Below are positions 1-38,543 of a stretch of 38,543 nt of DNA, one piece after another. The notes below the pieces were generated by a model. It made no database searches, was not told the DNA's origin, and saw only the letters and a program-made list of their open reading frames with translations. This DNA comes from Alphaproteobacteria bacterium (GTDB lineage: Bacteria > Pseudomonadota > Alphaproteobacteria > UBA828), in contig JAJDUK010000049.1 in assembly GCA_022826665.1 (NCBI GenBank), forward strand, positions 1 to 38,543. The letters run 5' to 3'. Positions within the stretch are counted from its first letter, which is position 1; each line of letters starts with the position of its first letter. The translations under genes and the position numbers were made by a program.

Positions 1-116
1 ACTCCTCGACGGTCGCTGCGGCGGGCTGGTTACCCACAGCTCCGCCGAAGAATGCCTCCAACACCAGACCGCTGGATACGGCGGTGACGTCATCACCTGC
101 GGACTTCAGCAAATAA
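1..116 (+). other. possible 3' end of an upstream early phage gene
   Basis: One frame is open from the window edge to a TAA at 114-116, directly before the ATG at 117. Another frame also stays open here with more C/G-ending codons. The fragment is too short to choose a frame or name a product. Nothing resembling a repressor or a left attachment end is visible. Confidence 0.2.
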
Positions 117-464
117 ATGCACTTCCTCACCGTCACCTACAACACCCTGGCGCTCGCGGTCGAGGAGCTGATCGAAGAGTGCATCCTGCCGGCGGCGGAG
201 GCGGTCAGCCCCGAGCAGGACGTGGCCGACAAGCTCGGCAAGTCGGCCGGGGTCATCGACGACATCGTCGGCCTGCTCCAGCAGCTGCCCGTTCTGGCAC
301 GCCCGGAAGACTACGAGGTCCAGCTCGATAACCTCGAGCTGGTCAAGGGCGCGATCCTCGACGGCCAGGCGCTCATCCAGCAGCAGCTCCTGGGCTTGCC
401 GGCACCGGCACCTGCGGCGAGGGCGCCGCTGATCAAGCGGCCGGTCGAGCGGCACCTCAACTAG
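117..464 (+). CDS. hypothetical early phage protein
   Basis: Predicted 115-residue acidic, Leu/Ala-rich, mostly helical protein with no family I recognise. It starts with MHFLTVTYNT and ends in a short basic tail. There is no signal peptide, Cys pair or obvious helix-turn-helix. The third codon position is nearly always C or G, as in neighbouring real genes. It sits at the left of the visible early operon, 12 bp before the regulator-like gene at 477, so it is probably expressed with the transposition genes. No clear Shine-Dalgarno site precedes the ATG, and the preceding frame ends in a TAA touching it, so translation may be coupled. Confidence 0.6.
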   Translation: MHFLTVTYNTLALAVEELIEECILPAAEAVSPEQDVADKLGKSAGVIDDIVGLLQQLPVLARPEDYEVQLDNLELVKGAILDGQALIQQQLLGLPAPAPAARAPLIKRPVERHLN

Positions 465-476
465 GAGGCCGATCAC

Positions 477-1202
477 GTGACCGAGCCGGCGGCGACACCC
501 ATCCGCGTCGCGGAGCCCGAATCGGGCGCCGATTACGGCACGCGCGCGGACTGGATCGCCGCCGGCCTTTCCCTGTCCGGCAGCGCGTCGGAGCAGTCCT
601 GGGCCTTTGCGGACTGGCTTGCCACCGGCCACAGCGCCTGGGGCAAGGATGCGATGACCGAGGCCGCCGCGGCGACCGGCGCGAGCCCCGGAAAAATCCG
701 GCACTATCTCAAGACCTCAACGGTTTACCCTCAGAGTCGCCGGCGACTCACCCTGACATTTTCTCACCACATGGAGGCCGCCTTCCTGCCCGAGGGCGAG
801 CGCGAGCAGCTGCTCGACCGGGCGGAGGCGGGCGAATGGAGCCGCGCGGAGATCCGCGCCGCCGCCCGCGAGGCCTCGAAGGACGGCAAGCTCAAGCGCC
901 AGGCGGCCGAGATCAGGGCGCTCAAGCGCGCGCTGAAGGCTGCGCAGGCGAACGCCCTGGACACCACCAGGCAGGCGCGCTCGCGGCTTTATGCCGAGCG
1001 CCGCGTGATCCGCGAGGCCGCGGGCCGCAGCGCCGACCTGGTGGAGGAGCTGGCCGACTCGGGCGCGCTCGACGATCTGCACGGCAACGCGCGCCGCGCC
1101 CTGGTCAAGGCGTTGCAGCAGTCCGGCCAGGCGATGGCGGCGGAAGTCAACAAGGCGCTCGCGCGGATGAAGGCCGCCTCCGAGAGGATCGAGCAGGCGT
1201 GA
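477..1202 (+). CDS. phage DNA-binding regulator-like protein with coiled coil
   Basis: Predicted 241 residues from a GTG start (product begins MTEPAATPIR), with AGGAGG about 8 bases upstream. Residues about 25-130 follow a pattern seen in phage and LmbU-like regulators: a small helical domain, then SFSHH-like text (here FSHHMEAAFLP) and an LDRAEAGEWSRAEIR segment. Residues about 135-240 are Ala/Arg/Glu-rich and likely coiled coil. Its position before the transposase suggests an early regulatory or DNA-organising role, but that is inference. The last bases overlap the transposase start in a GTGA arrangement, so the two are translationally coupled. Helix-turn-helix character is likely but not proven from sequence alone. 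Confidence 0.65.
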   Translation: MTEPAATPIRVAEPESGADYGTRADWIAAGLSLSGSASEQSWAFADWLATGHSAWGKDAMTEAAAATGASPGKIRHYLKTSTVYPQSRRRLTLTFSHHMEAAFLPEGEREQLLDRAEAGEWSRAEIRAAAREASKDGKLKRQAAEIRALKRALKAAQANALDTTRQARSRLYAERRVIREAAGRSADLVEELADSGALDDLHGNARRALVKALQQSGQAMAAEVNKALARMKAASERIEQA

Positions 1203-3022
1203 CCGCGTGGCCGTCGTGCAGCTTCGACAAGGCCGGCAACGCCGATGCACGGCCCGTGAAGGCCCACGTCAACGGCGCGACCTGCGACCCCGAGACAGGC
1301 GAGATCTTCGAACCCTGGGAGAGCGCCACGGAGGCGGAGCGGGCAGCCGCTGCCGCCCGGCTGGAGACCGTGAAGCTCTCCCAGGAACTCCACACGGCCG
1401 GCGTGCCGCGCAGCTGGGCCGACAGGGTCGTGCGGCACGGCCCCGGCGTTTCCGTCTCCGCCGTGAGCGCCTGGCGCCGTAAGGCCGGTCGTGCCGCACC
1501 CGGCCGTGCGCTCGAGGCCCTGCTCGACAACCCCCGCACGGGGCGCCCGCCTGCCGCCTGGCGCGAGCCGGGCGCGGACGTCCTGTGGCGGCTCTGGTGC
1601 ACAGACTACCTGCGCGAGGAAGCGCCCACGGCGACGGCCGTGCACCGGCGCCTGGCCGACGTGGCGGCGGAGCGGGGCTGGTCGCTGCCGCACCTCGGCG
1701 CCTTCAGGCGCCGCACCGACCGCGAGTTCACCAGGGCCGAGGTCGTCCGGGCCCGCGGCGGCGCGCTCGCCGCGATGGACCTGGTGCCCCACCAGACCCG
1801 CACCGTGGCGGGCCTCAAGCCGCTCGATATCGTCAACGGCGACGGCCGCAGGTTCGACGTCACGGCGACGCTGCCCTCGGGCAAGGAGGGCCGGCCTGCC
1901 GTCTGGGTGTGGCAGGACGTGCGCACCCGCAAGGTGCTGGCCTGGCGCGCCGGCGAGACCGAGAGCGCCGACCTGGTGCGGACGTCGCTGCATGCGCTCA
2001 TCACGGACCACGGCGTGCCCGGCCGGGTCCTGGTCGACTCCACCCGCGCCGCCTCGGCGAAGTGGGCCACGGGCGGGCAGCCCCACCGCAAGCGCTGGCG
2101 CTCCACCGACGAGGAGCTGCCGGGCCTGCTCAAGATGCTCGACATCGGCTACTCGGCGACCACGGTCGACCGGGACGCCGCCGGCCGGGGCAGGGGGCGC
2201 GGGCGGGCCAAGCCGGTCGAGCGCGCGTTCCGCGACCTCGCCAACCATATCGACACCCATCCCCTGATGGCCGGCGCCGGCACCGGACGCTCGCCGGTCG
2301 ACAGGCCCGAGACGCACCGCATGCGCGCAGTGCCGTGGGAGGTGTTCATCGACGTGCTCGAGCGCGCCGTCGCCGAGCACAACGCCCGCGAGGGCCGCCA
2401 GAGCGAGGCGGCCGCCGGGCGCAGCCTGGATCAGACCTGGGCCGAGGAGATCGCCGACACGGTCGTCAGGCGGCTCGCGCCCTCGCAGGCGGCGATCCTG
2501 CTGCTGGCGGCCGAGGACGCCGCGATCGACAACGCCGGCTGCCTGCGGCTCAAGGCCGGCAAGGGCGCCGGCCTGCCCGCCAACCGCTACCACCACCCCG
2601 ACCTGGTCGAGCGCGCAGGCGAGCGTGTCGTCGCCCGCTTCGATCCGGAGGACCTGCACGGCACGGTCCACGTCTTCGACGCCAAGGGGCGCTACGTCTG
2701 CGCCGCCGGCTGCCTGATGCCGGCGGGCTTCGCCGACACGGCCGCCGCCAAGGAGTGGGAGGCCGCCCGCCGGCGCAAGCGCCGCGCGACCGAGACCGGC
2801 CTCGCCGCGCGCCGCGACATGGACGAGCTGCAGCAGACCATGGCGTCGCTGCCCGCGCCGGGTGCGGCCGAGGAGGCCGAGCCCGCTGCGGTCCGCCTGG
2901 TGACCGGCGAGAGCCTGCCCGAGGCCCTGCCCGCCGGCGGGGGCGCCGCCGCAGAACGCCGGCGCAGCCCGTTCCTGGCGGCCCTCAGAACCGTTCAACA
3001 GCTCGAGGAGGACGAGGCATGA
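1199..3022 (+). CDS. Mu-type DDE transposase (MuA-like)
   Basis: Predicted 607 residues, close to MuA (663). It catalyses strand transfer of the phage ends during integration and replicative transposition. The GTG start at 1199 overlaps the upstream stop. The catalytic triad is readable: D215 in NGDG, D280 in VLVDSTRAASAKW and E341 in KPVERAF, each embedded in text typical of the MuA core (VWVWQDVRTRKVLAWR; TGG after the second Asp). Residues about 1-170 hold the end-binding helical domains. The region after about 480 corresponds to the Mu-transposase C-terminal barrel and a tail that in Mu contacts MuB. All three acidic residues are intact, so the enzyme could be active. The next gene overlaps by four bases. 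Confidence 0.95.
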   Translation: MTAWPSCSFDKAGNADARPVKAHVNGATCDPETGEIFEPWESATEAERAAAAARLETVKLSQELHTAGVPRSWADRVVRHGPGVSVSAVSAWRRKAGRAAPGRALEALLDNPRTGRPPAAWREPGADVLWRLWCTDYLREEAPTATAVHRRLADVAAERGWSLPHLGAFRRRTDREFTRAEVVRARGGALAAMDLVPHQTRTVAGLKPLDIVNGDGRRFDVTATLPSGKEGRPAVWVWQDVRTRKVLAWRAGETESADLVRTSLHALITDHGVPGRVLVDSTRAASAKWATGGQPHRKRWRSTDEELPGLLKMLDIGYSATTVDRDAAGRGRGRGRAKPVERAFRDLANHIDTHPLMAGAGTGRSPVDRPETHRMRAVPWEVFIDVLERAVAEHNAREGRQSEAAAGRSLDQTWAEEIADTVVRRLAPSQAAILLLAAEDAAIDNAGCLRLKAGKGAGLPANRYHHPDLVERAGERVVARFDPEDLHGTVHVFDAKGRYVCAAGCLMPAGFADTAAAKEWEAARRRKRRATETGLAARRDMDELQQTMASLPAPGAAEEAEPAAVRLVTGESLPEALPAGGGAAAERRRSPFLAALRTVQQLEEDEA

Positions 3023-3999
3023 CGGACGGCACCGTAACGTTGTTTCCGGAGGCGCGGCCGAGCGAGGCCCCTGCCTCCGACTACGCCGCCACCGTCGCCG
3101 CCTGCAAGGCGGAGATGAAGGCGGCGGGGCTTTCCATAGCCAAGGCCGCCCACGAGATGGGGCGGGGCGTGTCGCAGTCCGTGCTGTCGAAGTGGCTGCG
3201 CGGCATCTACGAGGGCGACGTCCCGAAGGTGACGGAGCGCGTTTCGCTCTGGCTCTCGACCAGGGCCGAGGCCGCGCGCCGCGACCTGGCCGCCGCCGGC
3301 CTCGATCGCCACGTCGACCTCGGCGTCACCGAGGAGATCGAGACCGCGCTCGGCCACGCCCAGGCGACGGGCGACATCGTGCTCGTCCACGGCCGCGCCG
3401 GCCGGGGCAAGAGCTGGGCGATGGAGCGCTACTGCGCGGGCCACACCGCCGCCTACGGGCTCGCCATGACAGAGGCTGTGCAGACGCTGTCCGGCATGCT
3501 CGGCCTCGTGGCGGAGGTCGTCGGCGCCGGCGGCGGCCATCCCTCGGCGCTCGCCGCCGAGACGGCGATCGTGGAGCGGCTGACGGGGCGCCGCGCGCTG
3601 CTCTGCGTTGACGAGGCCGATCTCCTGCGGCCCCGGCTGCTCAACCAGCTGCGCTGCATCCGCGACCGCGCGCGTTGCGGACTGGCGCTGCTCGGCCGCG
3701 ACCCTCTCTGGAAGACTGTCGCCCGGTCCGAGCGGTGCGAGCCGATCGTGGGGCGGATCGGCATTCGCCTGCCGCTCGCGGCCACGGCCGAGGCGGACAT
3801 CCTCGACCTGGCGCGCGGCGTGCTCAGCCGCGCGCCCACCAAGGCCGAGAGGGATCACCTGCTCGGCGTCGCACGCGGCGACGGCGGCCTGCACGCGCTG
3901 CGCCGCCTCTTCGCCAGGGCGTGGGTGCTGGCGCGCGCCGGCGGCAACCGGGGCATCTCGGCCGGCGACATCGCGGCCGCCCGCGAGGAAGCCGCCTGA
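3019..3999 (+). CDS. Mu-type AAA+ target-selection ATPase (MuB-like)
   Basis: Predicted 326 residues; MuB is 312. In Mu this ATPase coats target DNA, delivers it to the transposase and gives target immunity. Residues about 25-85 form a helix-turn-helix (KAAHEMGRGVSQSVLSKWLRG), as in MuB. The ATPase core has a Walker A at residues 126-132 (GRAGRGKS, K131) and Walker B at 194-199 (LLCVDEA, D198/E199). The C-terminal about 80 residues are helical, as in the MuB C-domain. ATG overlaps the transposase stop as ATGA, so both are made from one message. Confidence 0.93.
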   Translation: MTDGTVTLFPEARPSEAPASDYAATVAACKAEMKAAGLSIAKAAHEMGRGVSQSVLSKWLRGIYEGDVPKVTERVSLWLSTRAEAARRDLAAAGLDRHVDLGVTEEIETALGHAQATGDIVLVHGRAGRGKSWAMERYCAGHTAAYGLAMTEAVQTLSGMLGLVAEVVGAGGGHPSALAAETAIVERLTGRRALLCVDEADLLRPRLLNQLRCIRDRARCGLALLGRDPLWKTVARSERCEPIVGRIGIRLPLAATAEADILDLARGVLSRAPTKAERDHLLGVARGDGGLHALRRLFARAWVLARAGGNRGISAGDIAAAREEAA

Positions 4000-4232
4000 T
4001 GCTCTGCGGCGACCTGCGCGACATCACCCGCCGGCTCTCGGTCGAGCTGATGTCCGCCGGCCTCCCCACCCAGTGCGTGGTCGCCGTCTCCAATCGCATC
4101 CTCGAACTCGAGGACCTGGCCGACCGTCTCGAGCTGTGGGAGCGCTCGGCCGTTCCCGGCCCGGCGGCGCGCCTCGACCGCGCGGCCATGCCCGCGAACG
4201 TGGTGGCGCTACACCCGGAGGACGCTGCATGA
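3999..4232 (+). CDS. small phage protein, paralogue of the next gene
   Basis: Predicted 77-residue helical protein of unknown function, starting MLCGDLRDITRR. The ATG shares its A with the TGA of muB. The tail NVVALHPEDAA and the segment ILELEDLADRLE resemble NVVPLHPKGSA and ILELAAADAARLE in the next protein, so the two probably arose by duplication. Its position after muB is where Mu carries small accessory early genes. No catalytic motif, Cys pair or membrane segment is visible. Confidence 0.7.
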   Translation: MLCGDLRDITRRLSVELMSAGLPTQCVVAVSNRILELEDLADRLELWERSAVPGPAARLDRAAMPANVVALHPEDAA

Positions 4233-4465
4233 CGACGCCGGACGAGCTGGTCAGCGCGCGCCTCGGCGAGCTCGCCACCTGGCTGCGCACATACGAGCAC
4301 GACGGCGTCGAGCTGGCGCCCCTCGCCGTACAGGGGATGGTGCGCATCCTGGAGTTGGCCGCCGCCGACGCGGCCAGGCTGGAGCGCCGGCACAACCCAG
4401 CCCCCCCCTGGGGCGGGGCGTCGAGCGGCAACGTCGTGCCGCTGCATCCGAAGGGTAGCGCATGA
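4229..4465 (+). CDS. small phage protein, paralogue of the previous gene
   Basis: Predicted 78 residues, starting MTTPDELVSARL, with ATGA overlaps at both ends. Shares an ILEL helix and an NVV-LHP tail with the 77-residue protein before it. A run of eight C (4401-4408) encodes part of the PAPPWGG linker. Here the frame is consistent on both sides, unlike other C runs nearby. Function unknown; probably a small early accessory protein. Confidence 0.7.
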   Translation: MTTPDELVSARLGELATWLRTYEHDGVELAPLAVQGMVRILELAAADAARLERRHNPAPPWGGASSGNVVPLHPKGSA

Positions 4466-4470
4466 CAGTA

Positions 4471-4481
4471 CCCCCCCCCCC
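4471..4481 (+). repeat. C11 homopolymer breaking an ATGA-coupled start
   Basis: An ATG at 4462 overlaps the upstream stop but stays open for only 12 codons. With one more C it would read MTVPPPPDIAPAL and run straight into the GcrA-like frame that otherwise needs the TTG at 4497. Confidence 0.7.
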
Positions 4482-4496
4482 GATATCGCGCCGGCC

Positions 4497-5042
4497 TTGA
4501 CCCCCGACCTGGTCTACAAGCGCAACGTGCTGCGCCGCCGGCTCGGCACCGAGCTCGGCGACCGCACCTTCCGCGAGTGGCTGGAGCGGTCCCTCGCGGC
4601 GGTGACGCCGGAGCCCGAGGAGGAGCCGCCCGTGGCTGAGCCGGCGCCCGCGCCCCGCGACATGCGCACCGCGCATGGCCCGGCCGAAAATCCGGCCCCT
4701 CCCGACGCCGGCGCCGGCGCGATCGCCGCCGAGCTGGAGCCCGAGGCGGCCGATTGTGCCCCCGAGCCATGCGCCGAGCGCAATGGGCACGATACCCATT
4801 CCGAGGAGCCGGAGGCCGACGTGCCCGAGCCGCAGCCCGCGCCGCTAAAGGGCTGCCTCTGGCCCGAGGGCGAATCGCCCGAGCTGACCTTCTGTGGGGC
4901 GGAGCGCTCGCCCGGCCGGAGCTACTGCCCCGAGCACTGCGCTCGGGCTTACGTCCCGGCGGGAGGCGGCAGGTTCCCGATCGAGCGCTTCCACTCACCC
5001 CCCCCCAAGAAAACTGCGCGGCGTAGGAAGGTACTGGTATGA
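4497..5042 (+). CDS. phage protein with GcrA-type C-terminal domain
   Basis: Predicted 181 residues from a TTG start. The intended start may be the ATG at 4462 if the C11 tract before it is one base short. Residues about 1-35 are basic and helical. Residues 36-115 are a Pro/Glu/Ala linker. Residues about 116-155 match the C-terminal region of GcrA, the alphaproteobacterial cell-cycle transcription factor: GCLWPEG, then FCGAERSPGRSYC and PEHCARAY, with C120, C133, C144, H147 and C148 as likely metal ligands. The N-terminal GcrA helix-turn-helix is absent, so it may act on sigma factor or RNA polymerase rather than directly on DNA; that is inference. The stop overlaps the next start (ATGA). Confidence 0.75.
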   Translation: MTPDLVYKRNVLRRRLGTELGDRTFREWLERSLAAVTPEPEEEPPVAEPAPAPRDMRTAHGPAENPAPPDAGAGAIAAELEPEAADCAPEPCAERNGHDTHSEEPEADVPEPQPAPLKGCLWPEGESPELTFCGAERSPGRSYCPEHCARAYVPAGGGRFPIERFHSPPPKKTARRRKVLV

Positions 5043-5494
5043 GTGAGCACCCCTCGATCGCCGCCATCAGAAGCCGTGTCGCGGAGCGCTACGGAATCAG
5101 CGTCGGCGCCATTTTGTCCGACCGCCGCTCGCGCTCGATTACCTGGGCGCGGCATGTCGCGATGTATCTCTGCCGGCGCCATACGCCGTTCTCGCTCCCG
5201 AGGATCGGCCGCGAGTTCCGCAAGCGCGATCACACCACGGTGATGTACGCCCTCGACAAGGTCGAGGGGCAGATGGATCGCTACCCCGAGAAGGCGGCAG
5301 AGGTCGAAGCGCTCTCGGCAGAGGTTGCCGCGCTGCAGCCCGTGGCGGGCGCCGACGCCGCGCCCGATCTCTGCAGCGCCGACAAGGGGGCGCGGGGGCG
5401 CCTGCTGCTCGCGACGCTGATCCGAGTCCATTCACGGCGACTGGCGCGTCAGCGCAGGGCGCTGGATCGCCTCGAGGCGGGGGCGTCGTTGTGA
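5039..5494 (+). CDS. DnaA domain IV-like DNA-binding protein
   Basis: Predicted 151 residues. Residues about 5-80 match the DNA-binding domain IV of the replication initiator DnaA, including the signature around residues 57-71 (IGREFRKRDHTTVMYA), which in DnaA reads DnaA boxes. There is no AAA+ domain, so it cannot initiate replication alone. It may compete for DnaA boxes or recruit factors to phage DNA, which is inference. The C-terminal half is Ala/Arg-rich and helical with no known motif. It follows the GcrA-like gene with an ATGA overlap. A 40-bp gap with a palindrome separates it from gam. Confidence 0.85.
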   Translation: MSEHPSIAAIRSRVAERYGISVGAILSDRRSRSITWARHVAMYLCRRHTPFSLPRIGREFRKRDHTTVMYALDKVEGQMDRYPEKAAEVEALSAEVAALQPVAGADAAPDLCSADKGARGRLLLATLIRVHSRRLARQRRALDRLEAGASL

Positions 5495-5504
5495 CGCGCC
5501 AGGG

Positions 5505-5518
5505 TGTTGTCGACAACA
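5505..5518. promoter_or_regulatory. perfect 14-bp palindrome before gam
   Basis: TGTTGTCGACAACA is a perfect dyad in the only real gap of the early operon. It lies 16 bases before the gam ATG and just upstream of its GGAGG-like ribosome site. It could be an operator for a dimeric regulator or an internal promoter element. No clear -35/-10 pair is visible. Confidence 0.4.
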
Positions 5519-5534
5519 GTTTGGAGGGTGGTCA

Positions 5535-6074
5535 ATGACCGAAACCGCAACGGCACCGACCATGGACGAGATCGTCGCGCTCGCGCGCTCTTACGCGAGG
5601 GCGCGCGACGCGCTCGAGGCTACCGGGGAAGAGATCAGGCAGCTGCAGCGCAAGGCGGTCCGCGACCGCCTGCGCGGGCTGCGCAGCCGGGTGGCCGAGG
5701 CGGCGACGGCCCATGACGCACTGAAGGCGGCGATCGAGGCCAGACCCAGCCTTTTCGTGAAGCCGCGCACGGTCGCGGTCGACGGCGTGAAGTTCGGCTT
5801 CCGCAAGCAGACCGGCGCCGTGGATATTGCCGACGAGGCCCAGGCGATCGAGCGGCTGCGCAAGAAGCTGCCGGGGCTGGCGGACGCGCTGATCAACGTC
5901 AAGGAGAGCCTGGACAAGAAGGGGCTCCGCAAGCTCGCGGCGGCCGATCTGGCGCGGATCGGCGTCACCATCGGCGACCCCGTCGACGAGGTGGTGATCG
6001 CCACGGCCGAGAGCGATATCGACAAGCTGGTCGACGCCCTGCTTGACGACGGCGACGGGGAGGCGGCGGGATGA
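5535..6074 (+). CDS. gam: host-nuclease inhibitor Gam
   Basis: Predicted 179 residues; Mu Gam is 174. Gam binds double-stranded DNA ends and shields linear DNA from exonucleases such as RecBCD, and it is related to Ku. The sequence has the family layout: a long N-terminal helical hairpin (residues about 10-75), a beta segment around residues 78-100 (LFVKPRTVAVDGVKFGFRKQTG) and a C-terminal part ending in IDKLVDALLDD. A GGAGGGTGG ribosome site precedes the ATG. The next gene overlaps by ATGA. Confidence 0.88.
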   Translation: MTETATAPTMDEIVALARSYARARDALEATGEEIRQLQRKAVRDRLRGLRSRVAEAATAHDALKAAIEARPSLFVKPRTVAVDGVKFGFRKQTGAVDIADEAQAIERLRKKLPGLADALINVKESLDKKGLRKLAAADLARIGVTIGDPVDEVVIATAESDIDKLVDALLDDGDGEAAG

Positions 6075-6490
6075 CGTCGAGCCTATCTCATGTGCAGATC
6101 GACGCCCTACGGGCGCGCGCGGGCCTGGGTGGCTTCCTCGGCCGTCGTCCCGCGCAGACGCTGGCGGCGCTGCAGCGGAAGGGGCTCGTCCGTTCCGACC
6201 GGAGCGTGACGCTTCTCGGCCAGGTGACCGCCCGGCTGGATGGCTGGATACCGACAACGCGGCAATGCGAGCTGATCATCGCACTGGCGGACGGCGAGGT
6301 GCGCAGCAGCACCGCCTATCATCTTGAGGGCGGCTTTCCGCGCGCGCCTGCTGGGGTAATACACCGGCTGCGCAACGCTGGCGCGGCGCAGCCGGCCGCG
6401 CGACCGGGCTGGTACACGGCCACGAACCTCGGCCATGAGCTCGCGCTGATTCTCCGCCAGCAGACGCTGCCCCCCCCCTGTGGGTTTTAA
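6071..6490 (+). CDS. hypothetical phage protein, winged-helix-like
   Basis: Predicted 139 residues, coupled to gam by ATGA. Residues about 25-60 (AQTLAALQRKGLVRSDRSVTLLGQVTARL) and the later segment resemble two small winged-helix-type units, as in DNA-binding phage proteins; this is a fold guess only. The gene ends in a C9 tract. One more C there and one more G in the following G8 tract would carry the frame to a TGA overlapping the next ATG, so the true C terminus may differ from the PPPCGF ending read here. Confidence 0.65.
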   Translation: MTSSLSHVQIDALRARAGLGGFLGRRPAQTLAALQRKGLVRSDRSVTLLGQVTARLDGWIPTTRQCELIIALADGEVRSSTAYHLEGGFPRAPAGVIHRLRNAGAAQPAARPGWYTATNLGHELALILRQQTLPPPCGF

Positions 6491-6498
6491 GGGGGGGG
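6470..6498. repeat. C9 / G8 homopolymer inverted repeat
   Basis: Nine C (6470-6478), twelve bases, then eight G (6491-6498). The RNA could fold into a C:G hairpin that hides the G-rich ribosome site of the gene at 6506, or act as a terminator-like structure. It is also one of the homopolymers that may be miscounted. Confidence 0.6.
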
Positions 6499-6505
6499 TG
6501 AGCCG

Positions 6506-6715
6506 ATGAGCGAGCGCCGCTGCCGCAAGTGCGGCTGCACCGAGGACCGGGCCTGCGTCGACTTCTGGGGCGACGCCTGCGCCTGGTCGGCCTCCGACCC
6601 CACTCTCTGCAGCTACTGCGACGAGAACGTGCCGTGCGATCCGGGCGGCCCGCCTCCGGCGCGCGCGGCCTTCGCAGGCGCCGGCGCCACGGGCGTGGTG
6701 AGGGGCGCGTCATGA
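6506..6715 (+). CDS. small Cys-rich zinc-binding phage protein
   Basis: Predicted 69 residues. Residues 6-45 carry CRKCGCTEDRAC, a Cys in DACAW and CSYC near residues 36-39, a pattern of small phage proteins thought to bind zinc. Function unknown. The G8 tract lies at the ribosome-site position. The stop overlaps the next ATG (ATGA). Confidence 0.7.
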   Translation: MSERRCRKCGCTEDRACVDFWGDACAWSASDPTLCSYCDENVPCDPGGPPPARAAFAGAGATGVVRGAS

Positions 6716-6996
6716 CCCGCCTCGCGCCCACGCCGATCGGCGACGACCACGACTGGCTGAAGCAGTCGCTTCGCCGGGCCACCGACAACGCCTGTCACCT
6801 CTACGACAGCGAGATCACCTTCGTCGACCAGCTGCGCGAGAAGTGCCGCCGCTTCGGCGAAGGCACCTACGTCTCGGCGAAGCAGCGCGCCTGGCTGAAA
6901 CGGATCATGGCCCGCCTCGACCGCATGGGCATCGGCGAGGACGACGACGAGCCCGGCGATCCCGTGGCGCGCCCGGTCGACGAGGTGATCCGGTGA
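6712..6996 (+). CDS. hypothetical phage protein
   Basis: Predicted 94 residues, starting MTRLAPTPIGDDHDW. Contains a helical region (FVDQLREKCRRFGEGTYVSAKQRAWLKRIMARLDRMG) of the kind seen in small phage and plasmid proteins where a substrate-like helix ends in a WL-xRI motif. The tail is acidic. Coupled by ATGA to the Cys-rich gene and by GTGA to the next. No function assigned. Confidence 0.68.
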   Translation: MTRLAPTPIGDDHDWLKQSLRRATDNACHLYDSEITFVDQLREKCRRFGEGTYVSAKQRAWLKRIMARLDRMGIGEDDDEPGDPVARPVDEVIR

Positions 6997-7190
6997 AGTA
7001 CGACATCTGGGCGAGCCCGGAGGGCGAGCCGCCGGACCTCGACGAGGCCGGCATCAGGTCCTACGTGGAGCGCTACACCACGCGCGAGGGTGTGCTGGCC
7101 AAGGCCCGCACGCTGCTGAATGCGGGACGCTCCGTCGAGATCATTCCGGTATCGGACGGCGCACCGCTTCCGGGGGGGGCGACGAATTGA
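6993..7190 (+). CDS. small phage protein, C terminus uncertain
   Basis: Predicted 65 residues from a GTG start (KYDIWASPEGEPPDL). As read it ends PLPGGATN just after a G8 tract (7172-7179). With nine G the frame would continue as GGGDELTDPLAIPEFLRR and stop at 7240 in an ATGA overlap. The DPLAIPEFLRR ending is typical of small phage proteins, so the longer form is likely the true one. Function unknown. Confidence 0.65.
   Translation: MKYDIWASPEGEPPDLDEAGIRSYVERYTTREGVLAKARTLLNAGRSVEIIPVSDGAPLPGGATN
7172..7179 (+). repeat. G8 homopolymer near a gene end
   Basis: Eight G near the 3' end of the 6993 gene. One extra G fuses it to the 17-codon frame at 7187-7240. Confidence 0.6.
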
Positions 7191-7240
7191 CTGACCCGCT
7201 CGCGATCCCGGAATTTCTGCGCCGGACGTCATCCGCATGA
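7187..7240 (+). CDS. 17-codon frame, probable C-terminal end of the preceding protein
   Basis: A TTG-started frame encodes TDPLAIPEFLRRTSSA. The AIPEFLRR text is common at the C terminus of small phage proteins, so this is more likely the displaced tail of the gene starting at 6993 than a separate gene. It could also be a very short coupled gene (TTGA overlap). Confidence 0.4.
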   Translation: MTDPLAIPEFLRRTSSA

Positions 7241-7243
7241 GCG

Positions 7244-7250
7244 CCCCCCC
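7244..7250 (+). repeat. C7 homopolymer after an ATGA-coupled start
   Basis: The ATG at 7237 reads MSAPPAP and stops at 7260. With eight C it reads MSAPPGT and enters the 58-residue frame starting at 7257. Confidence 0.6.
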
Positions 7251-7256
7251 GGCACC

Positions 7257-7433
7257 ATGATCGCAGACCAGCTCGCCGAGGCGCTCCGCGAACTGAAGCG
7301 GGAAGCCATCGACGATCCCGACATCACCCTCGCCCAGGGTCCTCACGGAGAATTCGCCGAGTTGCATATCACGCCCCGCACCGAGCGGCTCGTCGCGAAC
7401 GCCCTCCGTGCCCACGACGGAAACAGCACATGA
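7257..7433 (+). CDS. small hypothetical phage protein
   Basis: Predicted 58 residues: a helical N-terminal half (MIADQLAEALRELKREAIDD) and a C-terminal part with HITPRTERLVANALRAHDG. Codon use matches its neighbours. The start is the ATG at 7257, or the ATG at 7237 if the C7 tract is one base short, which would restore the usual ATGA coupling. The stop overlaps the ATG at 7430. Function unknown. Confidence 0.6.
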   Translation: MIADQLAEALRELKREAIDDPDITLAQGPHGEFAELHITPRTERLVANALRAHDGNST

Positions 7434-7436
7434 GCG

Positions 7437-7443
7437 CCCCCCC
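7437..7443 (+). repeat. C7 homopolymer after an ATGA-coupled start
   Basis: The ATG at 7430 overlaps the upstream stop and reads MSAPP. With eight C it continues as NKAPMPCGIQP into the zinc-ribbon frame. As read it enters an unlikely Ser/Arg-rich frame. Confidence 0.6.
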
Positions 7444-7455
7444 AACAAGGCTCCG

Positions 7456-7644
7456 ATGCCTTGCGGCATCCAGCCGACTGACCGCCCGGTCGCCGTCGAG
7501 GACGTGCGCTGCTGCCGGTGCGGCCGCGAGCTCGCGGCCGGCGAGGGAGCCGTCACGATCGTCGGCATCGCCGAGAAGCTGCTCTGGCTCTACTGCCAGA
7601 TCTGCGCCGGCTCGTCCGGCTTCGGGCGGGAGGGGCTGAGGTGA
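7456..7644 (+). CDS. small zinc-ribbon phage protein
   Basis: Predicted 62 residues from the ATG at 7456, which has AAGG six bases upstream. Carries CCRCGRE and, about 30 residues on, YCQICAG, giving two CxxC pairs that should bind one zinc. The same frame is open back to 7408. A start at 7430 would be in frame with one extra C in the C7 tract. Ends in a GTGA overlap with the DUF1489-type gene. Function unknown. Confidence 0.65.
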   Translation: MPCGIQPTDRPVAVEDVRCCRCGRELAAGEGAVTIVGIAEKLLWLYCQICAGSSGFGREGLR

Positions 7645-8072
7645 GCGCTCCCCTCCACCTCCTGCGCGGCTTCGTCCAGTGGGAAGACCGGCGCACCGGC
7701 GAGCCGATCAAGACGGTCGACGAGGCCGAGTCCTGGGTGCGCCACATCGCCGAGTGCGGCTGCGAGCGTTTCTACACCTGGTCGAGCCGGACGCCGCGCC
7801 GCGCCGAGGAGATGGAGGGCGGCTCGGTCTATTTCGTGGCGAAGCGCCGCGCCTTGTTCCGGATGCCCTTCGTCGAGGTCGAGCCCGACGGCGACGGCTG
7901 CGCGATCTGCATGCGCCCGGAGCTGATCCGCTGCGAGCAGTACGCGGTCGGTTTCGCGCGCGGCTGGCGCTACCTCGCGGACAAGGATGCGCCGCCCGAC
8001 CTGGTGCGGGCCGCCGCCGGCGATCCCCCGCCGGAGATGGCGCGCGACCTGAAGGAGATGGGCCTTGCCTGA
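7641..8072 (+). CDS. DUF1489-like protein
   Basis: Predicted 143 residues from a GTG start. The order of motifs matches DUF1489, a family known mainly from alphaproteobacterial chromosomes: TPRRAEEMEGGSVYFVAKRR, then C-I-x-M-RPELIR, then FARGWRYLADKDAPPDL. Function of the family is unknown. Finding it in a phage early operon, between a zinc-ribbon gene and gemA, suggests capture from a host or a phage branch of the family. It overlaps gemA by eight bases. Confidence 0.75.
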   Translation: MSAPLHLLRGFVQWEDRRTGEPIKTVDEAESWVRHIAECGCERFYTWSSRTPRRAEEMEGGSVYFVAKRRALFRMPFVEVEPDGDGCAICMRPELIRCEQYAVGFARGWRYLADKDAPPDLVRAAAGDPPPEMARDLKEMGLA

Positions 8073-8727
8073 GCCCGCGAACGACCAGCGCAAGCGGCTG
8101 ATCCGGCGCATCCACGCCGAGGCCCGCTCGCGCGGCATGGACAAGGAGGCCCGCGTCGCGCTGCAGCGCCGGGCCACCGGCAAGGAGAGCTGCGCCGACA
8201 TGACGGCGGTGGAGCTCCGCAGCGTGATCGCCGAGATGGGCCGCTCCCGCGACCGGCTTCCCAGCTCGCCGATGACGGGCAAGGTCAAGGCGCTCTGGAT
8301 CAGCGCCTGGCATCTCGGCGTGGTGCGCGACCGCACCGATGCCGCCTGCGCCTCCTGGCTCAGGCGCCAGACCGGCCTCGACGCGGCCGCCTGGGCCAAG
8401 CCGGCCGCCATGGCGAAGGCGGTCCAGGCGCTCAAGTCCTGGCTCGCGCGCGAGGCGGGCGTCGACTGGCGCCCGCACCTGTCGCTCGGCCGCGACGGCC
8501 GGGAGCGCGAGGTCGAGCGCCCGCGGGCGCGGGTGCTGGAGGCGCAGTGGCGCATCCTGCACAAGGCCGGCCGGGTGCGGATCGCCGGCGACGCCGCTCT
8601 CGGCGCCTACGCCTCCGAGCACGCCGGCCTCGGCCGCCAGGACTCCCACCTGGCGCTCACCGACGAGCAGGCCGACGCGCTGATCCGGCACTTCGGCGAG
8701 ATGATCCGCGCGGGGGCCGCGACGTGA
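8065..8727 (+). CDS. gemA: GemA-like regulatory protein (DUF1018)
   Basis: Predicted 220 residues from a TTG start with GAAGGAGATGG just upstream. The N-terminal part matches the Mu GemA/gp16 family (RLIRRIHAEARSRGMDKEARVALQRRATGKESCADMTAVELRSVI). In Mu, GemA/Mor-region genes modulate host gene expression and DNA supercoiling during lytic growth. The middle (KVKALWISAWHLGVV, FLRRQTG-like text at about 95-105) and C-terminal helices also fit. Directly precedes the Mor gene, as in Mu. Confidence 0.85.
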   Translation: MPEPANDQRKRLIRRIHAEARSRGMDKEARVALQRRATGKESCADMTAVELRSVIAEMGRSRDRLPSSPMTGKVKALWISAWHLGVVRDRTDAACASWLRRQTGLDAAAWAKPAAMAKAVQALKSWLAREAGVDWRPHLSLGRDGREREVERPRARVLEAQWRILHKAGRVRIAGDAALGAYASEHAGLGRQDSHLALTDEQADALIRHFGEMIRAGAAT

Positions 8728-8825
8728 GCGCCTGGGCGGCCCACAGGCGCGCGCTCGGGCACCCCTGCCACGGATCATGCCCGGCGCGGCGATCGCGCGC
8801 ACACGGCGCGGACGCGGCCACGTGA
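8724..8825 (+). CDS. possible 33-codon coupled frame
   Basis: GTG-started frame linking gemA (GTGA) to mor (GTGA). Composition is Ala/Arg/His-rich with no motif. It may be a translational bridge rather than a functional protein. Confidence 0.3.
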   Translation: MSAWAAHRRALGHPCHGSCPARRSRAHGADAAT

Positions 8826-9163
8826 GCGCCGATCCTCCGCTCCCCGGCGTCCTCGCCGAGATCGAGCAGGCCGCCGGCCGCGAGGCCGCGATCAACCTCG
8901 CTCTCGAGCGGGGCGGCTCGGAGCTTTACTTCCCCTCGGCACGTCACCTGGGCGCACGTCCAGACCATCCGCTGGTGCTGACTCTTGGTTCCAAAGACGC
9001 CGCTCTGGCCGTCGCCGGCCGGCTCGGGGGCAACCTGATCTACATCCCGGCGGCGCGGCGCGCCTGCGCTGCCTATCTCGCCAGCGGTGGCCTGACCATC
9101 CCTGAAATCGCCGGCCGGCTCGGCATTTCCCGCAACGCCGCGCGTCGATACGCCGGCGCCTGA
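8822..9163 (+). CDS. mor: Mor-family transcription activator
   Basis: Predicted 113 residues from a GTG start; Mu Mor is 129. Mor activates the middle promoter of Mu by binding a dyad just upstream of its -35 region. The sequence has the family layout: an N-terminal dimerisation helix, a repeated beta element (ELYFPS at about residue 38, NLIYIP at about 77) and a C-terminal helix-turn-helix GLTIPEIAGRLGISRNAARRY. It is the last early gene. A long palindrome begins nine bases after its stop. Confidence 0.88.
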   Translation: MSADPPLPGVLAEIEQAAGREAAINLALERGGSELYFPSARHLGARPDHPLVLTLGSKDAALAVAGRLGGNLIYIPAARRACAAYLASGGLTIPEIAGRLGISRNAARRYAGA

Positions 9164-9171
9164 CGCGGCGA

Positions 9172-9220
9172 TTCATCGGACCATGGTCCGATGAACATTG
9201 CCGCCCGCTTCCCCCACAAT
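9172..9220 (+). promoter_or_regulatory. candidate Mor-dependent middle/late promoter with 24-bp palindrome
   Basis: Positions 9172-9195 are a perfect 24-bp palindrome (left half TTCATCGGACCA). A weak -10-like CACAAT lies at 9215-9220, which would put the start of transcription near 9227 and the palindrome at about -55 to -32. In Mu, Mor binds a dyad at about -51 to -36 of Pm, directly downstream of mor. The palindrome is seen; the promoter assignment is inference. Confidence 0.6.
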
Positions 9221-9293
9221 CGCCCGCACTGGACCCGGCGCCATCGCTCGCCGGGCACGCAACTGCCCCCCTAGGGCCAATAGGGAGTCCACC

Positions 9294-10037
9294 ATGCACC
9301 CATCTCGCACCAGACGAAGCATCCTGGCCGCTGCCGCCTTCGCCTTCATAGGCGCCCTGGCTGTCGCGGCCATCACGTTCTCGCCCGCGGCCGACGCCGC
9401 AGACCCGATCAAGCAATCCCGCTCAGGCATCTGCCACTGCCCTGGCGGCGACAGCTACGAGGCCGTGACGCGGTTCGAGGCGTTCGACACGATCGAGGCC
9501 TGCCTCGAGGCGGACGGCCGCCACCCGAAGAGGGGCCAGGGCACGTGCCCAACCACGCCGGCCGGCATCGACCCGATCGAGCACGAGGCACTCAAGGCCC
9601 TGGTCGCGACCCAGCGCGCGGAGATCGCCGGCCTGCTCTCGGATGTGGGCGAGCGCGATGAAGCGCTGGCCGATCTGGGGGGCAACCGGGACAGGTGGCG
9701 AGCGCACGCGCAGAATCAGGAGGCACGCGCCGAGCGGGCCGAGGCCAGCATCGACGCAGCTCTGGCAGAGGGTCGGGCGCTGGAGGCGGAGTACGCCGCC
9801 CTCGTGAACGACGCGAAGCGCGAGCGGCGTGTAGCCACGACCGCGCGCCAGGAGGCCGAGCAGCTGCGTGATGAGGCAGCCGCGCGCGAGTACGGCGCCG
9901 GCCCGCCGGCCCGCCGTGCCTGCCGGGACGCCCTGCGACGCATCGTGGTCGACGCCGGCACCGGCTGGTTCTCCGACAGCGTGAAGGTCGATGAGGACGG
10001 TCGCGCCGCGCTCTCGCGCGCCTGCTTGAGCCCCTGA
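9294..10037 (+). CDS. secreted or membrane-anchored coiled-coil phage protein
   Basis: Predicted 247 residues with AGGGAG upstream. Residues 1-36 are a basic segment and a hydrophobic stretch with an ADA-type cleavage motif, so it is exported or anchored. Residues about 46-83 have HCPGGDSYEAVTRFEAFDTIEACLEADGRHPKRG, a small Cys-containing motif met in phage-associated proteins and beside HNH endonucleases. Residues about 100-210 are a long coiled coil. The C-terminal 35 residues carry one more Cys pair. It is the first gene after the putative middle promoter, in the lysis region; a role at the envelope is likely but the exact function is unknown. Confidence 0.6.
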   Translation: MHPSRTRRSILAAAAFAFIGALAVAAITFSPAADAADPIKQSRSGICHCPGGDSYEAVTRFEAFDTIEACLEADGRHPKRGQGTCPTTPAGIDPIEHEALKALVATQRAEIAGLLSDVGERDEALADLGGNRDRWRAHAQNQEARAERAEASIDAALAEGRALEAEYAALVNDAKRERRVATTARQEAEQLRDEAAAREYGAGPPARRACRDALRRIVVDAGTGWFSDSVKVDEDGRAALSRACLSP

Positions 10038-10168
10038 CGCGCCCGGCAAGAGGATGCCCGAGGGCTTTGACGGGCCGCGACGCCAGATAACGCGGTCCTG
10101 AGCCCATACATAGAGGGCGGGACGGTACTGGCGACTGTCCCGTTCCGACCGAGACGAGAGAGGCGGCC

Positions 10169-10777
10169 ATGATGCTACGACAACGCATGTGGGACATGAT
10201 CGAGGCGGTGCTGGACTCGCGATGGCGGTTGCCAGCGATGCTTGTGCTGATAGCGGTGGTGCTCGGGATGGGCTTCAGCGGCATTGCCTGGGCGCAGGAC
10301 TCGTTCACCGCCGGCCGGGACGCCTTCGACGAGCCCCACCTGTTCAATTCCTTCTCCGAGTGGCTGAAGCTCGGGAGCGGGATCGTCTACGCGGTCATCG
10401 GCTTCATCGTCGCCGGCGGCGTGGCCTACGCCGTCATCAAGTGGGTCTGGCCGTGGATCGCGTCGTCCTGGGACGAGGCCCTGCTCGTCCTCGACAAGGT
10501 GAAGCGCCGGCTGGAGTGGGAAAAAAAGCACCTTGAGGCGCGCGCGCAGGTCGAGCAGCTGGAGCAGCAGCAGAAGGCGTGGGCGGCGCAGTATCCCGAG
10601 CGGGCGCCTGCCGCCGGACCGCAGATCATGCCGAGTGCGGCAACCCTCCCGGTCGGACCCGAGCCTCCGCAGGCTACCCTGGCCGAGGTCCTCGTCTTCG
10701 GCTTCTCCGTGACCGCGCGCTCCCTTCTGATCCTCGGCCTCTTCGCCGTGGGGGTGATGCTCGCCCTCTACATGTGA
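10169..10777 (+). CDS. membrane protein of the lysis region (holin candidate)
   Basis: Predicted 202 residues. Hydrophobic segments lie near residues 20-42, 70-90 and 178-200, with a charged coiled-coil stretch (residues about 105-145) between. The position right before the endolysin suggests a holin or lysis-accessory role, but the length and topology are not those of a standard small holin. The first segment ends AWAQ and could be a cleaved signal. A short inverted repeat (10118-10142, CGGGAC/GTCCCG) lies in the 131-bp gap before it. Confidence 0.55.
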   Translation: MMLRQRMWDMIEAVLDSRWRLPAMLVLIAVVLGMGFSGIAWAQDSFTAGRDAFDEPHLFNSFSEWLKLGSGIVYAVIGFIVAGGVAYAVIKWVWPWIASSWDEALLVLDKVKRRLEWEKKHLEARAQVEQLEQQQKAWAAQYPERAPAAGPQIMPSAATLPVGPEPPQATLAEVLVFGFSVTARSLLILGLFAVGVMLALYM

Positions 10778-10790
10778 GCAGCGCAGCGTC

Positions 10791-11459
10791 ATGAGGCTCG
10801 CCGCCTGGATCCTCTTCGGCCTCGTAGCTGGATTGCTCGCCGCGTTCTTTCTGAACGCGCCGGACGCCAACGCGGGAGATCGCGGCCGCTCGGCCGAGCT
10901 CCATCACGAGCGCTTCCGGTGCTCGGCAGACGGCATCCCTGACCGCTTCGACGAGTTCTTCCTCGCCGCGTCGAAGCGCCACATGCCGCCCGAGCTGCGC
11001 GGGCCGGTCGGCGCGTGCATCATGAAGACCATCTGCTGGATCGAGAGCCGTCACCGCGAGGACGCGGTCTCCGGGGTCGGCGCCGTCGGCTTCTGCCAGG
11101 TCATGCCCAGGACCGCCGAGGACCTCCTCAAGCGCAACAAGTGGCGCGGCGGCAACCTCCGGGAGGCGCGCTACAACGTCCAGGCCGGCGCGGCCGCCTT
11201 CCGCAACTTCTGGGATGTCTGGTACTTCAAGCGCACGACGGAGTGCCGGACCGAAAACAGCGTCGCCACCTACAACGCCGGGCCCGGCAACATGATCGAC
11301 GCGCAGACCGAGGCCGAGAGCAAAGGCATCATGGCCCGCTGCTGGGAGGGCATCCGGGCCGGCCTGCCGGCGATCACCGGGCGCCACGCCTGGGAGACCA
11401 TCAACTACGTGGACCGCTTCTGGTCGACGTGGCGCAGGCTTCGCGGGTACGGGCTGTGA
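10791..11459 (+). CDS. SLT-type lytic transglycosylase endolysin
   Basis: Predicted 222 residues. An N-terminal hydrophobic segment (residues 4-20, then NAPDANA) is a signal or signal-anchor sequence, so it may reach the periplasm by Sec without a holin. The catalytic core has the SLT pattern: E85 in CWIESRHRE, then AVGFCQVMPRTAEDL, and ATYNAGPG near residue 160. It cleaves the glycan strand of peptidoglycan at the end of the lytic cycle. Spanin-like genes follow closely, which completes the lysis cassette. Confidence 0.88.
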   Translation: MRLAAWILFGLVAGLLAAFFLNAPDANAGDRGRSAELHHERFRCSADGIPDRFDEFFLAASKRHMPPELRGPVGACIMKTICWIESRHREDAVSGVGAVGFCQVMPRTAEDLLKRNKWRGGNLREARYNVQAGAAAFRNFWDVWYFKRTTECRTENSVATYNAGPGNMIDAQTEAESKGIMARCWEGIRAGLPAITGRHAWETINYVDRFWSTWRRLRGYGL

Positions 11460-11854
11460 CGCGCGGTCTGTCAGAGGGGCGGCTGTCCGCAGATGACATG
11501 AAGCCTCGCATCGAGGTCTTCATTGCGCGGATTCGCGAGGCGCATCCGCAGATGGTGAACATCTTCACGCGCGGGTCGTGCTTCGATTTCCACCTGATCC
11601 TCCAAGAGGTCTGGCCGGAAGCGATCGCCTTCTACGATATGGACAACGGCCACGTTCTCACGGAAATCGGGGGCGTCCTCTACGACATCGAGGGCGACGT
11701 CTCACACCGGGAGCATGGCAAACTCACCCGCCTCCCTCACCCGGATCATCAACCTTGGGAGTGGATCGACGCAGCGAGGGGCAAGGGCCTCCCGCTGCGG
11801 GTCGCCCTCAAGAGACTTCCGAAGAAGCGCCGAAAGAAGGGCAAGTCGAAATGA
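11456..11854 (+). CDS. conserved phage protein of unknown function
   Basis: Predicted 132 residues from a GTG start overlapping the endolysin stop. Central text (TRGSCFDFHLILQEVWPEAIAFYDMDNGHVLTEIGG) is of a type found in many phages near lysis genes, with no known function. The C terminus is very basic (LPKKRRKKGKSK). It overlaps the next gene by ATGA. Confidence 0.7.
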   Translation: MTRGLSEGRLSADDMKPRIEVFIARIREAHPQMVNIFTRGSCFDFHLILQEVWPEAIAFYDMDNGHVLTEIGGVLYDIEGDVSHREHGKLTRLPHPDHQPWEWIDAARGKGLPLRVALKRLPKKRRKKGKSK

Positions 11855-12279
11855 TCGGCGTCGGCTCCCTCGCCTCGATCGCCGGCGGCGGGCTCATGAA
11901 GAAGATCATGATCCCGCTGGCCCTGGTCGCGGCTATCCTCGGGCTTCTGGTGTTCCGCACCATCCTCGACAATGCCGCGTCGGCCGGCGCCGGCCGCGTC
12001 GAGATCATGCGTCAGGCGGATGCTGCCGCAACGACGCGGGAAGCGCTCGAGCGCTCACAAGCCGGATCGGCCGCTCTCCAGAATGCCCTCCAGGAACGGG
12101 AGGGGACGCTCAGGAGCGCGTGGGACGAGAACGCCTCATTGGAGGACCGCCTTGCCGAGAGCGAGCGCGAGGCGGCGGCACTGGCCGCTGAGCGGGCCGT
12201 TTCGACGGAACCTCTGCCCCAGGACAAGCCCGTCGCATGCCCGGCAAGCTGCCTGATCGCGATCCCGCTGGCCGAATGA
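11851..12279 (+). CDS. i-spanin-like (Rz-type) inner-membrane protein
   Basis: Predicted 142 residues. One transmembrane segment near residues 19-38 (IMIPLALVAAILGLLVFRTI) is followed by an Ala/Glu/Arg-rich coiled coil to about residue 120, the layout of phage inner-membrane spanins. It overlaps the next gene, a proline-rich lipoprotein, as Rz/Rz1 pairs often do. Together they would fuse inner and outer membranes after peptidoglycan breakdown. Assignment rests on topology and context rather than sequence family. Confidence 0.7.
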   Translation: MIGVGSLASIAGGGLMKKIMIPLALVAAILGLLVFRTILDNAASAGAGRVEIMRQADAAATTREALERSQAGSAALQNALQEREGTLRSAWDENASLEDRLAESEREAAALAAERAVSTEPLPQDKPVACPASCLIAIPLAE

Positions 12280-12602
12280 TGGTCAGGCTCGCCGTCGTCT
12301 GCATCGCGCTCCTGGCCGTCTCCGGGTGTGCCTTGTTCAAGGATCCGCCGCCGGCGCCCGAGCGCCGCGTGCTGGTGCCGTGCCCGCCCGAGCCGCCTCC
12401 CGTCGACTGTCCGCCGCTTCCCGAGCTCGAGGGCGATCTCCGCATCGACGCCGAGGGCAAGCCGTGGCTCGATGCCCGGCCCGGCGCCCTGGCGCGGGCC
12501 TGGCTGGATGCAAACCCGGTCCATGTCGAATGCTGGGCAGCGGTGCGCGTGTGGCGCGAGGCGCACGGGGCCTGCATCGCCGATATCGAGGACGACGACT
12601 GA
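12276..12602 (+). CDS. o-spanin-like (Rz1-type) lipoprotein
   Basis: Predicted 108 residues with ATGA coupling to the i-spanin. Residues 1-18 form a lipoprotein signal ending in the lipobox VSGC (C18 lipidated). A proline-rich stretch follows (DPPPAPERR, PCPPEPPPVDCPPLP), typical of Rz1 proteins. The C-terminal half (WLDANPVHVECWAAVRVWREAHGACIADIE) is longer than in lambda Rz1. Confidence 0.78.
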   Translation: MMVRLAVVCIALLAVSGCALFKDPPPAPERRVLVPCPPEPPPVDCPPLPELEGDLRIDAEGKPWLDARPGALARAWLDANPVHVECWAAVRVWREAHGACIADIEDDD

Positions 12603-12634
12603 CCCATGATGTTCGCGGACCCATGGAGCATCCG

Positions 12635-12907
12635 ATGAACGAAATCATCGCTGCCGGCATGATCATTGCAGCGGCCGTCGTCGGCTGGTTTGCCCGCCGC
12701 GTGCTGGACAGCACGCCCTCGGCCATCGGCGAGTTGAGGAAAGAGCTCGCGGACCTCCGGCTCGAGGTCGCGCGCAACTATATCAGCCGCGAGGACTGGG
12801 TGCCGATGACCAGCCGGGTGATGGGCATGCTGGAGGGCCACGGCGAGCAGCTTGCTCGCGTCGAGGAGCGCATTTTCGCGTGCAAGGACCTGCACCATGA
12901 CGGTTGA
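12635..12907 (+). CDS. Mu gp25-like small membrane protein (DUF2730-like)
   Basis: Predicted 90 residues from the ATG at 12635 with GGAG six bases upstream; an in-frame ATG lies at 12623. One transmembrane helix (residues about 4-22) is followed by a coiled coil with two helical parts. In Mu-like phages a protein of this shape sits between the lysis genes and the gp26/terminase genes. The family name is a context-supported guess. Confidence 0.6.
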   Translation: MNEIIAAGMIIAAAVVGWFARRVLDSTPSAIGELRKELADLRLEVARNYISREDWVPMTSRVMGMLEGHGEQLARVEERIFACKDLHHDG

Positions 12908-12916
12908 GGGGGGGGC

Positions 12917-13234
12917 ATGCAGTCCGTGATTTCCGAAACGATGCTGCCGGGGATCCGCTGGTCTCTCCTGCGGACGCTCCGCGTGGGCGGCCACCTGGGC
13001 GCGACCGAGACCATGTGCCGCGACGTCGTCGCGGCCGAGTACCTCGGCACCACCACGAAGGACGTGCGCGACCAGCTGCACTACCTGGAGACGCGGAAGC
13101 TGATCACGATCGCGCGCTCCGAGGTCGAGCCCTGGCGCGCCACGCTCACCCGCTACGGCTACGACGTGGCCGATTACCAGATCGACTGCGAAGCGGGGAT
13201 CCGCCGGCCGCCGAGATCGCCCGCAGGCGGCTGA
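12917..13234 (+). CDS. Mu gp26-like winged-helix protein (VpaChn25_0724-type)
   Basis: Predicted 105 residues. A G8 tract (12908-12915) serves as the ribosome site. The sequence looks like a winged helix: RWSLLRTLRVGGHLGATETM, then TTKDVRDQLHYLETRKLITI and a beta hairpin RATLTRYGYDVADYQI. Such a small HTH protein is found directly upstream of the small terminase in Mu-like phages. Confidence 0.75.
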   Translation: MQSVISETMLPGIRWSLLRTLRVGGHLGATETMCRDVVAAEYLGTTTKDVRDQLHYLETRKLITIARSEVEPWRATLTRYGYDVADYQIDCEAGIRRPPRSPAGG

Positions 13235-13235
13235 C

Positions 13236-13805
13236 ATGCCGCTGCCGGCCAAGATCGCCACGCTTCCGGAGGACGTGCGCCAGGAGCTGCACCTGCGGGT
13301 GATCGACAGCGATTTCACGGACTACAAGGGCCACTCGGAGTGGCTCAAGTCCAAGGGGTACGAGATCAGCTACGTGGCGGTCTGGCGGTATTTCCAGGAC
13401 GTCCGGGCAGAGATCCGGAAGGAGCTGCTCGCCATCTCCGTGTCCGCCGCTTCCGTGGGGCTCTACGCCGCTCTCGAGAAGCGGTCGGGCGAGGACTTCG
13501 CCCTCGCGTCCCAGGGCATGCTGCATCGCGTCCGGCACGAGAAGCTCCGGGAGGCGATCGATTCGGGCGAGATCACGCTCGAGGACCTGGAGCTCTACGA
13601 AAAGTTGGAGCGCGGCCACGGGCTGACGCGGCTGCGGAGAGAGCGCGAGCGGGCGCTGCGCTCCAAGAGGCAAGAGGCTGCGCCCGGTAAGGCCGCGCCG
13701 GCAGATCCTCGCGATCGCGCCGCGGCGGCGGAGGTCGCGAAGGGCGGCGATCCCGTCGAGACCATGAAGCGGATCCGCCGCGACGTCTACGGCATCCATG
13801 ACTGA
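13236..13805 (+). CDS. small terminase subunit (DUF3486, Mu gp27-like)
   Basis: Predicted 189 residues. Text matches DUF3486: an N-terminal HTH (LPEDVRQELHLRVIDSDFTDYKGHSEWLKSKGYEISYVAVWRYFQ, spread over residues 9-55) followed by long helices. It recognises phage DNA and directs the large terminase in packaging. The end overlaps the large terminase start by eight bases, as expected for the pair. Confidence 0.85.
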   Translation: MPLPAKIATLPEDVRQELHLRVIDSDFTDYKGHSEWLKSKGYEISYVAVWRYFQDVRAEIRKELLAISVSAASVGLYAALEKRSGEDFALASQGMLHRVRHEKLREAIDSGEITLEDLELYEKLERGHGLTRLRRERERALRSKRQEAAPGKAAPADPRDRAAAAEVAKGGDPVETMKRIRRDVYGIHD

Positions 13806-15204
13806 CGCCGCCGTCCCGCTCTACGACTATCAGCGCGCCTGGTTCCAGGACCGGAGCCGGTTCAAGATCGGCCTCTGGTCCCGCCAGGTGGGCAAGACCT
13901 TCACCACGACGCTGGAGATCGTCGACGACGTGATGGAGGCCCGCGCGGCGGGCCGTGCGTCACCCTGGCTCATCCTGTCGCGCGGCGACCGGCAGGCCCG
14001 CGAGGCGATGCGCGCCGGCATCCAGACCCATGCGAAGGCCTACGGCCTGGTCTTCGAGGAATCGGAGTACGACCTCGATATCGAGGGCCAGCGCTACCGC
14101 GCCAACGAGTGGGACGCCGGCGGCGGCAACATCGTCACGGCGCTGCCGGCCAACCCCGACACCGCGCGGGGCTACTCGCGCAACGTCTTCCTCGACGAGT
14201 TCGCCATTCACCAGCAGAGCCGCGACATCTGGGGGGCGCTCTACCCCACCATCACGCGGGGCTGGAAGATCCGCATCACGTCGACGCCGAAGGGCAAGTC
14301 GGGGAAGTTCTACGAGCTGATGACCAGCCAGACCGGCCAGTGGTCGAAGCACGTGGTGGACATCTGGCGTGCGGTCGAAGGCGGCCTCCCGGTGGATGCG
14401 GACGAGCTCAGGGCCGGCCTCGCGGACGAGGACCTGTGGCGCCAGGAGTACCTCTGCGAGTGGCTGGACGAGGCGAGCGCCTGGCTGCCCTACGATCTGA
14501 TCGCCGCCTGCGAGGACCCGGAGGCCGGGCGTCCCGAGCTCTACGAGGGCGGCCTCTGCTACCTCGGCAACGATATCGGCCGCAGGCGCCACCTGTGGTG
14601 CACGGCGGCGGCCGAGATGGTGGGCGACGTCGCCTGGGTGCGCGAGCTCAAGACGCTCGAGCGCCGCCCGTTCGCCGAGCAGGACGCGGTCCTCGACGAG
14701 ATGATGGGCCGCTACCGCGCGGTGCGCCTCGCCATGGACCAGACCGGCATGGGCGAGAAGCCGGTCGAGGACGCCAAGGGACGGTATGGCGAGAACCGGG
14801 TCGACGGCGTGCTGTTCTCCGCGCCATCGAAGCTGGATATGGCGACGCATCTCAAGGAGCGCTTCGAGGACCGCAAGATCCGCATCCCCCAGGGCGACAC
14901 GGTGCTGAGAGCCGATCTGCACTCGGTGCAGAAGATCGCCGGCCCCACCGGGCAGATCAGGCTGCTGGCCGAGGAAACCGACGACGGCCACGCAGACCGC
15001 TTCTGGGCGCTCGCGCTCATGGCGAGCGCGGCCGCCGAGGGCAGGCCGGAGTACGGCTACACCCCGGTCCGCACCGGCGAGAGCTCCCGCCGGCGCAGCT
15101 TCTTCGGAAGGCCCGATCACAGCGGCGACTTCCTGCCGGGTGCGCCGGGTGAGGACCGCTACGGCCTCATGGGCCGCGCCCGCTTCGACCAAGGCACTTG
15201 GTAG
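13798..15204 (+). CDS. terminase large subunit (Mu gp28-like)
   Basis: Predicted 468 residues. It is the packaging motor with an ATPase and a nuclease domain. The Walker A-like motif is SRQVGKT (residues 28-34), and Walker B with the catalytic Glu is VFLDEF (D133/E134). The motif TSTPKGKSG near residues 161-169 fits the coupling motif. Nuclease acidic residues are D259 (GNDIGRR), D314 (MDQTGMG) and D400 (GHADRFWA). All motifs look intact. For a Mu-type phage this enzyme cuts host DNA next to the prophage during headful packaging. Confidence 0.92.
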   Translation: MTDAAVPLYDYQRAWFQDRSRFKIGLWSRQVGKTFTTTLEIVDDVMEARAAGRASPWLILSRGDRQAREAMRAGIQTHAKAYGLVFEESEYDLDIEGQRYRANEWDAGGGNIVTALPANPDTARGYSRNVFLDEFAIHQQSRDIWGALYPTITRGWKIRITSTPKGKSGKFYELMTSQTGQWSKHVVDIWRAVEGGLPVDADELRAGLADEDLWRQEYLCEWLDEASAWLPYDLIAACEDPEAGRPELYEGGLCYLGNDIGRRRHLWCTAAAEMVGDVAWVRELKTLERRPFAEQDAVLDEMMGRYRAVRLAMDQTGMGEKPVEDAKGRYGENRVDGVLFSAPSKLDMATHLKERFEDRKIRIPQGDTVLRADLHSVQKIAGPTGQIRLLAEETDDGHADRFWALALMASAAAEGRPEYGYTPVRTGESSRRRSFFGRPDHSGDFLPGAPGEDRYGLMGRARFDQGTW

Positions 15205-15213
15205 GGGACTGCG

Positions 15214-16842
15214 ATGGCCACCACCCTGCTCGACCAGTACGGCCGGCCGATCAAGCGCAGCGTCCTGAAGCGCGAGCTCTCCTCGCCTTCGTTCGCCTCC
15301 GTCCGCTCGATCATCGGCACCCACCATGTGCGCGGCCTGACGCCGCAGCGCCTGGCTACTGTCCTGCGCGAGGCCGAGGACGGCGACGCGGAGGCCTACC
15401 TCGACCTGGCCGAGGACATGGAGGAGCGCGATCTCCACTATCTCGCCGTGCTCAGCACGCGCCGGCGCCAGGTCAGCCAGCTCACGATCACCGTGGAGCC
15501 GGCCGACGACTCCGCCGAGGCCGAGGCGGACGCCGAGCTGGTGCGCGAGTGGGTCGACCGCCAGGAGCTCGAGGACGAGCTCTTCGACCTGCTCGACGCG
15601 ATCGGCAAGGGCTTCGCGGTCTGCGAGATCATGTGGGAGATGTCCGAGCTCCAGTGGATGCCGATGCGCCTGGAGTATCGCCTGCCGCGCTGGTTCGAGT
15701 TCGACCGCGAGACCGGCAGCGAGCTTCTCCTGCGCGATCGCAGCGGCGATCTCGGCCTGGCCGAGCTCGAGCCCGCAAAGTTCGTGGTCCACCGGCACGC
15801 CGCCAAGTCCGGCGTGCCGATCCGGGGCGGCCTCGCCCGCTGCGCAGCCTGGGCATGGATGTTCAAGAACTACACCACCCGAGACTGGGTGCGCTTCGTC
15901 GAGGCCTACGGCCAGCCGCTCAGGCTCGGCAAGTACGACAAGGGGTCCTCCGACCACGAGCGCGGCGTGCTGCTCGGGGCCGTCTCCAAAATCGCGGCCG
16001 ACGCGGCCGCCATCGTGCCCATGGGCATGGAGATCGAGTTTCCGGAGCCGAAGGACGCCGCCGCGCGGTCCGAGATCTACAAGGACCTCCTGGAATACAT
16101 CGACGCCCAGGTCTCCAAGGCGGTGCTCGGCCAGACGCTCACCACAGACACCAGCGAATCGGGCGGCGGCGCCTACGCGCTGGGCAAGGTCCACGACGAG
16201 GTCCGCCACGACATCGAGCGCTCCGACGCGCGCCAGCTCGCGGCGACGCTCAACCGCGACATCGTCCGCCCGCTCATCCTGCTGAACCGGGGCGAGCGCG
16301 AGCAGCTTCCCCGCATCGTCATCGGCCGCGAGGAGCAGAGCGACCCCGGCATGCTCTCCGAGGCGGTGTCCAAGCTGGTGCCGCTGGGCCTGCGCGTCGG
16401 TCAGGTCGAGATGCTGGGCAAGCTCGGCCTCTCGGAGCCTGGAGAGGACGAGGAGGTTCTCGAGGCGCGCGCGCCGCTGCCGATACCGGGTTTCGGCGGC
16501 GATCCGGACGATGACCAGGAGGACGATGAAGACGACGAGGGCGCGGTGGCCAGGGCGCTCGCCAGGAGCGAGCGGGTGCGCCGCGACGAGATCGACCGCG
16601 CGATCGCCGACCTCCTCGACGGCGACGGCTGGGAGCCCCTCATGGAGCCCGTGATCGAGCCGGTCCTGGCCGAAGCCAGGGCGGCGCTCGAGCGCGGCGA
16701 GAGCCTCGAGGCGTTCCGCGACCGCCTGCCCCAGCTGTTCGCGGCCATGGACGATTCCCGCCTGGTCGAGACGCTCCGGCGCATGGGCTTCAGCGCGAGG
16801 CTGTCAGGCGACGCAGGGCTGGGCGGCGGTCGCGAGGGCTGA
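15214..16842 (+). CDS. portal protein (DUF935, Mu gp29-like)
   Basis: Predicted 542 residues. It forms the dodecameric channel at the head vertex to which terminase docks. Family features: YGRPIKR near the start, AYLDLAEDMEERDLHYLAVLSTRRRQV at about 50-90, a central GFAVCEIMWE-type segment, WMFKNYTTRDWVRFVEAYGQPLRLGKYD, and VLGQTLTTDT-type text near residue 307. The C-terminal 120 residues are acidic, with a DDDQEDDEDDE stretch and a helical end. Full length compared with Mu gp29 (about 512). Confidence 0.92.
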   Translation: MATTLLDQYGRPIKRSVLKRELSSPSFASVRSIIGTHHVRGLTPQRLATVLREAEDGDAEAYLDLAEDMEERDLHYLAVLSTRRRQVSQLTITVEPADDSAEAEADAELVREWVDRQELEDELFDLLDAIGKGFAVCEIMWEMSELQWMPMRLEYRLPRWFEFDRETGSELLLRDRSGDLGLAELEPAKFVVHRHAAKSGVPIRGGLARCAAWAWMFKNYTTRDWVRFVEAYGQPLRLGKYDKGSSDHERGVLLGAVSKIAADAAAIVPMGMEIEFPEPKDAAARSEIYKDLLEYIDAQVSKAVLGQTLTTDTSESGGGAYALGKVHDEVRHDIERSDARQLAATLNRDIVRPLILLNRGEREQLPRIVIGREEQSDPGMLSEAVSKLVPLGLRVGQVEMLGKLGLSEPGEDEEVLEARAPLPIPGFGGDPDDDQEDDEDDEGAVARALARSERVRRDEIDRAIADLLDGDGWEPLMEPVIEPVLAEARAALERGESLEAFRDRLPQLFAAMDDSRLVETLRRMGFSARLSGDAGLGGGREG

Positions 16843-16849
16843 CGATCCG

Positions 16850-17680
16850 ATGCCCAAACCGGAGATCCTCAACCTCCCGCCGCGCGAGGCGGTGGAGCAC
16901 TTCAGGGCCAAGGGCTACCACGTCGGTTACAGCTGGCTCGACACCGACGCCCTGATGCACCGCTACTCCTTTACCGTGGCCAAGGCCATGGACCTCGACA
17001 TCCTCCAGGACATTCGCGGCGAGGTCGATCGCTCGATCGCCGAGGGCATCACCTTCGAGGAGTTCTACGACAACCTGGAGCCCCGCCTGAAGGCCAGGGG
17101 ATGGTGGGGCCGGCAGCGGATGGTCGACCCGCTCACCGGCAAGGTGCGGACGGTCGAGCTCGGCTCGCCCCGGCGCCTGCGGATCATCTTCGACACCAAC
17201 CTGCGGATGTCCTACTCCAGGGGGCGGTGGGATCGCATCCAGCGCGTCGCGCAGCGGCGGCCCTACCTGCGCTACGTCGCCGTCCAGGACGCCCGCACGC
17301 GGCCGGAGCACATGGCTTGGCACGGCACCATCCTGCGCTGGGACCACCCCTTCTGGCAGACCCACTATCCGCCGAACGGCTGGCGCTGCCGCTGCACCGT
17401 CGAGCAGCTCTCCGAATTCGATCTCGAGGAGGACGGCTTCCGGGTGTCGGACGGCCCGCCGGCCGGATCGGAGACGACGCGGCCGTGGTTCAACAAGCGC
17501 ACCGGCCAGACGATCCAGGTGCCGGTCGGGATCGACCCCGGCTTCGGCCACAACGTCGGCCTGCTGGACCTGTCGGCCGAGGCCGAGCGGCGGTTCGAGG
17601 AGAGGCTGCGCAACGCGCCTTCGGACCTCGCCGACGCAGCCCGGCTCGCGTTCGCGCTCGGCGCTCAAGGGGAGGGCTGA
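16850..17680 (+). CDS. MuF-type minor head protein (phage head morphogenesis)
   Basis: Predicted 276 residues. It contains the SPP1 gp7/MuF domain: FDTNLRMSYSRGRWDRIQ, then LRYVAVQDARTRPEHMAWHG and the hallmark YPPNGWRCRCTVEQLS. It acts in early head assembly near the portal. It is the last phage gene before the right end. In Mu this gene is followed by protease, scaffold and capsid genes; here only 243 bp remain. The C terminus ends naturally in GAQGEG before a GC-rich stretch and a T9 run. Confidence 0.88.
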   Translation: MPKPEILNLPPREAVEHFRAKGYHVGYSWLDTDALMHRYSFTVAKAMDLDILQDIRGEVDRSIAEGITFEEFYDNLEPRLKARGWWGRQRMVDPLTGKVRTVELGSPRRLRIIFDTNLRMSYSRGRWDRIQRVAQRRPYLRYVAVQDARTRPEHMAWHGTILRWDHPFWQTHYPPNGWRCRCTVEQLSEFDLEEDGFRVSDGPPAGSETTRPWFNKRTGQTIQVPVGIDPGFGHNVGLLDLSAEAERRFEERLRNAPSDLADAARLAFALGAQGEG

Positions 17681-17693
17681 AGCACCCCGTCCC

Positions 17694-17710
17694 GGCGCCG
17701 ATTTTTTTTT
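17694..17710 (+). terminator. weak terminator-like GC block and T9 run
   Basis: CGGCGCCG, a self-complementary octamer, is followed by A and nine T, 13-30 bases after the muF stop. The stem has little room for a loop, so this is a weak candidate. Confidence 0.3.
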
Positions 17711-17870
17711 GGCCGTTTCACCCCCTCTGCACGGCCGGAAAATTGGGCGTTTCCAGGCGGTGCAGGCCCTGTTCACGGCGACATACGCAGCGACTTCTGT
17801 CCGCGCCGCGAATCGCCCGGTCGGACGCTCCGGCGCCTATCCCTTTGCGCCGCCGCCGCTTTTCGCCACC

Positions 17871-17923
17871 TTACACCTCTTTACGGCTCTTTACGGATCC
17901 GCTGCGACTTTCGTCCTTTTACA
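17871..17923. other. right end of the prophage with transposase-site-like repeats
   Basis: Read inward from the ssb junction (minus strand), the end starts TGTAAAAGG, giving the TG...CA termini of Mu-family elements. Further in are CCGTAAAGAG twice and GTGTAAGGTG. On the + strand these are three tandem 10-bp units at 17871-17900 (TTACACCTCT, TTACGGCTCT, TTACGGATCC) plus TTACAG at 17919. Repeated short sites at an end are typical of transposase binding. The exact end comes from where ssb similarity stops. Confidence 0.65.
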
Positions 17924-18094
17924 GCGGTGCCACTCTGTCTTGTCGATGCGCTGGCCACCGGCGGCCCTGTCGATATACGACTCATCGGTCGCGATGCTCA
18001 TGTTGGCGACGCGCCCGCCGGAGGCGAGGCTGTTGACAGTGACGTCCGCACCCAGGCGGCCGATGACTTCTGCGCGGTTCAGTCCGAAACTCAT
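17891..18094 (-). pseudogene. ssb: single-stranded DNA-binding protein gene, 5' part, interrupted by the prophage
   Basis: The 67-codon frame starts MSFGLNRAEVIGRLGADV with a GAAGGAG ribosome site. Residues 1-57 match the SSB OB-fold: LASGGRVANMSIATDESY and the hallmark DKTEWHR. After R57 the similarity stops abruptly and the frame runs nine codons into prophage end sequence (CKRTKVAADP) before a stop. The lost part includes most of the OB-fold and the acidic tail, so the product should be inactive. The missing 3' part is expected beyond the left end of the prophage, outside the window. Since SSB is essential, this is probably a second, plasmid- or phage-like copy. Confidence 0.8.
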
Positions 18095-18546
18095 GGTCGT
18101 GCTCCTTCACGTGCGAGTTCTGACGATGGTTGGCGAACGGGGCGGTCTCTCTCGATCCACCTCCAGTTCACTCCTCGAAAGCCACTCTCCACCTTCCGGC
18201 CGATGCCTGCCCCGACGCCTGCCGAGTTCTCAAGGACATCGCAGCCCGCACTTCCTGCCGCCCCGATGGCTGCCGGTTTGCTTCGGCCTTGCTGCCGGCA
18301 CGGACGCGAACGGCGGTGCGGCTGTCGCGATGTCGTGCGGAAGGTTGTGGAGGCGCGGGTCCCGCTGCGGCCCGCATCGGCGGCAGGATGGATCCCGGGC
18401 ATGCATCCGCTTCCGGCGAATCCGCGCAGGACGAGCGCGGAGCGGCGCGGGAGGCCGATGGCCGGCGGGCACCCAACCCAAACAGCAGCTAAAGCGAGCG
18501 GATTAGACCGGTATCCCCGCCGAAACTCTGCACGCGCTCGAAGGGG
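18095..18546. other. gene-poor stretch upstream of the interrupted ssb
   Basis: No convincing gene on either strand. Open frames here are Arg/Ala/Ser-rich shadows without motifs. The stretch should hold the ssb promoter (reading leftward) and the hicA 3' flank. No clear promoter or terminator was recognised. Confidence 0.4.
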
Positions 18547-18765
18547 TCATTCGAAGTCGGTGCGGCGTAGCCCGGACTGCCGGATTATCGACATCAGCGT
18601 GCCGGTGCGCAGCTCCCGGTGGTCGGGCACCGGGACGGTAGTGGTCCGCCCGTCGTGCTTCCTCTGCATCACGATGTGGCTGCCGCGCCTTCTCACCTGG
18701 GCGAAGCCGCGGGATTCGAGGATGCGGCAGACCTCGCGTCCTGAAAGAACCTGCTGCCTAGCCAA
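18547..18765 (-). CDS. hicA: HicA-type mRNA interferase toxin
   Basis: Predicted 72 residues from a TTG start with GAGG upstream inside the end of hicB; an ATG at 18789 would give 80 residues. The double-stranded RNA-binding-like HicA fold is readable: SGREVCRILESRGFAQVRRRGSH with the catalytic His (H30), then TTTVPVPDHRELRTGTLMSIIRQSGL. HicA cleaves mRNA and is held inactive by HicB. The toxin is the downstream gene and overlaps hicB by eight bases, so it is made only with its antitoxin. Confidence 0.88.
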   Translation of the reverse strand: MARQQVLSGREVCRILESRGFAQVRRRGSHIVMQRKHDGRTTTVPVPDHRELRTGTLMSIIRQSGLRRTDFE

Positions 18766-18979
18766 CGGCCACCTCGACGTGAGTGACATAGAACTCGGTC
18801 CGGGTACGCCGCTCGACTTCCTCGGGAGACGCGGTTTCGAAGAACAGCGTCAGCGCTTCTTCGAGGTTGCTGCGCGCCTCGGTCACGCTGTCGCCCTGGC
18901 TGGCAACATCGATCTCGGGACAGAGCGCGACATACCCGTCGCCGTCGCGTTCGACGATCGCCGTCAACCGCCTGTTCAT
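18758..18979 (-). CDS. hicB: HicB-type antitoxin
   Basis: Predicted 73 residues with a GGAGG ribosome site before the ATG at 18979. It has the HicB fold: MNRRLTAIVERDGDGYVALCPEIDVASQGDSVTEARSNLEEALTLFFE in order, with the CPE-D-ASQGDS core. There is no C-terminal DNA-binding domain, so autoregulation would need another mode or the HicAB complex. Order is antitoxin then toxin, the reverse of classical hicAB but common for this short type. A 16-bp palindrome lies 56 bases upstream. Confidence 0.88.
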   Translation of the reverse strand: MNRRLTAIVERDGDGYVALCPEIDVASQGDSVTEARSNLEEALTLFFETASPEEVERRTRTEFYVTHVEVAVG

Positions 18980-19282
18980 ACCGGGCCTCCTATTCCTCGC
19001 ATGCGGACAGTCAGGGTCGACCGACTCTGGCATCGTCGCCGGCCGGCGACAATGAGGCCCGGCGTCGATCGGGCCGGGAGTGCGCTGGATCGGGACCGCC
19101 GCGCAGGAGAGCGTGGCGTGTTGGCGCGGCCGGAGTGGGCGGACATCCACCGGCCGGTCTCAATGAAGCGGCGCGCCGCCAGGTGCGTCGAACGGCCGGC
19201 AGCGGCTCCGGAGCGGGAACGCCCGCCCGGAGCTGGCCCGCAGTGCGGCCTCGGATTCGGTACGCCTGTGCTCGCGCAGCGC
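18980..19282. other. intergenic stretch between hicB and the CxxC-repeat gene
   Basis: About 300 bases without a supported gene. It contains the hicB ribosome site, the palindrome at 19035-19050 and a second short inverted repeat (GGCCCG/CGGGCC near 19056-19075). Frames on both strands look like shadows. Confidence 0.4.
19035..19050. promoter_or_regulatory. 16-bp palindrome upstream of hicB
   Basis: GTCGCCGGCCGGCGAC is perfectly self-complementary and lies 56-71 bases before the hicB start. A candidate operator. GC-rich palindromes arise easily by chance in this genome, so confidence is low. Confidence 0.3.
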
Positions 19283-20089
19283 TCATGCCGACGGCAGCGC
19301 CATCAGCGGCACGTTGGAGAGGATCTCCACCTGGTCGGGGCGCAGGCGGGCGAAGGCGATGCAGGCGGCGGCTTCGGATTCGGTCTCGAAGACGCCCAGC
19401 TCCTCGCCCGTCTGCACCTCGATCACGGTGATCTGCGGCGGCCAGAGCGCCGCCAGGTGACGCTCGGGCGCGCGGGAGTTGGACCGATAAGCGCAGCGCT
19501 CACAGCGGGCGGCGCCACCGGCAGGTGCCTTGCAATCTACACAGATGCCCTTGGCGCGGCGGGCGGCATATCGTTTCCTGCTGACGGCGCTCTCCCGCTC
19601 AGGCGAGACGCGTTCCTTCTCCAGCGCGAGGCAGCGACCGCAGCGCGACAGGCCGCCCACCGTGGGCTGCGTACAGCGTACGCAGCGACCGGCGGCCTTT
19701 CGCGCGGCATAGCGCCGGCGGTCGAGTGCGCGCCTGGCCTCGCGGCATGGCTCGCAGACGGAGCGGTTGTCCTCCGGCCGGTTGAGTCCGCACGATGTGC
19801 AAAGTTCCGCCTCCTTCCACGCCCTCCGCCGCCGCCTGTCGCCGGCGCGGTCGGCTCGGCGGCAGCGCTCCGGATCGCGGCCGCGGTAGAGCTTGCCTTG
19901 AGACCTGGCCCTGTCGCGGCGGACCTTCTCGGCGGCGCGGCGCTTCTCGGCGCAACCGCCGCACACCTTCAGGCCGAGCTCGGGCGGAACGCGGCCGCAT
20001 CGGGTGCAAGTTCCGCTCACAATTCGTTCGGCATGGCGTTGGCGGAGGCGGCGATCCCGCGCCTGCTTCGCCAGATCCCTGAGCGGCAT
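19283..20089 (-). CDS. protein with four CxxC...CxxC zinc-ribbon repeats
   Basis: Predicted 268 residues, very rich in Arg and Cys. Four units of C-x2-C-x(9-11)-C-x2-C are spaced about 40-65 residues apart: CTRC...CGGC, CTSC...CEPC, CVRC...CGRC and CVDC...CERC. They are separated by basic helices such as RRRYAARKAAGR and RKRYAARRAKGI. Each unit could bind one zinc, and the basic linkers suggest nucleic-acid binding; this is inference. The last 60 residues (ITVIEVQTGEELGVFETESEAAACIAF) form a separate small domain that resembles a DNA-end or intron-endonuclease-type repeat only loosely. I know no named family. Follows a small gene by 15 bp, so the two are probably an operon. Confidence 0.65.
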   Translation of the reverse strand: MPLRDLAKQARDRRLRQRHAERIVSGTCTRCGRVPPELGLKVCGGCAEKRRAAEKVRRDRARSQGKLYRGRDPERCRRADRAGDRRRRRAWKEAELCTSCGLNRPEDNRSVCEPCREARRALDRRRYAARKAAGRCVRCTQPTVGGLSRCGRCLALEKERVSPERESAVSRKRYAARRAKGICVDCKAPAGGAARCERCAYRSNSRAPERHLAALWPPQITVIEVQTGEELGVFETESEAAACIAFARLRPDQVEILSNVPLMALPSA

Positions 20090-20104
20090 GACCGACCACG
20101 CCGC

Positions 20105-20428
20105 TCAGCGCGCATGGCGCGTGGCCAGGAAGCCGGCCGCCGCAGAACCCCAGTACTGGATGCCCGAGGCCTTCAGGTTCAGCGCCGTGCACACGATGAT
20201 CTCGTCGCGCCCGGGCCGCAGCTTCTTGACCGCAGCCGCGCCTGCGACGATGCATCTCCGCCTGCGACGGCCCGCCGTTCTCGGCTGCTCGGGCTCGACG
20301 GGATGGATCTGGCCGTCGGAGTCCGAGCGGTATTTCTCGATCACGTAGCGGTCCCCTTCGAGGCCCTGCCCGAATACGTGCACCAGGTAGGTCTGCGCGT
20401 CGCGATGGAACATCCGGCCGATCCGCAT
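20105..20428 (-). CDS. small protein of unknown function
   Basis: Predicted 107 residues from the ATG at 20428, preceded by GAAGGGA. It starts MRIGRMFHRDAQTYLVHVFGQG. An Arg-rich patch (RTAGRRRRRCIVAG) lies near residue 55, then IIVCTALNLKASGIQYWGSAA near the C terminus. No family recognised. It lies 15 bp before the CxxC-repeat gene on the same strand, so they may act together. Confidence 0.6.
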   Translation of the reverse strand: MRIGRMFHRDAQTYLVHVFGQGLEGDRYVIEKYRSDSDGQIHPVEPEQPRTAGRRRRRCIVAGAAAVKKLRPGRDEIIVCTALNLKASGIQYWGSAAAGFLATRHAR

Positions 20429-20570
20429 CGTCCCTTCCCCCTCGTTCGTGGTCTCCGTGGGGGAAACGCTCTTCGCAACGCCGCCCCCGCCGCCTGCGTT
20501 CCGGCCAGCCTCTCCCTCACGCCGGCGTGCGGACCCCATGGCGGCGAAAGGCGAGGGGCTCAACGTAAGA

Positions 20571-20594
20571 ACGCCGCCTCTCTTGAGGCGGCGT
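20571..20594 (-). terminator. hairpin terminator of the CNPC-repeat gene
   Basis: Perfect 10-bp stem (ACGCCGCCTC/GAGGCGGCGT) with a TCTT loop on the + strand, 31 bases past the stop of the 20625 gene. On the minus strand it is followed by TTCTTA, a weak U tract. Confidence 0.65.
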
Positions 20595-20624
20595 CCTCGG
20601 AAAAGATCAGAAATGCGCAACGCG

Positions 20625-20849
20625 TCAGCAGGCACACGGGTTGCAGGGATCGGCGCAACACGGATTGCACGCAGCACACGGGTTGCAGGGATCTGCTGCA
20701 CATGGGTTGCATGCGGCGCACGGGTTACATGGATCATGCGAGTCCGCGACGACGATCCGCCCGTCATCGGCGGATACGGCCGACGGCGCAAGAGCGGCAC
20801 CGGCTGCCATGGTGACGATACTCACGGCGACCACAGTTTCCTTGATCAT
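20625..20849 (-). CDS. secreted Cys-Asn-Pro-Cys repeat peptide
   Basis: Predicted 74 residues. Residues 1-27 are a Sec signal peptide (AVSA cleavage motif), then about ten ordinary residues. Residues 39-74 are repeats of [12 protein letters not shown] with 12 Cys in 34 residues. The repeat unit is 14 residues, two copies and a part. Such a tail could bind soft metals (copper, mercury, zinc) or form disulfides in the periplasm. Similar Asn-Pro-Cys-rich secreted proteins of unknown function occur in Proteobacteria. A GAGGAGGA site precedes the ATG and a hairpin follows. Metal binding is inference. Confidence 0.75.
20628..20735 (-). repeat. in-gene tandem repeats coding CNPC units
   Basis: About 42-bp imperfect direct repeats encode the [12 protein letters not shown] units. 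Blocks such as ACACGGGTTGCAGGGATC recur on the + strand, so the copy number may vary between strains. Confidence 0.7.
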
Positions 20850-21332
20850 CTTCGCTATGTCCTCCTCTCAGGCGCGTTTCGGGTTTCCTGTGATTGTGGC
20901 TTCGCGCCACCTCTTCGGGCAGCCGCGCCGCGCGAAACCCGTGTCATTGTGGCCGAACGTCGGCGGTGCACGAAAGCGATTTCGGCTCCCTGACGGTATT
21001 GTGAACGCACGGGACGGCGGATAACCGGCACGGGCGGCGGAGAGAGACGGCTGGAGCGCCGGGGATGCGCGGCGTGCGTGCGGTCGGGCGCGCTCGGTTC
21101 CTGTCGCCCGGCATCGTCCGGCGCTATCGTGGTGTCCTGCGACGGTCGCCGCCGGTAGCAAAGGCCAAGGGCAAACAGCGTAAACGCGGCGAACGCCGTG
21201 AGCGCGATCTCAGCTCGCAGCGCAAGGATGAGGACAAGCCCGTCGAGGAACTTGTAGAGGCTGCGCTGTCTCAGAAAAATCTACTTTTGGTGAGACTCAT
21301 GCCGGTATCCGTGTTACCCGCAGCCGGCCGGG
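20850..21332. other. gene-poor region between CNPC gene and outer-membrane barrel gene
   Basis: About 480 bases. One minus-strand frame has a hydrophobic stretch (LYKFLDGLVLILAL...FAAFTLFALGL) near 21170-21265 but no usable start codon after its upstream stop, so I do not call it. It should hold the CNPC promoter. A short repeat GTCTCA/TGAGAC (21268-21273, 21291-21296) lies after the barrel gene stop. Confidence 0.4.
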
Positions 21333-22376
21333 TCAGAAGCTGTAGCGGAGCGAGAACACCGCCCTCGTGTCCCTCGTATCGGTGGGGCGTATGCCGGCAG
21401 AATCCGTGCCGGCTCTCGCGTGGTTGAGACCCAGATTGGCCGAGAGCCCGCGCGCCACGTCGTACTGGACGCCGAGGCCGTACGACGACTCGCTTTCGCC
21501 CTCGACCCACCCGTAGTGGGCCCCCAGCGACCAGCTGAGGACATCGGTCTTCGAGTGCACCCCCGCGGACACGTAGGGCCGGTCCGCATCAGCAACGCGC
21601 GACGAAAGGCGCTCGAAGCCTAGCCCGACATCGAATGTCGTGCTGCCGTAAACTACTTCGCCGACGGCGCCGATGGCCGTGGACTCGAACGCGGGCCCCC
21701 CCCCCCCGGGGGAGCCGGGCGCGTGGACGCCCTCGCTGAAGCGCGCCGTCAGCCGGTAGTCGGTATCGTCGATCGGCCGTTGAAACGTTGCGCCCACGTC
21801 GAATTGGCTGTCCTCGTCCACGATGGCGCCGATTACCCAGGGGCCGAACCGCCCAGTGTAGCCACCGCCCCATTCGGCGTGCCGGCCGAGGACGTCGTCG
21901 AATTCCAGCTCGCCGTTGCCGGCCCCGCGTCGGCGGCGCGTCCCTTCGCGAACCACGCCCGAGACGTTGCCGGCGACGACCGCGCCCCACATGCCGCCAA
22001 CGGAAATCGCGGCGTTATCCGTGTAGTTCTCGTCGGTCGCGGAGTTCAGCGCCTCGTCGGTCTCGTACTGCCCGAAATAGGCCGCGTTGACGCGCCACCT
22101 GTTCTGGAGCTGGACCAGCGCTGTGACCTGCATGTTGCCGATGAAACCGGCCTCGGCGTCGTTGTCCTCCTCCAGGTCCAGTGTAACCGGCGTATCGATC
22201 AGGCCGTTCAGCACCAGCGTCACGTCGCCGATCTCGGTCGCGAGCGGCTCCTCCATCGATGACAGGCGCTCGTAGTTGATGGAAATGTCCTGCGCTTCGG
22301 CCAGGCTTGCCGTGGCCGCGATCGCGATAGCCGCAGCTCCACACGGCAGGGTGGATCCCGTTCCCAAAACTCGCAT
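21333..22376 (-). CDS. outer-membrane beta-barrel (porin-like) protein
   Basis: Predicted 347 residues. An N-terminal signal (AIAIAATASLAEA, then QDI) precedes alternating short beta strands with many Gly, Tyr, Asp and aromatic residues. It ends FSLRYSF with the terminal Phe needed for outer-membrane insertion. The make-up resembles alphaproteobacterial porins (GFIGNMQVTALVQLQNRWRVNAAYFG and similar text). The start is three bases after the stop of the haloperoxidase gene, so both are one transcript. A C12 tract at 21696-21707 encodes GGGG in a loop and is in frame. Confidence 0.72.
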   Translation of the reverse strand: MRVLGTGSTLPCGAAAIAIAATASLAEAQDISINYERLSSMEEPLATEIGDVTLVLNGLIDTPVTLDLEEDNDAEAGFIGNMQVTALVQLQNRWRVNAAYFGQYETDEALNSATDENYTDNAAISVGGMWGAVVAGNVSGVVREGTRRRRGAGNGELEFDDVLGRHAEWGGGYTGRFGPWVIGAIVDEDSQFDVGATFQRPIDDTDYRLTARFSEGVHAPGSPGGGGPAFESTAIGAVGEVVYGSTTFDVGLGFERLSSRVADADRPYVSAGVHSKTDVLSWSLGAHYGWVEGESESSYGLGVQYDVARGLSANLGLNHARAGTDSAGIRPTDTRDTRAVFSLRYSF

Positions 22377-22379
22377 GGT

Positions 22380-23753
22380 CTAGGCCCGTCTGGGGAAGGT
22401 GGAATGGAAGGCCTGGCGCGCGATTGCCCTGCCCGCCTTCGCCGCTTCCGTGTGATCGATCTCCCAATGCACGCCGCCGTAGAGCCGGCTCATGCCGTTC
22501 TCTTCCGCCACCTGGCTCAGGCTCGTCCAGTGGCGGGTGACGCCGCGCAGCGGCGGCCACAACACGAGATCGGGCGAGCCGCCCGAGAACGAGACGTCGT
22601 CGCGGCCGTAGATCAGCGCGATCATCTCGGCGCCGGCGGCAGCGAAGGTCGAATGCCCCGACGGGTAGGCGGGGAATTCCGGGGTCGGAATGTAGCTGCG
22701 CCAGTCGGCCTGCCTGACCACGCGCGGATCGGGGTTTCCGAACTCCGGCGCCCTGGCGCGAACGGCGCTCTCCGGGCGAAGGATGTCGTGATAGCTCTTG
22801 CTGTCCCACGCGTAGATGGACGCATCGCACTGCGTCATGCCGATCAGCGCGAAGGCGCGGGCGAGATCGATGAAGTCGAGGCCGCGATCCTGCAGGAGCT
22901 GAACGCCGATACAGATCATGTGGCCCGACGGTGTTATGCCCCACGGCCCGTCTTCCCAGAACATCGCGATTTCGGACTGATCCTCGGTTCGCACGGTGCT
23001 GTTTTCGCAGCCCAGGTGGCGGATCATGTCGAATTCGTCGGCGAACGCGGGGCTTGCCGGATCGTGGAAGTCAGGCGCGCGAAACTGGGCGCCGCTTGTC
23101 ATCGTCCAGGGCGTGATCTGCCCGTGGCCCGGATAGAGCATCCGATCGAAAGAAGCGAAGGCCGGTCCCGGCCGGGCGCTGTAGAAGGGCCCGGTCGGGC
23201 GCCATCGCAGCGAATCCGTGCGCCTCTCGTAGCGGCCGAGATAGTAGTTGACCTTGCTGGGCTCGGACCCGTCGCCGGTCCGCATCTCGAGCACGCGCTG
23301 GCCGACCCTACGGCCCCACTCGACCCCCAGCGTCTTGGCTTCGCTGCCGGGGAAACGGTTCAGAAAAGCGATCCTCTCCAGGAGGAACGGCTGCTGGAAC
23401 GCTTCGGCCGCGGCGATGGTGAACGCGACGCCGTAGGCGACCTCGGGATCCGCTTCGCGGGGGCCGGCGCCGATCCCGAACGGCTCGTGATAGGTCTGCG
23501 TGATGCCGTTCGCCGCGAGGAAACCGGCGGCCATCGGCACGGAGCATACGTACGCGGCCCGCGGCGGGGGAATTCTCTGGTCCCTTACCTGCTGCAAGGC
23601 CGCATCAACCCAATCGAAGACCGCGGTGCGGTTCTGCGGCTTCAAGACCTGGCTCGTATAGGACGAGCTGCCTTCAGAAAAGCTGGCACATCCTGCCAGT
23701 GGGAGTGCCGTTGCGGCCAAGGTAGCCGCGAGAAACTGTCGCCTCGAGGGCAT
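22380..23753 (-). CDS. vanadium-dependent haloperoxidase/PAP2-type lipoprotein
   Basis: Predicted 457 residues from the ATG at 23753 with GGAGA upstream; a GTG lies one codon earlier. The N terminus has a twin-arginine motif (SRRQFLAA) and a lipobox (LAGC, C22), so it is a Tat-exported lipoprotein. The vanadate/phosphate site of the family is complete: K319 and R326 in SKSYHDILRPESAVR, S365-G366-H367 in PAYPSGHS, and R423 and H429 in SRLYGGVHWEID. Enzymes of this type oxidise halides with peroxide, and relatives are acid phosphatases; substrate cannot be told from sequence. It is the first gene of a pair with a porin-like gene. Confidence 0.88.
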   Translation of the reverse strand: MPSRRQFLAATLAATALPLAGCASFSEGSSSYTSQVLKPQNRTAVFDWVDAALQQVRDQRIPPPRAAYVCSVPMAAGFLAANGITQTYHEPFGIGAGPREADPEVAYGVAFTIAAAEAFQQPFLLERIAFLNRFPGSEAKTLGVEWGRRVGQRVLEMRTGDGSEPSKVNYYLGRYERRTDSLRWRPTGPFYSARPGPAFASFDRMLYPGHGQITPWTMTSGAQFRAPDFHDPASPAFADEFDMIRHLGCENSTVRTEDQSEIAMFWEDGPWGITPSGHMICIGVQLLQDRGLDFIDLARAFALIGMTQCDASIYAWDSKSYHDILRPESAVRARAPEFGNPDPRVVRQADWRSYIPTPEFPAYPSGHSTFAAAGAEMIALIYGRDDVSFSGGSPDLVLWPPLRGVTRHWTSLSQVAEENGMSRLYGGVHWEIDHTEAAKAGRAIARQAFHSTFPRRA

Positions 23754-24408
23754 CACTGGTTCTCCGTTTCTGGTGGGGACACTTCATCCAAGACGCCGTT
23801 GATATGCGGCACACACGTTCCAGTCTTGTGCCCTGCTTTAGCGTGGCGCAGCATGTAAGGGTTGGGAGCGGAACGAAACTATCCTGAATGAGAACAAGAA
23901 AGTATTTTCGGATATACCTCACTCAATCTGATTCAAATGTACCACTTGGACGGCATACTGTTTGTCCTGACCGGCGATCAACAGGATCGCTTTGGTCGGT
24001 GTTTGGCCAGGGTCGGGTCGGCGGTTCCGTCATCGCCTGTCTAACCCTGCGAGGCGCTCAAGTGATTTTATAATGTTTCATATCGCTTCCTACAAGCACC
24101 GGTGGATCGACGGCCACGACGTGATCCACCGCATGACCTTCAACGAGAGAAAACGATTAAGATCACAGGACGGGCAGCGCTGGCTGGTGCGGTGGCGCTG
24201 ATCGCGCCGGCGGCAGTTCAAGCAGGGCTGCCGGCCGATGGTCGCACGCTTCGTGCCGCGAGCTGACGTGAGCCGGGATGCGGGCGGACGCCGGGATACA
24301 TCGGTACCGGGACCGGCTTCGCAGCGGCCTTGGCCGCGATGCAGGAAAGAGATCGGGATTCGTGAGAAGCTCCCGACGGGCACGCCCATCGTGCAAGGAG
24401 GCCATGCC
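23754..24408. other. lower-GC intergenic region with a decayed signal-peptide frame
   Basis: No intact gene. An inverted repeat CGGTGGATC (24100-24108) / GATCCACCG (24123-24131) is present. From an ATT at 24156 the + strand reads KITGRAALAGAVALIAPAAVQAG, a signal-peptide-like text that stops after about 36 codons at TGA, probably the remnant of a secreted-protein gene. The haloperoxidase promoter must lie between 23754 and about 23950, where the sequence is AT-rich. Confidence 0.4.
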
Positions 24409-24918
24409 ATGATCCGATCGACGGCAGTCGCCTGCGCCGTCCTGCTCCTGTCCGCCACCTCGGCCACCGCGCAATGGCGAACCCTGCAAAGCCTGGACGA
24501 GGAAAGCGGCGAAAGCGTGACGCTGGCGCGCGCAAGTGGGCTCGAAGGACGCCTCTCCCTGCACGTCACCTGCCAGCAGGGCTACTACGTTCTCGCCCCG
24601 GGCTTCGACGATGACGTGAAGTTCGACGACACCACGGTCGAGATGCGCTGGGACGGCGGGCCGGCCGAGCGCATTTGGCTCTTGCCGGACTACGACGACG
24701 AAGTCCTCTACCTGACGACGTGGCCGGGCGAAGAAAGCTCGCTGCGTTACGACCCGGAAGCTCTGGCCGTTTTCCGCAAGTTCCGGAGCTACCGAACCTG
24801 GGATGTGAAGGTGACACGGCACCCAAACAGGGAAGTCACCGAACGCTTCGACCTCGGCGGTGCCGCGCAGGCGCTCGACAGCCTTCGGTGCGGAGCAGAC
24901 CGTCGAGCCCCCGAATAG
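24409..24918 (+). CDS. small secreted protein of unknown function
   Basis: Predicted 169 residues with a strong AAGGAGG ribosome site eight bases before the ATG. Residues 1-22 are a Sec signal peptide (ATSATA, then QWRT). The rest is rich in beta-type text: ESGESVTLARAS, RLSLHVTCQQGYYVLAPGF, TTVEMRWDGGPAERIWLLPD, then REVTERFDLGGAAQALDSLRC. Two Cys (in HVTC and SLRC) may pair. The pattern recalls small periplasmic proteins of the VasI/TagO or IalB type, but the match is loose. Monocistronic as far as visible. Confidence 0.7.
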   Translation: MIRSTAVACAVLLLSATSATAQWRTLQSLDEESGESVTLARASGLEGRLSLHVTCQQGYYVLAPGFDDDVKFDDTTVEMRWDGGPAERIWLLPDYDDEVLYLTTWPGEESSLRYDPEALAVFRKFRSYRTWDVKVTRHPNREVTERFDLGGAAQALDSLRCGADRRAPE

Positions 24919-25420
24919 TGCGCCGGTCGTGTGGATGAAGGCATGCGTATGCGGTTCGCATCCTGGCCTCGGGGAGGGGAGGGCCGGGCCGCGGCTCGGG
25001 AATCAGCGGTGTTGGGTATTCCAGGAACTCAAAGAGCCCCGCCGCTGGGGCGGGTCGACAACGCGTGGAAGGCGGGTCGGTCAGAATGCGATAGAGCGGT
25101 CCTCAGGAGCGATCTCCTCGACTTTCGGTTGGTGGAACGTGAGCGTGGCCGCCGCTTGCGGGCGCTGTTCAGGACGACCAAGATTTTCGATATTCGGAAA
25201 GTTGTGGCGGAAATCCTACAGAATCGCTGATTCGTGTACGCAGGAATGCGAAATCTGGTTGCGCCTATGTGGTACCTGGAATTTGGAGAAATGCGACAGT
25301 GATTTCGAAGCTTCTCTATAACCTGCTGATAAAAGACATATTATCGTCCCACTCTCTTGACCTACTCCGGTGTTGCAAATATCCATCTGACAAAGCACCA
25401 TGGTCCGGGGCAAGGGTCGG
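24919..25420. other. gene-poor stretch before the amidase 3' end
   Basis: About 500 bases. The GC content falls after 25150. No frame has recognisable motifs. The + frame 24931-25230 (ending VVAEILQNR) has no ribosome site or family match. A GC hairpin-like block lies near 25036-25060. Confidence 0.4.
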
Positions 25421-26824
25421 CTAAGCCCCGAGGCCCGGCGGCACGCGCCGGTGCCAGTCGGTGGCCTGCTCGTAGGCCTGACCGATCCGGAGCGCCGTCG
25501 CCTCGTCCCGTTCGCGGCAGACGATGTGCAGCGACGTCGGCAGCCCGCTCGCGCTGGCGCCGTTGGGCACCACCAGGGCGCACCATTCCAGCCAGTTGAC
25601 CATGCGCGTGAAGTGGGCGGGCGTCTGGGTCTGGTCGATGGCGTCCACAGCCGGCGCCGGCGTGAGCGTGCCCGGCGTGAGCAGGGCGTCGAAGCCTTCC
25701 ATCGCCGCGAGAGCCGCCCGCTTGTCGTCATCGCGCTCCCGGATCATCGCCATGTACTCGACCGCAGAGACGCCGCGGCCGAGACGGATGCGCGGACGCA
25801 CGTCGTCGTCGATGGGAAGCGACTCGTCGTCTACCAGCGCGCCCACGTGGAAGTAGCCCTCCGTGCCGATCAGCTTGCCCACGCGGTTGCCGTACTCGGC
25901 GGCAGAGCGCGGCAGCGCCAGCGTCTCGCACCGGGCGCCGGCCTGCTCGAGCACCTCCACTGAGGCGTCGAAAGCCGCGAGCACCTCGGCATCCACGCCG
26001 TGCCGCTCGGCCTTGGCCATGACTCCCAGGCGAAGCCCGGCGACGCCCTGCCGCAGCGCGGGGAACACATCGGCGTGCACGTGGCGCCGTGTCGTCGGAT
26101 CGGCGGGATCGGGCCCCTGCAGCACCATGTAGAGGTGTGCTGCGTCCTCCACCGTCCGCGTCATGGGGCCGGGCGTGTCGAGGGTGTGCGAGAGCGGCGC
26201 CACGCCGGCGGCGCTGACCTGCCCGATGGTCGCCTTGAGCCCGGCGAGCCCGCACCAGGCCGACGGAATGCGCACCGAGCCTCCGGTGTCGGTGCCGATG
26301 GCCCAGGGCGCAAGGCGCGCGGCGACCGAGACGCCGGAGCCGCTGCTGGAGCCGCCGGGCGCGCGGTGCACGTCGGCATCCCACGGATTGCGCGGCGTGC
26401 CCATGTGCCGGTTGGTGCCCCAGCCGCCCATGGCGAATTCCACGGTGTTGGCCTTGCCGATGACGATCATGCCGGCCTCGATCAACCGTCGCGCGAGCGT
26501 CGCGGTCGTGGGCGAGACGCGGTCCGCCCAGTGCCTGCTGCCGATCGTGGTGATGCGGCCTTCCATGTCGATGATGTCCTTCAGCGCGATCGGCACCCCG
26601 TGCCAGGGGCCGATGCCGTGGCCCGCGCGGATCGCCTTGTGCGCGGCCTCGGCGGCGGCGCGCGCATCCTCGCGGTAGACCGCAGCGAAGGCGTGCAGCC
26701 GTTCGTCGTGCGCGTCGATCCTCTCGAGCAGGGCGTCGACCAGATCGACCGGGCTGAGCCGCCCGGCCTGGATCGCCTCGCTGGCTTCGGTCGCGGTGAG
26801 GAACGCCGGATTCGATGACGACAT
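25421..26824 (-). CDS. amidase-signature enzyme
   Basis: Predicted 467 residues. The amidase-signature Ser-cisSer-Lys triad is present: K82 in PIALKD, the Gly/Ser-rich loop PGGSSSGSG (residues 156-164) with the cis-Ser, and the nucleophile S183 in GTDTGGSVRIP. It hydrolyses a carboxamide to acid and ammonia; the substrate cannot be read from sequence. AGGGAG lies before the ATG. It is the last gene of the minus-strand transport/catabolism arm and follows the VOC gene by 33 bases. Confidence 0.9.
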   Translation of the reverse strand: MSSSNPAFLTATEASEAIQAGRLSPVDLVDALLERIDAHDERLHAFAAVYREDARAAAEAAHKAIRAGHGIGPWHGVPIALKDIIDMEGRITTIGSRHWADRVSPTTATLARRLIEAGMIVIGKANTVEFAMGGWGTNRHMGTPRNPWDADVHRAPGGSSSGSGVSVAARLAPWAIGTDTGGSVRIPSAWCGLAGLKATIGQVSAAGVAPLSHTLDTPGPMTRTVEDAAHLYMVLQGPDPADPTTRRHVHADVFPALRQGVAGLRLGVMAKAERHGVDAEVLAAFDASVEVLEQAGARCETLALPRSAAEYGNRVGKLIGTEGYFHVGALVDDESLPIDDDVRPRIRLGRGVSAVEYMAMIRERDDDKRAALAAMEGFDALLTPGTLTPAPAVDAIDQTQTPAHFTRMVNWLEWCALVVPNGASASGLPTSLHIVCRERDEATALRIGQAYEQATDWHRRVPPGLGA

Positions 26825-26857
26825 GGGGGACTCCCTGAAGAGCGAGAATACGTGTTG

Positions 26858-27274
26858 TCAGGCGAGGACGGCAGGCGCGCCGGTCTCGGGCCCCAGGTCC
26901 TCGCCGTAGTGCGTGATGGCGCCGGTGGTGTGGAAGGTCTCCCACGCCACGCCCTCGGGATCGAAGACCCAGGTCTTGTCGCCGCGCGCGTAGCAGCAAT
27001 TCGCGTCCGCCTGATCGACGTGGCGCTCGCCCGCCGCCTTGAGGCGCCCGGCAAGCGTGTCCAGCTCGTCGGCGCTCTCGGTCTGGATGCCGAGATGGTC
27101 GACCCCGGGGCTGCCGCAGCGCGTCGAGATCGAGAGGTTGAGGCGGGGATCCTCCAGCATCCACTTCGCGTAGTCCTGCTTCAGCACCGTCGGCCCGGTG
27201 CCGAAGAGGGTCGTGTAGAACCCGACCGAGCGGTCGAGGTCGGTGACCGTGATGTTGATGTGGACGCGCTTCAT
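26858..27274 (-). CDS. VOC-family metalloprotein of ArsI/CadI type
   Basis: Predicted 138 residues from the ATG at 27274 with GAGG upstream. Two VOC beta-alpha-beta modules: MKRVHINITVTDLDRSVGFYTTLFG and, after VDHLGIQTESADELD, the segment ANCCYARGDKTWVFDPEGVAWETFH. The Cys pair in NCCYA and the HINITVTD/VDHLGIQ/WETF metal positions match ArsI (C-As lyase) and CadI proteins. ArsI cleaves trivalent organoarsenicals. In this amide operon the role is unclear: it could be a hitch-hiking resistance gene or a ring-cleaving VOC enzyme. Confidence 0.8.
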   Translation of the reverse strand: MKRVHINITVTDLDRSVGFYTTLFGTGPTVLKQDYAKWMLEDPRLNLSISTRCGSPGVDHLGIQTESADELDTLAGRLKAAGERHVDQADANCCYARGDKTWVFDPEGVAWETFHTTGAITHYGEDLGPETGAPAVLA

Positions 27275-27503
27275 GATCCTCACTCCGCCGCCTGCGGCCC
27301 GCGCCGGCAGTGATACTCCGATCCACCGGCCCGTGCTACTGCAGTGCGCGTCGGGCATCAGTGTCGCCGGAGACCGCCCTGCCCACCTCACCTTGTCCCT
27401 CTCGCCGAGCGCGGCTTTGCCTTTGAAAGTCTCCTATCGGATCTGTTCGGGCTGTTCGGTCTGGCGTCGAGCGGGGCGAGCGTGAAATCTCGCGAGCCTG
27501 GGC

Positions 27504-28379
27504 TCAGCCTGACTCGTCGGGTTTCTTCCCGTAGCGCGCTTGCACCGATCGAGCGCGGCCCGCGCGCCGCGCCTGCACGAAGTAGATCGCAACGAAGCTG
27601 ATGACGATGACGGCGAGCGAGAACACCGTGGTCATGGTGCCGACCGCGTAGAGCGAGGGCGTCGCTGCGGTTCCGGTGACGGCGACCATCTCGACCGGCA
27701 GCGTGTTCGCGGTCCCTGTCACCAGCGAGGTGCGCGGGAATTCGTCGTAGGAGAGGGTGAAGCCGAAGAGGCCGACGGCGATCATGCCCGGCGCCATGAT
27801 CGGAATGACAACGTTGCGCAGGTTCTGCCACTCGGTCGCGCCGAGGTCGCGTGCCGCCTCCTCCAGCGAGCGGTCGAAGCGGGCGAACACCGCCAGCATG
27901 ATCAGCACCCCGATCGGAATGGTCCAGCTCAGATGGGCGCCAAGCCCGCCGGACCACCACTGCGTCTGCATCTCCAGGTTGGCAAAGCCGAGGCCGATGC
28001 CGAGGCTCACCAGGAAGGAGGGCGCCACCAGACAGGTGATCACGAGATAGAAGAGGACCGTGCCGCCCACGAACCCTTTGCGATAGGCGAGGCCGGCAAG
28101 GAACGACACGAGGACCGTCAGCGCCATCACGATCAGCGCCAGAATTACCGAGCGGCCGAACGGCCAGCGGAAATCGCCGATATAGGTGGGGTCGATGACG
28201 TCCTTGAACCAATGGAGCGAGAATCCGGTCATCGGGAAGGTAAGCCCGCCCTGCGGCCCCTGGAAGGAGAGAATGGCGATCACCGCAATCGGGCCGTAGA
28301 GGAACAGCATGAACAGCCAAAAGAAGATCGTGCGCGGAATGAAGCCCGGCGCACGGCGGATCTTCTCGCCACTCTTCAT
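27504..28379 (-). CDS. ABC transporter permease, PotC-like
   Basis: Predicted 291 residues with about six transmembrane helices. The cytoplasmic EAA loop is EEAARDLGATEWQNLRNVVIP, which contacts the ATPase. Layout (short N-terminal tail, first helix at about residues 18-38, periplasmic loop, then five helices) is that of polyamine/spermidine-type PotC subunits. The start overlaps the stop of the other permease by four bases. It should pair with the PotB-like permease and the binding protein; the ATPase gene is not in the window. Confidence 0.9.
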   Translation of the reverse strand: MKSGEKIRRAPGFIPRTIFFWLFMLFLYGPIAVIAILSFQGPQGGLTFPMTGFSLHWFKDVIDPTYIGDFRWPFGRSVILALIVMALTVLVSFLAGLAYRKGFVGGTVLFYLVITCLVAPSFLVSLGIGLGFANLEMQTQWWSGGLGAHLSWTIPIGVLIMLAVFARFDRSLEEAARDLGATEWQNLRNVVIPIMAPGMIAVGLFGFTLSYDEFPRTSLVTGTANTLPVEMVAVTGTAATPSLYAVGTMTTVFSLAVIVISFVAIYFVQARRAGRARSVQARYGKKPDESG

Positions 28380-29254
28380 AGCTGTTTCCTCACGTCGACC
28401 ACGCTCATGATCCCGCCGACGATCATCAACAGCACGATCAGCAGCAGCACGGCGCTGGCACAGGCGAACGGATATTGCAGCACGTCCACCTGATTGCGCA
28501 TGGACATGAGCACCGTGCCGGCCTGGCCGCCGCTCAGCACCCGGATCGAGACGAAATCGCCCATCACCAGCGCGACTACGAAGATCGTGCCGATCGCGAT
28601 GCCAGGCTTGCAGAGCGGAACGATGATGTTGAAGAAGATTTGAATGGCGGAGGCGCCGGAATCGCGCGCTGCCTCGATCAGGGAGCGGTCGATCTTCGCC
28701 ATCACGTTGAAGAGCGGCGCCACCATGAACAGCGTGTACATGTGCACGTAGGAGACGATCACCGCGAACTCGGAGAACAGCAGGAACTCGAGCGGATCGT
28801 CGATCACCCCGATACCCTGCAACGCGCGGTTAAGCAGCCCTTCCTTACCGAGGAAGGGGATCCACGAGATCATGCGGACCACGCCGGAGGTCCAGAACGG
28901 CACCACGCTCAGCAGGAAGAGAAAAATCTTCCAGCGGAACGCGATGATATCGAAGACGAAGTAGTAGCTAAGTATAAATCCAAACACTAAAGTAACAGCC
29001 CAGGTTATTGCCGCTATCTTGAACGTGGCCAAATACGCTTCTAACGTATTGAATGAGGTGAAAATGCCTTCGTAGTTGTCGGTAACGAATCCGGGTTCCA
29101 TGAAGAACCCGTTGAAAATGTAGAAGCTGAAAATCAGGATGACGATGACCGGGCCGACCAGGAACAGAAGCAGCACAACGCTGAGCGGCGTGACCTGCAG
29201 CGCCGAGCTGTAGCGCTTGAGGTAAGGGGTCAGCGCGGAAACGGCGGCGTTCAT
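28376..29254 (-). CDS. ABC transporter permease, PotB-like
   Basis: Predicted 292 residues with about six membrane segments. EAA loop: IEAARDSGASAIQIFFNIIVP. PotB-type text includes PLSVVLLLFLVGPVIVILIFSF near the N terminus, RMISWIPFLGKEGLLN in the middle and GGQAGTVLMSMRNQ near the end. A local stretch at 28960-29060 has more A/T-ending codons than its neighbours. Coupled to the PotC-like gene by a four-base overlap and preceded by a hairpin after the binding-protein gene. Confidence 0.9.
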   Translation of the reverse strand: MNAAVSALTPYLKRYSSALQVTPLSVVLLLFLVGPVIVILIFSFYIFNGFFMEPGFVTDNYEGIFTSFNTLEAYLATFKIAAITWAVTLVFGFILSYYFVFDIIAFRWKIFLFLLSVVPFWTSGVVRMISWIPFLGKEGLLNRALQGIGVIDDPLEFLLFSEFAVIVSYVHMYTLFMVAPLFNVMAKIDRSLIEAARDSGASAIQIFFNIIVPLCKPGIAIGTIFVVALVMGDFVSIRVLSGGQAGTVLMSMRNQVDVLQYPFACASAVLLLIVLLMIVGGIMSVVDVRKQL

Positions 29255-29332
29255 CGCGTGAGCGGACCCGCCTCAGGCAGCGGAGCCGGACGGAGCACGC
29301 GCTTGCGCGTCTCTTCGCCCGGACACCCGCGC

Positions 29333-29378
29333 TGCCGCCCCCGCCATGTGCCGAAGAGCCGGTATCGCGGGGGCGGCA
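29333..29378 (-). promoter_or_regulatory. intra-operon hairpin after the binding-protein gene
   Basis: Perfect 12-bp stem TGCCGCCCCCGC / GCGGGGGCGGCA with a 22-base loop, 41 bases past the stop of the solute-binding gene and 79 bases before the permease start. Such stems often protect the upstream message or reduce distal expression, so that the binding protein is made in excess. Confidence 0.55.
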
Positions 29379-29418
29379 AGGTCAAACGTACTCACGGTCG
29401 CGACCGACTCGCGCACCG

Positions 29419-30711
29419 CTAGGCCGTCAGGAACTCGTTCCAGCGCTGGATGACGTAGGCGTTCTCGGCCATCGTCGAGTTCCAGATGGCGACCCGGCCC
29501 ATGCGGTTCTTCCAGGAGCCGCCGTCGCGCACGGCGCCCGGCTTCTCCATGACGTTGCCGAAGGGATCCTTGATCTCGTTCACGGCAGGCTTGCCTTCGA
29601 ACCAGAAATCCCATTCGTCGGCCGGCAGGTGCTGCTTGGTCTGCTCGGGTGTGGGCATGTAGTAGCCCTGGCGCGCGAAGAAGGCGCCGGCGGGTCCCGA
29701 GTAGTACCAATCGAAGAAGTCGTAGACTGCGCCCAGCTTCTTGCCTTCGACGAACTTCGACAACAGGAAGCCGATACCCCAGGAGCGGTAGCCCTCGTCC
29801 AGGTCGCTGTAGATGCAGGGCACGCCCTGGGAGCGGACCGCGGTCACCGCCGGCGACCACATCGACTGAATCACCACCTCGCCCGAGAGCATCAGGTTCA
29901 CCGATTCGCTGAAGGTCCCCCAGAACGCGCGGAAGTGGCCCTTCTGCTTGAGCTCGATCAGGAAATCGATGGTCGTATCGATCTCGTCACGGGTCATGTT
30001 GCCCTTGTTGCCGTAGGTCATCATGCCCTGGGCCTCGATCGCCATGGCGAGGTCCATGAGGCCGATCTGCGGGAAGTTCTGGAGCGCCGCCCGGCCCTCG
30101 AACTCGGGGTTGATGAATTCCGCCCAGGACGTGATCGGCCGGCCAATCAGGTCGGGCCGGATGCCGAGGGTGTCGGCATTGTGGTTGGTCGGAATCATGG
30201 TCAGCCACTGGGTCTCCGGCTCGACGAAATCGCGGCTGTCGATGGCGGAGGTGTACTGCACCTGGGTCGGGTGCTGCCCCTGCCCATACCAGGCATCGGG
30301 CCAGATCTTGCCCTCCTTCTTGTAGAGGCCGATCGCCTGATCCCAATAGGCGAGCTTGGTGGTGTCGACCGCCTGGAAGTTCCCGGTCGGCCAGATGGCG
30401 TTGATCTGCTGATAGGCCGGCTCGACCGTGTCGAAGGAGCGCGGCTGGGTGGCCGCGCGCTGGCCCAGGGTGGCGAAATCGACCACCGTCTGCAGGATCT
30501 GGAAGCCGAGCGCCTCTTCGGCCATCAGCTCCAGTTCCTTGATGTGGGACACCGCAGAGCCCAGCATGTGGATCTCGATGTCCTCAATGTCCTGCGCCCA
30601 GATGGTGGGGAAACCACCAAGCGCCGTTGCAGCAACGGCCGCGGCGCCGCCTTTCAAGGCCGAACGCCGGGTAATGGATGGAAGAAGCTTCGTCGAACGT
30701 GATTTGTTCAT
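29419..30711 (-). CDS. periplasmic solute-binding protein (PotD-like, Tat-exported)
   Basis: Predicted 430 residues. A Tat signal (TRRSALKGG at residues 14-22, then AAAVAATALGGFPTIWAQ) exports it folded. The mature part matches extracellular solute-binding proteins of the polyamine type: INPEFEGRAALQNFPQIG, IDFLIELKQKGHFRAFWGTFSESVNLMLSGEVVIQSMW and FDWYYSGPAGAFFARQGYY. It sits upstream of two cognate permeases. The ligand is not known; the neighbouring Hyu, carbamoyl-amidase and amidase genes hint at a cyclic amide or amino-acid derivative. Confidence 0.88.
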   Translation of the reverse strand: MNKSRSTKLLPSITRRSALKGGAAAVAATALGGFPTIWAQDIEDIEIHMLGSAVSHIKELELMAEEALGFQILQTVVDFATLGQRAATQPRSFDTVEPAYQQINAIWPTGNFQAVDTTKLAYWDQAIGLYKKEGKIWPDAWYGQGQHPTQVQYTSAIDSRDFVEPETQWLTMIPTNHNADTLGIRPDLIGRPITSWAEFINPEFEGRAALQNFPQIGLMDLAMAIEAQGMMTYGNKGNMTRDEIDTTIDFLIELKQKGHFRAFWGTFSESVNLMLSGEVVIQSMWSPAVTAVRSQGVPCIYSDLDEGYRSWGIGFLLSKFVEGKKLGAVYDFFDWYYSGPAGAFFARQGYYMPTPEQTKQHLPADEWDFWFEGKPAVNEIKDPFGNVMEKPGAVRDGGSWKNRMGRVAIWNSTMAENAYVIQRWNEFLTA

Positions 30712-30879
30712 CGCGTCGTCTCCCGCCAGCTAGTGCTGCGGCGCTGACGCCTGCGGGTCGCTACGGCCCGCGGCCGCGCTCTCGCCTCCCTCGCGGCCGG
30801 CTTCGCTTGTTTTCCGGCGGCATCTTTGCACCGCCACGCGCGATCCCGACCGCGACTGACGAAAGTATTCCCCAGCGGC

Positions 30880-30899
30880 GCGCGCCAAGCAAGGCGCGC
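30880..30899 (-). terminator. GC hairpin after the minus-strand hyuB
   Basis: GCGCGCC/GGCGCGC stem with a 6-base loop, about 33 bases past the hyuB stop. There is no clear U tract, so termination may be partial and the transporter genes may still share the transcript. Confidence 0.4.
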
Positions 30900-30931
30900 A
30901 CGCGGTCCGAAGGCGCCGGCCGCAACCGCGC

Positions 30932-32692
30932 TCAAGCCTTCGCGCGGCGAAGCGCGGTGCGGAGCGCCACGGTCGCTGCCTCGTCGACGGCCAGCGAGTC
31001 GTCCAGGACCACGCCATAGCTCTCGCGCGCCTCCGCGGCCGTGTAGAAGCCGTCGGCTACGTCGTCGCACACCAGCGCGGCCGAGCGATCGAGCGGGTCG
31101 CCGTAGCCGCCGCCGCCCGGCGTGTAGACGGCGATGCAGTCGCCGGCCTCGGTCGGCGTCGCCGGCACCTTGGCCGGCCAGCTCTCCACCTCGTCCGGCG
31201 CCGCGGCGTTCCATTTCTCGAGCCTGCCGACGGTGCCGGGCGCACCGCCCCGGAAGCCCCAGGGCACATCCTCGTGCCGGTCCGCCTCGTGGACGACGTA
31301 GCCCGGCGTGAGGAAGCGCTGCACCTTGACGATGCCGAGCCCGCCGCGATGGCGCCCGGCGCCCGGCGCCACATCGTCTCGAAGCTCGTAGCGGTCGCAG
31401 ATCAGAGGCAGGTGCATGCCGAGATCTTCGATCGGGTTGTTGCGGGTGTTGCGCATCAGCTCGTCGATCGAATCCGGACCGTCGGACGCCGGACGCCCGC
31501 CATAGGCGGACTCATTGATCTCGACCAGTATCCAATAGTCGCCGCTGGGCCGCACGCCGGAATAGGCGAAGGCCGAGAGGGTCGCGCCGCAGCCGGCCGT
31601 CACCTTGTCCGGGATCGCCGGCGCGAGCGCCTTGCTGATGAGGTCGACCAGGCGCTGACACTGGGCGAAGCGCGATTGGCAGGCGGCCGGAAACTTCGGG
31701 TTGAAGATCGAGCCTTCGGGCGAGACCACCTCGATCGGGCGGAACGAGCCCTGGTTCTGGGGAATGTATTCGGTGGTGGTGCTCGTATCGAGCAGGAGCG
31801 CGCGGAACGCGAAATAGCACGTCACCTTGGTCGAACCCTCGAAGGGGACGTTGTAGGCGGTCGCCACCTGGGCCGCGGAGCCGGTCGTATCGACCACCGC
31901 CGAATCGTCCCTGATCCGCACGGTGACTTTGACCGGCAGGCGGACCTCCCGGTTGACGCCGTCGTCGTCCAGAAAGCCTTCGGCGACATAGTCCCCGTCG
32001 GGAATCTCCCGAATGCGCCGGCGCAGCATCCGCTCCGAATAGTCCATCAATTCGGCCGTGGCGGCTTCAAGCGTCGCCTTTCCGTAGGTTTCGTAGAGCT
32101 CCTGGAAGCGGCGGACTCCCAGCTGGGCGGAGGCGACCTGCGCCTCGATATCGCCCAGCACGTCACGCGGCACGCGCGTGTTGGTCTCGATGTGCTGCCA
32201 GAGCGCGCGGTTCAGCCTGTCCTCCTCGTAGAGCTTCACGCCCGAGAAGAGCATGCCCTCGGCGAACACGTCCGGGATGTCGATGACGATGCCCGGAGTC
32301 GCGGCGCCGAGGTCGACATGATGCGCCGTGTTGGCCGAGAATCCGACCAGCTCGTCCTCGTAGAACACCGGTGCGATGCAGCAGATGTCCGGCACATGGC
32401 TCGCGCCGCGATAGGGATGGTTGTGCAGCACGACATCGCCAGGCTGCCACGTGCCGTGCATGGTGCGCTCGGCGCCCCGCAGATAGCCGGGGATCGAGCC
32501 GATATGCATCGGTGTCGAATCCGATTCGCAGAGCGTGTTGAAGTTGCGGTCGAAGAGCCCGGCGCCGAGATCCTCCGATTCCCGGATGATCGTGGAGTAG
32601 GACATGCGGTAGAGCATGTGCCCCATCTCCTTGGCGATCGTATGCAGGGCGCCGCCGATCACCTGCACGGTGATGGGGTCGACGTTCGCCAT
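30932..32692 (-). CDS. hydantoinase B/oxoprolinase-family subunit
   Basis: Predicted 586 residues from the ATG at 32692 (MANVDPITVQVIGGAL) with GGGAGA upstream. HyuB-family text: MLYRMSYSTIIRESEDLGAGLFD, GDVVLHNHPYRGASHVPDICCIAPVFYEDELVGFSA in order, and TPGGGGYGDPLDRS near the C terminus. HyuB works with HyuA in ATP-dependent opening of hydantoin, N-methylhydantoin or 5-oxoproline. No hyuA lies beside it on this strand, so it may share the HyuA encoded on the + arm or be an alternative subunit for another substrate. It is divergent from the isochorismatase gene. Confidence 0.88.
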   Translation of the reverse strand: MANVDPITVQVIGGALHTIAKEMGHMLYRMSYSTIIRESEDLGAGLFDRNFNTLCESDSTPMHIGSIPGYLRGAERTMHGTWQPGDVVLHNHPYRGASHVPDICCIAPVFYEDELVGFSANTAHHVDLGAATPGIVIDIPDVFAEGMLFSGVKLYEEDRLNRALWQHIETNTRVPRDVLGDIEAQVASAQLGVRRFQELYETYGKATLEAATAELMDYSERMLRRRIREIPDGDYVAEGFLDDDGVNREVRLPVKVTVRIRDDSAVVDTTGSAAQVATAYNVPFEGSTKVTCYFAFRALLLDTSTTTEYIPQNQGSFRPIEVVSPEGSIFNPKFPAACQSRFAQCQRLVDLISKALAPAIPDKVTAGCGATLSAFAYSGVRPSGDYWILVEINESAYGGRPASDGPDSIDELMRNTRNNPIEDLGMHLPLICDRYELRDDVAPGAGRHRGGLGIVKVQRFLTPGYVVHEADRHEDVPWGFRGGAPGTVGRLEKWNAAAPDEVESWPAKVPATPTEAGDCIAVYTPGGGGYGDPLDRSAALVCDDVADGFYTAAEARESYGVVLDDSLAVDEAATVALRTALRRAKA

Positions 32693-32811
32693 GGCGCGTG
32701 TCTCCCGTTCGACCTCGCCGGCTAGGCTAGAGAGCGGCCGGCGCCGAATCAAACCCGTCGCTCCTAGCCCTGCCGTGGCATACCATGGTCAGACAACGGG
32801 GAGAGGCAACG
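32693..32811. promoter_or_regulatory. divergent promoter region of the two catabolic arms
   Basis: 119 bases between the minus-strand hyuB and the + strand amidohydrolase. It has the ribosome sites of both genes, a direct repeat GGCTAGGCTAG, a CTAGCC in inverted order and a CCATGG core in TACCATGGTCA. No regulator gene is adjacent. Exact promoters could not be fixed. Confidence 0.45.
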
Positions 32812-33498
32812 ATGCCGCTGGATGACGACGTTCGCAAAGCGCTCGACACCATCTTCTCCGGCGACGCCGGGCTCTACCAGAAGCGCGGCTGGAACCAGCG
32901 CTCGGGCTTCGGCACGAGGCCCGCGCTCCTGAACATCGACCTCGCCAACGCCTGGACCCGGCCGGGCTATCGCTTCTCCTGCGATGATATGGACCAGCAG
33001 ATCATCCCCGGCGTGCAGCGCTTGCTCGAAGCCGCGCGGGCCAAGCAGGTGCCGATCATCTACACCACCACCGCCTTCTGCAGCCGCTTCGACATGGGTG
33101 CCTTCCCGCTCAAGACGCCATTCGAGGACCTCATGCTGGGCACGCCTGCGTGCGAGATCGACGACCGCATCCCGCCGGAGACGGGCGTCGACACGGTGAT
33201 CGTGAAGAAGAGGCCGAGCGCCTTCGCCGGCACCCATCTCGGCGGCATCCTGCGTGCCGGCAGCATCGACACTCTGATCTGCACCGGCGTCACCATGGCC
33301 GGCTGCGTCAGGCATACGGTGGAAGACGCGCTGGGCGAGGGGTTTCGCACCGTCGTGGTGCGCGAGTGCGTCGGCGACCGCGTGCCCGCGGCGGTCGAGT
33401 GGAACCTGTTCGACATCGACATGAAGTATTGCGACGTCGAACCGCTTGAACGCGTCCTCGCGTACCTGGACGATCTGGAACCCTTCGCTAACCGGTAG
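32812..33498 (+). CDS. isochorismatase-family hydrolase, N-carbamoylsarcosine-amidase-like
   Basis: Predicted 228 residues from the ATG at 32812, with GAGAGG upstream. The Cys-Asp-Lys triad is readable: D43 in NIDLANAW, K132 or K133 in VKKRPSAFAGT and C165 in GVTMAGCVRHT. The SAF-GT and GxTxxGCVR text is typical of N-carbamoylsarcosine amidohydrolase, which releases ammonia and CO2 from the carbamoyl group. In creatinine breakdown this enzyme follows the HyuA/HyuB-type N-methylhydantoinase, and here the HyuA and HyuB genes follow directly. Substrate is inferred. Confidence 0.85.
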   Translation: MPLDDDVRKALDTIFSGDAGLYQKRGWNQRSGFGTRPALLNIDLANAWTRPGYRFSCDDMDQQIIPGVQRLLEAARAKQVPIIYTTTAFCSRFDMGAFPLKTPFEDLMLGTPACEIDDRIPPETGVDTVIVKKRPSAFAGTHLGGILRAGSIDTLICTGVTMAGCVRHTVEDALGEGFRTVVVRECVGDRVPAAVEWNLFDIDMKYCDVEPLERVLAYLDDLEPFANR

Positions 33499-33564
33499 CG
33501 GCGCGGCGAGCGAGTTCGGCGGGCCGAGTAGGAACCGAGCGTTACCGACCGAGGTTATGCGTCG

Positions 33565-35625
33565 ATGGCGTATCGCTTGGGAGTCGACGTGGGAGGCACC
33601 TTCACGGACGTGCTCCTGATTGACGAAGAGGACAGCAGCTTTCACGTCGCCAAGGTTCCGTCCACCCCCGCAGACTCATCGATCGGCGTGCTCAACGGCA
33701 TCGCGCGCGTTTGCGAGCTGGCCGACATCCGGCCCGGCGCGATTCAGAACGTGATGCACGGGACCACGGTCGCGACCAACGCGATCCTCACCGGCAAGGG
33801 CGCGCGCGTCGGCCTGGTCACGACGAAGGGCTATCGGCACGTTCTGCAAATCGCCCGCTCCTTCGTTCCGGGCGGCCTCGGCGCCTGGGTCATCTTCAAC
33901 AAGACGCCGCCTCTCGCGCCCCTGGCGCTGACCGTGGAAGCGCACGAGCGGATCGACGCCAGAGGCGAGATTGTCGAGACACTGGACGAGGATGAGCTGC
34001 GCGAATCGCTGCGATCGCTCGAGCAAAAGGGCATCGACGCGCTCACGATTTCGCTGATCAATTCCTACACCAACGACTCGCATGAGAAGATCGCCGGCCG
34101 CATCGCGGCGGAGGAGCTGCCCGATATTCCGATCTCGCTCTCGTCCCAGGTCATCCCCGAGATGCAGGAGTACGAGCGCACGATCACGACGGTCTGCAAT
34201 TCCTATGTCCGCCCAATCGTCTCCCGGTACGTGCGCAACCTGAGCCGGGAGCTCGGCACGATATCGGGCGACGTGAATCTGCACATTTTGCGCTCGGACG
34301 GTGGCCTGACCTCCCCCGTGGGCGCCGAGACGGTTCCGGTCAACCTGCTGATGAGCGGCCCCGCCGGTGGCGTCACCGGTGCGCTCTGGATCGTTCGGCA
34401 AGCGGGCTTCGATAACTTTCTCACCTTCGACATGGGCGGCACCTCGACGGATGTCTGCCTGGTCAGGGACGGAGTCGCGCAAATCCGGCGCGAGACGACG
34501 GTCGGCGATCTCACGGTGCGGGCATCGTCGGTCGACGTGCGCTCCGTCGGCGCGGGCGGCGGCTCCATCGCCCACGTGCCCGAGCTGACGAAGGCGCTTC
34601 GCGTGGGGCCCGAGAGCGCCGGTGCCGATCCCGGCCCGGCGGGCTACGGCAAGGGCGGCTCGGAGCCGACCGTGACCGACGCGAACGTCGTGCTCGGCCA
34701 CTTGCCCGAAGCCTCGTTGCTCGGCGGCGACCTCGCGATCGACAGGGCGAAGTCGGCGGACGCAGTCGGCAAGATTGCGCGCGCGCTCGATTTCTCGACG
34801 GAGCGGGCCGCCGCCGGCATCTACAACATCGTCAACGAGACCATGATCGGGGCGCTGCGCCTCGTTTCGGTGCAGCAGGGCTTCGATCCCCGCGATTTTG
34901 CGCTGGTGGCGTTCGGCGGGGCCGGCGCGATGCACGCCAACGCGCTGGCGCGCATCCTCGGCTGCTGGCCGGTGATCGTGCCGCCGAGCCCCGGCGTGCT
35001 CTGCGCCTACGGAGACGCGACGACGCGAACCAGGGACGAAGCGTCGCGCAGCCTCATGCGGCGGTTCTCCGAGACCAGCCAGGCGGACGTGCTGGCGATC
35101 CTGGAGGAGCTTGCGGAACAGGCCGCGAAGTCCCTCGATGCCGAAGGGATTCCCCGCGCCGATCAATCCGCACACTTCGAGATCGACGTGCGCTACGCCG
35201 GGCAGGTGCTTCACCTGACGGTGACCGTCGACATGGAGGAGCTTCGGCGCAGCGGGCTCGGCTGTATCGAAGCCGCGTTCGACGAGCTGCACGAGCGGCT
35301 CTACACGTTTGCGCTCGACATGGATCGGGAGATCATCAACCTGCGCGCCATCGTGCAGGGCAAGGAGACACCGCTCAGTGCGCCGCGCCTGGCGGCCGGG
35401 ACGCGCGATGCCTCCGCCGCGCAGGCCGGAAGCCAGACCGTCTACGTGGAGGGCGCCCATCGCGACGTGCCGGTCTATGACCGTGCCAGGCTCCTCGCCG
35501 GCAATGTCATCGAGGGGCCAGCCATCGTGATGCAGCTCGACTCCACCACCGTGCTGCTGCCCGACCACGACGGTGAAATCGACGCGATCGGAAACATCCT
35601 GATCCGCCCGCGGGGGGCGGGGTGA
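33565..35625 (+). CDS. hydantoinase A/oxoprolinase-family subunit
   Basis: Predicted 686 residues. It belongs to the ASKHA-type ATPase fold: phosphate loop GVDVGGTFTDVLL at residues 6-18, then MHGTTVATNAIL and the second phosphate motif FDMGGTSTDVCLV, and FGGAGAMHA near residue 450. With HyuB it opens a cyclic imide or amide using ATP. The C-terminal domain ends IGNILIRPRG. It begins 66 bases after the amidohydrolase and is 13 bases from hyuB, so they form one operon. Confidence 0.92.
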   Translation: MAYRLGVDVGGTFTDVLLIDEEDSSFHVAKVPSTPADSSIGVLNGIARVCELADIRPGAIQNVMHGTTVATNAILTGKGARVGLVTTKGYRHVLQIARSFVPGGLGAWVIFNKTPPLAPLALTVEAHERIDARGEIVETLDEDELRESLRSLEQKGIDALTISLINSYTNDSHEKIAGRIAAEELPDIPISLSSQVIPEMQEYERTITTVCNSYVRPIVSRYVRNLSRELGTISGDVNLHILRSDGGLTSPVGAETVPVNLLMSGPAGGVTGALWIVRQAGFDNFLTFDMGGTSTDVCLVRDGVAQIRRETTVGDLTVRASSVDVRSVGAGGGSIAHVPELTKALRVGPESAGADPGPAGYGKGGSEPTVTDANVVLGHLPEASLLGGDLAIDRAKSADAVGKIARALDFSTERAAAGIYNIVNETMIGALRLVSVQQGFDPRDFALVAFGGAGAMHANALARILGCWPVIVPPSPGVLCAYGDATTRTRDEASRSLMRRFSETSQADVLAILEELAEQAAKSLDAEGIPRADQSAHFEIDVRYAGQVLHLTVTVDMEELRRSGLGCIEAAFDELHERLYTFALDMDREIINLRAIVQGKETPLSAPRLAAGTRDASAAQAGSQTVYVEGAHRDVPVYDRARLLAGNVIEGPAIVMQLDSTTVLLPDHDGEIDAIGNILIRPRGAG

Positions 35626-35638
35626 GCGAGGAACGACC

Positions 35639-37570
35639 ATGCCGGCGACCGTGATCGAGAGCAATCACACCCCGTTCAGCCGGGTCGAGGTCGACCCGGT
35701 CGACCTCGACATCATCGAGAACGCGCTGCGCAACGCGCGCCACGAAATGGATGCCGTTCTCTTCCGCACCGCCATGTCGCCCGGCATCCGCGAGCAGCAC
35801 GACGAGTTCCCCCTGATCGCGAATCGTGATGGCAAGATGGTGGTCGGTCAGTTCGGTGCCTTCATCAACGTGTTTCTCAACTCCTACGAAGGCGAGATTC
35901 ACGAGGGCGATGTCTTTCTCACCAACGATCCCTATTCCTGCGACGGCGCCATCAGCCATACGCCCGATTGGCTGGTGCTGCTGCCGATCTTCAAGAACGG
36001 CCGGGTGATCGGCTGGGCCGCAATGTTCGGCCACATGACCGATACGGGAGGCCGCGTCCCCGGCAGCATGCCAACGGACGCTCAGCAGATTTTCGAAGAG
36101 GGCATCATTATTCCACCGACCAAGATTTATCGGCGGAGCGAGCGGCAGGAGGAGATTCTGCAGCTCATCCTGCACAACTGCCGAATGCCGCACTGGAACC
36201 GGAGCGATCTGGACGCATTGATTGCAGGCTGCCGTCTCGCAGCAATACGCGTCATCGAGCTGTCCGACCGCTTCGGCGACGACACCTATTTTTCCGCATT
36301 GGAGGAGTTGCTGGAGCGCACGCGCCGCGCAATGCGTCACATCATCCTCACGGGAATCTCCGAGGAAAAGCAGTACTTCGAAGACTATTTGGACGACGAC
36401 GGCGTCGGCATGGGCCCCTACAAGATTGCCTGCACCCTGTGGCGCGAAGGCGACAAGATGATCCTCGATTTCGAGGGAACCGATCCGCAGTCGCAAAGCT
36501 CGATCAATTTCTATTGCAACGAAGAAATGACCAAGATGCATTGCGGCGTTTTCCTCATCATGCTTGCGGACCCTCAGATCCTCTTCAACGACGGATTTTA
36601 CGATCTGATGGACGTGCGCATCCCTGAGGGGACGCTGTACAAGCCCATCAAGCCTGCCGCGCTCTCATGCCGCACCCATGGCTTGGCACGCTGCATGGAC
36701 GTGCTCGCCGGGCTATTCGGGCAGAGCAACCCCGATTACATGTGCGCGGCGGGATTCTCCGCCAGTCCGCACTTCCTCTATTCGGGATACGATTCGCGCG
36801 GCGAGTGGTTCCAGCTCTTTCACATCGCGTTCGGCGGCATCGCCGCCGCGCCCTCGGGCGATGGCGCCGACGGCCACGGCATGTGGCCCGACTTCACCAA
36901 TGTCCCCTGCGAATATCTCGAAGCGATCTGCCCGCTGCGCATGGACGCGCACGAGGTGATCCCGGATTCCGGGGGAGCCGGGCTGCATCGCGGCGGCAAC
37001 GGCGTGCACACCGCCTATCGCATCCTCAATGCCGGCGACGTCTCCATTCACGACGACCGCTGGCTCTCCTATCCGTGGGGCGTGCGGGGCGGGCTGCCCG
37101 GCGCGCGTAGCCGCAAGTACGTCGAGCGCACGGACGGGACGATCGAGGTTCTTCCCTCGAAGTGCGACCGTGTTCGGGTCGAGCCGGGGGATGTCGTTCA
37201 CTACTGCACGTGGGGCGGAGGTGGCTGGGGCGATCCGCTGGAGCGACCGGTCAAGCAGGTGGCGTTCGACGTCGAGGCCGGGCTCGTCACGGCCGCAGGC
37301 GCGCGACGTTACGGCGTGGTCGTGGGCGAGGAGTCTGCCGTCAACGAGGAGGCCACGCGGGCGCTACGCGAGAGCATGCGGCTGGAGCGGGGCAACCCCG
37401 ACCTCTTCGACATGGGCGGCGACATCGACGAGATCGTGGCCCGCTGCGAGGAGGAGACGGGCCTGCCTGCGCCGCGCCCGCCCGAGTTCGCCCCGTGGGC
37501 GTTAACCCGCCTTTCTCAACACAGTCGTACCCAGGCGTTCGATCCGCCAGGAGCGGGGCGAAAAGCGTAA
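35639..37570 (+). CDS. hydantoinase B/oxoprolinase-family subunit
   Basis: Predicted 643 residues, longer than typical HyuB (about 520-600). Family text: DPVDLDIIENALRNARHEMDAVLFRTAMSPGIREQHDEF in order, GDVFLTNDPYSCDGAISHTPDW, and TWGGGGWGDPLERPV near residue 530. It lacks close similarity to the minus-strand HyuB beyond family motifs. The last about 35 residues (FAPWALTRLSQHSRTQAFDPPGAGRKA) look like non-family sequence, perhaps added after loss of an earlier stop. Two hairpins follow. Confidence 0.9.
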   Translation: MPATVIESNHTPFSRVEVDPVDLDIIENALRNARHEMDAVLFRTAMSPGIREQHDEFPLIANRDGKMVVGQFGAFINVFLNSYEGEIHEGDVFLTNDPYSCDGAISHTPDWLVLLPIFKNGRVIGWAAMFGHMTDTGGRVPGSMPTDAQQIFEEGIIIPPTKIYRRSERQEEILQLILHNCRMPHWNRSDLDALIAGCRLAAIRVIELSDRFGDDTYFSALEELLERTRRAMRHIILTGISEEKQYFEDYLDDDGVGMGPYKIACTLWREGDKMILDFEGTDPQSQSSINFYCNEEMTKMHCGVFLIMLADPQILFNDGFYDLMDVRIPEGTLYKPIKPAALSCRTHGLARCMDVLAGLFGQSNPDYMCAAGFSASPHFLYSGYDSRGEWFQLFHIAFGGIAAAPSGDGADGHGMWPDFTNVPCEYLEAICPLRMDAHEVIPDSGGAGLHRGGNGVHTAYRILNAGDVSIHDDRWLSYPWGVRGGLPGARSRKYVERTDGTIEVLPSKCDRVRVEPGDVVHYCTWGGGGWGDPLERPVKQVAFDVEAGLVTAAGARRYGVVVGEESAVNEEATRALRESMRLERGNPDLFDMGGDIDEIVARCEEETGLPAPRPPEFAPWALTRLSQHSRTQAFDPPGAGRKA

Positions 37571-37587
37571 CGGTGTCTACGGTTGAG

Positions 37588-37630
37588 GCCTGCGTCGCGC
37601 CGAAGGCGCGCGTACCCGCGCGACGCAGGC
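37588..37630. terminator. 13-bp perfect inverted repeat after hyuB
   Basis: GCCTGCGTCGCGC (37588-37600) pairs with GCGCGACGCAGGC (37618-37630) across a 17-base loop, 17 bases past the hyuB stop. It is not followed by a T tract. It may stabilise or terminate the hyu transcript. Confidence 0.5.
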
Positions 37631-37654
37631 GGGCGCCTGGGCGCGACCCGAAGG

Positions 37655-37751
37655 GCGGCGCTCTTCGGCCTACAGAGTGCATCAATTTGCTTGCCCGATG
37701 CACCACATTGCGCTTCGGGACTTTCTTGCTCTGTAGGCCGGACAGCGCCGC
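37655..37751. repeat. long imperfect inverted repeat, MITE/REP-like
   Basis: Arms 37655-37677 and 37729-37751 pair over 20 of 23 positions (GCGGCGCT + CGGCCTACAGAG and its complement, with one 3-base mismatch block). Inside is a second stem, GTGCATC/GATGCAC (37677-37683, 37697-37703), and CCCGAAG/CTTCGGG (37647-37653, 37713-37719) crosses it. Such nested palindromes suggest a small mobile or REP-type extragenic element, or a structured RNA. No second copy was noticed in the window. Confidence 0.55.
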
Positions 37752-37774
37752 GCAGACCATGACCGTGGTGAGAA

Positions 37775-38398
37775 ATGCGGGTTAAACGAGGCCCCTGGAG
37801 CCGCCTGCGCCGCGAGGCCGGATGGCACCGGCTCGGGGCGTATTCGCAATCGCCGCGCCCGCCCCGAGGAGCGGCACCCGGTGCGTGGGTTCGCAGACTG
37901 CGCCACGCCGCCGTGTGGCTCGCGCTCGCCGCGGTGCTGGCCATCGGCTACAGCTACCGCTTCGAGCTCACCGACGTCGTCGACCGGCTGCGCGGCGAGA
38001 TCGTCCCCTACGCGGCGGTCACGACCGAGGACGGCGCCGTGCGTGTGCGCGCCCACAGGGACGGCCACTTCTACGTCGATTCCCGCGTGGGCGACCGGAC
38101 GGTCAGGTTTCTCGTGGACACCGGCGCCACCTCCGTGGCGTTGAGTCCCGCCGACGCCAGGCGCATCGGCTTCGACCCCGCGCGGCTGAACTTCTCGCGG
38201 CGCCTCCAGACCGCCGGCGGCACGGTGCGCGGCGCGCCGGTGGTGATCCGCTCGCTCGAGATCGGCAGCATCCGTTTGCGCAACGTGCGCGCCGTCGTCA
38301 ACGAGCAGGCGATGCCGCACTCCCTGCTGGGCATCAGCGCCCTCGACCGGCTCGGCGGCTACGAGGTCCGCGACGGAACACTGACGCTGAGGCCCTGA
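37775..38398 (+). CDS. membrane-anchored retropepsin-like aspartic protease
   Basis: Predicted 207 residues. A basic N-terminal tail is followed by a transmembrane segment at about residues 45-60 (AVWLALAAVLAIGYSY). The clan AA protease domain has the motif FLVDTGATSVALS with catalytic D115, then LGISALDRLGGYEV near the C terminus. This is the family of short bacterial retropepsin-like proteins (TIGR02281 type) of alphaproteobacteria, which act as dimers in the periplasm. The next gene is convergent, five bases after the stop. Confidence 0.85.
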   Translation: MRVKRGPWSRLRREAGWHRLGAYSQSPRPPRGAAPGAWVRRLRHAAVWLALAAVLAIGYSYRFELTDVVDRLRGEIVPYAAVTTEDGAVRVRAHRDGHFYVDSRVGDRTVRFLVDTGATSVALSPADARRIGFDPARLNFSRRLQTAGGTVRGAPVVIRSLEIGSIRLRNVRAVVNEQAMPHSLLGISALDRLGGYEVRDGTLTLRP

Positions 38399-38402
38399 GC
38401 TG

Positions 38403-38543
38403 CTACTCCCCCCAGACCTCGGCGAGGAAGCTGAGCCAGTTCTCGCCCATGACCTTGCGGATGCGCCCCTCCGACCAGCCGGCGCGCTCCATGGCGGCGG
38501 TGAGGTTGGGGAGCTGCCCGATGGTCTCCACGCCCTTCGGGTT
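38403..38543 (-). CDS. membrane dipeptidase (peptidase M19) C-terminal end, partial
   Basis: The minus strand encodes 46 residues to a TAG stop, cut by the window edge. The text NPKGVETIGQLPNLTAAMER and GWSEGRIRKVMGENWLSFL is the C-terminal end of zinc membrane dipeptidases (renal dipeptidase family), where the N(W/F)L after the helix is the usual ending. The enzyme hydrolyses dipeptides. The active-site residues are outside the window. Confidence 0.82.
   Translation of the reverse strand, partial: NPKGVETIGQLPNLTAAMERAGWSEGRIRKVMGENWLSFLAEVWGE

Follow-up and report, generated by a model that had tools for sequence, protein, structure and literature searches.

A Mu-like prophage interrupting an ssb paralogue, with head genes apparently split over two outward-reading arms

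In the 4.63-Mb genome under study (G000, 106 contigs), an ssb paralogue has almost certainly been interrupted by a Mu-like transposable temperate phage, which was inserted by DDE strand transfer at GGC^ACCGC with duplication of ACCGC and later received an IS insertion. The analysis centred on a window of 38,543 nucleotides, which is contig C24 in full, and was extended to contig C30, where the other end of the prophage lies. The event is ordinary except for the gene layout of the phage, which is uncommon and has already been described.

Results

Both host junctions lie within one ssb gene

The ssb homology in the window is on the minus strand (MSFGLNRAEVIG...DKTEWHR) and ends at 17924, and the inward bases that follow are TGTAAAAGGACG. 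The interrupted 5' part of the gene (codons 1-57) reads from 18094 to 17924 and ends after codon 57 at GAGTGGCACCGC, adjoining a TG-starting phage end; the bases directly past TEWHR, into the element, are TGTAAAAGGACGAAAGTCGCAGCGGATCC, and this ssb half terminates in GAGTGGC ACCGC. Because the window is the whole of C24, the ssb remainder and the second phage end were found not in it but on C30. An earlier note, made from the window alone, had placed an exact Mu-like prophage junction at 17924 within ssb and had predicted, beyond the window, the rest of ssb, a TG-starting end and a copy of about 5 bp of GCGGT (17924-17928; ACCGC on the ssb strand). The junction was confirmed, and all three predicted features occur exactly as foreseen on C30 at 8580-8585, where the second GCGGT copy occupies 8580-8584. 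The C30 junction reads ...GTCCGGCTACA, ACCGC, GTCGTCACATTCC...; on the minus strand, C30 reads ...CAGCGACTTTTGTCCGGCTACA followed by ACCGC GTCGTCACATTCCAGGACGG..., the missing partner of the window half. Joined with a single ACCGC, the two halves give an uninterrupted 150-aa SSB. A related, uninterrupted version of this locus is present on C71; flanks included, it is 89% identical to the window half and 94% identical to the C30 half. A match to TGTAGCCGGAC at C30:8126 was considered as the second prophage end and discarded as unrelated. Both termini are of the form 5'-TG...CA-3', and the 5-bp duplication at the two junctions agrees with the NYSRN consensus of the 5-bp duplications in Citromicrobium Mu-like prophages (PMC12486242).

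The genome contains 15 matches to ssb (PF00436), only two of which, on C30 and C82, comprise the C-terminal half alone. Many of the 15 have a common neighbourhood (C71, C82, C93 and C30/C24), and this suggests an ssb-carrying family of related mobile elements in the genome. A second N-terminal half (C16:26540-26701; about 6541-6702 of locus L019) breaks at the same WHR codon and shares GGCACCG, and the C-terminal half on C82 (24997; about 9998 of locus L018), broken at that codon as well, adjoins two tandem tyrosine integrases. The WHR codon may be an integrase attachment site that coincides with the Mu-like insertion point. Related Arm-DNA-binding tyrosine integrases are greatly expanded in G000 (46 matches) and in relatives within its genus (41 matches in G016), and they often stand in tandem, two or three together. 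Near ssb, the window also holds a HicA toxin-like gene (PF07927, 18547-18789), possibly with a HicB partner upstream.

An IS separates the two parts of the prophage

C24 opens with 141 bases of an IS end, identical to the start of C83; the opposite IS end lies on C30 and C78, and the closing bases of C30 are identical to the start of C78. The IS flank on C30 (...CGACACC, then the IS) pairs with that on C24 (the IS, then ACACCCTGG...) through a 5-bp duplication, ACACC (142-146 of the window and C30:35964-35968), and C78 pairs with C83 via GTCCGGC. Crossed pairings between the C30/C24 and C78/C83 flanks had nothing in common. The two ends of one IS are therefore present at two or more genomic places, and this IS broke the assembly. 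Without it, the prophage would measure about 45 kb, with 27.4 kb on C30 and 17.8 kb on C24. The link from C30 through the IS to C24 is drawn from sequence comparison and rests on the 5-bp IS duplication, the complementary gene content of the two contigs, and the ssb gene and end motif that they have in common. An assembly artefact was rejected on the basis of the IS duplication and of the complete relatives described below.

A motif shared by both ends distinguishes an L-type from an R-type end

The prophage terminus in the window, TGTAAAAGGACGAAAGTCGCAGCG (17900-17923, minus strand), includes the outer copy of a 17-bp end motif, GGACRRAAGTCGCWGCG (17900-17916); an inner copy at 17786-17802, also on the minus strand, is a candidate second transposase site. 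With at most one mismatch allowed, the motif occurs three times in the 4.63-Mb genome, at these two positions and at C30 8592-8608, and thus ties the two ends together. Scanning with a 22-bp version placed sites at distances of 7 and 121 for the window end, and of 7 and 30 for the C30 end, where the inner site lies at about 8614-8635; the candidate sites are about 114 bp apart at the window end and tandem, 23 bp apart, beside the tail genes at the C30 end. Compared as inverted repeats, the terminal 32 bases of the two ends match at 23 of 32 positions. When the whole 250-bp ends were aligned to each other the result was no better than with shuffled sequences; the similarity is confined to the terminal 30 bp or so and the motifs. 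At each end the 17-22-bp motif recurs with Mu-like spacing, and its copies may represent MuA-type sites.

The earlier note had drawn attention to GTAAA-type repeats at the window end. The array is real: a 10-bp unit, CCGTAAAGAG, is repeated at 17871-17896 (minus strand), with two exact units at 17877-17896 and a degenerate third (TRF scores 34-40). However, it is limited to the window end, and GTAAA repeats were not found near the C30 end. As best candidates for transposase sites these repeats were rejected on that ground, and they are probably not such sites; the 17-bp motif, which is the repeat shared by both ends, appears the better candidate.

For comparison of site spacing, the known MuA consensus was applied to the Mu record, where it gave sites at 6 and 28 at the right end, and at the left end a site at 6 and then, on the same strand, only beyond 100 (151). 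By site spacing and neighbouring genes (the tandem sites of the C30 end adjoin the tail genes, as R1/R2 do in Mu), the window end would be attL-type and the C30 end R-type by Mu convention. The terminus described in the earlier note is genuine, but its designation as the right end is not upheld.

Transposition and packaging genes lead to one end, capsid and tail genes to the other

The arm in the window reads on the plus strand. The MuA-like DDE transposase lies in an open frame at 836-3022 (PHROG 310, E 8e-97; 38% to Mu A; single copy in the genome); because similarity to known transposases sets in only around codon 150, translation probably starts near 1200. It is followed by a MuB-like AAA ATPase transposition protein (3094-3999, start approximate; PHROG 296, AAA_22), and by a GemA-like early protein (8065-8727), matched by tblastn to the GemA annotated in phage Mwe-Yong1. 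Further along are the terminase small subunit (13236-13805; PHROG 426, E 4e-9), the terminase large subunit (13798-15204; PHROG 5909/2), the portal (15214-16842; PHROG 113, E 2e-150) and the MuF minor head protein (16850-17680; PHROG 220, E 2e-91), which is the final gene and stands 243 bp from the phage end.

The arm on C30 reads on the minus strand towards the C30 end, and carries an S24-type repressor, a head maturation protease, a virion protein, a contractile tail sheath, a tape measure, baseplate proteins, a tail fibre, a 2OG-Fe(II) oxygenase and a small terminal gene; a Dam-type methylase is oriented opposite to the others. The repressor was assigned from a PHROG 4 match on C30 and from the S24 domain of its counterpart in Rhodospirillaceae bin65.

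The element therefore has the MuA-type transposase and MuB-type ATPase (PHROG 310 and 296; AAA_22) that mark a Mu-like transposable phage and, over window and C30 together, the Mu-type head genes (terminase, portal, MuF, protease). It departs from the canonical order of Mu, in which terminase, portal and MuF lie directly upstream of protease, capsid and tail on one strand, as the former are on C24 (plus) and the latter on C30 (minus). Both arms read outward, with repressor, protease, capsid and tail towards the C30 end, and transposase, MuB, terminase, portal and MuF towards the window end, and the capsid module is split as in KS10 and Mwe-Yong1. Relative to Mu, the half running from repressor through A, B, terminase and portal to MuF is inverted, so that MuF adjoins attL and is parted from the protease.

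The layout recurs in complete relatives

An alphaproteobacterial MAG (CATOSZ, G022) contains two complete 40-kb elements, both on a single 2.4-Mb contig (CATOSZ010000003.1, 817877-857911 and 1034343-1074009). Their 5-bp duplications are GACGA and CCGGG, and their genes are arranged in the same two arms. Their MuF is 64-68% identical to that of the C24/C30 prophage over the aligned part; however, they have siphovirus-type tail genes, other protease and capsid families, and another end motif. At least eight copies in this MAG terminate about 250 bp past MuF; the Mu-like element copies there (at least eight, loci L063-L077) are heavily nested in other repeats and interrupted by them. The notion that ssb is a specific target for such phages is unsupported, as both complete copies lie at sites with different duplications.

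In Rhodospirillaceae bin65, protease and repressor are on the minus strand, and terminase, portal and MuF on the plus strand; a transposase was not found between the repressor and terminase-portal-MuF blocks. A relative at locus L146 (G023:C50, 84-95 kb) shares the arm layout; MuA and MuB genes were not found between its repressor and terminase. An IMG/VR locus (L037) has an apparent phage end soon after MuF, and a scan of IMG/VR with the window transposase found no relative. MuF relatives in more distant phages keep MuF, protease and capsid on one strand, and the closest MuF relatives depart from that order. The order in L046, in which MuF, portal and terminase are inverted beside the protease, is a different rearrangement and was set aside. 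The MuF relatives in L036, L037, L065, L069 and L081 have differing C-terminal extensions, and the window MuF has none; by eye, these are ADP-ribosyltransferase-like in L036 and L037 and Hint-domain-like in L081, and they resemble the tails of polymorphic toxins, carried here by a phage-terminal gene.

Discussion

Both host junctions, the TG/CA ends, the duplication, the end motifs and the MuA and MuB genes were observed, as was a head and tail gene set in two outward-reading arms flanking an S24-type repressor. The junctions, read in the light of what is established for Mu, imply DDE transposition with a 5-bp staggered cut; insertion by the DDE transposase with a short target duplication had been proposed in the earlier note. 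The transposase would have joined the phage to the ssb paralogue at GGC^ACCGC, the staggered cut duplicating ACCGC, and an IS would subsequently have entered the early region of the prophage and split the assembly. MuA would bind the 17-22-bp end motifs, MuB would help in target capture, and the phage would replicate by replicative transposition.

It is very improbable that the inverted order is a one-off rearrangement of a single, genuinely inserted prophage: although in most of the MuF relatives examined the gene immediately precedes the protease and shares its strand, at least eight G022 copies have MuF some 250 bp from the end of the element, L037 has it near the end, and the complete layout is seen again in G022, in Mwe-Yong1 and, minus the transposition genes, in bin65. 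Slightly less probable still is the reading that C24 and C30 hold unrelated ends of two Mu-like prophages, inserted at the same site of two ssb paralogues, and that only their pairing creates the odd gene order. The two contigs are indeed unjoined in the assembly, and among the 15 ssb matches at least one other pair of halves is interrupted at this codon; however, each contig carries exactly what the other is without, transposase and MuF are each single-copy in the genome, the end motif occurs at these two ends only, the IS duplication pairs C30 with C24, and complete relatives show the same layout.

The least probable explanation, and one already disfavoured, is that a tyrosine integrase split the window ssb, as seems to have happened to the C82 half, which is broken at the same codon beside its two tandem integrases. 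The C24/C30 element has TG/CA ends, a 5-bp duplication, inverted terminal motifs and MuA/MuB, and two relatives have unrelated 5-bp duplications at unrelated sites, all of which speak against an integrase.

This prophage resembles Escherichia phage Mu in its MuA (38%), MuF (51%) and MuB-like ATPase homologues, in its TG/CA ends and 5-bp duplication, and in its end sites, which are R1/R2-like and in tandem beside the tail genes, and L-like and spaced at the opposite end. In Mu, however, all genes from A to the tail read in one direction, whereas here the repressor-to-MuF half is inverted and attL is beside MuF, and the end motifs differ in sequence. Microcystis phage Mwe-Yong1 (MZ436628.1) has its capsid-tail arm and CI on the minus strand, and transposase, MuB, GemA, terminase and portal on the plus strand to the end of the record. 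Its recognisable homologues are A, B, GemA, TerL and the methylase; its tail genes are without tblastn homology, and its record also contains an annotated integrase. In Burkholderia phage KS10, terminase, portal and MuF stand apart from the remaining head genes; the KS10 authors called this arrangement unique in 2008 and described the first 17 kb or so as inverted relative to Mu (PMC2628397). As in the C24/C30 prophage, the capsid module is split, and MuF, portal and terminase are the terminal outward-reading genes at one end; in KS10, however, A and B are on the protease-capsid-tail arm, and TG/CA ends and a target duplication are unreported (PMC2628397). A study in Leptospira regarded a pair of divergent arms flanking the regulators as typical of B3, and reported separated terminase-portal blocks (PMC8705779). 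These prophages share with ours the divergent arms parted by regulatory genes and a TerS-TerL-portal block separable from the other head genes, but B3-type transposases make 6-bp duplications (PMC8705779), as against 5 bp here. Given the KS10, Leptospira and Citromicrobium precedents, insertion and layout are both of known kinds.

An exactly bounded Mu-like prophage has thus been recovered although it was cut across contigs, and it adds a myovirus-tailed member to the phages whose capsid genes are split over two outward arms. The evidence leaves about an even chance that these elements represent a dispersed lineage of transposable phages, with contractile as well as siphovirus-type tails, that keeps the whole immunity-transposition-packaging half inverted relative to the capsid-tail half, with attL abutting MuF. 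If this is true and the inverted layout is stable, both the starting point of packaging and the control of late genes must differ from the rules of Mu. The complete elements, with both ends in hand, allow a direct test of the end from which packaging starts when attL adjoins MuF.
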